Assembly (NCBI RefSeq): GCF_000732605.1
Contig: NZ_JPME01000010.1
Coordinates: 124,036-188,035 of the forward strand
Direction: 5' to 3'
From: Lacrimispora celerecrescens
Lineage (GTDB): Bacteria; Bacillota; Clostridia; Lachnospirales; Lachnospiraceae
Length of the DNA stretch: 64,000 nt
The translations under genes were made by a program, and so were the position numbers. Below are positions 1 to 64,000 of the stretch, piece by piece (positions within the stretch are counted from its first letter, which is position 1; the number at the start of each line of letters is the position of its first letter). The notes below the pieces were generated by a model, which saw only the letters and a list, made by a program, of their open reading frames with translations, did no database searches and was not told the DNA's origin.

Positions 1-715
1 TATACTGTTTCCGGCCATTCTGCCATTCAGCACATTCGCTTAGCTCTTCGATCCAATTGATCATCGCCTGGTTTGACAAAAGATTCCCTTTCATGATTCT
101 AAAAACAACACGACAGATACGCTCGTCTTCTTCCGTATGAAAAATATATTTTCCATTATGCAAAATTTTCTTAAAAGCATTTAAAATTTCTTTCGTTATA
201 TCCTCGTTGCATTCACGGCATTGTACCAACTCATCCATTAAATCGGCGCCATGCGCTGCTGCATGTGCCCATTCCGATTTCGGAATATAACCCCTTAAGT
301 CTTTTTCCGAAATATAGTATTCTAACACTTTGTTCTTGATTTCAATAAACTCATCAACATTTAAAAATACCTTTTTTCTATGTCTAATTAAAATCAGAAC
401 CACGACAAGCGCTGAGAATGTCCTTGTAAAAACACTGTCATTCCCGTCGCTGCCTATTTGATAAAATAAATGTTCTTTATCTATAAGAACGGAAAGAATA
501 TATTTAAGCTGCTCTTCATTGAAAAATTCCTTCCCTTCTATCCACTCACTAAAAGTATTATATATTAAATCATCACGAAACTCTGAATCCGTATCACCGA
601 TATGATCAAGCATCTGCAATACAAAATCCCAGGGGTCCTGTTCTTCTGACACCATGTATTGATTTTCCTGGATCTTTCTTAATTCTAATATAAGCTGTTC
701 TCTTTTATAGTTCAA
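1..715 (-). CDS. DUF2785 family protein, 3' part cut by window edge
   Basis: An open reading frame of about 238 codons runs leftward and leaves the window without a stop, so the C-terminus is missing. It starts at a TTG (713-715) preceded by AAAGGAG with an 8-nt gap; no ATG nearby has a better ribosome site. The product is soluble and mostly helical. The stretch around W-x-H-A-x-A-H-G-A-D-L (near residue 155) matches what I remember of DUF2785 proteins, whose function is unknown. It is followed 50 bp upstream on the same strand by the end of the GGDEF gene, so the two may be co-transcribed. The family call is moderate; no role can be assigned. Confidence 0.7.
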   Translation of the reverse strand, partial: MNYKREQLILELRKIQENQYMVSEEQDPWDFVLQMLDHIGDTDSEFRDDLIYNTFSEWIEGKEFFNEEQLKYILSVLIDKEHLFYQIGSDGNDSVFTRTFSALVVVLILIRHRKKVFLNVDEFIEIKNKVLEYYISEKDLRGYIPKSEWAHAAAHGADLMDELVQCRECNEDITKEILNAFKKILHNGKYIFHTEEDERICRVVFRIMKGNLLSNQAMINWIEELSECAEWQNGRKQY

Positions 716-768
716 CCGCTCTACTCCTTTTGCATATTTTAATAAATGAAAGATTAATGCTCTTGCTA

Positions 769-1935
769 TTATTTAACTACTTCAATCCGATTCCGTCCAT
801 TTCTTTTTGCCGCATACAAGGCATCATCACTTATTTTATACAGTGTGTTTATAGAAGTGTGTTCATCTGGAATAACAGTGACAATTCCTATACTTATTGT
901 ATATTTTATAATATGATCTCTGCCAACGTTGACAGTAGCTTTCTCTGCAATCCTTCGTAATCTTTCTGCAACTTCCAGGGCCTCCTTTTCATTCGTTCCC
1001 GGAAGCAGTACTGTAAATTCTTCGCCGCCTATTCTGCCAAATAGATCATAATCCCTTAATTGACTTTTTATTTTCACTGCAAAATCTTTCAGCACCATAT
1101 CTCCTGCAAAATGACCATAAATATCATTGATCTTTTTAAAATTATCCAGATCAATAAGAAAGAATGAAATAGGCTCCTTTCTTCTTGAGAATAATGAGAC
1201 GTTCTCTTTAGCCCGCAGTAAAAATTCTCTTCGGTTGAATATACCCGTCAATTCGTCATATGTAGCAACCTTAGTCAATTCCAAATCCGACTTTTCCTTT
1301 GCCATAAGGATAAAACCAATATTTCCGATCAGCATAATCAGATATAAGCAAAGGAAAAACAAAACATTGTATATATTATTCGACATCAAAGACACGGATT
1401 CTCTTAAACCGATTCCCATATAGGCTCTTAGAATAAGTAAAATAAATCCTGCTAAATAAATAAAAGCAACTGTCTTTTGTAAAACCGATGAATTTTTATC
1501 CATTAAAAATACATAGATTGGGAAGCACCAAAGGATAATCATACTGATAGACATAATTGAAATCCGCACACCCTCTGTATATTGCAGCAATATGGCTAGA
1601 TGGATCACCACAATAGAAATGGCGGAAGCAATAACATATGCCCGTTTTATCAATTTGTTACAGCGTTTCTTTATAATTAGGAACGCAATAATCTGCGTGG
1701 TCTGAGCTATAATTAAAAAGGAATTACCAAGGGATATTGAAATAAATATATTGATAACGTCCCGTAACCCAAGAAAAACCCATGCAATTGTATCAAACAG
1801 TCTTGCAAATAAAAAGATATATAAAGAAGAATCCTTTTTATGCTGGATCATGTAGGCGATACCTAATATTCCAGAAAAAAGATGTCCTATAACAATTGTA
1901 AATATAAGAGTTTTGATACTAAAGTCTAAACTCAT
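769..1935 (-). CDS. Membrane-anchored diguanylate cyclase (GGDEF)
   Basis: The 388-residue product has a hydrophobic N-terminal half with about six or seven membrane segments (residues 1-215), a short linker, and a C-terminal GGDEF domain starting at TYDELTGIFNRREF. The active-site motif is GGEEF (about 303-307) and the inhibitory I-site RxxD is intact as RDYD five residues before it, so it should make cyclic di-GMP from two GTP and be product-inhibited. No EAL or HD-GYP domain is fused. I chose the ATG at 1935 because GGTGGGGAG lies just upstream; an in-frame start at 1986 has no clear ribosome site. The signal sensed by the membrane part is not evident. Confidence 0.9.
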   Translation of the reverse strand: MSLDFSIKTLIFTIVIGHLFSGILGIAYMIQHKKDSSLYIFLFARLFDTIAWVFLGLRDVINIFISISLGNSFLIIAQTTQIIAFLIIKKRCNKLIKRAYVIASAISIVVIHLAILLQYTEGVRISIMSISMIILWCFPIYVFLMDKNSSVLQKTVAFIYLAGFILLILRAYMGIGLRESVSLMSNNIYNVLFFLCLYLIMLIGNIGFILMAKEKSDLELTKVATYDELTGIFNRREFLLRAKENVSLFSRRKEPISFFLIDLDNFKKINDIYGHFAGDMVLKDFAVKIKSQLRDYDLFGRIGGEEFTVLLPGTNEKEALEVAERLRRIAEKATVNVGRDHIIKYTISIGIVTVIPDEHTSINTLYKISDDALYAAKRNGRNRIEVVK

Positions 1936-2092
1936 TTTATTGCTCCCCACCTTCATGTTGAAGTTCCAAGCTGAAATTATAAACAATTAACCTTCTTAAG
2001 CAAGCCGGACCTAAAGACTGCTGAATTATTACCCTTATAATCTATAAATACTGAGCGCTACAGCTTCCACATGTCATGAGATTTTGCCTGAA

Positions 2093-2578
2093 TTACTCTC
2101 CCTCTTCATATACCTTCATCATTAAAAATTCGTCTATCCCTTTTCGATAAAGGCTTGGAATCGTTCCCAGGTACTTATATCCTAATTTCTCATAAAAAAT
2201 CTTTGCATCTGGATTGTAATCACCAACCAATAAAAATATTTTATCTCTGCTTTTAAAAAGCATATCTTCTATAAATTCCAGTAATTTCTTTCCTATCCCT
2301 TTTCCCCTGTATTCCTCTTTAATGGCAATGAGGTGCAGGTAATGATATGCGTGAAAGGCACCTTCCGGTATAAAATATGCAAATCCGGCGCATTCACCGC
2401 TACACAGAACCACATACAAAGTTCCTCTATTTATACCTTCCATCACTGCATTCTTTCTGCTCTCTTCCGATTGAAAATAAGCCGTACACATCGATGAATT
2501 TTCCATCGCTTTTATACAACCATCTAAATATTCTACCGTTCCTTTTCTAAATTGTATGTCCACACTCGCCTCTCCCAT
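2093..2578 (-). CDS. GNAT family N-acetyltransferase
   Basis: About 161 residues with a GNAT fold. The acetyl-CoA pyrophosphate loop is visible as EEYRGKGIGKKLLEF (R/Q-x-x-G-x-G/A type), followed by a C-terminal NPDAKIFYEKLGY segment typical of motif B. The substrate cannot be predicted. The ATG at 2578 lacks an obvious ribosome site; a GTG at 2563, placed after GGGAGAGG, is a credible alternative start that would shorten the protein by five residues. The gene lies 40 bp downstream of the HxlR regulator on the same strand, which may control it. Confidence 0.85.
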   Translation of the reverse strand: MGEASVDIQFRKGTVEYLDGCIKAMENSSMCTAYFQSEESRKNAVMEGINRGTLYVVLCSGECAGFAYFIPEGAFHAYHYLHLIAIKEEYRGKGIGKKLLEFIEDMLFKSRDKIFLLVGDYNPDAKIFYEKLGYKYLGTIPSLYRKGIDEFLMMKVYEEGE

Positions 2579-2618
2579 GATATGTAAAACTATTTAAAGT
2601 TCTTATTGAAATTCCTTG

Positions 2619-2957
2619 TCATGTCGTACGGTTGGTATTACCCCAATTACACATGATATCAAGAATTGGAATCAAGGATTTGCCCCGTTCGGTTAAGCTG
2701 TATTCAACCTTAGGCGGAATTTGTGGATATTCCTCCCGGTGGACAAGCCCGTCAGCTTCTAATTCTTTCAGCATTGTACTCAAAGTCTTATATGAGATCG
2801 TTTTGATGTACTTTCTCATTTCATTATATCTTACTACTTCAAACTCCTTCAAACAATATAAGATTACCATTTTATATTTTCCATTGATCAGAGATAAGGT
2901 ATAACTAAATCCTGTATTCTCCAAATCTTCAGCTTTTGAAATACACGAAAAACTCAT
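2619..2957 (-). CDS. HxlR-type winged-helix transcriptional regulator
   Basis: The 112-residue product fits HxlR/DUF24 regulators: an N-terminal Cys (SFSCI), the family-typical LINGKYKMVILYCL helix, a recognition helix region ISYKTLSTMLKELEADGLV and a wing ending YSLTERGKSL. Members often sense oxidants or electrophiles through the N-terminal Cys, but that is family knowledge, not shown here. The acetyltransferase gene follows on the same strand, making it the likeliest target besides the regulator itself. An ATG at 2957 is preceded by GGAGAGTGTG, a reasonable ribosome site. Confidence 0.88.
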   Translation of the reverse strand: MSFSCISKAEDLENTGFSYTLSLINGKYKMVILYCLKEFEVVRYNEMRKYIKTISYKTLSTMLKELEADGLVHREEYPQIPPKVEYSLTERGKSLIPILDIMCNWGNTNRTT

Positions 2958-3141
2958 TCACACTCTCCTTTTTGCATGTACTATACTTTTATACCAGTAT
3001 TGTATATTTATATGCGTACTTAAATAATAGCTAGTTTACATTACAATTAAAGCAGACATACCAGTTGGTGTCAACATTCTCTTACAATAAACACCGCCCG
3101 GTTTTGCCATTAAATCACCCAGTCAGACAAATTCGTCCCAT

Positions 3142-3190
3142 AAAAACACCTCCAAACTGAGTAATTCTATCTTACATCAGTTGGAGGTTT
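3142..3190 (-). terminator. Rho-independent terminator after pgmB
   Basis: On the minus strand AAACCTCCAACTGA pairs with TCAGTTTGGAGGT (one bulged base) and is followed by GTTTTTA. It sits about 30 bp past the pgmB stop. Confidence 0.7.
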
Positions 3191-3217
3191 GACTATGTGT
3201 ATCGGTTTTTCAATCCC

Positions 3218-3868
3218 TTATGCTCCTAAAATCCCTTTCCAGTCAATGTCTGCCGCAAGTCCGGGTGCTGCATAATCTGCCCGTAGCTGTGCATGCTCCG
3301 GTCCCACTCCAAGGGTTTTCATATGTATCTCCTTACCAGCTACAATCCCCACCAATGAATCCTCTACCACCAGGCAATCCTCAAAATTCAAACCTAGTTT
3401 GTTTGCTGCAACTTCAAAAACTTCAGGATCCGGTTTAGACCTTGTAATATCAAGTCCACAGCTTACCTTATCAATGTAAGGAAGAATTCCTGTTTTTTCT
3501 AGAATCAAAGGGGCATTCCTGCTCACTGAGCCTACACCGATTAATATCCCTTTGCTCTTTAACATTTTTAAACACTCTACAGCCCCAGGAAGAATGGCCT
3601 GCTCATCAAGCTCCCCTAAAAGTTCTTTATAATAATTGTTTTTTCTCTCAGCGAACTCTTCCTTTTCTTCCTGGGTATATTTTTTATTTCCCTTACTTAA
3701 TACCACTTCAAGAGATTCCATTCTGCTGACACCTTTTTGCTTTTTGTTATCTTCCTTTGTAAATCTATCAATACCAAGTTCCTCTGCCAGCATCTTCCAG
3801 GCCTTAAAATGCAATTCGTCTGTGGATACCAGGACTCCGTCTAAATCAAAAATCACTCCGTGAATCAT
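3218..3868 (-). CDS. pgmB: Beta-phosphoglucomutase (HAD family)
   Basis: The 216-residue protein starts MIHGVIFDLDGVL, the HAD motif I with nucleophile Asp8 and acid/base Asp10, and continues with the cap-domain stretch TDELHFKAWKMLAEELGI typical of beta-phosphoglucomutases. Motif II (GVGSVSRNAP) and the Lys/Asp of motifs III-IV (SKPDPEVF, VVEDSLVGI) are present. It converts beta-glucose 1-phosphate to glucose 6-phosphate in the cytoplasm. Two GH65 phosphorylases, whose product is beta-glucose 1-phosphate, lie nearby, so it should complete the pathway. It is divergent from the LacI gene; the operator at 3975-3988 may affect both. GGGAGAGG precedes the start. Confidence 0.93.
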   Translation of the reverse strand: MIHGVIFDLDGVLVSTDELHFKAWKMLAEELGIDRFTKEDNKKQKGVSRMESLEVVLSKGNKKYTQEEKEEFAERKNNYYKELLGELDEQAILPGAVECLKMLKSKGILIGVGSVSRNAPLILEKTGILPYIDKVSCGLDITRSKPDPEVFEVAANKLGLNFEDCLVVEDSLVGIVAGKEIHMKTLGVGPEHAQLRADYAAPGLAADIDWKGILGA

Positions 3869-3974
3869 AATTACCTCTCCCTATAATATTTTTTTAAATT
3901 ACATTGCCTGCTCTTTGGGACACTCATTTAATCTGTACATTCCCCTTCAATTATGCTAAACTATTACTAATTCA

Positions 3975-3988
3975 GTTTAACATTAAAC
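3975..3988. promoter_or_regulatory. Predicted LacI-family operator
   Basis: GTTTAACATTAAAC is a perfect inverted repeat (6-bp arms, 2-bp centre) 23 bp before the LacI gene start, in the divergent region shared with pgmB. Closely related palindromes lie at 12934-12947 and 12976-12989 at the promoter of the transporter/phosphorylase operon, which suggests one regulator and autoregulation. Confidence 0.65.
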
Positions 3989-4011
3989 TTGCGAAAGAAA
4001 GGAACATAAAA

Positions 4012-5022
4012 ATGGCCACAATAAAGGATATTGCACAGGCTGTAGGGGTAAGCTGCACCACCGTCTCCAATGTAATTCATGGAAGGGCGGGACGGGTATC
4101 AACAGAGACCATTACCCTTATTAATGAAGCCATCGATCGATTGGGTTATGTTCCGAATATGTCTGCCCGCGCTCTGGTGTCAAGTTCCTCTAAGGTTATC
4201 GGGATGATCAGTCACCTTACTTCAAATAAAAAAGAAAGTATTGTGGAAGATCCCTTTCATTCCGCCTTCATAGGTTCCATTGAAAAAACCTTAAGGGAAA
4301 ACGGATATTATTTAATGCTCCGTACCGTGGAAACCACTTCGGATTTAATGAATTTTCTTCTTAACTGGAATGTTGACGGCCTTTTTTGTACCGGTGTATT
4401 CCAGGATGAATTTTTTGAAGCACTTACCAATCTTAAAATACCTGTGGTACTAATCGACAGCTATGTAACTCATCCGAATATTTGTAATGTAGGCCTTCAG
4501 GACTATGACGGTGGATATACCGCCACCAAATATCTCATAGACAAAGGTCATAAAGATATCGCATTTGCCTCTCCTACCATCAGAAAAAAGGGCGTTGTTT
4601 ACGAACGTTTTCAGGGCTATAAAAACGCTCTGGCGGATGCTTCCATTCCTTTTCGTAAAGACCTGGTATTCGAACAAGAGCTTGATACGGCAACAACCAT
4701 AACCCTTGGCACACAATTGGCTGCCAGAAATGATCTGACAGCCATATTTGCTACAGCAGATATTTTGGCCGCAGGAATCATGTCAGGTCTTACACAAGCC
4801 GGCAAAAGAGTTCCTGAAGATTTTTCCGTCATAGGCTTTGATGATATTAACCTGTGCCAGCTTACATCACCAAGGCTTACCACCATTCATCAGGATGCTC
4901 CTTTAAAAGGCAAACTGGCTGTTTACTTCCTTATGGATAAACTTGACAACAAACCGATTGAAAACAATGAGATCATTCTTCCGATTCATCTTGTTGAAAG
5001 AGAAAGTGTGATATCACTCTGA
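4012..5022 (+). CDS. LacI family transcriptional regulator
   Basis: The 336-residue product begins with a classical LacI helix-turn-helix (ATIKDIAQAVGVSCTTVSNV) followed by the hinge region and a periplasmic-binding-protein-like effector domain ending with the family signature VIGFDDINLCQLTSPRLTTI. I start it at the ATG at 4012, preceded by GAAAGGAAC, because upstream in-frame starts would put residues before the helix-turn-helix. It is convergent with, and overlaps by 37 bp, the first GH65 gene and is divergent from pgmB. Its likely operators are the GTTTAAC-type palindromes at 3975 and 12934-12989. The effector is probably an imported alpha-glucoside or a phosphorylated sugar; this is inference from context. 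Confidence 0.93.
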   Translation: MATIKDIAQAVGVSCTTVSNVIHGRAGRVSTETITLINEAIDRLGYVPNMSARALVSSSSKVIGMISHLTSNKKESIVEDPFHSAFIGSIEKTLRENGYYLMLRTVETTSDLMNFLLNWNVDGLFCTGVFQDEFFEALTNLKIPVVLIDSYVTHPNICNVGLQDYDGGYTATKYLIDKGHKDIAFASPTIRKKGVVYERFQGYKNALADASIPFRKDLVFEQELDTATTITLGTQLAARNDLTAIFATADILAAGIMSGLTQAGKRVPEDFSVIGFDDINLCQLTSPRLTTIHQDAPLKGKLAVYFLMDKLDNKPIENNEIILPIHLVERESVISL

Positions 5023-7190
5023 CATTTTTTTACTTGTGCTTCTTCCTTTGTTACAATAATCTGATACAAATCTCCCTGATAATAAACGTTAAAGCTTAAT
5101 TTGTTCCAGGCGGCCGGAAGCCGGGGGGACGCTTTAAGCTCTCCGTCCTCGATCCGCAGACCGGCAAACCCTTCCACAGCAGTCATATAAGCTCCGCCGC
5201 TGGCTGCCGGATGGGTTCCGCCGATATAGATAAGTCCGGCCCATTGCTTTCCGCCGTCTAAAAGATCTGCTCTGGCTGACTTGATAAAGAAGGGATAAGC
5301 GTTATCCGCCATACCGCATTTGCAGGCAAGCATGGAATACATGCAGGCACTTAAGGAAGAGCCGTGTTCCGTCCTGGGTTCATAGTAAGACCAGTTTTTA
5401 TAAAGCGTATCAACATCATACTCATTGGAGAATAAATTGATCATGGTAACAACATCCGCCTGCTTTATAATCTTGGTATGGGATGCCACACCATAAGCTC
5501 CTCCCCAGTATTCTTTTTCGTGCAGAAGTCTTTCCTTCACCTCGGCAATTGAAACTTCTTCCAGCAGCTCGTAGCCGTCAAACTGTTCAATAATACCGGT
5601 CTTTTCATCAGGGTCAGGAATGTAAAGATGTTTTGCTGCATCCTCCAGTCTCTCAAGCAGTTCTTTCTTCTGTGCAGAATTTTCATTTCCTTCTGCCATC
5701 TTTTCTTTTAATACTTCAACCGCTGCATCAAAGGTATACTTCGCCATTCGATTGGTATACGCATTATTGTTTACTCTCTCATGGTACTCATCTGGACCGA
5801 TCACATCCCAAAGCTCATAACGCTCCTCTTTGATTCTCCTGATTAAAAGGCTGTAGTAAAATTTGGCACATTCTAATATCACTTCCGCCCCGCCTTCTGA
5901 GAGCAAATCTCTTTTCCCGGTAAATAAGGTATAACGCATAATGCCGTAAACCACTGCTGCCGATATATGGATCTGCTTATCCTTGAAATAAGTTCTCATT
6001 GGACGGCCGGTAAATACATCTGTAACATTGTAATCAGAACAGGCATCATATCCGCCTTCCTGACTCTCCCATGCATAAAAGGCGCCGTCAAACCCATAAC
6101 TTTCAGCCTTCTTTCGGGCACCAGGAAGCGTATCAATGCGGTATTTTAACAAGGTTTTCGCTACTTGGGGCTCTGTAAAGAGGAAAAAGTCCAGCATAAA
6201 CATCTCGGTATCCCAAAATACCGCTCCTTTATAAGTCTGACCTGATAGCCCTCTGGCTGCAATGGACAGACTTTCAGAGTGTCTAGGTGCAATGCTGTGA
6301 AGATGGTAAAGAGAATAGTTTAGAGCTTCCATTGCCTCATCATCTCCTTCAATAGAAACTTCGGAGACCTTCCATTTCTCTTCCCAGTTGCTTTTATGAT
6401 CTGAAAGCAATTGTTCATATCCGGCTTCCTTGGCCTTTAGTACAAGCTTTTCTGCTTCTGCCTTATAGTTCTTACAGTCTTTACTGGTATAAACAGCTAT
6501 GTATTTATATAAGCTGTACTGCCCACCAGCTTTTACCGGTATGTTGATATACCGCGTTACTTTCCGGTCATCACTGCTGACCATCTGATCCGTCTTTCCT
6601 GGAAGCTCAATGGCCTCAAACACGACCACCTGATCCTGGTTCTCATGGGTAGTACCCAATGCATACAGGCATTCATTCAAAGAACCGGTATCTACGCTGT
6701 CATAGTGAGGACCGTTAATGTCCCAGACATCAGCGTCAATCCCTGTTATAACCTCCACCTCTCCGTCAAAGGAAGGAGTAAGCGTTGTCTTTAAGACGAT
6801 CAGGTGTTTTTCTTCCATACTTGTAAATCTTTCGGTCTGTAACGATATGTTTCCTTTTTTTGTCTGAAATACAGTCTCACGGCCGAATAGTCCATACCTG
6901 TAGTTCAGAGTCATCTTATGGGACATCCAATCCTTTTCAGGCAGGCTATATTCATCCCCTTCTATCAGAAGTCTGGTATATAAACCGTTGGGAGCATTTA
7001 GAGGCTCTCTCCAGCCATTTCCTGTCTGATCGTAAATACCTGCAAGATTCACAGCAGGAAACTGTTCTTTTGTGTACTCTTCCAATGTTCCCCTGATTCC
7101 CATATAACCATTACCGGTTAGAAATTTATTACCCAGATTGATTGCTTTCCGGGAATCATATCCATTCTCATCGATCTTCCAGCTAATCAT
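4986..7190 (-). CDS. GH65 family alpha-glucoside phosphorylase (copy 1)
   Basis: The 734-residue product matches glycoside hydrolase family 65: an N-terminal beta-sandwich, then an (alpha/alpha)6 barrel with FWDTEMFMLDF (about 325-335) and the catalytic acid in IGPDEYH (Glu468), followed by NNNAYTNRMA. Family members cleave alpha-linked disaccharides with phosphate to give beta-glucose 1-phosphate; the GPDEYH plus NNNAYTN pattern recalls kojibiose/nigerose-type enzymes more than maltose phosphorylase, but linkage specificity cannot be fixed by eye. It is the last gene of the transporter operon, behind a short GC-rich hairpin at 7240-7261, and its 3' end overlaps the convergent LacI gene. No signal peptide, so cytoplasmic. 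Confidence 0.92.
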   Translation of the reverse strand: MISWKIDENGYDSRKAINLGNKFLTGNGYMGIRGTLEEYTKEQFPAVNLAGIYDQTGNGWREPLNAPNGLYTRLLIEGDEYSLPEKDWMSHKMTLNYRYGLFGRETVFQTKKGNISLQTERFTSMEEKHLIVLKTTLTPSFDGEVEVITGIDADVWDINGPHYDSVDTGSLNECLYALGTTHENQDQVVVFEAIELPGKTDQMVSSDDRKVTRYINIPVKAGGQYSLYKYIAVYTSKDCKNYKAEAEKLVLKAKEAGYEQLLSDHKSNWEEKWKVSEVSIEGDDEAMEALNYSLYHLHSIAPRHSESLSIAARGLSGQTYKGAVFWDTEMFMLDFFLFTEPQVAKTLLKYRIDTLPGARKKAESYGFDGAFYAWESQEGGYDACSDYNVTDVFTGRPMRTYFKDKQIHISAAVVYGIMRYTLFTGKRDLLSEGGAEVILECAKFYYSLLIRRIKEERYELWDVIGPDEYHERVNNNAYTNRMAKYTFDAAVEVLKEKMAEGNENSAQKKELLERLEDAAKHLYIPDPDEKTGIIEQFDGYELLEEVSIAEVKERLLHEKEYWGGAYGVASHTKIIKQADVVTMINLFSNEYDVDTLYKNWSYYEPRTEHGSSLSACMYSMLACKCGMADNAYPFFIKSARADLLDGGKQWAGLIYIGGTHPAASGGAYMTAVEGFAGLRIEDGELKASPRLPAAWNKLSFNVYYQGDLYQIIVTKEEAQVKKCQSDITLSLSTR

Positions 7191-7239
7191 GTATCATTCC
7201 TCTCAATCTACCGCCCGAGCAGCATAAAATATAGTGAAA

Positions 7240-7261
7240 GGAGCCGCCATAGGGCGGCTCC
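7240..7261 (-). other. Intercistronic GC-rich hairpin
   Basis: GGAGCCGCC-ATAG-GGCGGCTCC forms a perfect 9-bp stem with a tetraloop between the two GH65 genes. On the minus strand only TTTCAC follows, so it is a weak terminator at best; it may reduce expression of the downstream GH65 gene or protect the upstream mRNA 3' end. Confidence 0.5.
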
Positions 7262-7265
7262 TTAC

Positions 7266-9560
7266 CTAACGGATTACAGGAACTACCACTTCTTCCTGAC
7301 CTATGGTATATTCTTTTTCATAAATCAGGATCTTAATGCCGCTGCCCTTTTTCGAGGATATTCTCATATGATCCTTGTCAATGGCTACGAATAAGATATC
7401 TCCTTTCCAATGCACCCGAAAAGAGTATCCTTCCCACTGCTTCGGCAGAGAAGGCGCGAAGGAAAGTTCTTTCCCGTCCGATCTCATTCCTCCGAATCCA
7501 TATACGATATTCATCCAGGCTGCTGCAATGGAGGTGGTATGCAGGCCTTCCCCCGTATTTCTGTTATAGTTGTCCAGATCCATTCTGGTAGCGAATCCGA
7601 AGAATTTATATGCTTCCTCCTCTTTTTTAAGCTGAGAAGCCAAAATGGAGTGTACAGAAGGGGAAAGCGAGCTTTCATGAATACATTTTGGCTCATAGTA
7701 ATCATAATTACTTTCTAACTGTTCCTTAGTGAAATCTTTATTGTAAAGGAGCATCATCATTAAGACATCTGGCTGCTTTAACATGTTATTCCGGTATATC
7801 CTGTCATAGGTCCAGTGGTGATAAAGTGGGAATTCCTCCATAGATATCCGATCGATGTCAATATGTGGAAGATTAAAATATCCCTCGTGCTGTTCAAAAA
7901 TCCCTGTTTCTTCCTGATAAGGAATGTACATATTTTCTGCTATCATACGAAACTTCTCAATTTCCTTCTCTGTCAGGCCCCGGTCCCGAATGGCAGCATC
8001 ATAAATTTCAGGTGCCATTTCAGAGCATCTTTTTAATACATCCAAAGTATATTCCAGTGTCTTTTTACCCATATAATTGGTATAGCAGTTATGATTCACC
8101 ATCATCTGGAACTCATCCGGCCCCATAACTCCATAGAATCCATAACGGATGCCATCGCCGCTCCAATCTCCTCTGGAAGCTAACATTCTGCTGACTTCGA
8201 TCAGAATCGGAAGACCTTTTTCAAATATAAACTGGTTGTCGCCTGTAATATTTTCATAATGCCAGTAACCGTAAGCTACCGCTGTGGATGCCTGCAGCTG
8301 CAGACTTGCATGCTGCCAGAGTGTGCAGCATTCTCTTCCCGTTATCGTAGCTATGGGATAAAAGGCGCCTTCACAGTCAAGATCTTTTGCTCTGTCCATA
8401 GCTTCTGAAAGTGTCAGGTAACGGAACTCCAGCAAATGCTTTGCTGCCTGTGGGTTATTAAAGATATAGAAAGGCAGGCAATAAGCTTCTGTATCCCAGA
8501 ATGTATTGCCGCTGTAAGCTTCTCCTGTCAATCCTTTCGCCCCTATAATCGTTCCTTTATCAGCGCCATGATAAGTCTGATGCATCTGGAATATACAGTA
8601 TCTGATCCCCTGCTGATTCAGCTCATCTCCCTTTATCTCTATATCAGATTCCTGCCATGCCCTATCCCACCATGCAATTGTTTCACTTTTTAATTTACTA
8701 TAGGTCAATGCATTTAAAACCGCCGCATTCTCTTCACACTTCTTTTCAAATGCTTTCTTATCAGAATCCGATTTCCCCTTTCGGCTGATATTTCTGATAA
8801 TTTTGGTAAATTCCAATGTTTTCCCTTCTTCAACCAAAAGTGTGAATCTTCTGATGTATTGCTTCTCTTCCTGTTCATCTTCTTTTTTTATGTAATCGCA
8901 AAGAAACTTACAGCTCACCAAAAGAGACTGATCCGTACCGATGGTATTTCCAAGCATACTAATGGTACTTTCATGTGCTGATCCTGACACGACCTTCCAC
9001 ATATTACGCCCTGTCATATGATGGATCTGGGTAAAATCAATACCGGAATGAAGCATTATTTCTCCGGAGAAGTTAAGAGGAGTTATTGTAATTCTCTGAA
9101 CTGCGGTCTCTGCCTCTTTCATCGACAGAAAGCGTGTGAATTCAAGTTTTATTTCTTTTCCATTTGCTAATACCCATATATAGGATTTGGTCAGAATACC
9201 ACTTTTTAAATCTAATTCCCTATAGAAGTCTTTAAACTTTACTGTGTTTAAATCTAATAATTCTCCATCTGCTTCGATTCGGGTATATAACCAGTCTGCG
9301 GAATTTACAATGAAATCTGTTTTGTCAACAATTCCTTTATAGCTTGATTTCTCAAGCTGTATACTTTCATAAATGCCGTTAAAATAATTTCCGGTGAGGC
9401 TGTTGCCGGAATATCCTTCCTCAAAACTGCCCCTGGTCCCCATGTACTCATTACCCAGCGAAAAGATCGATTCAGAAACTAATGCATAATCCTTGTTAAA
9501 TCCTTCTTCGGTAATTTTCCACGGGTGTACCTTATAATAAATATCAGCTGATTTTGCCAT
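7266..9560 (-). CDS. GH65 family alpha-glucoside phosphorylase (copy 2)
   Basis: A 764-residue GH65 enzyme, clearly diverged from its neighbour. It has FWDTEAYCLPFYIFNNP, then GRECCTLWQHASLQLQ, and the catalytic Glu483 in VMGPDEFQ followed by VNHNCYTNYMG. These motifs define a different GH65 subgroup from copy 1, so the pair probably handles two different alpha-linkages or acceptors. The reaction should be phosphorolysis to beta-glucose 1-phosphate, feeding pgmB. The start ATG lies 3 nt after the stop of the upstream permease gene, implying translational coupling in the ABC operon. No secretion signal. Exact substrate (nigerose, trehalose, glucosyl-glycerol or glucosyl-rhamnose type) is open. 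Confidence 0.92.
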   Translation of the reverse strand: MAKSADIYYKVHPWKITEEGFNKDYALVSESIFSLGNEYMGTRGSFEEGYSGNSLTGNYFNGIYESIQLEKSSYKGIVDKTDFIVNSADWLYTRIEADGELLDLNTVKFKDFYRELDLKSGILTKSYIWVLANGKEIKLEFTRFLSMKEAETAVQRITITPLNFSGEIMLHSGIDFTQIHHMTGRNMWKVVSGSAHESTISMLGNTIGTDQSLLVSCKFLCDYIKKEDEQEEKQYIRRFTLLVEEGKTLEFTKIIRNISRKGKSDSDKKAFEKKCEENAAVLNALTYSKLKSETIAWWDRAWQESDIEIKGDELNQQGIRYCIFQMHQTYHGADKGTIIGAKGLTGEAYSGNTFWDTEAYCLPFYIFNNPQAAKHLLEFRYLTLSEAMDRAKDLDCEGAFYPIATITGRECCTLWQHASLQLQASTAVAYGYWHYENITGDNQFIFEKGLPILIEVSRMLASRGDWSGDGIRYGFYGVMGPDEFQMMVNHNCYTNYMGKKTLEYTLDVLKRCSEMAPEIYDAAIRDRGLTEKEIEKFRMIAENMYIPYQEETGIFEQHEGYFNLPHIDIDRISMEEFPLYHHWTYDRIYRNNMLKQPDVLMMMLLYNKDFTKEQLESNYDYYEPKCIHESSLSPSVHSILASQLKKEEEAYKFFGFATRMDLDNYNRNTGEGLHTTSIAAAWMNIVYGFGGMRSDGKELSFAPSLPKQWEGYSFRVHWKGDILFVAIDKDHMRISSKKGSGIKILIYEKEYTIGQEEVVVPVIR

Positions 9561-9563
9561 ATT

Positions 9564-10442
9564 CTACCCCTTTATTGCTCCTGCTGCCGCACCTTCTGTT
9601 ATCTGTTTCTGAAATACTGTAAATAAAATGATAGGAGGTATGATTGAAAATGCTACTGCCCGTAATATTTCTACATCCGTTGCATTGGATGTACGAAACA
9701 TAAACAGTCTTACCATCACCGTCTCCTTCCCAGACCCGTTAAGTACAAGGTAAGGAAGAAGGAAATCAGACCAGGCTGCATTAATTGCAAAGATAACGAC
9801 TACCATAACAATGGACTTTGACAGGGGAAGTACGACTCTTGCAAATGTCTTTAAGTAACTGCATCCGTCTAACCTGGCTGCCTCAATTAATTCCTGAGGC
9901 AGACTTTCAAAGAACTGTTTCAATAAAATCACATAAAATGCATTGGCTCCAAACGACAGCCAAAGCGGTAGAAAAGATTGATTTAATCCGATTCTGTTAA
10001 TGTTGACAAATAAAGCGACTACACTGGTTGTAGCAGGAATCAAAAGACTCCACATAACCAGTCCGAAGACGATTTTATGTCCCTTGGGTTTTATAATGCC
10101 AAGTACATAAGCGATCAGGCCATTAAAAATAACAGCACTTACAACACTGCCTATTACAGAAATGAAAGAATTAATATAAAACTTACCGAACTTTAAATCA
10201 TTCCACGTTTTTACATATGTACTAAAATTAAAATTGGAAGGCAGAATTGTTGCGCTTCTTCTAAATTCCTTAATATCCTTAAAGCTCGCCAGGAATACCC
10301 AGACAAGGGGAAACAAAGAGGCAATAACAATGCCAATACACAGCAAATAAATAAGGATAAGCAATGTTCTGGTGCGTTTGGAATGAAGGTCATAAAAACG
10401 GACGACTCCGTCTTCTTTTCTTCTATAACTGTCAAATAACAT
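9564..10442 (-). CDS. ABC sugar permease, MalG-type inner-membrane subunit
   Basis: The 292-residue protein has about six membrane segments and the conserved cytoplasmic EAA loop, EAARLDGCSYLKTFARVVLPLSKS, which docks the ATPase. It belongs to the CUT1 carbohydrate importers (MalG side, ending in an ITEGAAAGAIKG tail). It follows the MalF-type gene by 11 bp and precedes GH65 copy 2 by 3 bp. No ATPase gene is present in the operon, so a shared MsmX-type ATPase encoded elsewhere is expected. The substrate is probably an alpha-glucoside, from context. Confidence 0.92.
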   Translation of the reverse strand: MLFDSYRRKEDGVVRFYDLHSKRTRTLLILIYLLCIGIVIASLFPLVWVFLASFKDIKEFRRSATILPSNFNFSTYVKTWNDLKFGKFYINSFISVIGSVVSAVIFNGLIAYVLGIIKPKGHKIVFGLVMWSLLIPATTSVVALFVNINRIGLNQSFLPLWLSFGANAFYVILLKQFFESLPQELIEAARLDGCSYLKTFARVVLPLSKSIVMVVVIFAINAAWSDFLLPYLVLNGSGKETVMVRLFMFRTSNATDVEILRAVAFSIIPPIILFTVFQKQITEGAAAGAIKG

Positions 10443-10453
10443 TCAAATCCCCC

Positions 10454-11365
10454 CTAATCTTCTTTTGATGCGGTAAATTTAAAATACATGCCGCTCAGAA
10501 TGATTAAAACAATGCTCATCATAACGGATAACGCAGCCGCCATCGGATAATTAAAATCCCTGAAGGCATAATTGTATACCAATTGCATAATTGAAATACT
10601 TGCATTATTTGGCCCACCATTGGTCATAACCAGTGGTTCATAAATAATCTGAAATACCGCTATAATCTGCAGAATCAATAATGTCTTACCTAGAGCAAAA
10701 ATGTTTGGAATAGTAATATAGCGCATTCGTTCTAAAATTCCTGCACCATCTATGGTAGCTGCTTCATAAAGTTCAGGGTTAATGTTAGTTATACCTGCCA
10801 TATAAATAAATGCAGTAGACCCGGCACCTTTCCAAGTCATAACAGCTACAATTAAAGGGATCGTCCACTTTGGATTTGTAAGCCATATCTGCGGTGCTAT
10901 CCCGATTTTCTCTAAAATAATGTTTAAAACTCCGGTATTGCCGGGACGGAAAAAGAACCCCCACATCAAAACCATGGCAAGACCCGGCATGACATTCGGA
11001 AAATATATGCCAACTCGGAAAAAGCTCTTAAAAAATGTTGTTTCTGTTATTAGAATTGCCAGTACGATAGGTACAAAGAACCCGATAATTATGGACCATA
11101 AAATATAGACAAATGTATTGGAAAAAGCCGCAAGAAAGTCCGGGTGTTTCAAAACTTTTGCATAATTTTGAAGGCCTACAAACTCCTGGAGACGAATCCC
11201 TTTCGCGGTATAAAGAGAGAGTCGGATGCTTTCAATCAATGGCTCCCATACGAAAAATGCAAATAGCAGGATTGTAGGCAGCATGATAAACCATCCTGTC
11301 AGATCTCTTTTTTTAAATCCTGTCCGCCTTGTCTTATTTGCCGGATTATGCTTAGTTTCAGCCAC
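10454..11365 (-). CDS. ABC sugar permease, MalF-type inner-membrane subunit
   Basis: The 303-residue product has a cytoplasmic basic N-terminus, six predicted membrane segments and the EAA-loop motif EAATIDGAGILERMRYITIPN. It is the MalF/UgpA partner of the next permease. It starts at GTG (11363-11365) behind AAGGAGGG. The gene lies 85 bp after the binding-protein gene; that gap holds a strong hairpin that likely sets lower expression of the permeases than of the binding protein. Confidence 0.92.
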   Translation of the reverse strand: MAETKHNPANKTRRTGFKKRDLTGWFIMLPTILLFAFFVWEPLIESIRLSLYTAKGIRLQEFVGLQNYAKVLKHPDFLAAFSNTFVYILWSIIIGFFVPIVLAILITETTFFKSFFRVGIYFPNVMPGLAMVLMWGFFFRPGNTGVLNIILEKIGIAPQIWLTNPKWTIPLIVAVMTWKGAGSTAFIYMAGITNINPELYEAATIDGAGILERMRYITIPNIFALGKTLLILQIIAVFQIIYEPLVMTNGGPNNASISIMQLVYNYAFRDFNYPMAAALSVMMSIVLIILSGMYFKFTASKED

Positions 11366-11403
11366 GTTATCTTCCCTCCTTATGTTCTAAATGTCTTATC
11401 AAA

Positions 11404-11437
11404 GCTGATGGGCATCTTGCAAAAGATCCCCATCAGC
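11404..11437 (-). other. Intercistronic hairpin after binding-protein gene
   Basis: GCTGATGGG and ATCTT arms pair with AAGAT and CCCATCAGC (one C-C mismatch, GCAA loop), about 14 bp in total. Only TTTGAT follows on the minus strand. Such hairpins between binding-protein and permease genes commonly stabilise the upstream message or partly stop transcription. Confidence 0.55.
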
Positions 11438-11450
11438 CTATTTGCTATAT

Positions 11451-12899
11451 TTATTTGTTGACCTTTTGGTCTAACATCTCTTGATAATTATCGTTTGCTG
11501 TTTTCATAAGTGCAGGAATATCCGCATTCTTATCTGTGATAACTGCCTGAAGAACTTTTGTGAGTTCCGCATATAGATCCTGTGCAGAACCGGGTTCTTC
11601 TGCTCTTAAATTGCCATTTGTTTTGATAAGATTAAAATAGTCGTTATAAAGCTTCATATCAACGTTACTGTATTCTTCTGTTACTGCCTTTTCCGCATCC
11701 AGAACTTTCTGATCTACCCAGCAGGGGAAACGAGGAATTACAGGTACATTGTTATTAACTTTGTTCTGATCATCCGCTTTCATGCCGGCAATCGCTACCT
11801 CTGTGGCAACTGGCGCTTTCCCCATAATCTCAAGGTAATCAAGCGCTGCATTAATCTGTTCCGGTGTTGCGTCTTTTGAGAACATATATGGAGTACCACC
11901 AGATAAGGAGTACTGTCCTTTCGGCCCTGCAGGAATAGGAACGATAGATAACTTATCAACAGGAAGACCATTAACCTGTGTAGGCTGGTTTACTGCATCG
12001 TTTGCCGCCATATACATAGCAGCTGTTCCGGTTCCCAATGCACCAAAACCCGTTCCCCAATCTTCATTGGTAGGATCGGCAGTAAGTACGTCATAATCCC
12101 ATTTTAAAGATTTTACATAATCCATAGCAGCAATTGCTTCAGGACTGTTTACATTCGCAACATATTTTCCGTCTTTTTCAAGTGTAAACGTTGCACCAAA
12201 TCCCCAAGCAATGTTGCTGAAGTGCCAGCCGCCTGCTCCGTCTTTCGCTAAAAGGCAAAAACCGGCCTGACCTGTCTTATCTTTGATTGTCTTAGCTGTC
12301 TCAGCAAGTTCAGCCCAAGTCTTGGGATACTGGGGATATCCATTGGCATCAATCAAGCCGGCTTCTTCAAAAAGCTCAACATTAAGCATCAAACCAAGTG
12401 CGTATCCATCACGGGGAAGTCCATAGATCCTGCCATCTTTGGAAAGCATATCACGGATAGAAGGATTCATTGCTGTGTCCCAGCCTCTGGCCTTTAATTC
12501 ATCCGTTATGTCAGCCACAAAACCTCCATTAATTAACTTCTGCGGCTCTGTAAACCATGTATCAAAAATAGTAGGCAGGTTTCCTGATTCTGCTAAGGAT
12601 ACGAATGTATCCGTCGCGTATTTGTAATATGCAGGAATCACTTCTACGTTAGGGTGCTTCTCATTGAAGGTTTTTACATATCCTTCATGAAGCTTAACAT
12701 CGTCAGTTAATGTATCTTCCGGCCAGATACCAAGCTTAATCTGGAATTTTTCAGCAGGCGCCGCCGCAGGTACCCCTGCAGTCACTCCCTCTGTAGTTGC
12801 TCCCACTGCAGATGTTTCGTTTTTTTTGCATCCAACTAACGTTGTTGCGACTAGCAGTATACATATGAGCATACTGACAAGCCTTTTCATTTTTTTCAT
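11451..12899 (-). CDS. Carbohydrate ABC transporter substrate-binding lipoprotein
   Basis: A 482-residue family 1 extracellular solute-binding protein. The N-terminus is a lipoprotein signal peptide (basic start, hydrophobic core, lipobox LVGC with Cys24), so the mature protein is lipid-anchored outside the membrane. The body has the MalE-like pattern, for example an LPRDGYALGLMLNVELFEEAG segment and a W-A-E-L sequence typical of the family. It is first in the operon behind a consensus promoter with overlapping LacI-type palindromes, and GGAAGGGGAAG precedes the ATG. It should deliver an alpha-glucoside to the two permeases. Confidence 0.93.
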   Translation of the reverse strand: MKKMKRLVSMLICILLVATTLVGCKKNETSAVGATTEGVTAGVPAAAPAEKFQIKLGIWPEDTLTDDVKLHEGYVKTFNEKHPNVEVIPAYYKYATDTFVSLAESGNLPTIFDTWFTEPQKLINGGFVADITDELKARGWDTAMNPSIRDMLSKDGRIYGLPRDGYALGLMLNVELFEEAGLIDANGYPQYPKTWAELAETAKTIKDKTGQAGFCLLAKDGAGGWHFSNIAWGFGATFTLEKDGKYVANVNSPEAIAAMDYVKSLKWDYDVLTADPTNEDWGTGFGALGTGTAAMYMAANDAVNQPTQVNGLPVDKLSIVPIPAGPKGQYSLSGGTPYMFSKDATPEQINAALDYLEIMGKAPVATEVAIAGMKADDQNKVNNNVPVIPRFPCWVDQKVLDAEKAVTEEYSNVDMKLYNDYFNLIKTNGNLRAEEPGSAQDLYAELTKVLQAVITDKNADIPALMKTANDNYQEMLDQKVNK

Positions 12900-12933
12900 A
12901 AATCTTCCCCTTCCTTTGATATGTTTCTATATA

Positions 12934-12947
12934 GTTTTACGTTAAAC
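12934..12947. promoter_or_regulatory. Predicted second LacI-type operator, in 5' leader
   Basis: GTTTTACGTTAAAC, an imperfect version of the 3975-3988 and 12976-12989 palindromes, lies 42 bp downstream (centre to centre) of the main operator. That is exactly four helical turns, compatible with cooperative binding or looping. Confidence 0.5.
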
Positions 12948-12975
12948 TTACCCCGCAGCATGTTATGTATTGTTG

Positions 12976-12989
12976 ATTTAACGTTAAAC
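12976..12989. promoter_or_regulatory. Predicted LacI-family operator at the transcription start
   Basis: ATTTAACGTTAAAC contains the perfect 12-bp palindrome TTTAACGTTAAA. It begins 3 bp after the -10 box of the operon promoter and covers the expected start site, the classic position for repression. Confidence 0.65.
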
Positions 12990-12991
12990 CT

Positions 12992-13020
12992 ATTATAGCA
13001 GTTGTGTATTTTGATGTCAA
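12992..13020 (-). promoter_or_regulatory. Consensus promoter of the alpha-glucoside operon
   Basis: Reading the minus strand, TTGACA (13015-13020), a 17-bp spacer and TATAAT (12992-12997) with an upstream TG form a perfect housekeeping promoter. Such a strong promoter makes sense if it is held off by the LacI-type repressor whose site follows immediately. Confidence 0.85.
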
Positions 13021-13260
13021 TGAGTTTTATTTATTATTTATTATTGTGTATATTGCATTAAACGACATAATATTTATTATTATCAACTTCATATTTCTGA
13101 TTTTAACTACTGATTTTAGCTTGATTTAGTAACATAAAACCTAATGAGGATATATTTCAATTTGTCATGCAATCTTTTTCATAAAAACCTATGTTCTTGT
13201 AGAAATATGGAAAATTATGATATATAATTATGAGTACTACTTATGATAGGGGATTGAGAT

Positions 13261-13989
13261 ATGGAAGAATATTTTTTGTTTTTAGATGAGGTAAAACCAA
13301 ATGCTTTCGGCGATTATTTCGCATTGGGTGGATATGCAATAAGTAAAACTGATTATGAAAATATTTTACTTCCAAAACTGACAACAATAAAGAAAGATTT
13401 AATGCCAGATCCTAATTTACCTCTACATATGTACGATATGCGTAAAAACAGAAATGGTTTCGAATTTTTGGCAGATAACAGTATAAGAACTGAATTATTT
13501 TCAAGAATTAAAGCTTTAATAAAGGAATTAAATATATCAGTCTTCGTTTCATCTATTAATACAAAAAAATATAATAAGATGTATAATGGTTGCTCAAATG
13601 ATATATATAATATTTCTTTACAAATAATACTTGAAAATTTTGTTCACTTTTTAAACGAAAATAATTCTATAGGATCATTTTATATTGAATCTAGAAATTC
13701 AATTGAAAATAAGTTTTTACAAATTTGTTATTATCGTTTATTGACCGGAGGAACATTGTATATAAACTCTGATACGATCATTAAAAGATTATCTGTATTA
13801 AGTTTCCCCTTAAAATCTGACAACAATATCGGAGTACAACTCGCCGATTTTGTACCAATATCATTTATTAGAAATCAAATTGGCAGCAAGGATCAATATG
13901 GATTGTATGCAATATTTGAAGAAAAACTTTATAAAGGATTTGAAAATAGTATGAGTCAAAGATTTGGATTTAAAAAATTATTAGAATAA
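13261..13989 (+). CDS. DUF3800 family protein
   Basis: The 242-residue AT-rich gene encodes a protein that begins with FLFLDE (acidic pair in the first strand) and a FALGGYAI strand, and ends with GVQLADFV, the three landmarks I associate with DUF3800. The function of the family is not settled; the spaced acidic residues suggest a nuclease-like fold, which is inference. GATAGGGGATTGAG precedes the ATG. The gene stands alone between the sugar operon and the riboflavin operon and is followed within 10 bp by a promoter-like sequence and a repeat-bearing noncoding stretch. Codon use is visibly more AT-rich than the flanking metabolic genes, hinting at acquisition. Confidence 0.75.
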   Translation: MEEYFLFLDEVKPNAFGDYFALGGYAISKTDYENILLPKLTTIKKDLMPDPNLPLHMYDMRKNRNGFEFLADNSIRTELFSRIKALIKELNISVFVSSINTKKYNKMYNGCSNDIYNISLQIILENFVHFLNENNSIGSFYIESRNSIENKFLQICYYRLLTGGTLYINSDTIIKRLSVLSFPLKSDNNIGVQLADFVPISFIRNQIGSKDQYGLYAIFEEKLYKGFENSMSQRFGFKKLLE

Positions 13990-13994
13990 ACTAT

Positions 13995-14023
13995 TTGACA
14001 GAAATGGCATTTTATGGTAGATT
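13995..14023 (+). promoter_or_regulatory. Possible promoter of repeat-bearing RNA
   Basis: TTGACA (13995-14000), 17 bp, then TAGATT (14018-14023), starting 6 bp after the DUF3800 stop codon. The -35 is consensus and the -10 matches four of six positions. Confidence 0.4.
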
Positions 14024-14029
14024 AATTTT

Positions 14030-14232
14030 AGATTAATGTACTAAGGAGTATCCATTTCTACATTAGCCTTGCAAGAGGGTAAAGGGTGTAACCGTGACTT
14101 TTGCATATTTTAGATTAACAGTACATATATTAATAATAGGTCAAAGGGTGTAACCGTGCGACTTAGCGAAAGCGATAAAAAAGGATATCATTGTCTTGGG
14201 TGTAACCGAGGATTATGATTATCCTTTTTTAT
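14030..14232 (+). ncRNA. Putative structured RNA with three GGGTGTAACCG repeats
   Basis: No convincing ORF lies here. AAAGGGTGTAACCGTG occurs at 14081-14096 and 14143-14158, and GGGTGTAACCG again at 14198-14208. In each copy GG and CC can close the hexaloop GTGTAA; in the third, CTTGG/CCGAG extends the stem. The first two copies are each preceded by TTTTAGATTAA (14026 and 14109), so the units look duplicated. The third copy sits in the loop of a long hairpin (14177-14190 with 14216-14230) that ends in six Ts and would act as a terminator. I recognise no Rfam family. It could be a regulatory RNA or an RNA partner of the DUF3800 protein. Confidence 0.4.
14177..14230 (+). terminator. Terminator hairpin enclosing repeat 3
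   Basis: AAAAAAGGATATCA pairs with TGATTATCCTTTTTT (one bulge). The T run at 14225-14230 is the 3' arm, giving a terminator for plus-strand transcription. The unusually long loop contains its own small hairpin with the GTGTAA hexaloop. Confidence 0.5.
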
Positions 14233-14582
14233 ATGTAATAAGACTACGATGGTCGTCTATAGCATCGTAATTCTATATTAAAACAACAGCCAGAATACTT
14301 ATTCTTATATAATCGATCAGAGCTACTCTCCTTTACACTTATATAAAATCAAGTAGAACCAACATAGAATATAGGGTTTGCTATATTCTATGTACTCGCT
14401 TTAATGCGACTATAAGATGATTATTTGTTTTATCGGGTGGCTTATTTCATAATATTATTATATTTAATTAAATGAAACAGGTACAATAAAATCTAAAAGT
14501 AAAAGTAGATATTGTGCATTTTTTATGAATTACAAACAAATAAAATTTTACTTTATGAATTAAAGAAGATATAAATTACTGG
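14231..14582. other. Noncoding AT-rich stretch with two hairpins
   Basis: About 350 bp without a credible gene. It holds a 7-bp hairpin (TACGATG at 14245-14251 with CATCGTA at 14263-14269) and a perfect 13-bp hairpin (14362-14374 with 14381-14393, loop GGTTTG). Neither is followed by a T run, so they are not ordinary terminators. Confidence 0.5.
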
Positions 14583-14610
14583 TTGACAAATGAAAAACAC
14601 GTAGTATAAT
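14583..14610 (+). promoter_or_regulatory. Promoter of the riboflavin operon
   Basis: TTGACA (14583-14588), 16-bp spacer, TATAAT (14605-14610). Transcription would begin about 10 bp before the FMN riboswitch. Confidence 0.85.
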
Positions 14611-14626
14611 GACTCTTAATTGAATA

Positions 14627-14737
14627 ATATCTTCAGGGCAGGGTTCAATTCCCTACCGGTGGTAAAGCCCACGAGCCGCAAGGCATGATTCGGTGTGATT
14701 CCGAAGCCGACAGTATAGTCTGGATAAAAGAAGATGA
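14627..14737 (+). promoter_or_regulatory. FMN riboswitch (RFN element)
   Basis: The conserved RFN core is plain: CTTCAGGGCAGGGTT, ATTCCCTACCGGTGG, AAGCCCACGAGCC, GATTCGGTGTGATTCCG, AGCCGACAGT and the closing GGATAAAAGAAGAT that pairs with the 5' ATCTTC. Binding of FMN should favour the downstream terminator and shut off riboflavin synthesis when flavin is plentiful. Confidence 0.97.
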
Positions 14738-14771
14738 TAAGTCACAGTATTTCTGTGTATATGTAAATTCG

Positions 14772-14806
14772 CTCTGGAACCATTTTTTTGTTCCAGAGTT
14801 TTTTTT
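14772..14806 (+). terminator. Riboswitch-controlled terminator
   Basis: CTCTGGAAC pairs with GTTCCAGAG and is followed by eight Ts. It lies between the FMN aptamer and ribD and is the expected expression platform. Confidence 0.9.
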
Positions 14807-14892
14807 ATTGTAAAATATACCCATCTGTGCACGTGATTTTTATATGCCCTGAACAACTTTGTTCAAGGCATTTTGTTTTTTGGAGGTGTTGT

Positions 14893-15993
14893 ATGACTGA
14901 TACGGAATACATGAGAATTGCCTTACAGCTTGCAAAGAAAGGATGTGGTTTTACAAGTCCAAATCCCATGGTGGGGGCGGTGATTGTGAAAGACGGTGAG
15001 ATCATCGGACAGGGATATCACCAGAAATACGGGGAACTTCATGCGGAACGCAATGCTCTGGCTAACTGCAAAACATCGCCGGCAGGGGCGGCCATGTATG
15101 TGACTCTGGAACCTTGCTGCCATTCTGGCATGACGCCCCCCTGCACCGATGCGATTTTAGAGAGTGGTATCCGCCGTGTGGTAATCGGCTCCTGTGACCC
15201 GAACCCACTGGTAGGGGGGAAAGGCATTGAGCTGTTACGTTCCTGTGGAATTGAAGTCACAAAAGGAGTACTAAAAGATGAATGCGATGCACTAAACCAA
15301 ATTTTCTTTCACTACATCCAAAACGGAACCCCTTATGTGATCATGAAGTACGCCATGACACTGGATGGGAAAATTGCAACACGCACCGGAAAATCCCAAT
15401 GGATTACCGGTGAAGCGGCGCGAAGACGGGTTCATGAGGACCGGCACCGCTATTCTGCCATTATGGCAGGGGTTGGTACTGTCCTTGCGGACGACCCGCT
15501 GTTGACCTGTCGGCTGGAGAACAGCAGAAATCCGCTCCGCATTGTCTGTGATACCCATCTAAAAACGCCTTTAAATGCAAAGCTTGTTACCACCACCGGA
15601 ATTGCTGCCACTCTCCTTGCTACGGCAAATACGGATCAAGAAAAGCATCGCCCGTATCTGGAAGCAGGCTGTGACATCCTGGTACTCCCTCAAAAAGAAG
15701 GACATATTGATTTGAACTGCCTTATGACAGCTCTGGGTGAAAGAAACATTGACAGTGTGATACTAGAAGGAGGCGGTATGTTAAACTGGTCTGCCCTGCA
15801 ATGCGGAATCGTCAACAAAGTACAGACCTACATTGCCCCTAAATTGTTTGGAGGCTGCGGAAAAACCCCAGTAATGGGCTTTGGCATAGATAGCCCTGAC
15901 CAGGCTTTTCATTTAAGCAAGCCGGCAATCTCATGGTTTGAGGAAGATATTTTATTGGAAAGTGAGGTAATCAGGTGTTCACAGGTATCATAG
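14893..15993 (+). CDS. ribD: Bifunctional riboflavin deaminase/reductase
   Basis: The 366-residue protein has an N-terminal cytidine-deaminase-like domain with the zinc ligands HAERNAL (His and catalytic Glu) and PCCHSGMTPPC, then a C-terminal reductase domain with KYAMTLDGKIATRTGKSQWITG. It deaminates the pyrimidine made from GTP and reduces its ribose side chain using NADPH, steps two and three of riboflavin synthesis. The start ATG follows GGAGGTG. It is the first gene of the FMN-riboswitch operon and overlaps ribE by 19 bp. Confidence 0.97.
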   Translation: MTDTEYMRIALQLAKKGCGFTSPNPMVGAVIVKDGEIIGQGYHQKYGELHAERNALANCKTSPAGAAMYVTLEPCCHSGMTPPCTDAILESGIRRVVIGSCDPNPLVGGKGIELLRSCGIEVTKGVLKDECDALNQIFFHYIQNGTPYVIMKYAMTLDGKIATRTGKSQWITGEAARRRVHEDRHRYSAIMAGVGTVLADDPLLTCRLENSRNPLRIVCDTHLKTPLNAKLVTTTGIAATLLATANTDQEKHRPYLEAGCDILVLPQKEGHIDLNCLMTALGERNIDSVILEGGGMLNWSALQCGIVNKVQTYIAPKLFGGCGKTPVMGFGIDSPDQAFHLSKPAISWFEEDILLESEVIRCSQVS

Positions 15994-16613
15994 AAGAAAT
16001 CGGCAAAATACAAACCGTCCGCAAAGGTGCAGCGTCCTCTTCTATCTCTGTTCAGGCAAAGAAAGTCATGCAGGATGTCCACATAGGGGACAGCATCGCG
16101 GTCAACGGTGTATGTCTCACGGTTACAGCCTTTTCTCAGGGCGGATTTACTGCCGATGTTATGCACGAAACCTTTAACCGCTCCTCTCTTGGAAGCTTAC
16201 AAACGGGAAGCCCTGTCAATCTGGAACGTGCAATGCCGTCAAACGGAAGATTTGGGGGACATATTGTTTCAGGCCATATCGATGGCACCGGAACGGTTTC
16301 TGCCATTCAAAAAGATGATAATGCCGTTTGGTACACGATCAAAACCGCCCCTGGCATTCTGCGGTACATCGTTGAAAAGGGTTCTGTGGCTATCGACGGA
16401 ATCAGCCTTACAGTAGCAGCTGTTGAAAGGGACTGCTTCCGCGTTTCTATCATCCCCCATACTGCATCAATCACTACGTTGTCAAACAGACGTGTCGGTG
16501 ATACGGTCAATCTTGAGAATGACTGTATCGGTAAATATGTGGAACGGCTGATGGGCATTCAGCAATCCAAACATAATATCACCACCGACTTTCTAACAAA
16601 ATATGGATTTTAG
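15975..16613 (+). CDS. ribE: Riboflavin synthase alpha chain
   Basis: The 212-residue product has the tandem lumazine-binding repeats of riboflavin synthase: [12 protein letters not shown] with VNGVCLTV, then [17 protein letters not shown], and a second repeat with [10 protein letters not shown]. It dismutates two 6,7-dimethyl-8-ribityllumazine molecules to riboflavin. It starts at GTG inside the end of ribD, so translation is coupled. Length is normal for the family, and it is followed 11 bp later by ribBA. Confidence 0.97.
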
Positions 16614-16624
16614 GAGGAATCATA

Positions 16625-17824
16625 ATGGTTCAATATAACACCATCGAAGAGGCACTTGATGATCTTCAGCAAGGAAAAATTGTTCTGGTAACAGACGATG
16701 AAGATCGGGAAAATGAAGGAGATTTTATTTGTGCCGCTGAGTTTGCTACCACGGAAAATGTGAATTTTATGGCAATCCATGGCAAAGGTCTCATTTGCAT
16801 GCCAATGGGCGCAGAGCTTTGTAAAAAACTGAAGCTCCCTCAAATGGTCTCTGATAACAACGATAACCACGAGACAGCCTTTACCGTATCCATCGATCAT
16901 GTCGATACCTCCACCGGAATTTCAGCAGCAGAACGAAGTCTTACTGCCATGAAATGCGTGGACGACAACGCAAGGCCGGAAGATTTTCGCCGTCCTGGTC
17001 ATATGTTCCCTCTTCTGGCAAGAAAAAACGGCGTTCTGGAGCGAAACGGACATACCGAAGCTACGGTTGATCTCATGCGGCTGGCCGGCTTAAAGGAATG
17101 CGGTTTGTGCTGTGAGATCATGCAAGAGGACGGAACCATGATGCGCACACCGCAATTGATCGCACTGGCAGAAACGTGGGGACTTAAGATAATTACCATA
17201 AAAGCCCTACAGGAATACCGCAAAAGAAAAGATAAGCTTGTTGAACAGGCCACCTGCGCTGATCTTCCGACAAAATACGGTAATTTCAAGGTTTATGGGT
17301 ACATCAATAAGTTAAATGGCGAGCATCATGTGGCACTTGTAAAGGGTGAGATCGGTGACGGTCAAAATCTTTTATGCCGTGTTCATTCCGAATGCCTCAC
17401 CGGCGACGCGTTCGGCTCCGAGCGTTGTGATTGCGGCCAGCAGTTTGCGGCAGCCATGACACAAATAGAGAAGGAAGGCCGCGGAATTCTGCTTTATATG
17501 CGTCAGGAAGGCCGGGGGATTGGACTGATCAATAAACTGCGGGCCTATGCCCTTCAGGATAAGGGTATGGATACTCTGGAGGCTAATCTCGCCCTTGGTT
17601 TTGACGGGGATATGCGGGAGTATTTTATCGGTGCGCAGATTCTGCGTGACCTTGGAGTAAAGACATTGCGCCTGCTCACGAACAATCCGGACAAAGTCTA
17701 TCAGCTTTCCGGCTTTGGGATAGAGATTACTGAGCGAATCCCCATCCAGATGGATGCAAATGCAAATGATCTGTTTTATCTAAAAACCAAGCAGGAAAAA
17801 ATGGGCCATATATTGAACTATTAA
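16625..17824 (+). CDS. ribBA: Fused DHBP synthase / GTP cyclohydrolase II
   Basis: The 399-residue fusion has an N-terminal 3,4-dihydroxy-2-butanone 4-phosphate synthase domain ([17 protein letters not shown] near residue 20, later RPGHMFPL and [12 protein letters not shown]) and a C-terminal GTP cyclohydrolase II domain with the zinc triad SERCDCGQQ and the [14 protein letters not shown] motif. It makes both starting compounds of riboflavin synthesis. The key acidic and Cys residues are present in both halves, so both activities are expected. AGGAGG precedes the ATG. Confidence 0.97.
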
Positions 17825-17848
17825 TACATTTCTAAAGGAGAGCTTACA

Positions 17849-18319
17849 ATGAAAACATTTGAAGGAAAACTCGTACCAAAGGATATTAAAATCGGCATTG
17901 TTGCTGCACGTTTCAATGAATTCATAACCGGAAAATTGTTAAGCGGTGCCTTGGATGGATTAAAGCGCCATGAGGTCAGTGATGAGAGCATTGATATCGC
18001 ATGGGTTCCTGGAGCCTTTGAGATTCCGCTAATTGCCTCTAAAATGGCAAAAAGCGGGAAATATGATGCGGTGATCTGCCTTGGTGCCGTCATTCGCGGC
18101 AGCACATCTCACTACGATTATGTGTGCAGTGAGGTGTCCAAAGGCATTGCCAGTATCTCCTTAAGCAGTGATATTCCCGTGATGTTTGGTGTGCTGACCA
18201 CAGAAAACATCGAGCAGGCCATTGAGCGTGCAGGCACCAAAGCCGGCAACAAAGGCTTTGACTGTGCGGTCGGAGCCATTGAAATGGTCAACCTCATCCG
18301 CGAGATTGATGCCCGTTAA
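17849..18319 (+). CDS. ribH: 6,7-dimethyl-8-ribityllumazine synthase
   Basis: A 156-residue lumazine synthase with the expected motifs: [36 protein letters not shown] and [15 protein letters not shown]. It condenses the pyrimidine and the butanone phosphate; members form 60-subunit or smaller shells. It is the last gene of the operon, preceded by AAAGGAGAG. Its 3' end overlaps the convergent MFS gene by 26 bp. Confidence 0.97.
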
Positions 18320-19571
18320 GATCAGGCTGATCCATTCCATAGAACATGGGGCGGGTAAATACACTGATTCCTAACATGATCAAGGCAGCTGTATAAAAAG
18401 GAAGGTATGTACTGCTTCCTATCTTATCAAATACAATACCATAGAGGAACTGTCCAAGAGGATTCGTACACATACAAATACACATAACACAAGAAATGAC
18501 TTTCCCGGTTAATTCTTTTGGTGTTAATATCTGCAGATATGTCATCACCTGTATTTGGAATAATGTTGACAATACCAACATCAGAGAACATCCCATAAGC
18601 AAAACGGTATAAATCGTCATCGGCCCTTTTAGAACCTGAAGTGCAACCCCTCCTAAAAGAATAGAAAGTGCACAGCCCATTAAGAGGAATGGACTCGTCT
18701 TTGATTTTAGTTTTTTAGAAAATACTCCGGCGAGCAGACCTCCTAATATGCATCCGGCAGCGATGATACCCTGTGCAAATCCGTATAACCGATTGGCAGT
18801 ATTAGGGGAAAAACCCAGATGCTGTGTAATCAGAACTGGGACCCCTATTAAAACCAGAGAAGTCAAAAAAAGATTGATCGAAGCAAAAATTAATGACAGC
18901 TTCCACAAAATCGGCTGCTCCTGAAACATAAAACCAAAACTTTCTTTTAAGTCGTTGAAACCGGTAATGATTATATTTCCTTCTGCCTGCCTTTTTTCAA
19001 AAGGAATATGGATAAAGATTTCCATTACGGCAGCCACGAAAAAGCAGCCGATACTTACATATAGAATCGGCGCTAACCCAACCATAGAAAATAATATTCC
19101 GCCAATTACCGGCCCAACCATACCGGCCAGTGAGCTTATTAAATCAACAATGGAATTGGCCTGCATAATATTTTCTGTATCCACCAGAATAGGTACGCTT
19201 GCCTTTACCGCCGGTTGATATGCGCCCTGTATACCGTACAGGATTATCATTGTAATTGTCATAAGCGGAACAACATCTATCTTCCCTACCATCAGACAAA
19301 ACAGGGTAATAAGCAGTGCTGTGCTAAAATCCAGAATTACCATGATGTTTCTTTTGTTCACACGGTCAGCAATGATTCCTCCTATGGGAAACAGGATAAG
19401 CATAGGAATAAAAGAGCTGGCCAGAATAGTCCCGAACAAAACAGACGAGCCCGTTTGATTTAACAGATAAAGAGGAAGCGCATACCTTAGAATCTGATTT
19501 CCAAACAAGGAAATGATCTGACCGATTGCTACAAGTATAAAATCTTTTGATAATATGGCTTTCGTTTGCAT
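18294..19571 (-). CDS. MFS efflux transporter (DHA3/macrolide-efflux type)
   Basis: The 425-residue protein has about twelve membrane segments. The N-terminal [20 protein letters not shown] stretch and the loop 2-3 motif [16 protein letters not shown] are typical of MFS proteins related to Mef-like efflux pumps. Such proteins export drugs or small lipophilic compounds by proton antiport; the substrate here is unknown. Its promoter region contains two direct repeats of AAGGACACAAAAA(A)GTG and the neighbouring upstream gene encodes a MarR regulator, so it is probably MarR-controlled. GAAAGGAGAA precedes the ATG. Confidence 0.88.
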
Positions 19572-19594
19572 AATAATTTATTCTCCTTTCGCGG

Positions 19595-19642
19595 CACTTT
19601 TTGTGTCCTTGGAAACATACTTTATCACTTTTTTGTGTCCTT
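19595..19642 (-). promoter_or_regulatory. MFS promoter with two direct-repeat operators
   Basis: On the minus strand TTGACA (19642-19647), 17 bp, TAAAGT (19619-19624) form a promoter. AAGGACACAAAAAAGTG fills its spacer (19626-19642) and a second copy AAGGACACAAAAAGTG lies at the start site (19595-19610). The two copies are about 32 bp, three helical turns, apart. The adjacent MarR protein is the obvious candidate ligand. Confidence 0.6.
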
Positions 19643-19660
19643 GTCAACAAAAAACAGCAA

Positions 19661-19699
19661 TAAAAAATGCAGCCCGCTCTCAATAGAGTTGGGCTGCAT
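19661..19699 (-). terminator. Terminator after the MarR gene
   Basis: ATGCAGCCC (19667-19675) pairs with GGGCTGCAT (19691-19699) and on the minus strand is followed by TTTTTTA. It separates the MarR gene from the MFS promoter. Confidence 0.8.
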
Positions 19700-19719
19700 G
19701 TAGTTTTATTATGGCACAA

Positions 19720-20208
19720 TTATAATTTATCAAAGCTTTCCGACTTAAGATCTACTCCCAGTTTATTTATTTCTGCATCCAAATGCTTATTATATTTTTC
19801 CGCAAAACCAATCATACTGTCTAATTGCTTTTCCGATATATGTTCAAATACCGCCTTATCCCGATCCTGGAACTCTTTGTGCAGTTTCTCATGGACTTTG
19901 TAAATTGCATTTCCTTGTTCCGTAAGCCTAAAATAAATTTCTTTCTTGTTATCCGGCTTCTGATAACTATCAATAAGGCCTTTTTCTATGAGCTTTTTCG
20001 TTATTTTACTTATGGCGCTCCTGGTCATATAAAAGGTCTCTGCAAGCTTTGTCACGTTGGAATCTTCACTTTTTCCGATGTATTCAATGCAATGGATTTC
20101 AGAAGGCTTATATTCTTTAAGGCTTTCTTTCATCTTATACGCATCAAGCCAAATCTTCTTATTAAATAAGTCCCAGAATTCCGCTAAGACCTGTTCTTCT
20201 TTATTCAT
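19720..20208 (-). CDS. MarR family transcriptional regulator
   Basis: The 162-residue product has the MarR winged helix: KPSEIHCIEYIG, NVTKLAETFYMTRSAISKITKKLIEKGLI as helix-turn-helix, and YFRLTEQGNAIY as the wing-to-helix transition. C-terminal helices would form the dimer interface. MarR proteins usually repress efflux genes and release DNA on binding phenolic or antibiotic ligands. It sits just upstream of the MFS gene but is separated from it by its own terminator, consistent with separate promoters and control of the repeats at 19595-19642. Confidence 0.92.
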   Translation of the reverse strand: MNKEEQVLAEFWDLFNKKIWLDAYKMKESLKEYKPSEIHCIEYIGKSEDSNVTKLAETFYMTRSAISKITKKLIEKGLIDSYQKPDNKKEIYFRLTEQGNAIYKVHEKLHKEFQDRDKAVFEHISEKQLDSMIGFAEKYNKHLDAEINKLGVDLKSESFDKL

Positions 20209-20262
20209 GGCCTATCCTCCCACCCGTTGGTGTATTAACAATATTATACTGAATATGTGTTT

Positions 20263-20787
20263 CTATTTCAACATAATTTCATTTAACAGTCCTTCAAACC
20301 ATTCAACATTTACTAAATGGTGAGCAAGTGAATTTTTCAACATATGTTTAAAATAGGCAGGATTCTTATAATCTTGTTCAAGGGATTTTTTTAATAAAGT
20401 GATCTTCTCTCTCGTTTGCATAATCTGTATTTCTATTAATTGAATAAAATCCTCTGTCTTATATTCATTGGCAAACAACATCGTAGTATAAAATGATAAA
20501 TTTACATACTCTGTTTTCGAACCATACTGAAACATTAATTTTTCAAATTCTTTATTTCCCAGTTCAGTAATAATATAATTATGGGTTTCTCTGGTGCGAT
20601 CGCCCTTGTCAATATCAACTTGTTTAATAAGTTGTTTTTCTTCTAATTGCTGAAGATTGTAATAAAAGGATCCTTTCGTAAAGTTCACGATATATTTGTA
20701 ATGATTATCTTCCATTAGAGCTAATAGTTCGTAACCATAAGAACCTGGGTTTTGCTTTAACAAGCCTAATATTAACAGCGGAATCAA
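20263..20787 (-). CDS. PadR family transcriptional regulator
   Basis: The 174-residue protein has the PadR N-terminal winged helix (LLILGLLKQNPGSYGYELL, then FTKGSFYYNLQQLEEKQLI) and a C-terminal Vir/PadR_4-like helical dimerisation part. It lies 24 bp after the SGNH-like esterase gene on the same strand, so the two share the promoter at 21724-21752, whose spacer is a 14-bp palindrome. This fits autoregulated repression of the esterase. The ligand is unknown. Confidence 0.88.
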   Translation of the reverse strand: MIPLLILGLLKQNPGSYGYELLALMEDNHYKYIVNFTKGSFYYNLQQLEEKQLIKQVDIDKGDRTRETHNYIITELGNKEFEKLMFQYGSKTEYVNLSFYTTMLFANEYKTEDFIQLIEIQIMQTREKITLLKKSLEQDYKNPAYFKHMLKNSLAHHLVNVEWFEGLLNEIMLK

Positions 20788-20811
20788 AAAATTTGCCTCC
20801 TCATAAAAAAG

Positions 20812-21660
20812 TTAATCATTACTGATTTGTGTGATTTGAGATTGGAATTCCTCAAACGATATTTTTCCTAATGCAAAATCCTTGCTTTTGATATAGATCC
20901 TTTCAGCTTTTGTATGAGTCCTGGTGTCGATTCGTTTTATCAGCTCATTCTCATTCACCAATGGCTCCATGATATGCTGCCTTTTATCAAATGCTTCAAA
21001 ATATCTTAGACCAAATTTTCTTTGCGAAACTGCATCAATATGGATCCCATCCGGATTAGAAGTTAAACCTTCAGCAGTAACAAAGTAACAGTTGTCTTGC
21101 TCAAAGGCAAATTTCTGCAACTCTTGATTGATATAATGATATTCTGTGCAGCTTTTTCCAAACCCTTCTTTGCCCAAGAAATCTCCTAACCCGCCTATGA
21201 TCAGAGGAATATTGGGAGAATTCAATTCTTTCCTAAGAGTTTCAATGATTAAAAGTAATTTTTTATAATAAACGTTGTAATTCCCGTTGTTACTGTCACT
21301 TTCACCCTGATGCCATAAAATTCCCGTCAGCTCACTATTCTGGATTGCAAATTTAGCTTCATTCACCGCATGTTTAAAAAGTACCCCATCGATAGCCCAC
21401 TCATCAAGGGTGCTTCCGCCTTCCGCGCAAGGAATCAATCCAATGATATCCATCTCATTGATCTGGCACCATGCGTCTGCAAAGGATGCTGCAAGGCTTA
21501 TTCCTGAAACAGGACGGTCATAATTGATGGGTTCCGTCATCATCTGCCATCTGCCATTGCGCTGCATCTGTATTCTTTCACTATAAATAGGGGATACTTC
21601 GTCAATAAATCCCCGGCCAGCCATATTAGACTGTCCTAGCATTAAAAATGATTTAACCAT
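20812..21660 (-). CDS. Sialate O-acetylesterase-type carbohydrate esterase
   Basis: The 282-residue protein carries the SASA/CE6 pattern: catalytic Ser11 in MLGQSNMAGRG, the block ILWHQGESD, and a C-terminal GIHID His/Asp pair. Members remove acetyl groups from sugars. There is no signal peptide, so the substrate would be cytoplasmic or the enzyme acts on an imported acetylated sugar. I start at the ATG at 21660, after AGAGGG, rather than at the ATG at 21711 with no ribosome site. It forms an operon with the PadR gene. An uncommon feature is a basic, helical C-terminal extension after the catalytic His (about 60 residues) without a clear counterpart. Confidence 0.83.
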   Translation of the reverse strand: MVKSFLMLGQSNMAGRGFIDEVSPIYSERIQMQRNGRWQMMTEPINYDRPVSGISLAASFADAWCQINEMDIIGLIPCAEGGSTLDEWAIDGVLFKHAVNEAKFAIQNSELTGILWHQGESDSNNGNYNVYYKKLLLIIETLRKELNSPNIPLIIGGLGDFLGKEGFGKSCTEYHYINQELQKFAFEQDNCYFVTAEGLTSNPDGIHIDAVSQRKFGLRYFEAFDKRQHIMEPLVNENELIKRIDTRTHTKAERIYIKSKDFALGKISFEEFQSQITQISND

Positions 21661-21723
21661 TTTTTTACCCTCTTTTTCAGTATCGTACGATAGCAATTTA
21701 ATCGAATTCATTTATACATTTTT

Positions 21724-21752
21724 ATCTTAGTCTAATTAGACTATATTGTCAA
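21724..21752 (-). promoter_or_regulatory. Esterase-padR promoter with operator palindrome
   Basis: Minus strand: TTGACA (21747-21752), 17 bp, TAAGAT (21724-21729). The perfect palindrome AGTCTAATTAGACT (21729-21742) sits between the two boxes, a position that would block RNA polymerase when occupied, presumably by the PadR protein. Confidence 0.65.
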
Positions 21753-21856
21753 CTTATATTGCAATAATGGAAGAACTCTACGGAGCGTTTATTGAAAAGC
21801 CAAAAATCTAGGACTACAATAGTTCGTGGGGAGAGAATTTCATTGAAAAGGAGAAT

Positions 21857-22816
21857 ATGAATATGGATAAAATTAAAATAGATAAATTTCTTGATGATCA
21901 GGGTAAAATTTCGCAATTACCACAAAAACAATCCGTCAGAGTTGCGACCCTTAGCTATCTGGCGGAAAAATTTAAATCAAACCGCAATTATACAGAAAAA
22001 GAAGTAAACTCCATCTGTGAAGAATGGCATACTTTCGGAGATTATTTCATACTCAGGCGGGAACTTATTGATAATGGTTTATTATGCCGTGAGCCAAACG
22101 GATCACGTTATTGGAAACCAAAGACCGATCTGCCGAATAAAACAGATAAAGAATTACGATTAAATACTGCATTTCATCCCATTGATTTTGATAACTGGGA
22201 TAGGAAACAATATTTCTATTATTTCACGAAAATGTTACCTACCGGGTTTTCCATTAGTGTGGAAGCAGACATAACCAACACCTACAACATGATGAAAAAG
22301 CAAAACAAAAAGTTCTTCCCTGCTTATTTATATCTGGCGTCAAAACTAATCGCTGAGCAGCAGGAATTTCGTATTTCCAAGTTAAATGAACAGCTGGGTT
22401 ATTATGAGATTTTGCATCCCTCATATGCATGCTTCCATCAAGATGACAAGACGATGTCAAATATGTGGACGGAGTATGACCCGAATTTCGAGGTTTTCTA
22501 TCATAATTACATGGAGGATCAAGATAAATATGCAGATAACCATGGGATATTGGCTAAGCCTGATACTCCACCGCAGAATAGCTTTATGATAGGTATGCTG
22601 CCATGGATAAAATTTACTAGCTACACACCGGTACCTTATGCCGATATCAACAATTATTTTCCGGTAATACAGGCAGGGCAATTTTTTGATAGAGAGGGTA
22701 AAAAATTTATGCCTCTTTCTATTACCGTTCACCACGCTGTGGCTGACGGTTATCATGTGGGGCTGTTTTTAGAAAAGTTCAAGACTGGTATCGCTGACCC
22801 TGAGAGCTGGGCATAA
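21857..22816 (+). CDS. DUF2087 domain fused to chloramphenicol acetyltransferase-like enzyme
   Basis: The 319-residue protein has two parts. Residues about 18-90 (KQSVRVATLSYLAEKF, YTEKEVNSIC, FILRRELIDNGLL) match DUF2087, a small winged-helix-like domain. Residues about 102-319 are a complete type A chloramphenicol acetyltransferase domain, from NWDRKQYFYYF to the catalytic HHAVADGYH. The family transfers acetyl from acetyl-CoA to a hydroxyl, classically inactivating chloramphenicol, but many CatA-like proteins have other acceptors. AAAGGAG precedes two possible starts (21857 and 21863). Whether the N-terminal domain binds DNA, ligand or partners is unknown. Confidence 0.87.
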   Translation: MNMDKIKIDKFLDDQGKISQLPQKQSVRVATLSYLAEKFKSNRNYTEKEVNSICEEWHTFGDYFILRRELIDNGLLCREPNGSRYWKPKTDLPNKTDKELRLNTAFHPIDFDNWDRKQYFYYFTKMLPTGFSISVEADITNTYNMMKKQNKKFFPAYLYLASKLIAEQQEFRISKLNEQLGYYEILHPSYACFHQDDKTMSNMWTEYDPNFEVFYHNYMEDQDKYADNHGILAKPDTPPQNSFMIGMLPWIKFTSYTPVPYADINNYFPVIQAGQFFDREGKKFMPLSITVHHAVADGYHVGLFLEKFKTGIADPESWA

Positions 22817-22923
22817 CTGCTATCACTCTCCTTTTTCATAGTATCTAACCTAAAAGTGCATACTTGCTAATATAATGATCCTATCATAATATTATAAATA
22901 TAAATGACAAGGAGGATAATTCA

Positions 22924-23460
22924 ATGAAAAGAGAGATTGAAGTATTTGATTATACAAATGAGATCATGAAAGCGCTAAAAACAGGCGTTTTGCTGACTAC
23001 AAAGACAGATGACAAGGTGAATTCCATGACAATTTCCTGGGGTACTCTGGGAATTGAATGGTCAAAACCGATCTTTACTGTTTTCGTTAGAGAGAATCGC
23101 TTTACAAAACTTCAGCTGGAAAAGAATCCGGAATTCACGATAAATATACCATACGGCGATTTTAACAAAAAGATCCTGGGGGTTTGCGGGACAAAATCCG
23201 GTCATTCCATTGATAAAATTAAAGAACTTAACCTGACGCTTGAAACACCCAATGCTATTTCTGTTCCGGCTATTAAGGAACTTCCTTTAACGCTTGAGTG
23301 CAGGGTTGTATATAAGCAAAAGCAAGATGAGCATGAAATTACCGAAGAATACAGAAACGCATTTTACCCACAGGATGTAGATAGTTCATTCCACGGCGCA
23401 AACAAAGATTTTCATACCGCTTATTACGGTGAGATTCTAAGTGCATATATCATCGAATAA
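22924..23460 (+). CDS. Flavin reductase-like FMN-binding protein
   Basis: A 178-residue split-barrel protein of the flavin reductase family. NSMTISWGTLGIEWSKPI followed by FVRENRFT is the flavin phosphate-binding region, and the C-terminal GEILSAYI strand is typical. Related clostridial proteins reduce or carry FMN for partner oxidoreductases. AAGGAGG precedes the ATG, and a strong terminator follows, so it is monocistronic. The specific electron acceptor cannot be told from sequence. Confidence 0.88.
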   Translation: MKREIEVFDYTNEIMKALKTGVLLTTKTDDKVNSMTISWGTLGIEWSKPIFTVFVRENRFTKLQLEKNPEFTINIPYGDFNKKILGVCGTKSGHSIDKIKELNLTLETPNAISVPAIKELPLTLECRVVYKQKQDEHEITEEYRNAFYPQDVDSSFHGANKDFHTAYYGEILSAYIIE

Positions 23461-23526
23461 TATCACTATCAGGCCTGTTTTTGTTCGTATGGGGCCAATA
23501 GTATATAGCTTTTAAGCATAACTAAA

Positions 23527-23568
23527 ACCTCCTGTCGTATTCTAATCCTACGACAAGAGGTCTTTTTT
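23527..23568 (+). terminator. Bidirectional terminator between flavin reductase and nitroreductase genes
   Basis: ACCTCCTGTCGTA pairs with TACGACAAGAGGT (one mismatch), followed by CTTTTTT on the plus strand and TTTTAG on the minus strand. Confidence 0.85.
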
Positions 23569-23594
23569 GGGGCAATAGCCTGTTTTATTTAGAA

Positions 23595-24116
23595 TCAAAA
23601 TTTATTGTAATGAAGCTTTTGATATAGCAGTGTACTTTCTTCATATGGCTTTTTCTCCTCTGCAGGATAGCCAATGGCAATCATACATTCAACACGATAT
23701 TGCTCAGGTATTTCCAGCACTTCTCTTATATAATCTCCTGCTGTCTCCTGCTCTGTATGGAATCTTTCTCTTACTTGAATCCAACACGACCCAAGATCTA
23801 AATCCTGTACCGTTAATTGAATAATCGTTGCCGCTATGGATGTATCTTCGATCCACGCATCACTTGAAGTTTTATCCGCTAATACTACGATTGCCAAAGG
23901 AGCACCTGATAAAAACTGAGAAGCCGGTCCTCTGCAAAGAGAGAGCTGGCGGATTAACACCGCATCGGTGACGGCGATAAACTGCCAGGGCCTGATGGAC
24001 CGGGATGATGGAGACAGAAGGGCACTTTTAAGAATTACATCGATTTTTTCTTTTTCAACTTCCTTGTTTTGAAACTTTCTAATGCTTCTCCTTGATTTTA
24101 AAATGTCGAATAACAT
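23595..24116 (-). CDS. Nitroreductase family protein
   Basis: The 173-residue product has the FMN-binding signature of nitroreductases: LKSRRSIRKFQNKEVE at the N-terminus, SPSSRSIRPWQF, and the C-terminal AIGYPAEEKKPY. It should be a dimeric FMN-dependent oxidoreductase using NAD(P)H; substrates of such short members are usually unknown. The ATG at 24116 follows AAAGGAGC; a longer in-frame start at 24197 would add unlikely residues. It converges on the flavin reductase gene. Confidence 0.9.
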   Translation of the reverse strand: MLFDILKSRRSIRKFQNKEVEKEKIDVILKSALLSPSSRSIRPWQFIAVTDAVLIRQLSLCRGPASQFLSGAPLAIVVLADKTSSDAWIEDTSIAATIIQLTVQDLDLGSCWIQVRERFHTEQETAGDYIREVLEIPEQYRVECMIAIGYPAEEKKPYEESTLLYQKLHYNKF

Positions 24117-24197
24117 AAATTGCTCCTTTCTATGTTCTTTGCGGGTGGTTACCTTAATTTTATCCTTAGAAATAAAGAAAGTCAATGATACAAACAC

Positions 24198-24520
24198 CTC
24201 CTATACTGCCATACTAATGTACTCTTAGTATGTCCATTGCCTGCAATCTCCTAAGTAAATCTTCTCTCCCCGTATCCTGCGTTTCAAAGCAGGTGGGTTA
24301 CCTTAACTGCAGTAAATTCATTACGATATTTCAGCTCACTACGGTATGACTCCGCTCAAGTACCGGAATTCCTTATCAGAGGCAACTTCAAATAATGAAG
24401 CGGAGTAACGTGGTACAGTGAAACAAAAAAGCTTTTAAATGCAAAAATTTATGGAATTAAATTTACATATCCCAATAATAAGATATAATAAAATAAGGAA
24501 AATTTGAAAGGAGTAACACT
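24198..24520. other. Intergenic region with an imperfect long inverted repeat
   Basis: No gene is seen. ACTCCGCT and AGCGGAGT form an 8-bp inverted repeat around 24350-24410, and flanking bases (CACTACGG...; ...GTACAGTG) extend the pairing imperfectly. It could be a decayed miniature element or a structured leader of the cupin gene; it does not match a T-box or any riboswitch I know. Confidence 0.35.
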
Positions 24521-25021
24521 ATGAATACCGCAGATTACTTTATTAAGAACTTGAACATGACACCGCATCCGGAAGGCGGATTTTATAAGGAGATTTATGC
24601 GTCCGAAGAAAATATAACCTCAAATGATTTAAAGGTTGACTTTGAGGGATCACGAATCCTTTGGACAAGTATTTATTTTTTACTTAGGGACGGAGAAGTA
24701 TCTAATTTTCACAGACTTAAATCTGATGAAATGTGGTACTATCATTCAGGTTCTCCGCTGACGATTTATATGATTAGCCCAGAAGGAGAGTTAATTACTG
24801 AACAGCTTGGCCTTGACATCGAACATGGTGAAAAGCCTCAAATATTAGTACCGAAAAATTATATATTTGGTTCCGCTATGAATCATGAAGGATATGCTTT
24901 GGTTGGCTGCATGGTATCGCCAGGATTTGAATTTAGAGATTTTGAGTTATTTAAAAGAAATGAGCTGATTGCAAAATATCCCCAGCACCAGCAGATCATT
25001 CATAAACTGACTATTGATTAA
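24521..25021 (+). CDS. Cupin family protein (DUF985)
   Basis: A 166-residue double-stranded beta-helix protein. HPEGGFYKEIYAS at the N-terminus, SNFHRLKSDEMWYYHSG in the middle and LVGCMVSPGFEFRDFEL at the end are the landmarks of the cupin_5/DUF985 family. Putative metal ligands are the His and Glu of FHRLKSDEMW. The family role is unclear (sugar or small-acid binding has been proposed). GAAAGGAG precedes the ATG and a perfect 15-bp terminator follows, so it is a single-gene unit. Confidence 0.9.
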   Translation: MNTADYFIKNLNMTPHPEGGFYKEIYASEENITSNDLKVDFEGSRILWTSIYFLLRDGEVSNFHRLKSDEMWYYHSGSPLTIYMISPEGELITEQLGLDIEHGEKPQILVPKNYIFGSAMNHEGYALVGCMVSPGFEFRDFELFKRNELIAKYPQHQQIIHKLTID

Positions 25022-25030
25022 TAATTGTTT

Positions 25031-25075
25031 AAGAGGATACTCCAAGGTTATCTTTGGAGTATCCTCTTTATTTGG
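25031..25075. terminator. Bidirectional terminator
   Basis: AAGAGGATACTCCAA pairs perfectly with TTGGAGTATCCTCTT (15 bp, loop of about 8). T-rich tails on both sides serve the cupin gene and the convergent PF04020 operon. Confidence 0.9.
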
Positions 25076-25078
25076 CAC

Positions 25079-25414
25079 CTAATTTCTATCCTTTAGCATA
25101 TGGTTAACGATAACGATGACAAAAGCGGCAAGCAGTGAATTAAGAAAGCCGCCCATACTGATACCTGTTACAAAATGATCTGCAATCATGATCGTCCAGG
25201 CATTTACAATAAAGCTGAATAATCCTAAGGTCAGCAAGCTGACCGGTAATGTAATCAATAACAGAATCGGCTTTAATATAAAGTTTACCACTAACAGCAC
25301 CAATCCCATAATAAGAAGCGCTGAGATACTGCCAATATAAATCGAGGGTATTACCAATGACAGCAGATATATTGCTATTATGATAGATATATATTTTATG
25401 AACAGTTTCGACAT
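25079..25414 (-). CDS. Small four-helix membrane protein (PF04020, YvlD-like)
   Basis: The 111-residue protein has four membrane helices with the family pattern GLVLLVVNFILKPILLLITLPVSLLTLGLFS and a C-terminal LAAFVIVIVNHML helix. This is the superfamily IV 'phage holin' group that includes Bacillus YvlD; despite the name these are usually chromosomal envelope proteins. The ATG at 25414 follows GGAGG. It is the last of four genes (DUF2089, SHOCT-like, unknown, PF04020), an arrangement reminiscent of the Bacillus yvl envelope-stress operon. Confidence 0.85.
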   Translation of the reverse strand: MSKLFIKYISIIIAIYLLSLVIPSIYIGSISALLIMGLVLLVVNFILKPILLLITLPVSLLTLGLFSFIVNAWTIMIADHFVTGISMGGFLNSLLAAFVIVIVNHMLKDRN

Positions 25415-25436
25415 TATTACCTCCAATTGACATGCT

Positions 25437-25751
25437 CTACCTGATTTTAATTAAAACTTTGACTTCGTCAGTTGTAATATCGACAAGATCATATGGTTCA
25501 TCCCCAGCCAAAGAATCCAGTATTTTTTTAGTCATGATAACAAGTTCTTTTACTGAATACATGGTAATTGAGGCGGACGAACCCGGATCAGGTACTTTCG
25601 GTATAAAAATACATGTGGCTGTCAATAAGTCCTGAAAACAGTCCAATAATTCCTGAAAGATATACAAGGGGATTGGAAAGGGAATACGTATGAACCTTCT
25701 GTTCTCAATCCGGAGCTTAATCCACAGAAAACGACAGCCCCTAATCGACAT
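25437..25751 (-). CDS. Conserved hypothetical small protein
   Basis: A 104-residue product with a basic, hydrophobic first half (RFIRIPFPIPLYIFQELLDCFQ) and an acidic second half (YDLVDITTDEVKVLIKIR). I do not recognise a family. The ATG overlaps the stop of the SHOCT-like gene by 11 bp, showing translational coupling, so it is very likely real. The 'plain strand' C-terminal half resembles the terminal part of the neighbouring protein, which may mean a shared ancestry; that is a visual impression only. Confidence 0.7.
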   Translation of the reverse strand: MSIRGCRFLWIKLRIENRRFIRIPFPIPLYIFQELLDCFQDLLTATCIFIPKVPDPGSSASITMYSVKELVIMTKKILDSLAGDEPYDLVDITTDEVKVLIKIR

Positions 25752-26184
25752 AAACTCTTACCTTTACCATTGAATTGTGGCTTTCATCCCAAGCTTCTAC
25801 ATCAACGATATTCGGGTCATCCAGGGAACCATTTATGATTTCCTCAATAATCTTTGCAAAATCTATGCTGGAAATATCGATCCCCTTTGCTTCCATCTCT
25901 CTTCTGGCATCCGCAGGAACCATAGTAGTCATCTTATCAGCAATTTCACTGATCGTGGTCAGCAGGCGTAACGGTATATTTACATTTACATTAACGGAAT
26001 TGTTATCCGACGTAACCTTTACCTTAAGGAACTTATAATTTCGTTTTGCAGTTGTTACGATTTCACCCTTTTGAATCGGTTCTGTTACTTTTGTCGCATT
26101 CAGGGCTTCCAAAAGTTCCATCCCTTCGGCAGCGGTAATCTGCCCTTTTTCTATCATTTCCAGTATTTTCTGCTGTTCACTCAT
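25741..26184 (-). CDS. SHOCT-like domain protein of the YvlB/LiaX type
   Basis: The 147-residue protein opens with a SHOCT-like helical segment, KILEMIEKGQITAAEGMELLEAL, found at the start of YvlB and LiaX proteins, then a beta-rich part with KFLKVKVTSDNNSVNVNVNIP. Full-length relatives carry a DUF4097 domain; here only a short version is present. No signal peptide. It follows the DUF2089 gene by 18 bp and is coupled to the next gene. By analogy it may be a sensor or adaptor in an envelope-stress response. Confidence 0.8.
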   Translation of the reverse strand: MSEQQKILEMIEKGQITAAEGMELLEALNATKVTEPIQKGEIVTTAKRNYKFLKVKVTSDNNSVNVNVNIPLRLLTTISEIADKMTTMVPADARREMEAKGIDISSIDFAKIIEEIINGSLDDPNIVDVEAWDESHNSMVKVRVYVD

Positions 26185-26202
26185 TGACTGACCCTCCTAT
26201 AA

Positions 26203-26592
26203 TTATAGATTTTTAATCCGTTCCGTTGCTTCTTTCGGGGAGATTTCTCCCTTCGATAATTGATCAAGAATTTCATTTCTGGCGGCTGTTTTATCTTCAC
26301 TTTCCTTAACCAACTCTTTTGATGATACTTCATACCCAAGACCTCTTATGACTGAATCCAGTTTACCACGGACCGTAGGATAAGAGATACCCAGCTCTTT
26401 CTCAACATCCTTGATATTACCGCGACATCTTATGAATACTTTGACAAACTCGAGATCTTCTCCTGGAAGACGACAAAATTCGCAAGGCTGGAAATCGCCT
26501 TCAATGGCTGTAGAGCACCTGGGACAGCTTAGCTTGGTTATGGAAAGCTTCTCACCGCATACGGGACATTTACCCGGAGCTTTGTATTTCAT
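26203..26592 (-). CDS. DUF2089 zinc-ribbon/HTH protein
   Basis: The 129-residue product has two CxxC pairs at the N-terminus (CPVCGEKL and CPRC) forming a zinc ribbon, followed by the DUF2089 core LEFVKVFIRCRGNIKDVEKELGISYPTVRGKLDSVI, which looks like a helix-turn-helix. The C-terminal KGEISPKEATERI resembles the SHOCT-like opening of the neighbour. It is first in the four-gene operon and is a plausible regulator of it. Confidence 0.88.
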   Translation of the reverse strand: MKYKAPGKCPVCGEKLSITKLSCPRCSTAIEGDFQPCEFCRLPGEDLEFVKVFIRCRGNIKDVEKELGISYPTVRGKLDSVIRGLGYEVSSKELVKESEDKTAARNEILDQLSKGEISPKEATERIKNL

Positions 26593-27093
26593 ATTTTCAC
26601 CTTCCTGATGTAGTATTTGATTATAATATACGACCGAAAATTAAATATGTCAATAGAAATATCAATAATATTAATAATAATATTAAAATAATTTATTTAT
26701 GTGTTAAATATATTGAATCACCCTTTTAAATATATTAATTAATCCTGCCCATTTGATAATAAAAATCCACCATATGCTCTTTCTTGTCATTTTTTTCCTT
26801 AGATACTCTATAATTCTTTAAACTTATTGAATATCACTTGATCATCTACTGTTAGATTATGTGTTTATGCAGTCAATCTTGCCTTTAACCGCCTTTCTAA
26901 ACATAATATCCGGGGTTCTGGGATCAATATGCTTTTATTGCACCTGTTCGCTCATGTTGCTTTAGATTATGCTTTCTGCATCTTTGTAAAAAGAGGCTAA
27001 GTTTACAGGTCCATAAAGCAGACCTAAAAACTTAGCCTCTTGATTTTTGTAAGCTATATCTTGAAATGAATCCTCATTATTTCTGTATACATT
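26593..27093. other. AT-rich intergenic region
   Basis: About 500 bp with no credible gene. It contains the promoter side of the DUF2089 operon and, at its right end, the terminator of the ferredoxin-type gene (26986-27041). The rest is unremarkable AT-rich sequence. Confidence 0.6.
26986..27041 (-). terminator. Terminator after the 4Fe-4S protein gene
   Basis: AAGAGGCTAAGTT pairs with AACTTAGCCTCTT, with an inner AGGTC/GACCT stem, and the minus strand continues as TTTTTAC. Confidence 0.85.
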
Positions 27094-28377
27094 TTACGAC
27101 CTTTTAGTGCTCTTATTTGACAGCAATTTATCCAAATATATAGATTTAAACTGTTTGCTGGCCATTACCTGGTTTAATGGGGGTAATTTAAGAATAACAC
27201 CAAGTACTGCTGCCATCGCACGATGATTGGCAAATGCCTGATTATCAAATATGAGATTTTGGAGAGTTCCCTTTTCGATTGCTTGCAGCACAAACCTATG
27301 GGTACTATTAACCGGTGTAATGACTTGTACCTCTCTTCGCACTAATTCAATGGCATTTTTAGGACAGCTTTGCACACATACACCACAGCCAAGACATACC
27401 TCCTCGTCCACCTGAGCGATTGCTTTCCCCTCTTTGCTTTTTTGTATGGATATCGCCAATACCGGACATACCTTTGCGCATTTACCACATCCTATACATT
27501 GTTCTGAAATCTTAGGTATATAATTTGTAGTTGCCACAGGCTGCATTGGACTGAATTTTCTTGCTGCCTGCAGGGCTTCGCAGCAGCAACCGCAGCAATT
27601 GCAGATAAAAGCCGGGGCTTCACGAACATTTTCACCAATTTGAACCAGATTCGCTGAATAAGAACGCTCCAATACATCCATTGCTTCTTTCTTATCAATT
27701 AATCTTGCATGCTGCCCATTTTCTGCAAGAGAACGGGCCACATTTCCAAGAGTGAGGCAAACATCTAACGGAGCATTTATTTCACATGGGTGGCCTGCAT
27801 GCAGCATCTTATGCCTGCAATAACAGGTTCCAAGGCCTATATAATCTGCATCTTCAATAATATGGCTGGCTCTTTCATAATCCAAAATATGAATTGTGTT
27901 TTCACTTGTCAGAACCGGCTCCTGAACATAGACTCGTCCAAGATACGTCTCTGTTGCAAAAAATAAATCCTTAACAAAATCTTCCTCTACATTCATGTAT
28001 TGATAATACAATTCACTTAAATATTTCTGATCAATATCGCCTCTTGTACGCATCAATGCAAATTCAATGAATCCGGCCATTGGCGGCGGCATTACAAATT
28101 GACGTACCCCATTATAAAATGAATCCACAAGTAATGCTTTCTCACAAAGATGCTCTAAAAAAGCTTCTGCTTTCCATTCACTGGTGTTCCAGATTTTAGC
28201 TGCTTTTTTTGCTGTAAATGGACGAACCGGCAATAATGCGACCCATTTGGCTTCTTTTTCTGTATATAAAACTTGCAAAATTTTATACAGGCTTTCCGTT
28301 GGCGGAGCCCCTTGTGTAAACCAATTGATTCTTTCTTCTAAATTCTTATAGGCATCTTTGCTTGTAATATGTCCCAT
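27094..28377 (-). CDS. Two-cluster 4Fe-4S ferredoxin-domain protein
   Basis: The 427-residue protein has an N-terminal winged-helix-like region, a middle part with two Cys-rich segments (CYCRHKMLHAGHPC and ICNCCGCCCE) and a C-terminal bacterial ferredoxin domain with CIGCGKCAKVCP and CLGCGVCVQSCP, enough for two [4Fe-4S] clusters. Related proteins occur widely in clostridia as uncharacterised electron carriers or as partners of reductases. The middle Cys motifs could bind another metal centre. No signal peptide. GGAAGGTGA precedes the ATG and a terminator follows; the gene is probably monocistronic with the GNAT gene just upstream. Confidence 0.87.
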   Translation of the reverse strand: MGHITSKDAYKNLEERINWFTQGAPPTESLYKILQVLYTEKEAKWVALLPVRPFTAKKAAKIWNTSEWKAEAFLEHLCEKALLVDSFYNGVRQFVMPPPMAGFIEFALMRTRGDIDQKYLSELYYQYMNVEEDFVKDLFFATETYLGRVYVQEPVLTSENTIHILDYERASHIIEDADYIGLGTCYCRHKMLHAGHPCEINAPLDVCLTLGNVARSLAENGQHARLIDKKEAMDVLERSYSANLVQIGENVREAPAFICNCCGCCCEALQAARKFSPMQPVATTNYIPKISEQCIGCGKCAKVCPVLAISIQKSKEGKAIAQVDEEVCLGCGVCVQSCPKNAIELVRREVQVITPVNSTHRFVLQAIEKGTLQNLIFDNQAFANHRAMAAVLGVILKLPPLNQVMASKQFKSIYLDKLLSNKSTKRS

Positions 28378-28423
28378 GGATTCACCTTCCTAATATAAAG
28401 TATGGATCGTGTTATATCTGATT

Positions 28424-28933
28424 TTAATCCTCTTTAATCAGTGCGTACATTTTCATATCGAGAATAACCCCATTTTTTACTGCATTCTTTCTCAGGATAC
28501 CTTCACACTGGAAACCTGCCTTTTCAAGAATATGGCAAGATGCCGTATTATAAGCAAAGGGTTCTGCAAAAATCCTTATGATATCCGTATGTTCGAAAAT
28601 ATACTTACAGGTCTGCTTCACTGCATTTGTACCAATTCCTTTGCCCCAATAGGATTCTGCTATATAATAACCCATTTCAGCACTTCTGAAATGAATGTTG
28701 TTACAGCGGAACACTCCAATGCTTCCAATCGCTTTATCATCTACCGTAATTGCAAAAGTGTATGTCTCATCCTTGTCCGCCGACAACATAGAGGTAATGT
28801 ATTCTTTCGCATCTTCAACGGTATAGGGATAAGGTATCCCATCTCTTAGATTATCCTGGATTTTCTTGTTGTTTATCACTGATGCTAAATTTTCGGCATC
28901 CTCTATCTGCCATTCCCGTATTTTACACTCCAT
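28424..28933 (-). CDS. GNAT family acetyltransferase (RimJ/RimL-like)
   Basis: A 169-residue GNAT protein of the Acetyltransf_3 type: IREWQIEDAENLASVI at the start, the acetyl-CoA loop ESYWGKGIGTNAVKQTCKYIF and the C-terminal NTASCHILEKAGFQCEG. Relatives acetylate ribosomal protein N-termini, other amines or antibiotics. The substrate is open. GGGAGAT precedes the ATG. Confidence 0.9.
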   Translation of the reverse strand: MECKIREWQIEDAENLASVINNKKIQDNLRDGIPYPYTVEDAKEYITSMLSADKDETYTFAITVDDKAIGSIGVFRCNNIHFRSAEMGYYIAESYWGKGIGTNAVKQTCKYIFEHTDIIRIFAEPFAYNTASCHILEKAGFQCEGILRKNAVKNGVILDMKMYALIKED

Positions 28934-29083
28934 TTAAATATCTCCCTTCCAATTGGAATTCAACTCAGAAAAGATGCTTCATTATGAACTCCTTTATTCA
29001 TGCAAATCATCTCAAGCTCATTATACAATATCTCTGCCTTTTATTTCCACTCCTAAAAATCTGATTCCAACACATAATTAGGA

Positions 29084-29911
29084 TTATGCTGGGTTATGTG
29101 GAAAGTAAATTTCTACAAAGTACTCATGTTCCATACTTTTATGAGGCAACGCAAATCGAAATTTAATTAACAGAACGGTATCGCGCAAATTAAAATGACG
29201 ACATAATTCATATAGGTATTCCATTAAATCTTTTTGAGTTCCCCAAAATGAAATGCTTCCGTAACAACCGGCTATGTGATGTCGTGATACAAAATCAGAT
29301 TTTGATGCAAATTCTAAACTCCTTTGCAATATGTTCGTATTTATCATATTGTCAAGAACGGAAAGCCCGATTGTCTCGCCGTTTTCTACAATTATTCCAT
29401 TTACCTCAACATAATAACAGAACCATTGCTCAAACGATTCCATGCCATCTATTTGATGCGAGATTGTATTTTCACCCAGCAGTGTTTGTAAATCCACGTT
29501 GTAAATAGTCAAATTCATCTCTTTATTAATGGCAACGGAAGAAAAGCTATAATCATTTTGAAATTCAGCGATCGTTTGCAGCAGCTCCAGCATACCCTCA
29601 GTGTATTGCCCAAGCTGGTTTAATATCTTTTGTTTTTCATAGATACGGCTGCTCTGCTCTTGCATTATGGACATATATCCATTAATACTTTCCGAATCTA
29701 TTTTTTCTTTCATTTGATCCAGAGGGATTTCAGTGAATTTTCCTACCAGAATCATTTCCAGAATATCCAGATGCTCCAAAGAATAATACCGGTAACCGCT
29801 CTGGGAATCAACGATTGGTTCAAGCAACCCCTTTCGATCATAGTGACGCAAAGTATCCAAAGATATACCATACAATTTGCTTACTTGTCCAATCCGTAAC
29901 AATCCGCGCAT
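29084..29911 (-). CDS. MerR family regulator with C-terminal effector-binding domain
   Basis: The 275-residue protein begins with a MerR winged helix (LLRIGQVSKLYGISLDTLRHYDRKGLLEP, SGYRYYS), a long coiled-coil helix and a C-terminal ligand-binding part resembling BmrR/GyrI domains. Such regulators remodel an overlong promoter spacer when they bind a lipophilic compound. GGGAGGG precedes the ATG. It is divergent from the acetyltransferase gene at 30014, a common regulator-resistance arrangement, so that gene is the likely target. Confidence 0.9.
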   Translation of the reverse strand: MRGLLRIGQVSKLYGISLDTLRHYDRKGLLEPIVDSQSGYRYYSLEHLDILEMILVGKFTEIPLDQMKEKIDSESINGYMSIMQEQSSRIYEKQKILNQLGQYTEGMLELLQTIAEFQNDYSFSSVAINKEMNLTIYNVDLQTLLGENTISHQIDGMESFEQWFCYYVEVNGIIVENGETIGLSVLDNMINTNILQRSLEFASKSDFVSRHHIAGCYGSISFWGTQKDLMEYLYELCRHFNLRDTVLLIKFRFALPHKSMEHEYFVEIYFPHNPA

Positions 29912-30013
29912 CTTGCCCTCCCAAAAATAAAATCGAACTATTGACTCTTGAGCTGCTCAAGGGTTTATGGTAAGTATAGTACCTAAATAAACGTTTGTAA
30001 AGGAAGGCTTGTC

Positions 30014-30616
30014 ATGGATCATATTACGATTGAAGAGTATCAAGATAAAGATTTCGAAAGCGTAATTGCTTTATTAGTTCATTCTTTTAAAAGCAAGTTT
30101 TGCCATCGTCAAGATTTAAGTGTTCACGATATAAAAGATATGATATATGCTTCTTGGGATTTGAAAGCCGGTGATCCCGCCTATCTCCATTTTGTTGCAA
30201 AACAAAATCAAACTATTGTTGGAGTGATATTAATACGCTGCGGAAAAAAAGAAAAAGGAAATAAACGAATACCGATTATTTCCTTATGCAAAAGATATGG
30301 TGTCATGAATACCATACTGCTTTTTTTTAAAATGTTGCTGCTAGATGCTAATACACCAAATGAATGCTATATAGAACACATTGCAGTTAGTGACACATTG
30401 CGTGGGAAAGGTATTGGCAAGCAGCTGCTTCAATACGCGGAACAGGCATTATGGGATCGAGGCTATACTACTTGGTCATTAGCGGTTGCTGAAGATAATC
30501 CTGCAAAAAACCTTTATTCCAGGTTAGGATTTAAAGAGATAAAAAAGATAAAAAGCCCGTTAAAAGGATTTTTTGTCGGAACTTATCAGTGGTCTTTTAT
30601 GCAAAAGAATTTTTAA
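30014..30616 (+). CDS. GNAT family N-acetyltransferase
   Basis: A 200-residue GNAT protein. The acetyl-CoA loop is SDTLRGKGIGKQLLQYAEQAL and motif B is AVAEDNPAKNLYSRLGFKEI. A lysine-rich insert precedes the loop. It is divergent from the MerR regulator (about 100 bp apart), suggesting inducible detoxification, which is inference. AAAGGAAGG precedes the ATG. It is convergent with the AraC gene. Confidence 0.88.
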   Translation: MDHITIEEYQDKDFESVIALLVHSFKSKFCHRQDLSVHDIKDMIYASWDLKAGDPAYLHFVAKQNQTIVGVILIRCGKKEKGNKRIPIISLCKRYGVMNTILLFFKMLLLDANTPNECYIEHIAVSDTLRGKGIGKQLLQYAEQALWDRGYTTWSLAVAEDNPAKNLYSRLGFKEIKKIKSPLKGFFVGTYQWSFMQKNF

Positions 30617-30638
30617 GAATACAGCAATCCAAATACCC

Positions 30639-31493
30639 CTATATTGATGCGGCATGTTCACGGCAAATATTCCGATATGATGTAGGGGATACCCCTCTTT
30701 TAGCAGTAAACTGTTTTATAAAATAAGTGTCGTATTCAAATCCTGTGGAACGTGCAATTTCATTCAGACTCATGTCTGTGTGGACCAGAAGGTCCCCTGC
30801 GACTTGCATTCGGTACAACTGTAAATAGCCCATTGCTGTACAGCCGCATCTCTCTTTAAACATTTCATTTAAAGATACCCGATTTAAGTGTGCACAGCTG
30901 GTTAAGTCCTCCAATATAATTTTATTTGAATAATTCGTGTAAATATATTCTAAAACTAAATCAACGGGTGATTGTTCCGCCTGGCGATTTAAATTCTCAA
31001 GCAGGCCCAGTATTTGTATCAGGTACTTTTTTATCCGGCATACCCAAAGTGCATCGCTTTGTGCAAATACTTCTGTACCAAGCACAAAAAACCATTCAAA
31101 TAATTTCGGATATGCATTAGCAGTTACTAGAGGTACCCCGGTTTGTGAATGATCTCTGCGAAAAAGCGAAAGACCGGTTTGTATTCTCAGATTCGTTGAA
31201 GTGTTGTCCAGCTTTTCGGATAACCGTGTACTGTTCAAAAAATCCTTATGAAAGCTGAAGGATTGTGCTGAAACACTGTTTTTGTCAGATATTCTTATTG
31301 TATCTTCTTTCGATAAACATAAAACGCCTGGTGCAGATACTTTCATTGGGCGGTCGTTCAATATACCTGTGATACTTCCGTTTGTAATAAAAATAATTGT
31401 AAAGCGCTCCTTATATGGAAGAGTTTCAAAATCCTCGGCAGTAACAAATTCAATATTTACAATCCGATTTTTATGGCGGTCAATTTGAGGCAT
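30639..31493 (-). CDS. AraC family transcriptional regulator
   Basis: The 284-residue product has an N-terminal cupin-like sensor domain and a C-terminal AraC DNA-binding domain with two helix-turn-helices (LTSCAHLNRVSLNEMFKERCG and MSLNEIARSTGFEYDTYFIKQF, then GVSPTSYR). I start it at the ATG at 31493, which follows GAGGGAGGAGAC; an in-frame start at 31547 adds residues of poor quality. It is divergent from the epoxide hydrolase gene and probably activates it. Confidence 0.9.
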   Translation of the reverse strand: MPQIDRHKNRIVNIEFVTAEDFETLPYKERFTIIFITNGSITGILNDRPMKVSAPGVLCLSKEDTIRISDKNSVSAQSFSFHKDFLNSTRLSEKLDNTSTNLRIQTGLSLFRRDHSQTGVPLVTANAYPKLFEWFFVLGTEVFAQSDALWVCRIKKYLIQILGLLENLNRQAEQSPVDLVLEYIYTNYSNKIILEDLTSCAHLNRVSLNEMFKERCGCTAMGYLQLYRMQVAGDLLVHTDMSLNEIARSTGFEYDTYFIKQFTAKRGVSPTSYRNICREHAASI

Positions 31494-31647
31494 TGCAGTC
31501 TCCTCCCTCTCTGCAGATTGTATAGTTAAAAACTTCATTTCTCCCATTGTATCATATTTTTTAAATGGTACACTTTAAACATATAAAATCTTCATCAAAT
31601 TAAGGCAAAAACACCTGCATGATCCTATAAATGAAAGGAGAAGAATT

Positions 31648-32811
31648 ATGGATGTCGAACGTTTTCATATCCAAGTATCTAAGGAAACACTTGATGACCT
31701 AAAATACAGGCTGGAGCATGTTCGCTGGCCAGATCAATTAGTAAATACCAGCTGGGAGCGAGGGACTGATATCAGCTATTTAAAATCTCTGATTACGTAT
31801 TGGCGGGATCATTATGATTGGCAGGCACAAGAAGCTGAATTGAACCGCTTTTCACAGTTTCAAAGTGATATCGATGGTATCACGGTACACTTCATTCACG
31901 AACGCGGTAAGGGACCATGCCCTTTGCCGATTATTCTTACTCACGGCTGGCCTGACAGTTATTTGCGCTACCGGAAGATTATCCCTCTTCTCACGGATCC
32001 GGCCCGCTACGGCGGTGACCCGGAAGACTCTTTCGATGTAATCGTCCCTTCCATACCTGGATTTGGTTTTTCCAGTCGTCCTGAGCATGGCGGTGTGAAC
32101 AATTGTAGCGTTTCTGAGCTTTGGTCTAAACTAATGACTGGAAAGCTTGGCTATGAAAAATTCGCTGCTGCAGGTGGAGATATGGGATCTGGTGTCACGA
32201 GATATTTAGCCTTAAACCATCCGGAGCTTCTATACGGAATTCACCTGACAGACATTGGAATAATCAGAAATCTCGTATATACGAAAGACCAAGAGGATCT
32301 TTCGGAAGAAGAACTGCAATATAAAAGAAATGCGCAGGAATGGATTTCCAATGAGGGAGCCTATATGACAATTCAATCAACAAAACCTCAAACCATTTCC
32401 TACGGACTTTCCGACTCACCGGTCGGATTGGCTGGTTGGATTATTGAAAAATTCCGTTCATGGAGCGATTGTAACGGCGACCTTCGACAAAAGTTTAGCG
32501 AGAATGAACTACTCACGAATATAATGATCTATTGGGTTACAAATACAATAGGATCATCAGCAAATATGTATTATGAGAACGTGCATTCTTTGCCTTTGAT
32601 GGGACGCATAGAGGTGCCAACAGGCATTGCACTTTTTCCAGCTGACGTCTTGCTGCCACCCAGAAAATGGGCTGAGCAAAATTTAAATATAACCCGCTGG
32701 ACTACAATGCCTCGCGGCGGACACTTTACTGCCATGGAGGAACCCGAAGCACTGGCCGAGGATATTCGTGCATTCTTTAAGCCATTTAGGTACAGGGATA
32801 ATAAGAAATAA
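31648..32811 (+). CDS. Epoxide hydrolase (EHN plus alpha/beta hydrolase)
   Basis: A 387-residue enzyme of the microsomal epoxide hydrolase type. The N-terminal EHN domain (TLDDLKYRLEHVRWPD) is followed by an alpha/beta-hydrolase core with the oxyanion motif HGWPDS, the nucleophile Asp in GGDMGSG, and the catalytic His in GGHFTAMEEPE. It opens epoxides to diols through a covalent intermediate. No signal peptide or membrane anchor. GAAAGGAG precedes the ATG. The divergent AraC gene is the expected regulator. The physiological epoxide is unknown. Confidence 0.93.
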   Translation: MDVERFHIQVSKETLDDLKYRLEHVRWPDQLVNTSWERGTDISYLKSLITYWRDHYDWQAQEAELNRFSQFQSDIDGITVHFIHERGKGPCPLPIILTHGWPDSYLRYRKIIPLLTDPARYGGDPEDSFDVIVPSIPGFGFSSRPEHGGVNNCSVSELWSKLMTGKLGYEKFAAAGGDMGSGVTRYLALNHPELLYGIHLTDIGIIRNLVYTKDQEDLSEEELQYKRNAQEWISNEGAYMTIQSTKPQTISYGLSDSPVGLAGWIIEKFRSWSDCNGDLRQKFSENELLTNIMIYWVTNTIGSSANMYYENVHSLPLMGRIEVPTGIALFPADVLLPPRKWAEQNLNITRWTTMPRGGHFTAMEEPEALAEDIRAFFKPFRYRDNKK

Positions 32812-32828
32812 GAATCCCTGGGTTAATA

Positions 32829-32874
32829 GGCTCATCACGCCGGGCAGCATGGAGGCTGCTCAGCGTGATGAGCC
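32829..32874. other. Strong GC-rich hairpin after the epoxide hydrolase gene
   Basis: GGCTCATCACGC pairs with GCGTGATGAGCC, with an inner GCAGC/GCTGC stem around ATGGAG. No T run follows on either side, so it may act as an RNA 3' end stabiliser rather than an intrinsic terminator; it lies between two convergent units. Confidence 0.5.
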
Positions 32875-32935
32875 TTGCGGGCAAGAGAATCATGCAGGTA
32901 TGATTTTAATAATCCAGTGTACTCACACTTTGTAG

Positions 32936-34297
32936 CTACATTTCTTCCGGACATGACATCCCAAGTAAACTACAAGCATCCAAGATCATCCTTTGAGCCA
33001 AATCTACAAGAATTAATCTCGCTTGTTTTGTCTTCTCTTCGGCCTGTAGAAACAACACCAACTTTATTTGCTGCTTCTTCCTTATCCGGCAAATCGGGGT
33101 TTTTATCTTCTATTAAATGATACGCACGTTCAATTGCTTCATTCAAAATATCCTCAGCATAAATAATATTGCCATTACGGGAAGATAACTTTTCTCCCTC
33201 CAGGCTTACTAAGCCATAGGCACATGAATAAGAGTATCCGCCCAATCATACCCCATCACATCTATTGCTTTAAATACCTGTTTAAAATGTAAACTTTGTT
33301 CCACACCTGTGACATACAGACATTTATCAAAACCATAATTTTCTTTTCGATACAGAATGGCAGCAATATCCCTGGAATGATAGATAGAACCACCGTCACT
33401 TTTTGTTATTAAACATGGAGGCATATCATAATCTGATAAATCAATGATATTTGCTCCCTGACTCTCTTTTAATAATCCCTTATTCTTTAATTCTTCTACT
33501 AAGGAAGGAACCTTATCACGATAAAAGCTCTCCCCATCATAAGAATCAAAAGAAACTCCCAGTAATTCATATACACGGGTAAATTCAAGCAAACTTATTT
33601 CTTTAAACCATTTCCATATCTCAATCGCTTCTTCATTATTCTGTTCCATCTTTACAAACCATTGCCGGGCTTCATCGACCAATTCAGGATTCTTTTCCGA
33701 TTCTGTATTAAATTTCACATAAATACGAAGTAATTCTTCAATTCCTTTTTCCTTAACAGTTGCTTCATCGCTCCATTTTTTATAAGCAACAATTAGTTTT
33801 CCAAACTGCGTTCCCCAATCCCCTAAATAATTAATGCGAACAACCTTATATCCCAATTTTTCATAAATCCGATACAAAGAGTTACCAATTACCGTGGTAC
33901 GTAAATGACCAACGTGGAAATTCTTAGCTATATTAGGGGAGGAATAATCCATGCATATAGTTTTTCCTGACCCGTTTTTCACGATTCCGAATTCAGGTTC
34001 CTTCATTTTATCAATCCAATATTGTATATATTTTGTGCGATTCATAAATATATTTAAGTAACCGTTTACCGCCTCTAACTTCTCAATTCCCAGTTCTCCC
34101 TGTACTTCCTGCATTGCTCCTTTCAGTTCCTTTGCAATTATTGTGGGATTCTTGCGTAGGACTTTTGAAAAAGAAAAACATGGAAGAGCAAAATCTCCCA
34201 TTTTATCTTCGGGAGGAATTTCTATTAACTTCATCACCTCATACTCACTCAAGTTTCCCAGGGTATTTGCTATACATTTGCATATTTTTTCTTTCAC
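32936..34297 (-). pseudogene. argS: Arginyl-tRNA synthetase, disrupted
   Basis: The 5' part reads as ArgS up to DWADTLIHVP: N-terminal Arg-tRNA-synt-N domain, the HIGH-type motif SSPNIAKNFHVGHLR, and DSYDGESFY. Near 33220 one base is missing relative to the expected HVPYGLVSLEGEKL, and reading resumes in another frame through KLSSRNGN (the KMSKS loop) to AANKVGV. After that, a jump and another frame change lead straight to RLILVDLAQRMILDACSLLG and CPEEM-stop (32936), the normal C-terminus. Roughly 110-120 residues of the catalytic and anticodon-binding (DALR) regions are lost. It cannot make active ArgS, so a functional copy must exist elsewhere. Confidence 0.88.
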
Positions 34298-34330
34298 ATT
34301 GGAACCTCCTATTTTATTATTTTATAAAAT

Positions 34331-34378
34331 AAAAAAGAACCGCAATAGATCAGCATATGCTAAATCAATTACGGTTCT
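34331..34378 (-). terminator. Attenuator terminator upstream of argS
   Basis: On the minus strand AGAACCG(T)AAT pairs with ATT(G)CGGTTCT and is followed by TTTTTTA, 30 bp before the argS start. Being upstream of the gene and behind a short Arg-rich ORF, it has the position of a transcription attenuator. Confidence 0.75.
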
Positions 34379-34398
34379 GCTATAAACTATGAACATCC

Positions 34399-34437
34399 CC
34401 GCATAGAAACAAGACGTATAATCTTGCAACTATGCGG
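34399..34437 (-). promoter_or_regulatory. Leader hairpin carrying a sequence complementary to the Arg codons
   Basis: CCGCATAG pairs with CTATGCGG, with an inner CAAGA/TCTTG stem. Its loop side contains TACGTCTT (minus strand, 34411-34418), which can instead pair with either of the two AAGACGTA copies formed by Arg codons in the leader ORF. This gives two exclusive folds depending on where a ribosome sits. Confidence 0.55.
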
Positions 34438-34453
34438 ATTATCTTTGCATCAG

Positions 34454-34495
34454 TTACAAGAGCTTACGTCTTTCTCTACGTCTTAAGCTGTTCAT
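34454..34495 (-). CDS. Arg-rich leader peptide of argS
   Basis: A 13-residue ORF, MNSLRRRERRKLL, starts at an ATG 12 nt after AAGGGAGG and contains five Arg codons in six positions (AGA CGT AGA GAA AGA CGT). It lies between the upstream gene stop and the attenuator hairpins of argS, and its stop precedes them by about 17 nt. Ribosome pausing on Arg codons when charged Arg-tRNA is scarce would change leader folding, as in amino-acid biosynthesis attenuators. This would be an unusual control for a clostridial synthetase gene, where T-boxes are the norm. No T-box consensus is present. Confidence 0.65.
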   Translation of the reverse strand: MNSLRRRERRKLL

Positions 34496-34519
34496 TATCA
34501 ATCTATGCCTCCCTTGCGT

Positions 34520-35767
34520 TCAATCCGTGTATGGTTTCGCAAATCTTTTTTCATAAGCACCATTCTTCTTAAGATTGAAATCCCAATAGTAGTTTGTTAA
34601 TCCGGTTAATGAGAATATAGAAAATAGTATTTGAGTACCTTTTGATAGGTATTCCGATTTTTCATATTCTTTTTTCAAGCTTAAATCCATAATTCCCTTA
34701 CCGGCATACGTTCTGCCTATTTGCTCCATTTGATCATAGAACTTTTTGTTGGCTTTTTCTGGTTTCATTTGAAGACCTTCCACACCGCCTTTTATAATTG
34801 TTCCGTCGAAGGAAACCCCTAACCTTTTAGTAATTAATTCAAGATATGGTCTCAAATAGTACGACTGGCTAGTCTCTGGAAAACCGGACTGAACTAAAAA
34901 CGCCATATGTACTTCTTTCTTGTTAATTGGTTTAAGCTGTTCAAAAAATTTCATTACTGCCCCCGGCATAGCGTGAACATAAAGCGGAAAAACGAATAAA
35001 TTATTTTCAACGGAACTAAAATTCTCAGCCCAATTTTTCTGTTCTCTTATATTTATCAGATTCCTAACTTCTACATTTTCTACTCCCTGTGCCTTCATCC
35101 CCATAATTATCTTTTCAATAATCAGCTTACTGTTAGAATGGTCCCCTCTTGGCGATCCATTATAAATTACCCATTTACCGTTCGTTTTTCTTTCCAAAAC
35201 TTCTTTAGACAGAGCCTCTTCCAAAGGTTTTGCAATTTCTATGTTAGTTGTTCGTATGCTTTTGTTTTCATATATAATTTCTTTACAAGAACTCTGAAAA
35301 TGATATGCCATTCGAGTAAGATAGTCCTTTATGACTTTTACTTCCTCATTACTTAACCCATCTTTCTCAAAATAGAAGTTTATAACAGGGTATTTATCAT
35401 ATCGTTTCAAGTGAACGCATTCCCCATTTTTTATTTTAATGTATGGTAAATAATGTTGTATTAATCGATCCAGAAATGTTTTTCCCTTTCCATCAATAAA
35501 GCCATTTTCTGTATGAAATAAAATAACCACTTCATCACTATTTATATAATCCTTATACAATTTATACGCATCATCGTTCAAAGCACATTTTCCAGGGGTC
35601 TTCCACCAACAACTCCAGCATCCAATACAGTCCTTTATTTCGGTATCAATAGAATCATAGACTATTACATCCGTTTCTTTGTTCGTATCCTTATAATATT
35701 TCTTTATTTCTTGAGCCGGTGATTCATTACTTATGTTTTTCCCCAAATCAAAAATTGTTATTTTCAT
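34520..35767 (-). CDS. Tandem flavodoxin-fold NAD(P)H-dependent oxidoreductase
   Basis: The 415-residue protein contains two flavodoxin-like domains. The first (1-185) has DCIGCWSCWWKTPGKC, a Cys motif like iron-sulfur flavoproteins; the second (about 197-415) starts KWVIYNGSPRGDHSNSK, the FMN phosphate-binding loop of NADPH-dependent FMN reductases. It likely binds FMN and possibly an iron-sulfur cluster, and transfers electrons to unknown acceptors. Its ATG overlaps the stop of the PadR gene by 4 bp, so both are one operon. The first domain lacks a clear phosphate loop and may be structural. Confidence 0.83.
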   Translation of the reverse strand: MKITIFDLGKNISNESPAQEIKKYYKDTNKETDVIVYDSIDTEIKDCIGCWSCWWKTPGKCALNDDAYKLYKDYINSDEVVILFHTENGFIDGKGKTFLDRLIQHYLPYIKIKNGECVHLKRYDKYPVINFYFEKDGLSNEEVKVIKDYLTRMAYHFQSSCKEIIYENKSIRTTNIEIAKPLEEALSKEVLERKTNGKWVIYNGSPRGDHSNSKLIIEKIIMGMKAQGVENVEVRNLINIREQKNWAENFSSVENNLFVFPLYVHAMPGAVMKFFEQLKPINKKEVHMAFLVQSGFPETSQSYYLRPYLELITKRLGVSFDGTIIKGGVEGLQMKPEKANKKFYDQMEQIGRTYAGKGIMDLSLKKEYEKSEYLSKGTQILFSIFSLTGLTNYYWDFNLKKNGAYEKRFAKPYTD

Positions 35768-36318
35768 GACTCCTCCTCAATCCTTATGAAATAGTCTTCA
35801 AACCACTTAATCGCAAAGCTGGTATATGCAAGGCCAAACTCAAGAGCATCATTCTCATATTTTGCCGGCTTGCAGCTTTCTAAAGATAGCCCATTTTCCT
35901 CAAGCCGCAGATTTCCTTCCTCTCTGATGGTAACGAGATCTTGATGCATATCTCTAAAGTTCTTAATATGGGTGTTAATTGATTCCAACCGTTCATTTTT
36001 GGTTAACTCATTGAAGAAAAACATCTTTAACAATTGGGTGGACTTATACTTATCCGGACCAAAATCCTGTCTCATTAACATGCTAAATCGCTCTCTTCCA
36101 GCATCAGTAATTCTATATAACTTTTTTGTCCTGTTATTCTTAACTTCTTCTTTTGAAGTTACATATCCATTCTTCTCAAGCTTCACTAAAGCTGGATGGA
36201 TTGCGCCTTGACTTGTACTGGCAAAATATTCAGTGCTTCTTTCCATTCCCTTTTTTATGTCGTATAAGGTGAAAGGATGATTATAAGATAAAAATCCTAA
36301 AATAATCAACTCTATCAT
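35764..36318 (-). CDS. PadR family transcriptional regulator
   Basis: A 184-residue PadR regulator with the N-terminal winged helix (LIILGFLSYNHPFTLYDIKKGM, STSQGAIHPALVKLEKNGYV, LYRITDAGRERF) and the C-terminal helical dimer part. It is translationally coupled (ATGA overlap) to the tandem flavodoxin-domain gene downstream, which it presumably controls. AAGGAG precedes the ATG. A short palindromic ATATGTCGTTTAGACATAT-like sequence lies upstream at about 36346-36370 and could be its operator. Confidence 0.88.
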   Translation of the reverse strand: MIELIILGFLSYNHPFTLYDIKKGMERSTEYFASTSQGAIHPALVKLEKNGYVTSKEEVKNNRTKKLYRITDAGRERFSMLMRQDFGPDKYKSTQLLKMFFFNELTKNERLESINTHIKNFRDMHQDLVTIREEGNLRLEENGLSLESCKPAKYENDALEFGLAYTSFAIKWFEDYFIRIEEES

Positions 36319-36455
36319 TCATTTACTCCTTTATGAAATCTCAGTTTGTATATGTCGTTTAGACATATACAAACATTACTCCTATCTCCATATTTTGTCA
36401 AGAGTGAATAACGTGTCAAATTTCATCTGCCATTGAAACCAACCTTTTACCAATG

Positions 36456-36502
36456 CAAAAAAGAACTGCTGCAATTAGATACAACCCACTTGCAGCAGTT
36501 CT
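36456..36502 (-). terminator. Terminator after the Pro/Cys-repeat protein gene
   Basis: AGAACTGCTGCAA pairs perfectly with TTGCAGCAGTTCT (13 bp); the minus strand continues as TTTTTTGC. Confidence 0.9.
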
Positions 36503-36540
36503 GATAAAATTTAATACACAGCAAATTGATATAACATCAA

Positions 36541-38454
36541 TCAATCAATCATAAAACAGGCTACGCCAACATTATCCAACGTAATGATTGGTTTGCAGCG
36601 GAATGCCTTGCAGCAGTTATCAGACATCCTTACTTTTAAGATATAAAAGCCTTCATAAGGAACTGTAAACTCAAAGCATCCACAACCGCATATCTGTACA
36701 CAGCACAGTAACGTATCGATGTCGTTGCATCTCTCATATAATTTTACATCCCAATCATGGAAGCTATTGCAGCAACAGCCCCAGATACATCCTGAAATAA
36801 TACAGGGTTTAATCAGGCATTCCTCACAAACAGGGCAGGGTTCCGGTTCCGGACATTCTGCGGGAATTGGTATTGGAACTGGAATAAATACCGTTTCCGG
36901 TTCTGGGCAGGTTGGGCATGGCTCTGGGATCGGGCACGGAGGACATGCAGGACAGGGTTCTGGTACCGGACATGGTGGACACGGTGGCGGCACCGGACAC
37001 GCTGGGCAGGGTTCTGGTACTGGACACGCTGGACATGGTGGTGGTACCGGGCACGCTGGGCAGGGTTCTGGTACTGGACACGCTGGGCAGGGCTCCGGCA
37101 CAGGGCAAGGTGGGGGTGTCGGACATGCTGGGCAGGGTTCCGGTGCGGGACAAGGCGGTGGTACTGGACAAGGTGGCGGTGCTGGACAAGGTGGCGGTGC
37201 TGGACAAGGTGGCGGTACCGGGCATGCTGGGCAGGGTTCCGGCACAGGGCAAGGTGGAGGTGTCGGACATGGTGGGGGTGTCGGACATGGTATTGGTGCC
37301 GGACATGGTGGTGGTACCGGACATGGTATTGGTGCCGGACAAGTTGGGCATTCCGGACACACCGGAATAGGCTGTTCTTCCCTAGCCGGTAGTACCTCCG
37401 GAGCCGGTGCCACAGGGGCTGGTGCTGCAGCTGGACATATTACGCCTCCAACAAAGGGGTAAAAATGAAATTCAAAGCCGCTCTCAGCATTTACGGCAAA
37501 AGATCCTAAGGCAGCATTGCCGCTTACATGGCCGCCAGTCGGATGCGCATGGAACATCGCCTGTGGTGCCAATATACTTCCCCAAATATCGGAGGATTTT
37601 TCCATATAAATATTAGTTGCATCCTCAAACACATACAATATCTGATTAGCCTTACTTCTTTCCCCATAAACACCGTATTGCAAATGGGCATTTGCTCCTG
37701 TTCTAAGCCTTACAATAACGGTACTTCCTTGTGGAACTTCTGCACGTATTCCTTTATTGATTAAACCATTTGGCCTTACATCAATAAGGAAAACATTCTG
37801 TACAGGGTCATTGCCCCTTAAAATCCACTCGTAATTATTATCCACTACTGTTCCATTTGGAGTTATAGATTCAATACATTCTTTGTAGAATCCGATGCTT
37901 TCCCTGGCATCGCTAAAAAATCTAGGTATATTAGCACCTATCCTGCTCGCGGGTATAAATCTTGGTACATCATAACTGGGAACCACATAATGATCACCTT
38001 TATCCGATGGTGTCCAATATTGGCTGCCTCCATTGGCCTGATACAGGAATTTCAGTTCTTGTATCCCATCATTCATACCATCTTTTCCAATTAAATAGGT
38101 ACTTCCCTTGGCTGCATTGAATCCACCGCCCACAACCACATGGCCGATCACAACCAAAGGGCCGCCCATCGATACATTGCCGCCAACTAAAAAGCGAACT
38201 AAATCCGGGGAGTAGCTGACTGCTTTATTTCCTTTACTGACAAAGCCAACACTCAACCCCCTTGGGCTGTAAAAACTTCCGCCTATTGCTACAGGCCCTT
38301 CAATATCTATAATGTTATTAGCATCGTTAAATACAATAACATTAAATCTTGAGGCAGTACCAAAAGGCTGACCCGCAATATTATACCAATTTATATTATC
38401 ATAAGGTAATCCTGCACTTGTCATTGCTTCATCACTATAGCTGATATTGTCCAT
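36541..38454 (-). CDS. Choice-of-anchor-A-type surface protein with a long Pro/Cys repeat
   Basis: About 637 residues. The N-terminal 330 residues (FNVIVFNDANNIIDIEGPVAIGG, VSMGGPLVVIGHVVVGGGFN, IYMEKSSDIWGSILAP) match the choice-of-anchor A/pAdhesive domain. From about residue 350 to 540 the protein is built from PCPxP and PACPVP units, a Pro/Cys tract with dozens of Cys. A 95-residue C-terminal domain is again Cys-rich (CIWGCCCNSF, CCVQICGCGCFEF). There is no signal peptide or sorting motif, which would suit a spore-surface protein made inside the mother cell; this is inference. I use the ATG at 38454, preceded by GCAGGAG, instead of a GTG 33 bp upstream. Confidence 0.8.
   Translation of the reverse strand: MDNISYSDEAMTSAGLPYDNINWYNIAGQPFGTASRFNVIVFNDANNIIDIEGPVAIGGSFYSPRGLSVGFVSKGNKAVSYSPDLVRFLVGGNVSMGGPLVVIGHVVVGGGFNAAKGSTYLIGKDGMNDGIQELKFLYQANGGSQYWTPSDKGDHYVVPSYDVPRFIPASRIGANIPRFFSDARESIGFYKECIESITPNGTVVDNNYEWILRGNDPVQNVFLIDVRPNGLINKGIRAEVPQGSTVIVRLRTGANAHLQYGVYGERSKANQILYVFEDATNIYMEKSSDIWGSILAPQAMFHAHPTGGHVSGNAALGSFAVNAESGFEFHFYPFVGGVICPAAAPAPVAPAPEVLPAREEQPIPVCPECPTCPAPIPCPVPPPCPAPIPCPTPPPCPTPPPCPVPEPCPACPVPPPCPAPPPCPAPPPCPVPPPCPAPEPCPACPTPPPCPVPEPCPACPVPEPCPACPVPPPCPACPVPEPCPACPVPPPCPPCPVPEPCPACPPCPIPEPCPTCPEPETVFIPVPIPIPAECPEPEPCPVCEECLIKPCIISGCIWGCCCNSFHDWDVKLYERCNDIDTLLCCVQICGCGCFEFTVPYEGFYILKVRMSDNCCKAFRCKPIITLDNVGVACFMID
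36840..37370 (-). repeat. Low-complexity repeat coding for PCPxP units
   Basis: Within the surface-protein gene, short units reading CCxxCCxxxCC on the coding strand repeat in tandem with small variations for about 530 bp. Because of the base bias two other frames stay open as well, but they lack ribosome sites. Such tracts change length by slippage or recombination. Confidence 0.85.
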
Positions 38455-38654
38455 ATAAACTCCTGCAAACTGCTCGATTTGCAACACATTTTCATTCTCA
38501 ATTCAGTTTATTCTAGCGTAAATGGTTCTGTGCAGTTTTCTATGCAATTGGACGAAATTTTATGATAATTTTCTGAAATTCATCGAAATTTATGTAAATG
38601 TGGACACGAAAAAATTAATACAACAAAGCCATTTTTACTGAGATCAAGCTTATA

Positions 38655-38690
38655 AATGAAAAGAGATTGACCAAATAATTAGCCAATCTC
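38655..38690 (-). terminator. Probable terminator after the helicase gene
   Basis: GAGATTG (38663-38669) and CAATCTC (38684-38690) form a stem; the minus strand continues as TTTTCATTT. Weak stem but well placed. Confidence 0.5.
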
Positions 38691-38788
38691 AAGTTCATTT
38701 CCATATGGTTGTCTTATCACATGATTTACTTTTTAGAACGTTTCTTTCGCATGGAAGTACGTCTGCAGACAGGAATAGGCAGATTACT

Positions 38789-40240
38789 TTAAATTTTATC
38801 CACTGCCTTCGTCACCTTCAATTGTTTTCCGCAAATCATTGTATTTTTCATTGCTTCCAGTACCAATGGACCTTTCCCGTTTAGTATTTCTATATAGGTA
38901 AGGGTATCTTGTATCGTTATTATTCCGATATCTTCTGCCTTAACACCTTCTAGATTGGATATGACTCCAACAAAATTAGTTGCTCTAAGCTTCTTTTTCT
39001 TTCCGCCATTGAAGCGTAACTTCATTATATCTTTATTTAATTGATCACTTTTCATTTTTTTAATCTTAGGAGTTGTATTCATTTTTTCATCAAAAGAAGG
39101 TTTCTGAATGGCTACCTCCTCTTTGGCAGGTTTCGTTATTTCCTGAATTTTAAACCCGATCAGTTCTTCAATGTCATGTAAATATCTGTTTTGTGTCGGA
39201 ACAACAAAGGTGGTGGCTTTCCCTTTTCGCCCTGCACGCCCTGTTCTGCCTGTACGGTGGACATAGTTTTCCTCATCCAAGGGGATGTCATAGTTAATAA
39301 CCAGAGAAATATTCTCTATATCTATTCCTCTGGCAGCCACATCTGTGGCTACTAAATAGCGGTATTTTCCCCTTTTAAAACGGTTCATTGCAGATAAACG
39401 ATCCTTCTGTTCCATTCCGCCATGCATTTTATTACAGGGATAGCCTAAATCATTCAGACGTTCGCATACCATATCCACTCGGTCCTTTGTGCTGCAAAAG
39501 ATGATACAGCTATCTGGTTTTTCTATAATCATGACATCTGTGAGTAAATCAAATTTATCTTCTTCATCCGTGATATAAATAAAATGATTAATATCAGCTG
39601 TGACGATATCTGCCTCACTGACATCTATATTGATAGGATCTTTCATATAATTTAATGATAAACTTTTCACTTCATCGGACATCGTAGCAGAAAATAACAT
39701 TGTCATCCGCTCTCTGGGAAGTTCGTTCATAATTGCTTCTACCTGTTCAATAAATCCCATATCCAGCATTCGATCCGCTTCATCAATGACTAAGCAGTTA
39801 ATTTTATTTAAAGGTAACGTACCTTTCTTAATATGATCCATAACACGCCCCGGTGTACCAACAACTACATGTGTTTTTTGCTTCAGCTCTGCCTTCTCGA
39901 TAGAAAACTGGTGACCTCCATAGATTGCTGTTGCTTTTATTCGTTTAAATCTACCTATATTAGTAAAATCCTCTTTTACTTGAACAGCAAGTTCTCTTGT
40001 TGGAGTTAAAATAAGCGCTTGCGGCTTATTTTCAAGCCATTCCGTTCGTTCACATATCGGAATTACGTATGCGGCAGTCTTGCCGCTGCCCGTCTGGGCT
40101 TTGACGATAAGATCATTTTCTTCCAAAGCGGCTGGAATGACTTTAGCCTGGACTTCCGTAGGTATATCATACTCCAGACCATTAAGCGCCTTTACAATAT
40201 CCTCACTGATTATATAATTATGAAACTTTCTAACATCCAT
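38789..40240 (-). CDS. dbpA: DEAD-box RNA helicase of the DbpA/YxiN type
   Basis: The 483-residue protein contains all helicase motifs: [30 protein letters not shown] (DEAD), SAT, and in the second RecA domain GIDIENI and [10 protein letters not shown]. After about residue 385 comes a basic linker and a DbpA-type RNA-binding RRM-like domain ([23 protein letters not shown]) that targets 23S rRNA hairpin 92 in known members. A role in 50S ribosome assembly is therefore likely. It is divergent from the RsmH-like gene. AAAGAAAGG precedes the ATG. Confidence 0.93.
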
Positions 40241-40492
40241 ATTTAAACCTTTCTTTCAATTCAAAATCTGCTTACCCATTTTACATGAGAATACCGTTTA
40301 ATGCAATAACTACTGTTTTAATAACTCCCATACTTTATAGGCTTGATTTTTCCTACAGATTCTTTTATTATGCATTTGCTATTATGACATGCATTTGATA
40401 TCATGTAATGTGTAAGAATATTTAAAGCCGTCAGCATCACGGACGCTTTGGATCATAGATAAAAAATAGATATTTAAAAGGTGGAAGTAAAA

Positions 40493-41542
40493 ATGGATAA
40501 TCAAGAGCAAAAACATCAGCGTCGTCCCAGATATAAAGGCACTCACCCAAAGGCCTTTAAAGATAAATATAAGGAACTGCAGCCAGAGTTATATGCTGAT
40601 GCAGTGGCAAAGGTTATTCAAAAGGGAAATACTCCTGCTGGTATGCATCGCTCCATTTGTGTAAAAGAAATATTAGATATCTTACAAATTACTCCTGGAC
40701 AAACTGGATTAGATGCAACATTAGGTTATGGTGGTCACACGTTAGAGATGCTTAAATGTTTAGATTCCAAGGGGCACTTGTATGCTACTGATGTAGACCC
40801 TATCGAATTACCGAAAACCAGAGAGCGTTTGGAACGCTTAGGTTATGGCCCGGAAATTTTAACGGTCAAGCAAACAAACTTTTCAAATATAGATCAAATT
40901 ACTCCTGAATCAGGACCATTGGATTTCATTTTGGCAGATTTAGGTGTCTCTTCCATGCAAATAGACAATCCTGATAGAGGATTTTCTTTTAAAACAGAGG
41001 GACCGTTAGATTTACGGCTAAATCCGTCGAAAGGCATCTCTGCCGCGGATCGTCTTAAAACTATTTCACAAGACGAATTACAAGGAATGTTACTAGAAAA
41101 TGCGGACGAGCCACATTCTGCAGAAATCTCTCGTGCCATTATTTCCGCAATAAAAAAAGGAGAAGATATCTTAACAACAAATCAGCTCCAGCAAATTATC
41201 AAAGATGCATTGAAATTCATTCCAGAAAAGGAAAGAAACGATGAAGTAAAAAAATCCTGTCAAAGATGTTTTCAGGCGTTGCGAATAGATGTCAATAATG
41301 AATTTGAAGTGTTGTATACATTCTTAGAAAAACTTCCTGCTGCAATGGCGGAAGGCGGGCGTGTTGCGATCCTAACCTTTCATTCTGGGGAAGACCGCCT
41401 TGTTAAGAAATCTTTTAAGCGCTTCTATCGGGAAGGGATCTATAAGGAAATTGCTCCTGAGGCAATTCGACCATCAGCAGCCGAATGCAATTCCAATGGG
41501 CGCGCTCGATGTGCAAAATTACGTTGGGCTATTAAAGCTTAA
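40493..41542 (+). CDS. RsmH-family rRNA methyltransferase, paralogue
   Basis: The 349-residue protein is a member of the RsmH (MraW) family: LDATLGYGGHTLEML (SAM motif I), LADLGVSSMQIDNPDRGFSF, LDLRLNPSKGISAADRL, and CFQALRIDVNNEFEVL with LTFHSGEDRLVKKSFK. The family methylates N4 of C1402 in 16S rRNA. This copy has a 70-residue basic N-terminal extension and lies outside a division cluster, so it is probably a second paralogue rather than the housekeeping RsmH. I use the ATG at 40493 after AAAAGGTGG. A terminator follows directly. Confidence 0.88.
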   Translation: MDNQEQKHQRRPRYKGTHPKAFKDKYKELQPELYADAVAKVIQKGNTPAGMHRSICVKEILDILQITPGQTGLDATLGYGGHTLEMLKCLDSKGHLYATDVDPIELPKTRERLERLGYGPEILTVKQTNFSNIDQITPESGPLDFILADLGVSSMQIDNPDRGFSFKTEGPLDLRLNPSKGISAADRLKTISQDELQGMLLENADEPHSAEISRAIISAIKKGEDILTTNQLQQIIKDALKFIPEKERNDEVKKSCQRCFQALRIDVNNEFEVLYTFLEKLPAAMAEGGRVAILTFHSGEDRLVKKSFKRFYREGIYKEIAPEAIRPSAAECNSNGRARCAKLRWAIKA

Positions 41543-41561
41543 TTCTTTTCTTTATAAAGAT

Positions 41562-41593
41562 AGACGTGAGTTCACTTTCACTCACGTCTTTTT
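41562..41593 (+). terminator. Terminator after the RsmH-like gene
   Basis: AGACGTGAG pairs with CTCACGTCT and is followed by TTTTT. Confidence 0.9.
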
Positions 41594-41781
41594 CTGTCTT
41601 CATAATATTTGATTTTTTTAATCTTCAATAGTGAAATCCAGGTATTGCCTATTAATTCCTAAAGTTTCAGTGAATAGTTTTTTACCTTTCTATTATCTTA
41701 TCTTAATTTAAGGCTTCCTCTGCTGTATATTCGCCAATACAGATCAGAAACTGATCTGCATATTCTAATGTCCAGCAGTTT

Positions 41782-43632
41782 CTAATACTTTAATCCATAT
41801 CCCACCGGAAACATTACGTTATCCGTCCTGATATCCTCAACCGTTGAGTAATAAGGCATCGGTAAAGTTCCTTTAAAGCAGCTCTTTCCTGTAAGTACAT
41901 TCGCTATGCCGTCGCCTTCACTTCCAGGTAAGTAGCACATAACAATCCCATCCCACTGTTTCATATAATCACTAATGATTACATTTCTTCCTGCTACAAT
42001 ACAGGTTACGGTCGGATGCCCCAGGCTTTTGGCTAGGTCAATTGCATTGGCATTGTAATCGAGACCAAGCTCTTTGGTAATGCTGATATCAGCACTTTCA
42101 CCTTTCCATTCTGCATACGGCTTTTCTCCCAGACACAATAATGTCATATCGGCATCCGCTGCTTTTTCCGGGTCAGTGATAATTGTCAGGTCATATTCGT
42201 TTGAACGTTCATTCAGTCCGTCCAGTATGGTTTTTCCTTCCGGAATCCATTTACGACCGTTGTTTTCTGCATCCGAACTGCCAAGCCAGGTGATCGTCCA
42301 ACCGCCACACTGAACTCCGACATCATTTGCGGCGGGTCCTGTTACGAATATCTTTGTTCCTTTTTTAATCGGTAGTATTGAGTTATCATTCTTTAATAAG
42401 ACTAGACTTTCTTCCACCAATGTTTTTGCCAAATCCCGGTATTCCTGTGAACCTACACTGCTCACCTCAGATGTTACCTTCTCCATCATCGGGTCATCCA
42501 GGATTCCCATCTCATCTTTTACTGTAAGGATTCGCCTGACAGCATCATTCACACGGTCCATGGAAATATTGCCTTCATTTACTGCTTCAACGATATATTT
42601 CCGGCATTCCTCATATTGGGAATCTTCCATCAACATATCAATCCCGGCATTGATAGCTGTAATCGTTTGCTCTTTTAAGTTGTCACCCGGTATGTTATGT
42701 ATTGAGTCCCAATCGCTTATGAGAAAGCCCTTAAATCCCATATCATTTTTTAACATGGATATATATTTCTCATTTGCATGCATCTTAATTCCGTTTAAAC
42801 TGCTGTGGCTGATCATAATGATCTTGACACCGGCATCAATCATAGCCTGGTAAACCTTTAATAAATCCTGGATTTCTGCATCTGACAGCTGAGCATCACC
42901 ACGGTCTATTAACCGTTTCTCCCCATCCAGGGTTTCACCTGTTCCATACAAAACATTGCCATCTGCAAAGAAATGTTTTGCACAAGGAAGAATTCCTCCA
43001 TCGTTTAACCCCTTCGCATACGATGTACCGAGCTCTGTAACGATACTTGTTTCCGAGGAATAACTTTCATAGGTTCGCCCCCATCTCGGATCCTGCGCTG
43101 CAGATAAGCAAGGGGAGAAACTCCACAGCATGCCCGTTAACTTTGCTTCATTCGCTACTGCTAACCCCATTTGATAGGTTAGCTCTTTATCATTAGCAGC
43201 ACCGATACCTATATTATGTGGAAATATGACCGTTCCTTCACAGGTATTAACCCCGTGTACTGCATCATTACCATATATGTAAGGAATGCCCGCCTCTGAA
43301 CTCATGGCAGCTTTCTGATATTTAAGGATCAGATTCTTCCATTCCGACGCATTCAGGGAACTCTCACCAAATGTAGAAAGAATGCTGCCATAGCAGTTCT
43401 TCTTCATCATATTTTCCGAAATGTTGTATACTGCTCCCTGAACCATCTGGGCAGCTTTTTGGTCCAAGGTTAGTCTTGCAAGAATATCCTCCGCCGAAGT
43501 GCTGCTTACCTTATTATCTGATGCGGCTGCCGTATTCTCGTTTGTTTTATCCGTGTTATCAATCTGTCTTACGCTGCAGCCTGATAGAACTAGAACAAAT
43601 GTCAAAAGTACCCCTATTACTCTTCGCTTCAT
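41782..43632 (-). CDS. GH3 family beta-glucosidase-type lipoprotein
   Basis: The 616-residue product starts with a lipoprotein signal (LVLSGC, Cys near 19) and is therefore outside the membrane. The GH3 core is clear: ARLTLDQKAAQMVQG, KHFFADG, and the nucleophile Asp307 in GFLISDWDSIHN, then a second alpha/beta sandwich domain (LVLLKNDNSILPIKKGTKIFVTGP). It should release glucose or short beta-glucans from the ends of oligosaccharides. It lacks the C-terminal Fn3-like domain of larger members. No transporter is linked, so it probably trims polymers at the surface. The start is the ATG at 43632 near AGGGGGCG. Confidence 0.9.
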   Translation of the reverse strand: MKRRVIGVLLTFVLVLSGCSVRQIDNTDKTNENTAAASDNKVSSTSAEDILARLTLDQKAAQMVQGAVYNISENMMKKNCYGSILSTFGESSLNASEWKNLILKYQKAAMSSEAGIPYIYGNDAVHGVNTCEGTVIFPHNIGIGAANDKELTYQMGLAVANEAKLTGMLWSFSPCLSAAQDPRWGRTYESYSSETSIVTELGTSYAKGLNDGGILPCAKHFFADGNVLYGTGETLDGEKRLIDRGDAQLSDAEIQDLLKVYQAMIDAGVKIIMISHSSLNGIKMHANEKYISMLKNDMGFKGFLISDWDSIHNIPGDNLKEQTITAINAGIDMLMEDSQYEECRKYIVEAVNEGNISMDRVNDAVRRILTVKDEMGILDDPMMEKVTSEVSSVGSQEYRDLAKTLVEESLVLLKNDNSILPIKKGTKIFVTGPAANDVGVQCGGWTITWLGSSDAENNGRKWIPEGKTILDGLNERSNEYDLTIITDPEKAADADMTLLCLGEKPYAEWKGESADISITKELGLDYNANAIDLAKSLGHPTVTCIVAGRNVIISDYMKQWDGIVMCYLPGSEGDGIANVLTGKSCFKGTLPMPYYSTVEDIRTDNVMFPVGYGLKY

Positions 43633-43975
43633 CACTAAGCGCCCCCTATTAATGATATTTTTCAGAAAATATGATTTACTACATATTACTTATCGTATAA
43701 GTGTGATAAATATACATATCGCGGTTAGGCAAGAAACGAGCTTCCCCAATTTGCTTATGCATGGCTCTATATTGCTCTAGCATAGCGGCATATCCATTTT
43801 TTGAATTGATATAGAATTTATGCTCCATTTACAAGCTTCTATCTAGTCCTATTATCAAAAAAATATATTTATGCAATCTGTTAGCATTAACTAACTATAC
43901 CATACTGCTCTATTTATTACTATTTATATTTAAAATACAGTTGAAGCAATTGCATGGTGGTATATATGTTGCCAT
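43633..43975. other. Intergenic region, no gene seen
   Basis: About 340 bp of AT-rich DNA between the GH3 gene and the YgiD-like gene. It should contain the GH3 promoter. I see no convincing ORF, hairpin terminator or RNA motif. Confidence 0.5.
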
Positions 43976-44746
43976 CTATGAAAATAAATAGCTTGTCATA
44001 GACAAGGAACCCATCATGCAGCTGTTGTTATAGGTCGATATCTTATCTTCTTTATCGTAGGCGCCAAGTATATATAAGATTGGATTAAAATGATCCGGCG
44101 TAGGTACGGCTAATTTTGCTGTTTCTCCCAAGCTCAAATAATTTATGACATTCTCATGATTTCTATTTTCAATATTTTCTCTTATATAATCATCAAACTT
44201 ATATGCCCAATCAAAACCTTTATCGTCCATTCCCCAATCAATCATACGCAGGTTGTGAACAATATTTCCGGTACCAAACAATAGAACACCTTGATTCCTT
44301 AAGGATTTTAACTCCTTGCCTATCTGATAATGAACTTCCGGCGGTGCAGAGGCATCGATACTAATTTGAAAAACAGGAATATCCCTTTCGGGATACATAT
44401 GGACCAAAACAGACCAGGTACCGTGGTCAATGCCCCAGGAATTATCAAATACACTTTGTTTTGTGATTAAATTTTTTACATTCTCCGCAAGTTTCGGATT
44501 GCCGGGGACATTGTATGGAATCTCATATAACTCTTTAGGAAATCCGTACATATCATAAACAGTCTTTGGATTTTCCTCATTCATAATCTTTGTGCCTTTC
44601 GTATACCAATGAGCGGAAATTGATACTATTGACTCAGGTTTAGGTATTTTCTTCGCGATTTCCCTCCAGCTCCTTGTATAGCTATTATCTTCTATTGCGT
44701 TCATAGGCGAACCATGGCCTATAAACATCATCGGCATTTTAGACAT
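43976..44746 (-). CDS. ygiD: YgiD-type 4,5-DOPA extradiol dioxygenase
   Basis: The 256-residue protein has the LigB/YgiD landmarks: MFIGHGSPMNAIEDN with a metal-binding His, SAHWYTKG with a second His, and DHGTWSVLVHMYP with the catalytic His. Members are single-domain, metal-dependent dioxygenases that cleave catechol rings such as DOPA in vitro. An oxygen-using enzyme is odd in a strict anaerobe; the native role may be oxygen or catechol detoxification. AAGGAGTTG precedes the ATG. Confidence 0.92.
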   Translation of the reverse strand: MSKMPMMFIGHGSPMNAIEDNSYTRSWREIAKKIPKPESIVSISAHWYTKGTKIMNEENPKTVYDMYGFPKELYEIPYNVPGNPKLAENVKNLITKQSVFDNSWGIDHGTWSVLVHMYPERDIPVFQISIDASAPPEVHYQIGKELKSLRNQGVLLFGTGNIVHNLRMIDWGMDDKGFDWAYKFDDYIRENIENRNHENVINYLSLGETAKLAVPTPDHFNPILYILGAYDKEDKISTYNNSCMMGSLSMTSYLFS

Positions 44747-44908
44747 ATTGTCAACTCCTTTTCATTTTATATGTATCTATTGATTTTTAATTTTATGATT
44801 ATAGCTGTGCTTTGCTTATCAATTTTAAATCTGCATAAGTAGACTTTTAGCTACGAACTGTATGTGGCTTTAGGTTAAATGCTGCCAAATGCTACGGCAT
44901 CATTGATC

Positions 44909-45208
44909 TCATGCTCCATATATAGAAATATCTATATATCCGTCCTCAGATACCTCTACCCCTTCCGATATAAGAAGATCCCTTTGAATAGCTGCATATC
45001 TTTTATCCGAAATTGATATTTTGCCTTTGGAGTTAATTATTCGGTGCCAAGGGAGATTATATTTTTCAGACATAGAATGAAGTATCCTGACTACCTGCCT
45101 CGCACCTCTCGTATTACCTGCTAATCTAGCAATCTGTCCGTAGCTCATAACTCTCCCATATGGTATTCCCTTTATTATTACAAGGATTTCCTCAGTAAAC
45201 TGTGTCAT
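44909..45208 (-). CDS. Alkyltransferase-like (ATL) DNA-binding protein
   Basis: The roughly 99-residue protein has the DNA-binding fold of O6-alkylguanine-DNA alkyltransferases (GIPYGRVMSYGQIARLAGNTRGARQV) but the active-site PCHR is PWHR, so Trp replaces the alkyl-accepting Cys. It cannot transfer alkyl groups. ATL proteins bind damaged guanines and hand them to nucleotide excision repair. The ATG at 45208 is chosen over a TTG at 45217 that lies too close to AAGGAG. No DNA repair gene is adjacent. Confidence 0.9.
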   Translation of the reverse strand: MTQFTEEILVIIKGIPYGRVMSYGQIARLAGNTRGARQVVRILHSMSEKYNLPWHRIINSKGKISISDKRYAAIQRDLLISEGVEVSEDGYIDISIYGA

Positions 45209-45619
45209 ATCGAACAAATCTCCTTATCAAACCTTAAATTTATTATTTCATCACTGAGTTTGGTTAACACCAATATACCGAATGCTATGCTTATATGATC
45301 TCAACTGGGCTGAAAATGCTTGAACTCAGCCTGCTCAGAAATCTTTCGGAGCCATGCTTGAAACGAACAGTACCTTCAGTAATGGCCGGCACTCTAATTA
45401 TATCATATATTTCAAGTAAATAACATGTATGCCTCAGCTGTTTTACCTAAGTTCCACAATACTTCAAGCTACAATTGTTTATAAATCAATTAATAAAATA
45501 TTCATTGAAACAGCCATTACAGAGAAAAGTACAGTTTTTGACTTGCAAACAAAAATTATAAGAACTATAATTTTATATTGTTTGCAGGAAAAATAAATAC
45601 AGCTACAGGAGGGATAACA
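45209..45619. other. Intergenic region upstream of the ClC gene
   Basis: About 400 bp without a gene. TTCAAGCAT occurs twice on the minus strand in a GC-richer patch (about 45310-45385) that stands out from its AT-rich surroundings and might be a fragment of a mobile or intergenic repeat. The right end holds the ClC promoter. Confidence 0.4.
45543..45586 (+). promoter_or_regulatory. ClC gene promoter within a nested inverted repeat
   Basis: TTGCAA (45543-45548), 17 bp, TATAAT (45566-45571). The promoter lies in a nested palindrome: TGCAAACAA (45544) with TTGTTTGCA (45578), and AAATTATA with TATAATTT around AGAAC. It could be an operator or a hairpin at the 5' end of the message. Confidence 0.5.
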
Positions 45620-47203
45620 ATGCAGACTGAATGTCACACGGTAAAGAATACCATCAATCGTTACCGAAGTTTTCGCTATGCTCTAATATTGGAAGGAATT
45701 GCTGTTGGTGCAATTTCAGGCGCTTTTGTTGTGCTTTTCCGGTATCTCCTGACTTATGCGGAGAAATTGCTTCATACAGTTTTAAACTATGGGAAAGATC
45801 ATATGTGGGTAATACCAGTGTGGTTTGTTTTTTTGACAGTTGCAGCTTTCGTTGTTGCAATGCTGTTGAAATGGGAATCCTTTATATCCGGAAGTGGAAT
45901 TCCCCAGGTAGAAGGTGAGATGATGGGGGAATTAGACCCCTGTTGGTGGAGAGTCCTGGTCGCAAAGATGGGTGGCGGTCTTCTTTCCATTGGGTGCGGT
46001 CTGTCGCTGGGAAGAGAGGGTCCAAGCATTCAGCTGGGTGCAATGGCTGCAAAGGGCTTGTCACGCCTGACAAAAAGAGCCAAGACAGAGGAGAAACTTC
46101 TAATTACATGCGGGGCTAGTGCCGGACTTTCTGCTGCATTTAATGCCCCTATTGCTGGTGTTTTATTCTCCTTAGAAGAGGTTCATAAACATTTTTCGCC
46201 AGAACTGCTTTTATCTACCATGGCCTCCTCCATTACGGCTGATTTCGTTTCCAGAAATGTGTTTGGCCTTCAGCCGGCTTTTAATTTTCAGATCAGCACC
46301 ATGATGCCTTTATCTACTTATGGCCACGTGATTCTTTTCGGGATAATCCTGGGAGGCATGGGAGTCCTTTATAATAACTGCCTTTCCATGACTCAGGATT
46401 TGTATATGAGAATACCATTTCAGGCAGTCCGGGTTCTGATTCCATTTTTACTGGCCGGAATCTTGGGCTTTACCTACCCATATGTTTTGGGCGGAGGTCA
46501 TTCTCTAGTGGAAACACTATCCAGCAGCCAGATGGTACTTGGAGCATTGATCGTACTTCTAATCGCAAAATTCAGTTTTTCCATGTTAAGCTTTGGCTGC
46601 GGTGCCCCGGGTGGAATTTTTCTTCCTCTTCTGGTAATCGGAGCGGTGATGGGAAGTATTTATTACCATGCCTCCGGATTGGTAACCGATTCCTTAAACG
46701 GACTTCTGGACAATTTTATCATTCTGGGAATGGCGGGTTGTTTTTCTGCCATTGTACGCGCTCCCATCACCGGGGTAATTCTGATCAGTGAAATGACTGG
46801 AAGTTTCTCTCATTTGCTGACACTGTCTATGGTTTCCCTGGTGGCCTATATCATCCCCGATATGCTTCATACAGCTCCCGTCTATGACCAGCTTCTTCAC
46901 CGGTTACTGGCAAAGATGAAACCGGAAATTCATTCTTCTCTTAGCAGAGAAAAGGTACTGGTGGAAGGAATGATATTTCACGGAAGTGATGCAGATGGAC
47001 AGAAGGTTTCTGAGATCAACTGGCCCCAAACCTGTCTGCTGGTATCACTTATGAGAGGCGAAGCGGAGTTTGTTCCCCGGGGAGATACAACATTATCCGC
47101 CGGAGATAAAATCGTAGTCCTGTGTGACGAATCCGCTCAGGCGAAACTCCACAGAGTCCTGCAGGAAATGTGTCAAACAGTAAAAATATCTTCTCAAAAA
47201 TAA
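45620..47203 (+). CDS. ClC-family chloride/proton antiporter with C-terminal RCK domain
   Basis: The 527-residue protein has the ClC selectivity motifs GSGIP (91-95), GREGP (131-135, with gating Glu133) and GAPGGIFLPLL, and the internal acidic pair SLEEVHK (Glu186-187) used for proton transfer in antiporters. It should therefore exchange Cl- for H+ across the inner membrane. About residues 430-527 form a TrkA-C/RCK-like domain (VSEINWPQTCLLVSLMRG, TTLSAGDKIVVLCD) that likely regulates gating. AGGAGGG precedes the ATG at 45620. No fluoride riboswitch is present and the GREGP motif is not of the fluoride type. Confidence 0.93.
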   Translation: MQTECHTVKNTINRYRSFRYALILEGIAVGAISGAFVVLFRYLLTYAEKLLHTVLNYGKDHMWVIPVWFVFLTVAAFVVAMLLKWESFISGSGIPQVEGEMMGELDPCWWRVLVAKMGGGLLSIGCGLSLGREGPSIQLGAMAAKGLSRLTKRAKTEEKLLITCGASAGLSAAFNAPIAGVLFSLEEVHKHFSPELLLSTMASSITADFVSRNVFGLQPAFNFQISTMMPLSTYGHVILFGIILGGMGVLYNNCLSMTQDLYMRIPFQAVRVLIPFLLAGILGFTYPYVLGGGHSLVETLSSSQMVLGALIVLLIAKFSFSMLSFGCGAPGGIFLPLLVIGAVMGSIYYHASGLVTDSLNGLLDNFIILGMAGCFSAIVRAPITGVILISEMTGSFSHLLTLSMVSLVAYIIPDMLHTAPVYDQLLHRLLAKMKPEIHSSLSREKVLVEGMIFHGSDADGQKVSEINWPQTCLLVSLMRGEAEFVPRGDTTLSAGDKIVVLCDESAQAKLHRVLQEMCQTVKISSQK

Positions 47204-47328
47204 AGTAAGCTGTTGATAGCTTTTTGAATAATCACAAGTCCTTCGAATTCAGAACATCTTCTATTCGCATCACGCAATGCCCTATACCCTTTTTCGATGA
47301 CTATAAACGAGAAAATTGTTACCTCTAT

Positions 47329-47385
47329 AAAAAATTGCACCCCTTTCGCCTAACATGTTATCACATGCCTAACTTTTGGGGTGCA
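47329..47385 (-). terminator. Terminator of the sugar-acid operon
   Basis: TGCACCCC (47336-47343) pairs with GGGGTGCA (47378-47385); on the minus strand ATTTTTT follows. It lies after the VOC gene, the last gene of the operon. Confidence 0.65.
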
Positions 47386-47433
47386 GTTAAAACTGAGGTT
47401 GATTTCGTTGCGTTGATTCAATTGGTTTTGCCG

Positions 47434-47781
47434 TTACTTTTGCATAATATGGATGGCAAAGCCGCCAAACTCACCGTCTAAATAGACATTCTTCAGTTTA
47501 CCTTCCTCGGAATATGCTGCTGTATCCATGTTAAAGGAGAAGCCTTTCTCTTTCAACTCTTCTGCGGCAGCGGTCAAATCAGGTGTACGCATAGCTATAT
47601 GGCCGTTTGCCCCCAGGAATGGAGCCTTCATACACTCGAAGTAAGGACCGCCGAATTCGGACTTTTGTCCATGACGAGGCTCCAGGTTAAACATCATGCT
47701 CAGAAGCTGAGCCAGTCTTTCTGCCTCCTCAGCATTTGGGGTATTGATGCCGATATGCTCCAGTTCAAATTTATTATTCAT
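47434..47781 (-). CDS. VOC family (glyoxalase-fold) protein
   Basis: A roughly 115-residue single vicinal-oxygen-chelate module: FELEHIGINTPNAEEAERLAQLL at the start with a metal-type His, GHIAMRTPDLTAAAEELKEKGF in the middle and FGGFAIHIMQK at the end with Glu/His-type ligands. Members are dioxygenases, isomerases or lyases. The start at 47781 follows AAAGAGG. It is the last gene of the acid-sugar operon, 120 bp after the permease, so it may act on a keto-acid intermediate; function open. Confidence 0.78.
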   Translation of the reverse strand: MNNKFELEHIGINTPNAEEAERLAQLLSMMFNLEPRHGQKSEFGGPYFECMKAPFLGANGHIAMRTPDLTAAAEELKEKGFSFNMDTAAYSEEGKLKNVYLDGEFGGFAIHIMQK

Positions 47782-47901
47782 AATATACCTCTTTCTCAAA
47801 ATGTCAGTTGATTATCCGTTTCATATAAAGTCGGATATTTTTTTGATACACATTGAATGCGTTTGGTCACTGCTTGCCATTCATTTAAGTAATTTAGAAT
47901 C

Positions 47902-49182
47902 TTACATTGGGAACAATAGCAAAGCTCCGGCAGTTAAAGCAAGCAGGCGGATAAAGTACATCGGAATTGTGTATTTCCAAAACTCTATTAGCTTGTACTT
48001 ACCAATTCCCATTACCATAGCTGGCATACCGTCAATTGGTAAGAAATGGCCATTCCAGCCCGAAACTACAATTGCAGCAGCTGCTGCTGTTGGATTTAGG
48101 CCCAAGCTCATGCAGGTAGCAATAGCCATAGGTGCAAATACATACACAGTGCCTATAGTGGATCCTGTAAGGGTTGCAAGTACACTTGTTAACATGCAGA
48201 AAACAAAGATCAGGATGAAAGGATTGATATTAGTACCAAGCATATTAGCTACAGTTTCACCAACTAAAGCAGTTAAGCCTGTACTGCCTAGAGCATCAGC
48301 AACACCGATGACGCCAGCAGACATCAAAATAATTGGAGCACCGATGTTGTTACGAATTTCATCGAAATTCAGAACACCGATAGCTAAAATCAGACATGCA
48401 GATAAACCTGGAATCATATATCCTGCATCGCCAACTTTACTTTGAAGAATCATACCAACAACAGCTGCAATAAAGGCCGCATATGTTGTATTTTCTTTCC
48501 ATTTTGGTAAATCGTAAACTGTTTCTTTAGACTTATTAGCGTCAATTTCTGTATCTTCAACATTTTTGTTAGGTAGAACTTTATAACCAATTAAAGCCCA
48601 TACTACATAAGCTAATGAAAGTATTAGATTTACAATAGAGAATTTTGCTAAGGAAACGCTGGTAATACCTGAACCAGCAGCTCCTAAAACAGCAATAACA
48701 ATACCATATTGTAATGTAACATTTACAGGAATTAGTGGATGATTAGCTGCGAAACCAGCAGCAGCAATAACTTTACCACGTGGTAACTTGTCAGTATACT
48801 GTATAGTAGATAATATACCTAAAGTAAGAACATAGAATGCTGTTGAGCCCGTGCCAAAGATACTGCTAGCCAACATAACGATAATAAATAACAGTATATA
48901 TGCCTTAAATCCACCTTTGTTAGCCATATTCAAAATTGTTTTTCTAAAAGTACCAATAAGGCTGGTTTTTTGAAGAGCGGCCACGATTGCCATGAAAGAG
49001 GCAAGCATAATAATGGTAGCGTTAGAAAAACCGCCGAAAGCAGTCTTGATATCGGTTATTCCAAAAAGAACCATTAGCAGACATGCGAGAATTGGAGGTG
49101 CACCGAACGGAAGTTTTTCTGTCATGATTAAAATAATCATGAATACAGTGATAGCAATGGCAATAATCATTGGGATAGTCAT
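47902..49182 (-). CDS. SLC13/CitM-type anion permease
   Basis: The 426-residue membrane protein has about ten to eleven hydrophobic segments and the internal repeat pattern of the divalent-anion/arsenite superfamily (EKLPFGAPPILACLLMVLFG, FSNATIIMLASFMAIVAALQ, and a second GGAPIILMSAGVIG-like segment). Members import carboxylates, citrate or other anions. In this operon a sugar acid is the expected cargo. The ATG at 49182 follows GAGAGGAG. A 111-bp gap separates it from pdxA2. Confidence 0.85.
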   Translation of the reverse strand: MTIPMIIAIAITVFMIILIMTEKLPFGAPPILACLLMVLFGITDIKTAFGGFSNATIIMLASFMAIVAALQKTSLIGTFRKTILNMANKGGFKAYILLFIIVMLASSIFGTGSTAFYVLTLGILSTIQYTDKLPRGKVIAAAGFAANHPLIPVNVTLQYGIVIAVLGAAGSGITSVSLAKFSIVNLILSLAYVVWALIGYKVLPNKNVEDTEIDANKSKETVYDLPKWKENTTYAAFIAAVVGMILQSKVGDAGYMIPGLSACLILAIGVLNFDEIRNNIGAPIILMSAGVIGVADALGSTGLTALVGETVANMLGTNINPFILIFVFCMLTSVLATLTGSTIGTVYVFAPMAIATCMSLGLNPTAAAAAIVVSGWNGHFLPIDGMPAMVMGIGKYKLIEFWKYTIPMYFIRLLALTAGALLLFPM

Positions 49183-49293
49183 TTGATTGAACTCCTCTCT
49201 ATTATACAGGATTATTTTTTGCATTTGGGACATTATATCAATTCAATCGTTCTGTTTGGTAAAATGCGTGTACAGTGTATATACCGTACAATA

Positions 49294-50388
49294 TCAGGCT
49301 TCTTTCCTGGCATGAACCATAAGGATGGCATAATCTATGGCATTGACCAGGCTCAGCTCGCTGGAACGACCGCTGCCTGCAAGGTCGATGCCGGTGCCAT
49401 GGTCCACGCTGGCACGAATGATAGGCAGACCCAGGGTTACATTCACACCTTCGACAGCCTCCCAGTGCTTTTCCTCACGGTTATAAACAAAGCCTTTCAC
49501 CTTTAATGGGATATGACCTTGATCGTGGTACATGGCCACAACGATGTCATACCATCCGCCCAGTGCCTTAGAGAACACGGTATCGGGAGGCGTAGGCTTC
49601 TTTTCAGGGATTATGATGCCCTCAGCCATGGCAGCCTCGATGGCAGGCTGGATTTCTTTGACTTCCTCCCAGCCAAACATGCCGTTCTCACCACAATGGG
49701 GATTCAGCCCTGCAACGCCAATTTTAGGTTCTTTAATTCCCAGTGCTTTACAGCCTTCGTTGGCAATGCGGATGCAATCCAGGACACGATCCTTCTTGAC
49801 ACGGTCACAAGCTTCTCGTAAAGACACATGAGTGGAAACATGGACGACCCGCAGATCGCCGTGAGCCAGCATCATGGTGTACTTAGGGGTGTCCGTGTAA
49901 TCAGCATAAATCTCGGTATGGCCTGAGTAGTGGTGGCCAGCCATGTTTATGGCTTCCTTGCTCAGAGCATTGGTAACCGTAGCATCGATCTGGCCAGCCA
50001 GAGCCAGCTCAATAACTTTTACAACGTACTGGAAAGCTGCCTCTCCGCCCAGAGCACAGGCTCCCACGCCAAAAGGCTCAGGTACATCCATACTGGAGGT
50101 ATCCGGAATTTCGTCTGCAGGAATCAGCTTCAAATCCATTAAGTCGATGGTGCCATAGGTATACTTGCCTTCGGTGGGTGTGGATACCACATTCAGCTCC
50201 AGATGAATGCCGTGAACTATCCCGGCCACCTTCAGAGCGTAACGCATGGAAGTCTCGTCGCCTACTACTAAGGGTTTACAACGCTGGTAGATTTCCTCAT
50301 CTGCCAGTGCGCGAACAGTTATTTCAGGACCATTTCCAAAGGGGTCTCCCATAGAAATGCCTATCACAGGTTTAAATTTCATACTCAT
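49294..50388 (-). CDS. pdxA2: PdxA2-type 4-phospho-threonate/erythronate 3-dehydrogenase
   Basis: The 364-residue protein is in the PdxA family: IGISMGDPFGNGPEI at the N-terminus, metal His in GHHYSGHTE, and NPHCGENGMFG and YHDQGHIPLK carrying the other metal His residues. Versions next to DUF1537 kinases oxidise 4-phospho-D-threonate or -erythronate, which decarboxylates to dihydroxyacetone phosphate. The kinase gene in the same operon (53745-54986) supports this. It begins 1 nt after the DapA-like gene stop, so translation is coupled. Confidence 0.9.
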   Translation of the reverse strand: MSMKFKPVIGISMGDPFGNGPEITVRALADEEIYQRCKPLVVGDETSMRYALKVAGIVHGIHLELNVVSTPTEGKYTYGTIDLMDLKLIPADEIPDTSSMDVPEPFGVGACALGGEAAFQYVVKVIELALAGQIDATVTNALSKEAINMAGHHYSGHTEIYADYTDTPKYTMMLAHGDLRVVHVSTHVSLREACDRVKKDRVLDCIRIANEGCKALGIKEPKIGVAGLNPHCGENGMFGWEEVKEIQPAIEAAMAEGIIIPEKKPTPPDTVFSKALGGWYDIVVAMYHDQGHIPLKVKGFVYNREEKHWEAVEGVNVTLGLPIIRASVDHGTGIDLAGSGRSSELSLVNAIDYAILMVHARKEA

Positions 50389-50389
50389 A

Positions 50390-51298
50390 TTAACACATCC
50401 CTTTGTCGGCGTTTTCCTTCAAAACTTGTTTTAGTGCGGTGGCGCCTTCGTCGCATAGGTAGTTGAATGGACGGCGGCAGTCGCCTACAGGATAACCAAG
50501 CAGAGAAACAGCCTTTTTAACAACCGTGTTCGGATTGCCATATTTGAATACGGCACGGAAGGAGGCGATGGAGTCTTGGGCGGCTTTCGCCTCTTCAAGC
50601 TTACCAGCCTTGAACAGTTCATAAATAGATGCAAGAACTTGAGGGTATACGTTTGCACATCCTGCGATGCCGCCTGCACCTCCTGCCTCCAGGCAAGGCA
50701 GAATCAGTGAATCGTTTCCGGACAAAACACGGAAGTCTTTGTCTAGGCCCTTTGTAAGGTTGATGTAGGCAAGTAAGTTATCCCAGTCACCGCTTGAGTC
50801 TTTGGCGCCCATGATGATGTCTACATCTTTCGCCAGCTTTGCAACGGTTTCAGGAAGCAATTTGTTGCCTGTGCGTGCAGGGATGTTGTACAGCACGATT
50901 GGAATGTCTACATGCTTGGCAATCTCCACGTAATGGTCGTAAAGCTCTTTTTGAGAAGCTAGTGCAAAGCTGGGGGTGATAATGGATAGCACATCGGCAC
51001 CAAGCTCCTGCGCTTTCCTGCTGATACGAATGGTATCAGCCGTGGAAATGCAGCCGGTACCTGCGTACACCGGAACGCGATGCTTTACTTGATCGATCGT
51101 AGCTTCAAGAACCTCAATTTTTTCATTTTCACTTAGGATGTACCCTTCGCCGTTGGTTCCAAACGGGAACAGACCATGGACGCCGCCCTCCAACATGCGT
51201 TCAATCTGGTTTCCCAGCTCCTTCAGATTGATCGATTCATCAGGATTCATCGGGGTCAGAATCGGTGGGATAATGCCTTTTAATTCAACATTCTTCAT
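50390..51298 (-). CDS. DapA/NanA family aldolase or lyase
   Basis: The 302-residue TIM-barrel protein has the DHDPS/N-acetylneuraminate lyase pattern: GIIPPILTPMNPDESINL, FPFGTNGEGYILSENEK, VPVYAGTG, the catalytic Tyr in VLYNIPARTGN, and the Schiff-base Lys in IMGAKDSSGDW. Reactions in the family split or form C-C bonds with pyruvate or dehydrate sugar acids. In this operon a 2-keto-3-deoxy acid aldolase or sugar-acid dehydratase is likely, not lysine synthesis. I start at 51298 after AAGGAGAGAG. Confidence 0.9.
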   Translation of the reverse strand: MKNVELKGIIPPILTPMNPDESINLKELGNQIERMLEGGVHGLFPFGTNGEGYILSENEKIEVLEATIDQVKHRVPVYAGTGCISTADTIRISRKAQELGADVLSIITPSFALASQKELYDHYVEIAKHVDIPIVLYNIPARTGNKLLPETVAKLAKDVDIIMGAKDSSGDWDNLLAYINLTKGLDKDFRVLSGNDSLILPCLEAGGAGGIAGCANVYPQVLASIYELFKAGKLEEAKAAQDSIASFRAVFKYGNPNTVVKKAVSLLGYPVGDCRRPFNYLCDEGATALKQVLKENADKGMC

Positions 51299-51330
51299 AA
51301 TAACTCTCTCCTTTTTTATTTGCATAATAA

Positions 51331-52494
51331 TCATAGGATTTCTAAGTACAGATTTCTTGCATCCTCTGCAGTTACAAGACGCATATTATTTACCAGTAAG
51401 CGCTGCACTTGCATACCGGCCTCTACTAAACCATCCAGATCCTCGGGTTGAACGCCAAATTCCTTTAAGCTGGTTGGGATTTCTAAATGACGTACGATCC
51501 GTTCAAGCTGCTCAATCAACCATTCTGCCTTTTCATTCGTTGTCTGGCAGATCGTATCGGTATCATGGCAGCAGCGGTCATAGGCCTGTGCAAAACGTTC
51601 CTGACAGACAGGTGCATTAAAACGCATAACCGGAGCCAGTAAGATAGCATTGGAAACGCCGTGAGCAATGTGATACTTGCCACCCAAAGGATAGCTTAGG
51701 GCGTGTACCGCTGTGGTACCGGAAGCTGTGATTGCAATACCCGCATAGAATGCAGCAATCTGCATCTTGTTCTTCGCTTCCATTGCCTCGGGATCATCAC
51801 AGGCAGGGATAATATTGTTCAAAATCAGATCAAGCGCTTCCATGGCAAAGGTGTCTGAAAATGGATTAGCCTTTTTGCTGGTGTAGCACTCAATGGCGTG
51901 AGCTAAGGCATCCACGCCGGTAGCGGCAGCGATCGGTCTAGGTAAATTTTTAATCATACGGGCATCTAAAATCACATAATTGGCAATCATATTTTCATTT
52001 ATTATGCCAACTTTCAGCTCCTTTTCCGGAACTGCGACAATGGCATTTGGTGTTACCTCCGCACCGGTGCCTGCGGTGGTGGGAATCAGAATTGTTGGGA
52101 CACACTTTTTTGCACGCCCAGGCTCATCCAGTAGTTCCTTTACACCGTATTCATCGGTTACAAGCACGCTGGCCAGCTTGGCTGCATCCAAAACACTGCC
52201 GCCGCCGCAGGCAATAATCATATCTGCGCCGATTGCCTTGAAATGATCAACAATATTCTGCACGGCTATGTAGGACGGCTCTGGCGGAATCTCGTCCAGT
52301 ACATAGTAATCTGCTCCCGCAGCCTTTACAGCTGCTTCCGGCAAATCAAACAGGCCGGAGTCATGTATTCCCTTGTCGGTAAACATGGCTACACGTTTAA
52401 CTTGATGATCCTTTAGGATTGTGGTAATATTGTCTATTGAGTTTTCGCCGCCGTAAACGGCATGGGGCAATTTTACATTGTATACAGTCTGCAT
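51331..52494 (-). CDS. Iron-containing alcohol dehydrogenase
   Basis: The 387-residue enzyme has the group III ADH signature: the dinucleotide loop ACGGGSVLDAAK, PTTAGTGAEVT, and metal ligands in DARMIK, DALAHAIE, HALSYPLGGKYHIAHG. It uses NAD(P)H and Fe2+ to reduce or oxidise small aldehydes/alcohols. In this operon it may convert a semialdehyde or aldehyde released by the DapA-like enzyme. GAAGGAG precedes the ATG. Length and motifs are complete. Confidence 0.92.
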   Translation of the reverse strand: MQTVYNVKLPHAVYGGENSIDNITTILKDHQVKRVAMFTDKGIHDSGLFDLPEAAVKAAGADYYVLDEIPPEPSYIAVQNIVDHFKAIGADMIIACGGGSVLDAAKLASVLVTDEYGVKELLDEPGRAKKCVPTILIPTTAGTGAEVTPNAIVAVPEKELKVGIINENMIANYVILDARMIKNLPRPIAAATGVDALAHAIECYTSKKANPFSDTFAMEALDLILNNIIPACDDPEAMEAKNKMQIAAFYAGIAITASGTTAVHALSYPLGGKYHIAHGVSNAILLAPVMRFNAPVCQERFAQAYDRCCHDTDTICQTTNEKAEWLIEQLERIVRHLEIPTSLKEFGVQPEDLDGLVEAGMQVQRLLVNNMRLVTAEDARNLYLEIL

Positions 52495-52549
52495 CTGACA
52501 TCACTCCTTCTGGTAATCATTTAGTAAAAGACTTCCTTGTGGCTGTTAC

Positions 52550-53713
52550 TCATTTTGTGCCCTCGCCGGAGGTAGGGTTGTACACGCCGTCGAACTCACG
52601 TTTTGCGCCGATAACATCTTCTTCGGTGAAGCTAACGTATTTAATGCACTTACGGGTGTACGCTGCGTATGTCAGATGCAGTCTGCCATCGGTGCTCTGC
52701 ATCAGGTAAGGGTACTCGTACTGTTTGTTGTTTGTTTTATTCTCCTCACCGATGTATCCCTCGCCGCGTTCCATCAAGCGGATTAATGGGAAAGTAAGAC
52801 CGCCGTCTTCGGACAGTGCCACAGCAACAGGGCAACGCAGCCCCGGCCATGCAGCTTTGCCTGGAACAGGTGATGGAGTGGCGGTGGGATTATATGCCAC
52901 AGCAACACGGCCGCTTTTGGTACGGATAGCACTAATAGAGGAATTATTGTTCGGCAGAGGAGTCGGTTTCGGCTCTGACCAGGTTTCACCCCAGTCCAGA
53001 GATTCGCTACGGTAGACATTGTCAGCCTCACGGCTTCGCATAAAAGCTGCAAGGTGCCCGTCATCAAGCTCCACAACGGTAGGATGAACACGGCCACGGC
53101 TGCCCGGCATCTCTACCATACGCCAGGATTTGCCCTGGTCATCAGAAATCTGGAATACGCTGGGGTCACCGGACAAACCTTCTTCAGAGTCGGTGCACAG
53201 CCAGTTGCCAAAAATCCAGCGGCCATTTTTCAGAATCTGAATCGGCTGGCGGCAGAAGCTGCCCTCTCTTTGGAAGACGGTTTCATAGCCGCCCCAGGTC
53301 AGGCCGCCATCAAAGCTCTTCTGGCATCTGATTTGAGAGGTGAACTGCATGTTGTCTTTGCCCGCAATGCGGTCCAGCTGCGCGGTGTACATACACCAAA
53401 CAGCACCGTCAGGGCCATTGAATAAAGATGGATTCTGCTCGCTGCGCTTTGGGTCACCGGAAACGGAGACTGGCTCTGTCCATCGTTGGGCGCCCTTTGG
53501 AAGGCGGGCACATACAATATGTACGTCGGCTTCTCCTTCATAAGTTCCAGCAAACCAGCAGCACAGCATATCGCCGTTTGGCAGTTCCAGCATGGCAGGA
53601 GAATGACAGGTGGCAAAAGGGCCGGGAGGTACCATGGATTCCACAGTACCCATTTCTTCGTTGCGGTAGATACGACCGTCTAAAGTCAAACCGGCGAGAG
53701 TAGGATAGTTCAT
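52550..53713 (-). CDS. BNR/sialidase-fold hydrolase or lyase, cytoplasmic
   Basis: The 387-residue protein is a six-bladed beta-propeller of the BNR_2 sialidase-like group. Asp-boxes S-x-D-x-G-x-T/S-W occur at SFDGGLTWGG (133), SDDQGKSWRM (190), SLDWGETWSE (238) and SEDGGLTFPL (301). An RVHPTVVELDDG strand and RSREADNVYRSE fit this subgroup. It lacks an N-terminal FRIP motif and a signal peptide, so a secreted sialidase is unlikely; it should work on an imported compound, perhaps a glycosidic or unsaturated sugar acid. Notably GC-rich. CTGGAGG precedes the ATG. Confidence 0.85.
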   Translation of the reverse strand: MNYPTLAGLTLDGRIYRNEEMGTVESMVPPGPFATCHSPAMLELPNGDMLCCWFAGTYEGEADVHIVCARLPKGAQRWTEPVSVSGDPKRSEQNPSLFNGPDGAVWCMYTAQLDRIAGKDNMQFTSQIRCQKSFDGGLTWGGYETVFQREGSFCRQPIQILKNGRWIFGNWLCTDSEEGLSGDPSVFQISDDQGKSWRMVEMPGSRGRVHPTVVELDDGHLAAFMRSREADNVYRSESLDWGETWSEPKPTPLPNNNSSISAIRTKSGRVAVAYNPTATPSPVPGKAAWPGLRCPVAVALSEDGGLTFPLIRLMERGEGYIGEENKTNNKQYEYPYLMQSTDGRLHLTYAAYTRKCIKYVSFTEEDVIGAKREFDGVYNPTSGEGTK

Positions 53714-53744
53714 AATTTATACCTCCAGTTCATATTTTGATATT

Positions 53745-54986
53745 TTAGGAAATCTTTTCCGCTAATTTAATAAGCAGATCCTGATCTCCAAAACCACCGG
53801 ATTTTGAAATAATGTGATATGTTTTATCTTTGTAAATAAATTCTGTTAAAACAACCCCGGTTGCCATTTCGCAAATTGGCGTAAGCTCCGAAATGCCTAC
53901 CGCTTGCATTATCGCCATCAGCGTATCGCCGCCGGTACACAAAAGAGTAGCGTTCAGACCGTCGTCAAGCATTCGCTTAATCAAAGCTGCCAGATTATTC
54001 GAAATTTGCACCCGAAGCTGTTCCGTTGTCAAGTTATGTTCCCTTGCGTAGATATCGGTATCCTCACACCCTTCCGGGTCATTCACATCAAGAATAAAGC
54101 ATTTTTTAGCATATGCCTGTGCCAGCCATTGACGAACACATCCGACCGCTGCCTTACTATCCGCCCAGCGACCTTCCAGTTTTTGAACAGGGTTCAAATT
54201 TACATGTGGAAAGCCGTGTTCCTGTGCCGCCTTCATTTGGCTGATCGTTACTGGATTGACACTGCCACAAGCTATGAAAAGGGTATCTTCAAGCTTTGGT
54301 ATCTTCGGGGCAGGCCCCTTCAAATTCAGCATATCTGCAAGCACTGCCGCAAACCCGGCACAGCCTGCACAGAATCGCAGCCGATCCAGTCCCAGTTCCA
54401 TGCCAATGTGTTTTAAATCTTCATCTGTTTCAGCATCAAATACCTGGATGCCGGCATTTGAAATCTTATGCTCTTCCTTTCGCGGGTGTATCAACACCGG
54501 CACATTTGTTTGCTGTCCAAGGATATCCGCCACCGCCGAGTCCAAAATCGGTTCAAAAGGATCCTGGCCAAATACGCTCTGGTCCACAGGTACACCGTCG
54601 ACATAGTGAATCCCCTCCCGGGTGACTCTGCCCAGTTTGGGAAAGGCAGGGAGAAACGGAATGGTGTCGATACCTGTTGCGTCCATCAGTGCCATCAATT
54701 CACTGCCAATATTTCCCCGCAGTGCGGAGTCTGTCTTTTTATAAATGTAAGCAATTCCGGCTTGAAATGCTCTATGCACTATGCTGTACACAATGTCATA
54801 GGCCTCCTGGGGCTGCACATGCCGGGTTTCTGCAACCATAACTAAAACTTCTACTGTTTTTTCAATTGATCGGAAATCATAGTTTAAATCTGTGACCACG
54901 ACTGGCGCTGCACCCCTGGCTGCAAACTGCACCCCTGTGTCAAGTGCGCCCGTGAAGTCATCTGCAATGATTAAAAGCTTTACCAT
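53745..54986 (-). CDS. Four-carbon acid sugar kinase (DUF1537, DtnK/DenK-like)
   Basis: The 413-residue protein starts MVKLLIIADDFTGALDTGVQFA, the hallmark of the DUF1537 four-carbon acid sugar kinases, with KKTDSALRGNIGSEL and a C-terminal nucleotide-binding part (LLCTGGDTLMAIMQA, KSGGFGDQDLL). Known members phosphorylate D-threonate or D-erythronate at O4. The partner PdxA2-type dehydrogenase is in the operon. The gene starts the operon: ATG at 54986 after AGGAGGTG, right behind operator site O1. Confidence 0.9.
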   Translation of the reverse strand: MVKLLIIADDFTGALDTGVQFAARGAAPVVVTDLNYDFRSIEKTVEVLVMVAETRHVQPQEAYDIVYSIVHRAFQAGIAYIYKKTDSALRGNIGSELMALMDATGIDTIPFLPAFPKLGRVTREGIHYVDGVPVDQSVFGQDPFEPILDSAVADILGQQTNVPVLIHPRKEEHKISNAGIQVFDAETDEDLKHIGMELGLDRLRFCAGCAGFAAVLADMLNLKGPAPKIPKLEDTLFIACGSVNPVTISQMKAAQEHGFPHVNLNPVQKLEGRWADSKAAVGCVRQWLAQAYAKKCFILDVNDPEGCEDTDIYAREHNLTTEQLRVQISNNLAALIKRMLDDGLNATLLCTGGDTLMAIMQAVGISELTPICEMATGVVLTEFIYKDKTYHIISKSGGFGDQDLLIKLAEKIS

Positions 54987-55001
54987 ACATTCACCTCCTG
55001 T

Positions 55002-55018
55002 TGTTTCATTTTGAAACA
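55002..55018. promoter_or_regulatory. Predicted operator O1 of the acid-sugar regulator
   Basis: TGTTTCATTTTGAAACA is an almost perfect palindrome (TGTTTCA-N3-TGAAACA) just before the ribosome site of the kinase gene. It shares the pattern with sites O2 (55139-55155) and O3 (55199-55215). It lies about 70 bp downstream of the probable transcription start, so it could act as a roadblock. Confidence 0.6.
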
Positions 55019-55091
55019 ATTTAGAAGGGTTAATTCCTTTTTTGTACATTACGGAAATTTTCAATCCCCTTTTCTTTGAATTTATATTCAT

Positions 55092-55119
55092 TTTATATAA
55101 ATATCACTGCTTTCGTCAA
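55092..55119 (-). promoter_or_regulatory. Promoter of the acid-sugar operon
   Basis: Minus strand: TTGACG (55114-55119), 16 bp, TATAAA (55092-55097). Confidence 0.55.
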
Positions 55120-55138
55120 GTTATTTTAATCTATAAAT

Positions 55139-55155
55139 CGTTTATATTTGAAACA
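55139..55155. promoter_or_regulatory. Predicted operator O2
   Basis: CGTTTATATTTGAAACA, sharing 14 of 17 positions with O3 (CGTTTAAATATGAAACA apart from two central bases and the flank). It lies between the two divergent promoters, upstream of both -35 boxes. Confidence 0.5.
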
Positions 55156-55168
55156 TACGAAAAATTTG

Positions 55169-55197
55169 TTGCTAAATTTTTGTGCACTTGGTATAAT
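55169..55197 (+). promoter_or_regulatory. Promoter of the regulator gene
   Basis: TTGCTA (55169-55174), 17 bp, TATAAT (55192-55197). It is a sigma-70-type promoter, not a -24/-12 sigma-54 promoter. The start site is covered by O3, implying autoregulation. Confidence 0.65.
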
Positions 55198-55198
55198 A

Positions 55199-55215
55199 CG
55201 TTTAAATATGAAACA
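55199..55215. promoter_or_regulatory. Predicted operator O3
   Basis: CGTTTAAATATGAAACA overlaps the expected start site of the regulator gene; O2 and O3 are 60 bp apart. Confidence 0.5.
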
Positions 55216-55231
55216 AATTATTGAGGTGCCT

Positions 55232-57016
55232 ATGAAGAATGATATTCGTGTTTTGGGCATTGCGCCCTATGAGGGAATGAAAATTCAGATGCTCAATCTG
55301 GCGAAAGAATATCCCCAGATTGATTTGACAGTCTATGTGGGGGATATGGAGCAGGGTCTTATCATCGCCCGGAATAACTTTCATGGAGATTACGATGTGG
55401 TAATATCCCGTGGTGCTACGGCGCAGATGCTGCGGCAGCAGCTAACCATTCCGGTTATCGAGATTGAAATTTCTATGTACGATATTCTCTGTGCCATCAA
55501 ACTGGCGGGCGGGCTGAAAAAAAAGACTACCATGATTTCCTTCGCCGATATTCGAAACCATGTGCTGCCCTTATGCGAATTGCTGGAATGTGACATTGAT
55601 ATCCATACAGTAGATTCTATTGAGGCGGTGGAGCCCACCCTGCGCAGTCTTCAGGATAAACAGTGCGAGACCATACTCTGCGACGTGATTGTTAACACCG
55701 CTGCCCAGCGGCTCGGTATCAATTCCTTCCTGATCACCTCCGGGTTAGACAGTATCCGAAATGCCTTTAACCAGGCATTGCTGCTGTGTGAAAGCCAACA
55801 ATACCTGCGGGATGAAAATTTGTTTTTTCGAGAGCTTATTCGTGGGCAGATCGGGCATACGATTGTCTTTGACAGTCAGGGAAATTTGTTTCTGTCTACA
55901 CTGGAAGATTTAAAGCCTGAATTATTGGAATTGCTGCGTCAGGAACTATCCCAATCCGGAGAGGAAGGGGATCAGCGAATCAGCCGTTCACTGAAAGGCA
56001 TGCGCTACTCCATTCGTGTTCGGCAAATTGCCAGCGGCTCTTTGCGATACACCGCCTTTTTCTTCGATGAAAGAAAATTGCCGGTATCCTCAAACCAGAT
56101 GGGTATCAGTTTCTCCGGTCGAGCCGAGGCAGAGGCAGCTTACTACAACAGCATTTTCAGCTTTGCGGGAAATCTCCAGGGTTCTCAGCAGGAAATTGAT
56201 CAAATAAGCCAAAGCACTGCCCCTGTCATCTTCACAGGCGAGGATGGAACAGGTAAGGAATCCATCGTCAGCATGCTTTACATCAGGGGCCCGCTGCGCA
56301 ACAACCCCTTAGTGTCCATCAACTGCAGCCTGCTGAACGACCGTAGCTGGGCATTTCTTATGGAGCATCACAACTCTCCGTTGGCAGACGAAGGCAGCAC
56401 CCTATACTTTGCAAATGTGGATGTATTATCTTTGGAACGACAGTACCAGCTTATCGCTGTGCTAAAGGAAATGGATGTGTGCCAGCGAAACAGGGTAATG
56501 ATTTCCTGTGTTTGCCAGAGCGGCGAATATATATCTAAAGTAGGTGCTCTTTTCCGAGAAAAACTTTCCTGTCTTTCCTTGTATCTGCCGCCGTTGCGTC
56601 AGCTCTCCCATCAGATTCCCACTCTGATGAATCTATGCCTGAGCCATATGAACGTCAACATGCCCCGGCAGATTTTAGGTGCTGATCCGGAAGCGCTGTC
56701 TCTACTGCAAAGTTACAATTGGCCCCATAATTACACCCAGTTCCGCAGAGTAATTGGGGAACTTGCGATTACGGGTACCAGCCAAATCATCACCGCCGAA
56801 AATGTCCGTCAGGTACTGCGCAAGGAGCGGCATGTTGGTGCTTTCTCCTCCTTAAAAGAAAATGCCGCCACACCTCTGGATTTAAACCGTACGCTTTCAG
56901 AGATCAGCCAGGACATCGCTATCCGGGTGGTCAACGAAACCGAGGGCAACCATACTGCTGCAGCCAAACGCTTGGGTATCAGCCGTACAACCCTATGGCG
57001 TCTGTTGCAAAAATAA
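55232..57016 (+). CDS. PrpR-N / AAA+ / Fis-type transcriptional regulator lacking GAFTGA
   Basis: About 594 residues. Residues 1-175 form a PrpR_N sensor domain (LAKEYPQIDLTVYVGD, VVISRGATAQMLRQQ); a middle region may be PAS-like. An AAA+ domain follows with Walker A GEDGTGKE (about 336-343), but the strand-loop region that should hold GAFTGA is shortened to INCSLLNDRSWAFLM...DEGSTLYFANVD, so it cannot contact sigma-54. A Fis-type helix-turn-helix ends the protein (NHTAAAKRLGISRTTLWRLLQ). It should act at sigma-70 promoters, like TyrR. The ATG at 55232 follows GAGGTG. It is divergent from the acid-sugar operon. Confidence 0.87.
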   Translation: MKNDIRVLGIAPYEGMKIQMLNLAKEYPQIDLTVYVGDMEQGLIIARNNFHGDYDVVISRGATAQMLRQQLTIPVIEIEISMYDILCAIKLAGGLKKKTTMISFADIRNHVLPLCELLECDIDIHTVDSIEAVEPTLRSLQDKQCETILCDVIVNTAAQRLGINSFLITSGLDSIRNAFNQALLLCESQQYLRDENLFFRELIRGQIGHTIVFDSQGNLFLSTLEDLKPELLELLRQELSQSGEEGDQRISRSLKGMRYSIRVRQIASGSLRYTAFFFDERKLPVSSNQMGISFSGRAEAEAAYYNSIFSFAGNLQGSQQEIDQISQSTAPVIFTGEDGTGKESIVSMLYIRGPLRNNPLVSINCSLLNDRSWAFLMEHHNSPLADEGSTLYFANVDVLSLERQYQLIAVLKEMDVCQRNRVMISCVCQSGEYISKVGALFREKLSCLSLYLPPLRQLSHQIPTLMNLCLSHMNVNMPRQILGADPEALSLLQSYNWPHNYTQFRRVIGELAITGTSQIITAENVRQVLRKERHVGAFSSLKENAATPLDLNRTLSEISQDIAIRVVNETEGNHTAAAKRLGISRTTLWRLLQK

Positions 57017-57071
57017 TACGCAAACGAAGCTAGTAAAACATTTGTTTACTAGCCTCAAAATGTAAATAAAG

Positions 57072-57103
57072 GAGCCAGGGCTCAAACCCTGGCTCTATTT
57101 TTC
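57072..57103 (+). terminator. Terminator after the PrpR-type regulator
   Basis: GAGCCAGGG pairs with CCCTGGCTC (loop CTCAAA), followed by TATTTTT. A weaker hairpin, GCTAGTAAA/TTTACTAGC, lies 40 bp upstream. Confidence 0.88.
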
Positions 57104-57147
57104 CTTCTTTTTTAATAATTCCAGTACAGAAAACAAACAATCTTATT

Positions 57148-57507
57148 TTATGATTGCATGCTTCTCAACACCTTCTCCATCGGCTTACCTTTAGCCAGTT
57201 CGTCCACCAACTTGTCTAACCAGCGTACCTTCTGCATAAGCGAATCTTCGATTTCCTCGACGCGAACCCCACAGATTACTCCGGTGATTTTGGAAGCGTT
57301 CGGATTGATTTGAGGGGCTTCGGCAAAAAAGGTCTCAAAATCAACATCTTTATCGATTTGAGATTGTAATCCGAGTTCATCGTAGCCTGTCAGCCATTGG
57401 ATGACGGTATCGACTTCTGCCTTTGTCCGTCCTTTACGCTCAACTTTTTGAATATACAGAGGGTAGACTAAAGAAACTTTCATTTTATACACACGTTCGT
57501 TATTCAC
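57148..57507 (-). CDS. DUF2200 family protein
   Basis: A 119-residue soluble protein with the features of DUF2200: [35 protein letters not shown], then [43 protein letters not shown]. Function unknown. It starts at GTG (57505-57507) after GGAGGGA, 3 nt past the stop of the PhnB-like gene, so the two form an operon. Confidence 0.88.
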
Positions 57508-57510
57508 TCT

Positions 57511-57936
57511 TTATCCCTCCATTTGCTTCGGCGCTTCTTCAGCGACGACATTCCAATTCACGCCGAACTTGTCCGTTACTGCGGCGTGGAACACGCTGTA
57601 GAAGGTCTCGGTGGGTGGAAGTACCACCTCGCCCCCCACACAAAGCGCGTCAAAGATACCCGCCGCTTCCTTGCCCGTAGGTACCGTGGCGGTTAGTTTG
57701 ATGTTATTGCCGTTCCCGGGCGGCATAGCTTCATCAGCAAACCAGAAGTTCGTACCGCAGATGGCCATCTCTGCGTGCATAACCCAAGTGCGCAGCAGCG
57801 CAGGCGGCGTCTTTGACCCCTCCGGCATATAGTCACCGTAAGGCAGGATTTTCGGCTCGTCGCAGCGAAAGACTGCGCGGTAAAAATTCAGTGCGTCTTT
57901 GCAGTTACCGTTGAATGTGAGGTAAGGTGTAATCAT
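57511..57936 (-). CDS. PhnB/YjdN-like VOC family protein
   Basis: The 141-residue protein is a glyoxalase-fold protein of the PhnB group: ITPYLTFNGNCKDALNFYRAVF, VMHAEMAICGTNFWFADE and the ending FGVNWNVVAEE. These proteins bind small metabolites but usually lack a confirmed enzymatic function. AAAAAAGGAG precedes the ATG. DUF2200 follows with a 3-nt gap. Confidence 0.9.
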   Translation of the reverse strand: MITPYLTFNGNCKDALNFYRAVFRCDEPKILPYGDYMPEGSKTPPALLRTWVMHAEMAICGTNFWFADEAMPPGNGNNIKLTATVPTGKEAAGIFDALCVGGEVVLPPTETFYSVFHAAVTDKFGVNWNVVAEEAPKQMEG

Positions 57937-58058
57937 GGTTTCTTCTCCTTTTTTTGCTTTTAGGATTGATCAGGTAGTAATTACTCTGCACATGCTTGTT
58001 AAATTTAGTATAACATAATATCTATTTAATACGCACCCATGGATTAATATCAATAACC

Positions 58059-58475
58059 TTATTTGTCTTGCATAAATGCAAATCCCGGTTCCCCTTCCAA
58101 CTTGCCAGGTTTTTTCACAAACTGAGAAACTATTTCTTTTTGATCAAATAAGACGCATCCGCCTGTATGTGCAGCAGTAAGGAGCCCTTCCTCCCGCAGG
58201 CTGGTAAATAGCGGCGATTTCAATGCTTCGCCTAACGATGTATTCCAAAGGTTAACGTCCGAATATGGTGAAAAGGGGCATGGTTCGGCATTACCAGACG
58301 CACTGATGTGAAAGAAGCCGCGGCCGGCTGCTAAACACCCTCCTGATTCCGCCTCATCGCCGGGAAAGGAAATGATAATCATACCTTTTTGGCGGGATCG
58401 CGCTTCATTGATGCGTTCTGCCAGTTTACTACGGTCCTCATCATCAAGCGCAAGGTCAGGCCGCTCTCGGTAAAC
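58059..58475 (-). pseudogene. 3' remnant of a radical-SAM/SPASM-type gene
   Basis: A 107-residue ATG-initiated ORF (start 58382), whose frame reads upstream to about 58475 as RPDLALDDEDRSKLAERINEARS, continues with FPGDEAESGGCLAAGRGFFHISASGNAEPCPFSPYSD. That resembles the Cys-containing C-terminal segment of radical-SAM proteins with a SPASM-like cluster. The N-terminal two-thirds, including the CxxxCxxC motif, are absent; the sequence joins the transposase remnant directly. The fragment is unlikely to be functional. Confidence 0.65.
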
Positions 58476-58848
58476 GGATCAATATATTCCGTTATACTCA
58501 TTTGATCATACAGCAGATCTTCCTGCAACTGATTTTGAATATATTCTTTTATCATCTTCTCATTTTTTCCTACTGTATCTACAAAATATCCTCTACACCA
58601 AAATTTTCTACTTCTATATTTATATTTTAAATTAGCATGTCTTTCAAATATGATAAGAGTACTTTTTGATTTTAGATATCCCATTATTTCTGAAATACTA
58701 TATTTCGGTGGGATACTTAACACTGGCATTAACTCTCCCTCTAATATTTCTATCCCTTTTCTTTCACATAACATCTTAATAATTTCTCGGATGTCTTCTA
58801 GTAACTTTCCATAGGAGGCTTTTAATATAACTATAAGTTTTATACCTT
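58476..58848 (-). pseudogene. IS200/IS605-type transposase remnant (tnpA)
   Basis: Readable as a TnpA fragment: GKLLEDIREIIKMLCERKG, ELMPVLSIPPKYS, MGYLKSKSTLIIFERHANLKYKY, FWCRGYFVDTVGKNE and the Tyr segment MIKEYIQNQ. The expected N-terminus is replaced by unrelated residues, and the HUH metal motif that should sit between LMP and LSIPP (DHVHx-type) is missing by a short in-frame deletion. The transposase is therefore dead. Its 3' end runs into the radical-SAM fragment within IDPFTE. Confidence 0.7.
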
Positions 58849-58872
58849 CCCCCTGTATAACAGGGGGTTTTT
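58849..58872 (+). terminator. Hairpin with T tail, possibly the IS200 end
   Basis: CCCCCTG pairs with CAGGGGG (loop TATAA), followed by TTTTTATT. It is placed where the left-end hairpin of an IS200-type element would be, beside the transposase remnant. Confidence 0.45.
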
Positions 58873-58890
58873 ATTGTATGTGATACAATG

Positions 58891-58927
58891 AAAGTAGACA
58901 AGGAATATAGCCACCTTGCCTACTTTT
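58891..58927. terminator. Bidirectional terminator-like hairpin
   Basis: AAAGTAGACAAGG pairs with CCTTGCCTACTTT (one mismatch). T-rich tails occur on both strands; it could end the operon whose last gene stops at 59069. Confidence 0.55.
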
Positions 58928-59068
58928 TGTTTTATAATTATTTAAAAGAATGTGATATTATGGGAGTTCCTAAAGGAAGTAAAAGAAGAAAATATAGATT
59001 ACAGTCTTTTGAATCACTGGATTCACAACAATTTATTAATAGTGCCTCCTCAGTTATCGGATAACCAC

Positions 59069-59965
59069 TCACGAATCCTCCGCCCCCATCCCAAGCAGAT
59101 ACCGCCCAATCTCATAGGCCAGTGACAGTGCCGACGGGAGCAAAGGATCGGGAAAATAATTCCCATAATTATTGACTTCAAAACTGAAAAATCCCTGGTA
59201 ATCAATCTCCCTCAGTGTTTGCATCACCTCTCTCCAATCCACATTGCCGAATAAGGGCAACACGTGCATCAGTTCAGGAACAGTTGCACTGTGGGTGTCT
59301 GATACATGAGTTGCCTTCAAGTGCTTGCGTATGTAAAGCAGACAATCTCGCTGATTCTGCTCCATGATATCTGCGTGTTCAAAGTCCCAACAGATCCCCA
59401 GCCGAGAATCACCGAATGTTTCCACAAGGTCGACCAGTTCTTCCGGTGTGACGCCATATTTGCGCCGCGGGGAGATAGCCACGTCGCACATATTCTCAAC
59501 CGCCAGCTCCATATCGAATTTCGCAATCTTGTCGAACAGACGGCTGAAATACTCAAGATTCCCTTGTCTGGACAGCTTGGTCTGATTTACAACGCCGAAG
59601 CGGGTCTCGGGATGGGTAACGCACAGCCGGGAGCCGACGATCGCACAGCACTCAATAGAACGAAGCACCAGCATCTCATGATAGGTCTTCTCATCCTCGC
59701 TCATCCGGGAGTCAAGAAAATTATAGGTGTAAGCATGGCACTGGCCAAAGGAAACTCCTAACTTGTCCTTGTGCTCCGCAATCTGTTCGATCCATTCCCG
59801 CCACCGTTCCGTCAGGAAGGGCGACCCGGGCAGCGACCAGTCGTAAAAACTGATATCAAAAATATTAAAGCCGGCACCGCTTGCTAGGTCAAGCATCTTA
59901 TCCATCGGCATAATACTCTTGTCCGGCCGTTCAAATACGATATTGCTTGAAGTTGACAGTTTCAT
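59069..59965 (-). CDS. Sugar phosphate isomerase/epimerase-like TIM barrel
   Basis: The 298-residue protein belongs to the xylose isomerase-like TIM-barrel (AP_endonuc_2) superfamily: KLSTSSNIVF, HVSDTH, and metal-binding Glu/His pairs in ELAVENMCD, GICWDFEHAD and the final FSFEVNNYG. Members isomerise or epimerise sugars or cleave inositol derivatives. It starts at ATG 59965, overlapping the nucleoside hydrolase stop by one base. As the last gene of the ABC operon it probably processes the sugar released by the hydrolase; the exact reaction is open. Confidence 0.85.
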   Translation of the reverse strand: MKLSTSSNIVFERPDKSIMPMDKMLDLASGAGFNIFDISFYDWSLPGSPFLTERWREWIEQIAEHKDKLGVSFGQCHAYTYNFLDSRMSEDEKTYHEMLVLRSIECCAIVGSRLCVTHPETRFGVVNQTKLSRQGNLEYFSRLFDKIAKFDMELAVENMCDVAISPRRKYGVTPEELVDLVETFGDSRLGICWDFEHADIMEQNQRDCLLYIRKHLKATHVSDTHSATVPELMHVLPLFGNVDWREVMQTLREIDYQGFFSFEVNNYGNYFPDPLLPSALSLAYEIGRYLLGMGAEDS

Positions 59966-60897
59966 CAAAACACCCTTTCTGACAGCAGCCGGACAAACGC
60001 ATCCTGGTCAAATTCATAAGCTGCCTTACATTTTGATTGCATGTGATCTAAATAGCCGCAATTGCCGAACAGCGTCTGGCCAGTGGTCAGTTCGCCCTTC
60101 GTCTCCACCGCCACCTTGCCCTCGACGAGTCTGGCAATACCGGGCTGCATGGCGTAAGCAACGGCCATCGAGTCCACTAGCAGGCTGTACGGTTCCAGGC
60201 CATGCTTTAAGTTGAAGCTGACCGCCTTGCGGAATAAGGCCTTGGAGGGTTTATCTTTATCACCATAAGCCAACAGAATATCCGTCATGTGATTATGGAG
60301 CCGGGAGGAGACATCCAGTCCGATCGCCTCGATTAGAATCCCCGATTCCATCACGATCTTGGCCGCCTCCGGATCTTGGCAGATATTCCAGGTCGGCCGG
60401 GGATTTTTGCGGGTCAAATCCACCGCTACACCGTAGGAGCCGGAACTGGTGATAATCGAGCAAACCTGTTCTCTCAGTTCCGGCGCGGCCGTCAACGCGG
60501 CTGCAATGTTGGTCATCGGTGCGGTGGATATGATATGAAACCGGCCCGCGTATTCCATGGCCTGCCGGATGATAAATTCCGCAGCCGGCTGTTCACACAC
60601 AGCGACCGCCGGCAGTGGTAAATTCACTTCCGCCATCCCGTCAGTACCGCCGTATGCTGCGTCAAACACCATAGTCCGCTGCAGCGGCTGTGCTGCACCG
60701 CGGGCAACCGGAGTCTGTATTTCCCCGCATAACTCCAGGATTTTCAACGCATTTTCTGAACTCTGGTCCACATGGCAGACCCCCGACACGGTAGTGATCC
60801 CCAGGACATTCAGCTCTGGTGAAGCCAGTGCCAGCATGATCGCAATTGCGTCATCCGCACTGGGATCACAGTCAATTATCACATTCTTTACATTCAT
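59965..60897 (-). CDS. Nucleoside hydrolase family protein
   Basis: The 310-residue product has the nucleoside hydrolase Asp cluster at its start, VIIDCDPSADDAIAIMLA, where the usual DTDPGxDD has Cys and Ser in place of Thr and Gly, leaving the calcium-binding Asp residues intact. Other family landmarks: GITTVSGV, ISTAPMTNIAAALT and DSMAVAYAMQP. It should split N-ribosyl compounds into ribose and base in the cytoplasm. It lies 16 bp after the binding-protein gene; AAAGGTGA precedes the ATG. Confidence 0.9.
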   Translation of the reverse strand: MNVKNVIIDCDPSADDAIAIMLALASPELNVLGITTVSGVCHVDQSSENALKILELCGEIQTPVARGAAQPLQRTMVFDAAYGGTDGMAEVNLPLPAVAVCEQPAAEFIIRQAMEYAGRFHIISTAPMTNIAAALTAAPELREQVCSIITSSGSYGVAVDLTRKNPRPTWNICQDPEAAKIVMESGILIEAIGLDVSSRLHNHMTDILLAYGDKDKPSKALFRKAVSFNLKHGLEPYSLLVDSMAVAYAMQPGIARLVEGKVAVETKGELTTGQTLFGNCGYLDHMQSKCKAAYEFDQDAFVRLLSERVF

Positions 60898-60912
60898 GGT
60901 ACGGTCACCTTT

Positions 60913-62337
60913 CTAGTCGATAGGATTTGCCCGGTAATAATCGTTGAATGCCTGTTCGCAGCCTTCCACTATCGCCTTCATAGTCTCCTCTTTCGTGGCA
61001 TTACCCTCGCCAAACGCGATCATCGCATCTTTGATCACACTGTCAGTGGTGCTGGAATTGGGTACATAAGCCGGTACAACTTTCTCCGTCGCCATCATCA
61101 GTGCGTCGCTGGGCACCTGCAGGCGGGGTTCCTCCTCAATCGCCAATTTATATCCATCCAACTCCGCGGTCTTTAAGTTCACTGGGATGTAGCCAGCACC
61201 TTCCAGCCACATTACCTGAGCCTCCGGGGAAGCCATAAACTGTACAAATTCCCAGGCCGCCGTCTTTTTAGCCTTATTGTCCCGATCCAGAATGAACAGT
61301 CCAGAACCACTGGGATAAGCACCGCCCACATCGGCTGCGTCCACCACCGGAATCGGTGCCACGCCCCATTCGAAGGCACCATCAACCAGGCCGGCAATGG
61401 TAGGGATGCGGGAGCTGGTCATGATGACCATACCGTACATGCCCTGGGCAAACTCTTCATTGATGGAATCGCGGATTGGCTTGTATGCCCCGGATTTCAC
61501 GACTTTTTCCCACTCGCCGAGGAACTTTTCCAGGGAGCCGTCTTTATCGCAGGCCAGTTCGGTCATATGACCTGCGTGACCGCTTTCGTTGTTGCCGAAA
61601 TAGGTACCGCCCTGTCCCTGGGTGGCAATCCAGTTTTCCAGCTCGAATTCATTGACACGCACATTAAGACCGTATTCGGCGTCCGTTTTCGCAACCAGCT
61701 CCGGTAGGATCTTCGCCATCTCGTCGATGGTCCCGGGAACTTCAGCCCCAATCTGATCCAGATAGTCCTGATTGTAATACAGCATCAGTGCCGAGATGCC
61801 CCATGGCACGCCGATCATCTTTCCATCGATGGAATGGGAGGAAACCGCGTTGGGAATCAAATCTTCTTTTTTTAATGTAGCCTCCGTGCCGGAGATATAA
61901 TCTTCCGCCCATACGGTGCGAGCATAGTCTCTGACAGTACTGACCGACTCCCCATAGAGTTGAATCACATCCGGCATATTGGCAATATCATCAGTCGACA
62001 TGGCGGCGGTTAATGCGTCCGTTCCTGGCCAGTTCTGGAATACGCCGGTGACATGAATGCCCTTCTCTTTGCCAATGGTCTCATTGAATAAACTGATCTG
62101 TTTTTCTGTAATATCCGCAAAGATGCTGTCCATGGAGTGCCAGAAAGTCAGCTCCTCCATCCCGTCCCCGCCATCCATGACTTCCGCGGCAGTTTCTGCC
62201 TCGCTGCGGGCTTCGGTTTTCTGACCGTCGTCCGTCGTTGTACTCCCGGCGTCATTGCTGCCCTGCCCGCTGCATGCACTCAGCCCTGCCACCATTGACG
62301 CCGCCAGCAAGAATGTAACCGTTTTCTTCATGTTCAT
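60913..62337 (-). CDS. ABC transporter substrate-binding lipoprotein
   Basis: The 474-residue family 1 binding protein has a lipoprotein signal (AGLSAC lipobox) and the MalE-like body (FWHSMDSIFADITEKQISLFN, GVPWGISALMLYYNQDYLDQIGAEVP). It should deliver its ligand to the permeases encoded just upstream in transcription order (63210 and 62389). With a nucleoside hydrolase and a sugar isomerase downstream, a nucleoside or N-glycoside is a plausible ligand, though classical nucleoside ABC systems use a different binding-protein family, so a sugar is also possible. AAGGAGGAAG precedes the ATG. Confidence 0.9.
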   Translation of the reverse strand: MNMKKTVTFLLAASMVAGLSACSGQGSNDAGSTTTDDGQKTEARSEAETAAEVMDGGDGMEELTFWHSMDSIFADITEKQISLFNETIGKEKGIHVTGVFQNWPGTDALTAAMSTDDIANMPDVIQLYGESVSTVRDYARTVWAEDYISGTEATLKKEDLIPNAVSSHSIDGKMIGVPWGISALMLYYNQDYLDQIGAEVPGTIDEMAKILPELVAKTDAEYGLNVRVNEFELENWIATQGQGGTYFGNNESGHAGHMTELACDKDGSLEKFLGEWEKVVKSGAYKPIRDSINEEFAQGMYGMVIMTSSRIPTIAGLVDGAFEWGVAPIPVVDAADVGGAYPSGSGLFILDRDNKAKKTAAWEFVQFMASPEAQVMWLEGAGYIPVNLKTAELDGYKLAIEEEPRLQVPSDALMMATEKVVPAYVPNSSTTDSVIKDAMIAFGEGNATKEETMKAIVEGCEQAFNDYYRANPID

Positions 62338-62388
62338 AATACTTCCTCCTTCTTTGCTTTCACTTCTCTTGGATTTTCTTTCTTTTAT

Positions 62389-63213
62389 CTATTCTTTCAC
62401 AGCACCCGTCATCATACCGGCAACGATTCTCCTCTGGAATACGAGGAAAAGCAGCACGGTCGGAATCAATGCCATGATAACTCCCGCCATAACCGGCCCG
62501 AAAATCGAAGACTCACGGTCTTTCAGCATGGTAATCCCCACCTGTATGGTCCTCAGTTCGTTTTTATTGGTGACCAGCATCGGCCACACATATTGGTTCC
62601 AGACACTGACAAACGACGACAAAAAGACAGTTGTCAGAATCGGTTTGCTGGTTGGCAGAAGGATTGCCGTGAAGAACCGTATATTCCTGCATCCATCCAC
62701 ATAGGCCGCTTCCTTCAGGCTCTTGGCAAACGACAGGAAGTGCTGGCGCAGCAGAAAGATATTGGTCGCCGACACCAGGAAAATAGAACACACGCCCAGA
62801 TAGGTATTGATAAGTCCCAACCTGCTGATGGTGGTGAAATTCGACACAATCAATACATCCGGCGGAACCATAATCGTTGACAGCGTCAGTGCGAACAGGA
62901 GCCGCTTGCCCTTAAATTCAAAGAACGAGAAGGCAAATGCTGCCATCGTCGCAATAACCATCCGGCTCATGCTGCAAAGCAGTGCTACGATAAAGGAGTT
63001 GAGCATATAGCGCCATAAAGTCGTCCGTGTAAAAGCAATCCTATAGTTTTCAAAGGTCACCTTGGGTGGCAGCAAATTCGGCGGCTTAGCTAACACCGCC
63101 CTCTGATCCATCAGTGAGACCGACAATGCATACAGGATAGGGAACAGGATCACCAGTGCCAGCCCGATGCAAAATAATTGAACAAAGACATCCCAGAGTT
63201 TCTTCGCTTTCAT
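62389..63213 (-). CDS. ABC sugar permease, MalG-type
   Basis: The 274-residue protein has six membrane segments and the EAA loop EAAYVDGCRNIRFFTAILLPTSKP, and ends in the MalG-type VAGMMTGAVKE tail. I start at ATG 63213 because it overlaps the upstream permease stop as ATGA; an ATG 27 bp earlier lies inside that gene. It forms a heterodimer with the following upstream gene product. No ATPase gene is seen in this part of the operon. Confidence 0.9.
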   Translation of the reverse strand: MKAKKLWDVFVQLFCIGLALVILFPILYALSVSLMDQRAVLAKPPNLLPPKVTFENYRIAFTRTTLWRYMLNSFIVALLCSMSRMVIATMAAFAFSFFEFKGKRLLFALTLSTIMVPPDVLIVSNFTTISRLGLINTYLGVCSIFLVSATNIFLLRQHFLSFAKSLKEAAYVDGCRNIRFFTAILLPTSKPILTTVFLSSFVSVWNQYVWPMLVTNKNELRTIQVGITMLKDRESSIFGPVMAGVIMALIPTVLLFLVFQRRIVAGMMTGAVKE

Positions 63214-64000
63214 TGGTAATGTACCCCCTTCTTCTCCCATAAAAAGCCTAACATGGAAGCCGCCAGAGTCAGGATAAAGGCAATAATGGCCGCCGGATTC
63301 GCGTTGGTATAATTGCCCGTCGCCGAAATCTGTTTATAGATGTACTGCATGATTGTTATGGTGGAATTCTGCGGCCCGCCGTCAGTCAGGACATTAACCA
63401 GGCTCATCATCATCATGCTGAAAGCCAGGTCTGTGATAATTAAGTAGAACATCGTCGGCGAGGTCAGTGGCACAAAGATCTTCGTCAACTGACGAAACTC
63501 CGATGCGCCGTCCAGCCGGGCACTCTCGATAACGTCCTGGGGAACGCTGCGGACCGCCGACAGCATGAAAATGAAGGCGTAGCCAGTGGAAAGCCATATT
63601 TGAATCACAGCGATGGAGATCATCGCGATCTTCGGGTTATTCAGCCACTGGACTTTCCAGCCGAAGAAACCATTCAAAAAACCTAGCGAAGGAACATAGA
63701 GCAGCTGAAAGATCATTGCGGTCACTGAAGATGCCATCGCCATCGGCACCGCAAAGCCGGCCTCGTAAAAAACCGAGGTCCGCCGACGCTTATTCGCAAA
63801 CAAAGCCAGCAGCATGCCAAACACCTTGGAGATCGGCACGGTCAGTATCGTATACCACAGAGTGTTGCCAATTGCTTTTACGAACACCTTGTCGCTCAGG
63901 ATATATGTATAGTTTTGAAACCAGACAAATCTTTTTAGATTACCCAATGCATCAACAATAAAGAAACTCTTGTAAATCGTCTCCAGAAATGGATAAAACG
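63210..64000 (-). CDS. ABC sugar permease, MalF-type, 5' end beyond window
   Basis: The frame stays open to the window end (…FYPFLETIYKSFFIVDALGN… upstream of the TTG at 63947), so the start lies outside. The visible part has five membrane segments and the EAA loop ESARLDGASEFRQLTKIFVPLTSP. It ends in ATGA overlap with the MalG-type gene. The N-terminal first helix is partly missing from the window. It is the UgpA/MalF partner of the 62389 permease. Confidence 0.9.
   Translation of the reverse strand, partial: FYPFLETIYKSFFIVDALGNLKRFVWFQNYTYILSDKVFVKAIGNTLWYTILTVPISKVFGMLLALFANKRRRTSVFYEAGFAVPMAMASSVTAMIFQLLYVPSLGFLNGFFGWKVQWLNNPKIAMISIAVIQIWLSTGYAFIFMLSAVRSVPQDVIESARLDGASEFRQLTKIFVPLTSPTMFYLIITDLAFSMMMMSLVNVLTDGGPQNSTITIMQYIYKQISATGNYTNANPAAIIAFILTLAASMLGFLWEKKGVHYQ

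Follow-up and report, generated by a model that had tools for sequence, protein, structure and literature searches.

A putative ribosome-mediated attenuator with an arginine-codon leader peptide before an auxiliary arginyl-tRNA synthetase gene in Lachnospiraceae

We have analysed a stretch of 64,000 nucleotides from Lacrimispora celerecrescens (the window), in which a short reading frame rich in arginine codons precedes an argS-like frame. Conservation, covariation, computed state-dependent folding and association with an auxiliary arginyl-tRNA synthetase gene, called argS2 here, all point to the leader being a ribosome-mediated transcription attenuator of argS2, and we regard this as very likely. 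The leader appears to be an undescribed RNA family, since it has no Rfam match.

The elements of the window are summarized in Table 1. On the minus strand the order is a flavodoxin/FMN-reductase-like gene, the leader ORF, the hairpin region, the terminator, an AGGAGG sequence and the argS-like frame. The stop codon of the flavodoxin-like gene ends 24 bases before the leader ATG. Five of the 13 codons of the leader ORF encode arginine, and the intrinsic terminator (approximately 34331-34378) has a T-run at its end. A previous reading of the DNA (the sequence-only reading) had described the ORF, the hairpin and the terminator before argS, and its coordinates were right. The leader RNA folds with z = -7.7 against 200 dinucleotide shuffles, with 0/200 as low. 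An Rfam search at the window leader gave sub-threshold matches only, with no T-box or other family at or above its gathering score, which bears out the earlier statement that no T-box lies upstream. A match of the leader to trpB scored 29.4 bits against a gathering score of 59, and was rejected. Rfam T-box matches were likewise absent from six relatives' loci and from the housekeeping argS locus.

Table 1. Features of the argS2 leader region in the window.
Feature	Position	Strand	Details and basis
Leader ORF MNSLRRRERRKLL	34454..34495	minus	ATG 34495-34493, TAA 34456-34454; sequence
AGGGAGG, possible leader ribosome site	34508..34514	minus	sequence
R1, first Arg cluster AGA CGT AGA, probable control codons	34475..34483	minus	codon and pair counts
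R2 AGACGTAAGCTCTTGTAA, second Arg pair to stop codon, pairs with D	34454..34471	minus	paired cells, compensatory changes
A CCGCATAG, partner of B when the ribosome is at the stop codon	34430..34437	minus	264/266 cells paired
D TTGCAAGAT-TATACGTCTT, partner of R2	34411..34429	minus	pair counts
B CTATGCGG, strand with three alternative partners R1, A and T5	34399..34406	minus	pair counts, masked folding
T5 AGAACCGTAATTG, terminator 5' arm, partner of B in the antiterminator	34366..34378	minus	covariation, folding
T3 CTATTGCGGTTCT and T-run, terminator 3' arm	34331..34348	minus	sequence
AGGAGG, argS2 ribosome site	34305..34310	minus	sequence
argS2 pseudogene	32939..34297	minus	tblastn of intact relative; TIGR00456 argS
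Flavodoxin/FMN-reductase-like gene, unbroken, directly upstream	34520..35767	minus	gene comparison

The sequence-only reading had suggested a search for Arg-rich leaders followed by a terminator before argS. A pattern scan of genome_contigs (one genome per species, 84,980 species) yielded another 36 leader loci, of which two come from a single MAG and almost all, by title, from Lachnospiraceae. The titles include Lacrimispora, Anaerocolumna, Butyrivibrio, Lachnoclostridium, Herbinix, Acetatifactor, Hungatella, uncultured Clostridium and unnamed Lachnospiraceae, and one MAG carries the label Paenibacillaceae. In 10/36 the title names the gut of deer, buffalo or goat. The pattern found 0 leaders in viral_contigs. 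An argS2 frame follows the leader in 25 of the 36 loci, with no stop in the available part; 19 of these frames reach the last residues and six run to the end of the available DNA. Nine loci lack argS2: the six whose leaders are Glu-rich, L089, and two in which the available DNA stops 238 and 5 bases past the leader. The terminator is present in 36/37 leaders, and the 37th locus ends too early.

Pairing was counted for three alternative structures in an alignment of 38 leaders (A5), whose rows are related, so that the counts are not independent events. R2:D is paired in 257/266 and 301/304 cells, the RRR codons of R1 with B in 175/190, A:B in 264/266, B:T5 in 312/325, and T5:T3, followed by the T-run, in 400/418. 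Strand B has the form CTRTGCGG. In the window the second Arg pair and the stop codon have TACGTCTT and TTGCAAGA as partners, and CGTAG of the first Arg cluster (34476-34480) is the part that pairs towards B in the ribosome-free state. Two structures, R2:D with B:T5, and R1:B with R2:D and T5:T3, lie above 500/500 shuffles in percentage paired, double-sided changes and covariation score. In further pair types the antiterminator structure is matched by 239/500 shuffles, and R1:B with R2:D and T5:T3 by 21/500. A:B with T5:T3 lies above the shuffles in percentage paired, and 1/500 has as high a covariation score; it is not above them in double-sided changes, of which A:B has none.

The covariation check proposed for the hairpins gave compensatory changes in R2:D, R1:B and B:T5. 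In R2:D the pair 43-95 changes from G-C to A-U in 5/38 leaders, with single cases at 42-96, 44-94 and 49-88. A CGT codon of the second Arg pair becomes CAT (Arg to His) with a matching change in D in 5/38, so that the base pair is kept and the Arg codon is sacrificed. Between the second RRR codon and B, C-G is replaced by U-A in 6/38. In B:T5 the pair 106-153 changes from U-A to C-G in 4/38, and as this T5 position is outside the counted terminator stem, the change points to the antiterminator itself. The bases are unpaired at 106-153 in 12/38 and at 30-106 of R1:B in 9/38. The antiterminator partner, previously called not obvious, is thus found in the 3' arm of the hairpin, where covariation and folding pair B with T5. 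Both copies of AAGACGTA (34477-34484 and 34465-34472) had been thought to pair with TACGTCTT (34411-34418). This holds for the second copy, but the first has 0 double-sided changes and is unpaired at one position in 30/38 leaders, and was rejected.

The codons of the two clusters are kept to different extents. In the 30 in-frame Arg-type leaders (the window plus 29 scan loci) there are four to seven Arg codons in the last 13, and Arg is found in 88/90 codons of the first cluster and 53/60 of the second. This fits the first cluster providing the control codons, and the second being retained chiefly for its pairing. None of the supported helices includes the opening Arg codon of the first cluster, which is nevertheless Arg in 30/30. 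A Trp/His-type attenuator with Arg codons before argS, as originally suggested, is supported by conservation, covariation and folding, but the roles of codon and pairing are divided between R1:B and R2:D.

We propose that the switch would have three states. When no ribosome is present RRR:B and R2:D would pair, the terminator T5:T3 would form, and the gene would be OFF. With plentiful Arg-tRNA a ribosome at the stop codon would cover R2, A would pair with B, and the terminator would again form, leaving the gene OFF. A shortage of Arg-tRNA, or impairment of the housekeeping ArgRS, would halt the ribosome in the RRR cluster, where it would cover R1. R2:D would then form with A in its loop, and B, being free, would pair with T5, so that no terminator would form and argS2 would be ON. 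Three parts of this scheme are inferred: uncharged tRNA-Arg as the signal, termination and readthrough inside cells, and charging of tRNA by ArgS2.

We folded transcripts of 36 leaders ending just before T3, with a 30-base ribosome mask and the stop codon numbered 0. The median expected number of B:T5 pairs is 0.01 without a ribosome and 0.0 with the ribosome at the stop codon; for an A site at codon -10, -9 or -8 it rises to 11.7, 11.5 and 11.1, respectively. All 30/30 in-frame Arg-type leaders have their first Arg codon at -10 or -9. Mean values behave alike across seven footprint sizes. A ribosome that has not yet reached the Arg cluster (A site -15 to -11) also allows B:T5 to form, which means that timing must play a part. 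Some leaders go against the scheme. B:T5 forms without a ribosome in L083 (8.7), L084 (11.7) and L095 (4.2), and is kept at the stop codon in L079 (7.5) and L083 (4.0). It is lost at the first Arg codon in L064, L067, L082 and L080, and by half in L074; in L067 this is because upstream RNA pairs across the ribosome. In the window and L073 it is lost at the second and third Arg codons. When RNA behind the ribosome is omitted, L064, L067, L082, L080 and L074 recover at codon -9 (9.3-11.8), and L073 recovers throughout the cluster, but the window does not; the stop-codon state is then only partly OFF, with a median of 4.9 B:T5 pairs. From these exceptions it follows that RNA-polymerase pausing and folding order must matter. 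The leaders have the sequence features of trp/his-type attenuators, i.e. a leader ORF of cognate codons, an intrinsic terminator and a downstream gene for the same amino acid (25/36 loci), and, by computation and with exceptions, an exclusive antiterminator that depends on ribosome position. As a separate observation, GGTTCATAGTTTA after B in L067 (Lacrimispora) pairs in the folding with the leader's own start region, possibly a further layer that would hide the leader start codon.

The same switch could in principle be thrown by an antibiotic, with a macrolide-like drug stalling the ribosome on a nascent R-x-R motif and turning the gene on. An Arg-x-Arg motif is present in RRR and in RSR, many leaders remain within the ON range when the stall is at the third Arg codon, and an Arg-Leu-Arg uORF before hflX is read in this way in an excerpt of PMC8632094. 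Against this, Arg-type leaders make up 30 of the 36 scan loci, 28 of them with downstream DNA; in 25 of these an arginyl-tRNA synthetase gene, argS2, comes next, in two a remnant of one, and in L089 no argS2 body. We know of no protection from ribosome drugs by ArgRS. Drug sensing is very improbable, and we retain attenuation in response to the supply of Arg-tRNA.

The regulated gene is, to judge from sequence comparison, an auxiliary argS and not the housekeeping gene. The sequence-only reading had named argS as the regulated gene; an argS does follow, but it is of the auxiliary type and a pseudogene in the window. The genome has one other argS match, with 606 codons open and 33% identity, of the type common to most of the family. 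The region upstream of this housekeeping argS has no such leader, and its locus no Rfam match. In a sample of 299 family genomes, including this one, an argS2-type ArgS (at least 56% identical to that of the window) is present in 27, of which seven also have a housekeeping argS and 20 have the argS2 type only. The leader is present in 7/7 of the two-argS genomes and 0/20 of the sole-argS genomes. A covariance model built from 11 leaders, and run over loci apart from the window's own, found the leader at 10/10 argS2 loci (six other two-argS genomes and four more of the genus), at 0/20 sole-argS loci and at 0/18 housekeeping argS loci. A second model, from 38 leaders, gave no convincing match in the 20 sole-argS loci. 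Relatives with an intact argS and no leader had been named as evidence that would count against the attenuator; they are found, but solely as sole-argS species (20/20 loci). In an ArgS tree of 35 rows the 11 leader-bearing proteins form one clade (support 99/98), which lies inside the sole-argS group on midpoint rooting. As expected of an auxiliary synthetase, argS2 is a second gene of the same specificity, in a distinct clade and of patchy occurrence. Among 24 further genomes of the genus, argS2 is present with an open frame in four and as a fragment at the edge of a contig in one. Searches with the RNA model detected the leader in 10/397 family genomes and, class-wide, in 1/391, this being the own genome only. 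The search of the order matched 8/392 genomes, three of them falsely; these weak matches (L105-L107) were plain terminators on reading, and were rejected.

Some leaders occur without the gene. L077 and L096 have only C-terminal remnants of argS2, and L089 seemingly retains only its start, with a leader frame that ends early. In L059, a second copy in G368, the terminator is followed about 100-230 bases on by a blaI/blaR1-like pair. G007 and G115, found in the family RNA-model search, have the housekeeping ArgS only, yet carry a leader without argS2. Such orphans would be explained if the leader RNA acted mainly as a small RNA in trans, or if the peptide had a function of its own, and L059 has a compensatory change with no argS2 close by in addition to the remnants at L077 and L096. 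However, the orphans fit recent gene loss, and where argS2 is present in cis (25/36 loci) its alignment starts 89-168 bases past strand B in 24/25. We therefore consider a role mainly in trans very improbable, and control of argS2 in cis is the reading that we adopt.

Six leaders (L065, L066, L068, L076, L081 and L090) are Glu-rich, e.g. NSLERREEERRLL. GAA is the first codon of the first cluster in 6/6, and of the second in most. All six keep the terminator and lack argS2. A methyltransferase (Pfam) lies downstream of L068, L076 (examined as L060), L081 and L090. An acetyltransferase is next in L068 and L081 (Pfam) and in L090 (by likeness), and L066 precedes an acetyltransferase.

The system of the window itself reads as a relic, with a broken argS2, loss of the relatives' leader start and promoter match, and a weakened antiterminator. 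Matching an intact relative by tblastn, residues 1-360 lie at 34297-33218 in one frame (79% identity), residues 349-415 at 33239-33054 in another, and residues 529-565 at 33049-32939 as a third piece; about 113 residues (~416-528) are absent from the window. The first 362 codons are open, and the frame change falls inside the catalytic region. Among the 36 scan-locus peptides most leaders start 5-6 codons earlier than that of the window, e.g. MNTFYMNSLRRR..., and the sequence just upstream of the window leader start is unlike that of relatives. Its AGGGAGG stretch does not align with the relatives' ribosome site (alignment A1). In 23/36 leaders the best promoter match of a scan, made without shuffles, has TTGnnn and TAnnnT boxes 17 or 18 bases apart, and ends 81-91 bases before the leader stop codon. 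The best match of the window is weak and lies at 129 by the same measure, within the flavodoxin-like gene, and a consensus promoter scan of the leader strand gave only a 9/12 match whose second box runs into the leader start codon. Upstream DNA of the relatives, used as query against the own genome without a positive control, gave no match. Strand B is followed by GG in the window and by T in relatives. The antiterminator of the window is weaker: at codon -9 its B:T5 has 8.0 expected pairs, where the median is 12.1, and at -8 it is lost. The leader, hairpins and terminator are all present, and with 362 open codons the element might be thought to work as it stands, controlling a shortened, split ArgRS. 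Given the frame change, the missing residues, the altered leader start and promoter region and the weaker antiterminator, this is highly improbable. The loss of gene and promoter region makes the window copy a relic.

The argS2 cassette sits between the flavodoxin-like gene and a convergent epoxide-hydrolase-like gene. The former shows 87% identity in G317 and G318 along its full 415 residues, and in G318 a GNAT acetyltransferase gene (L118 2792-3325) lies between the flavodoxin-like and hydrolase-like genes, at the site that holds the leader and argS2 remnant in the window.

What ArgS2 might do is hinted at by sites that hardly vary among the sole-argS proteins but differ in ArgS2. Among them, residues 307-308 are Ala-Thr in the sole-argS proteins (Ala 20/20, Thr 19/20), and His-Ser in the window and in 21/22 of the scan relatives that reach the position, L073 having Pro-Ser. 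On alignment to yeast ArgRS the His-Ser falls between Tyr347 and Asp351, which we take to be arginine-binding residues; a literature search found no paper confirming this. The change is a hint of resistance or altered discrimination, a lead rather than a result. Most ArgRSs discriminate poorly against canavanine according to an excerpt of PMC10018355, and an excerpt of PMC7590051 discusses the arginine analogue indospicine, from Indigofera legumes, in relation to rumen animals. Tentatively, an inducible defence may be imagined as a whole. ArgS2 would be an ArgRS whose remodelled arginine pocket excludes a plant or microbial arginine antimetabolite, or an ArgRS inhibitor, met by Lachnospiraceae that live in guts or degrade plants. 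Poisoning of the housekeeping ArgRS, with ribosomes halting at Arg codons, would turn it ON, and the switch would elsewhere have been recoded to a Glu/Arg mixture and moved before a methyltransferase-acetyltransferase operon. We offer this as speculation that is possible but rather doubtful. The patchy occurrence of a second ArgRS may point to some agent by which the housekeeping enzyme is impaired.

Attenuators of this general kind are known. In the his and trp operons of enterobacteria the state is OFF without a ribosome and with full translation, and turns ON only when the ribosome stalls on the control codons; the proposed switch shares this OFF/OFF/ON logic by ribosome position. It differs in that B has three partners, the ribosome-free RNA forms a single long nested hairpin in which the control codons take part, and what is regulated is a tRNA synthetase. 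The T-box of Firmicutes synthetase genes senses charging of the cognate tRNA and controls a terminator. The argS2 leader would likewise sense tRNA charging and control a terminator, but has no T-box match. The closest parallel in biology is trpRS1 of Streptomyces coelicolor, an auxiliary, indolmycin-resistant TrpRS reportedly placed under ribosome-mediated attenuation by Vecchione and Sello in 2010. Both have an auxiliary beside a housekeeping synthetase, a leader peptide of cognate codons and a terminator. The amino acid is Trp instead of Arg, the host is Streptomyces and not Lachnospiraceae, and the resistance belongs to trpRS1. The uORFC-8-2 motif before cysS of Rhodobacterales has a Cys-codon leader, read as giving stalling-dependent readthrough in an excerpt of PMC8632094. 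It resembles the argS2 leader in placing cognate codons before a synthetase gene, but concerns Cys and Alphaproteobacteria, and that excerpt mentions no duplicated synthetase. Open-licence literature contained no Arg-codon leader or attenuator before an arginyl-tRNA synthetase gene among the matches listed, and nothing related on Lachnospiraceae leader peptides and attenuators. The argS2 leader would extend trp/his-type attenuation to a synthetase gene in Clostridia, a class in which T-boxes are expected, and its covariation-supported three-way competition for strand B would provide a compact model of attenuation.

Two further features of the window were observed. An FMN riboswitch at 14625-14739 (110.8 bits) is the only Rfam family to reach threshold there. 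On the minus strand, a 648-residue frame at 36541-38487 has a long Pro/Cys repeat (CPxPEPCPACP type), and by its look alone is possibly a surface or spore-coat protein.
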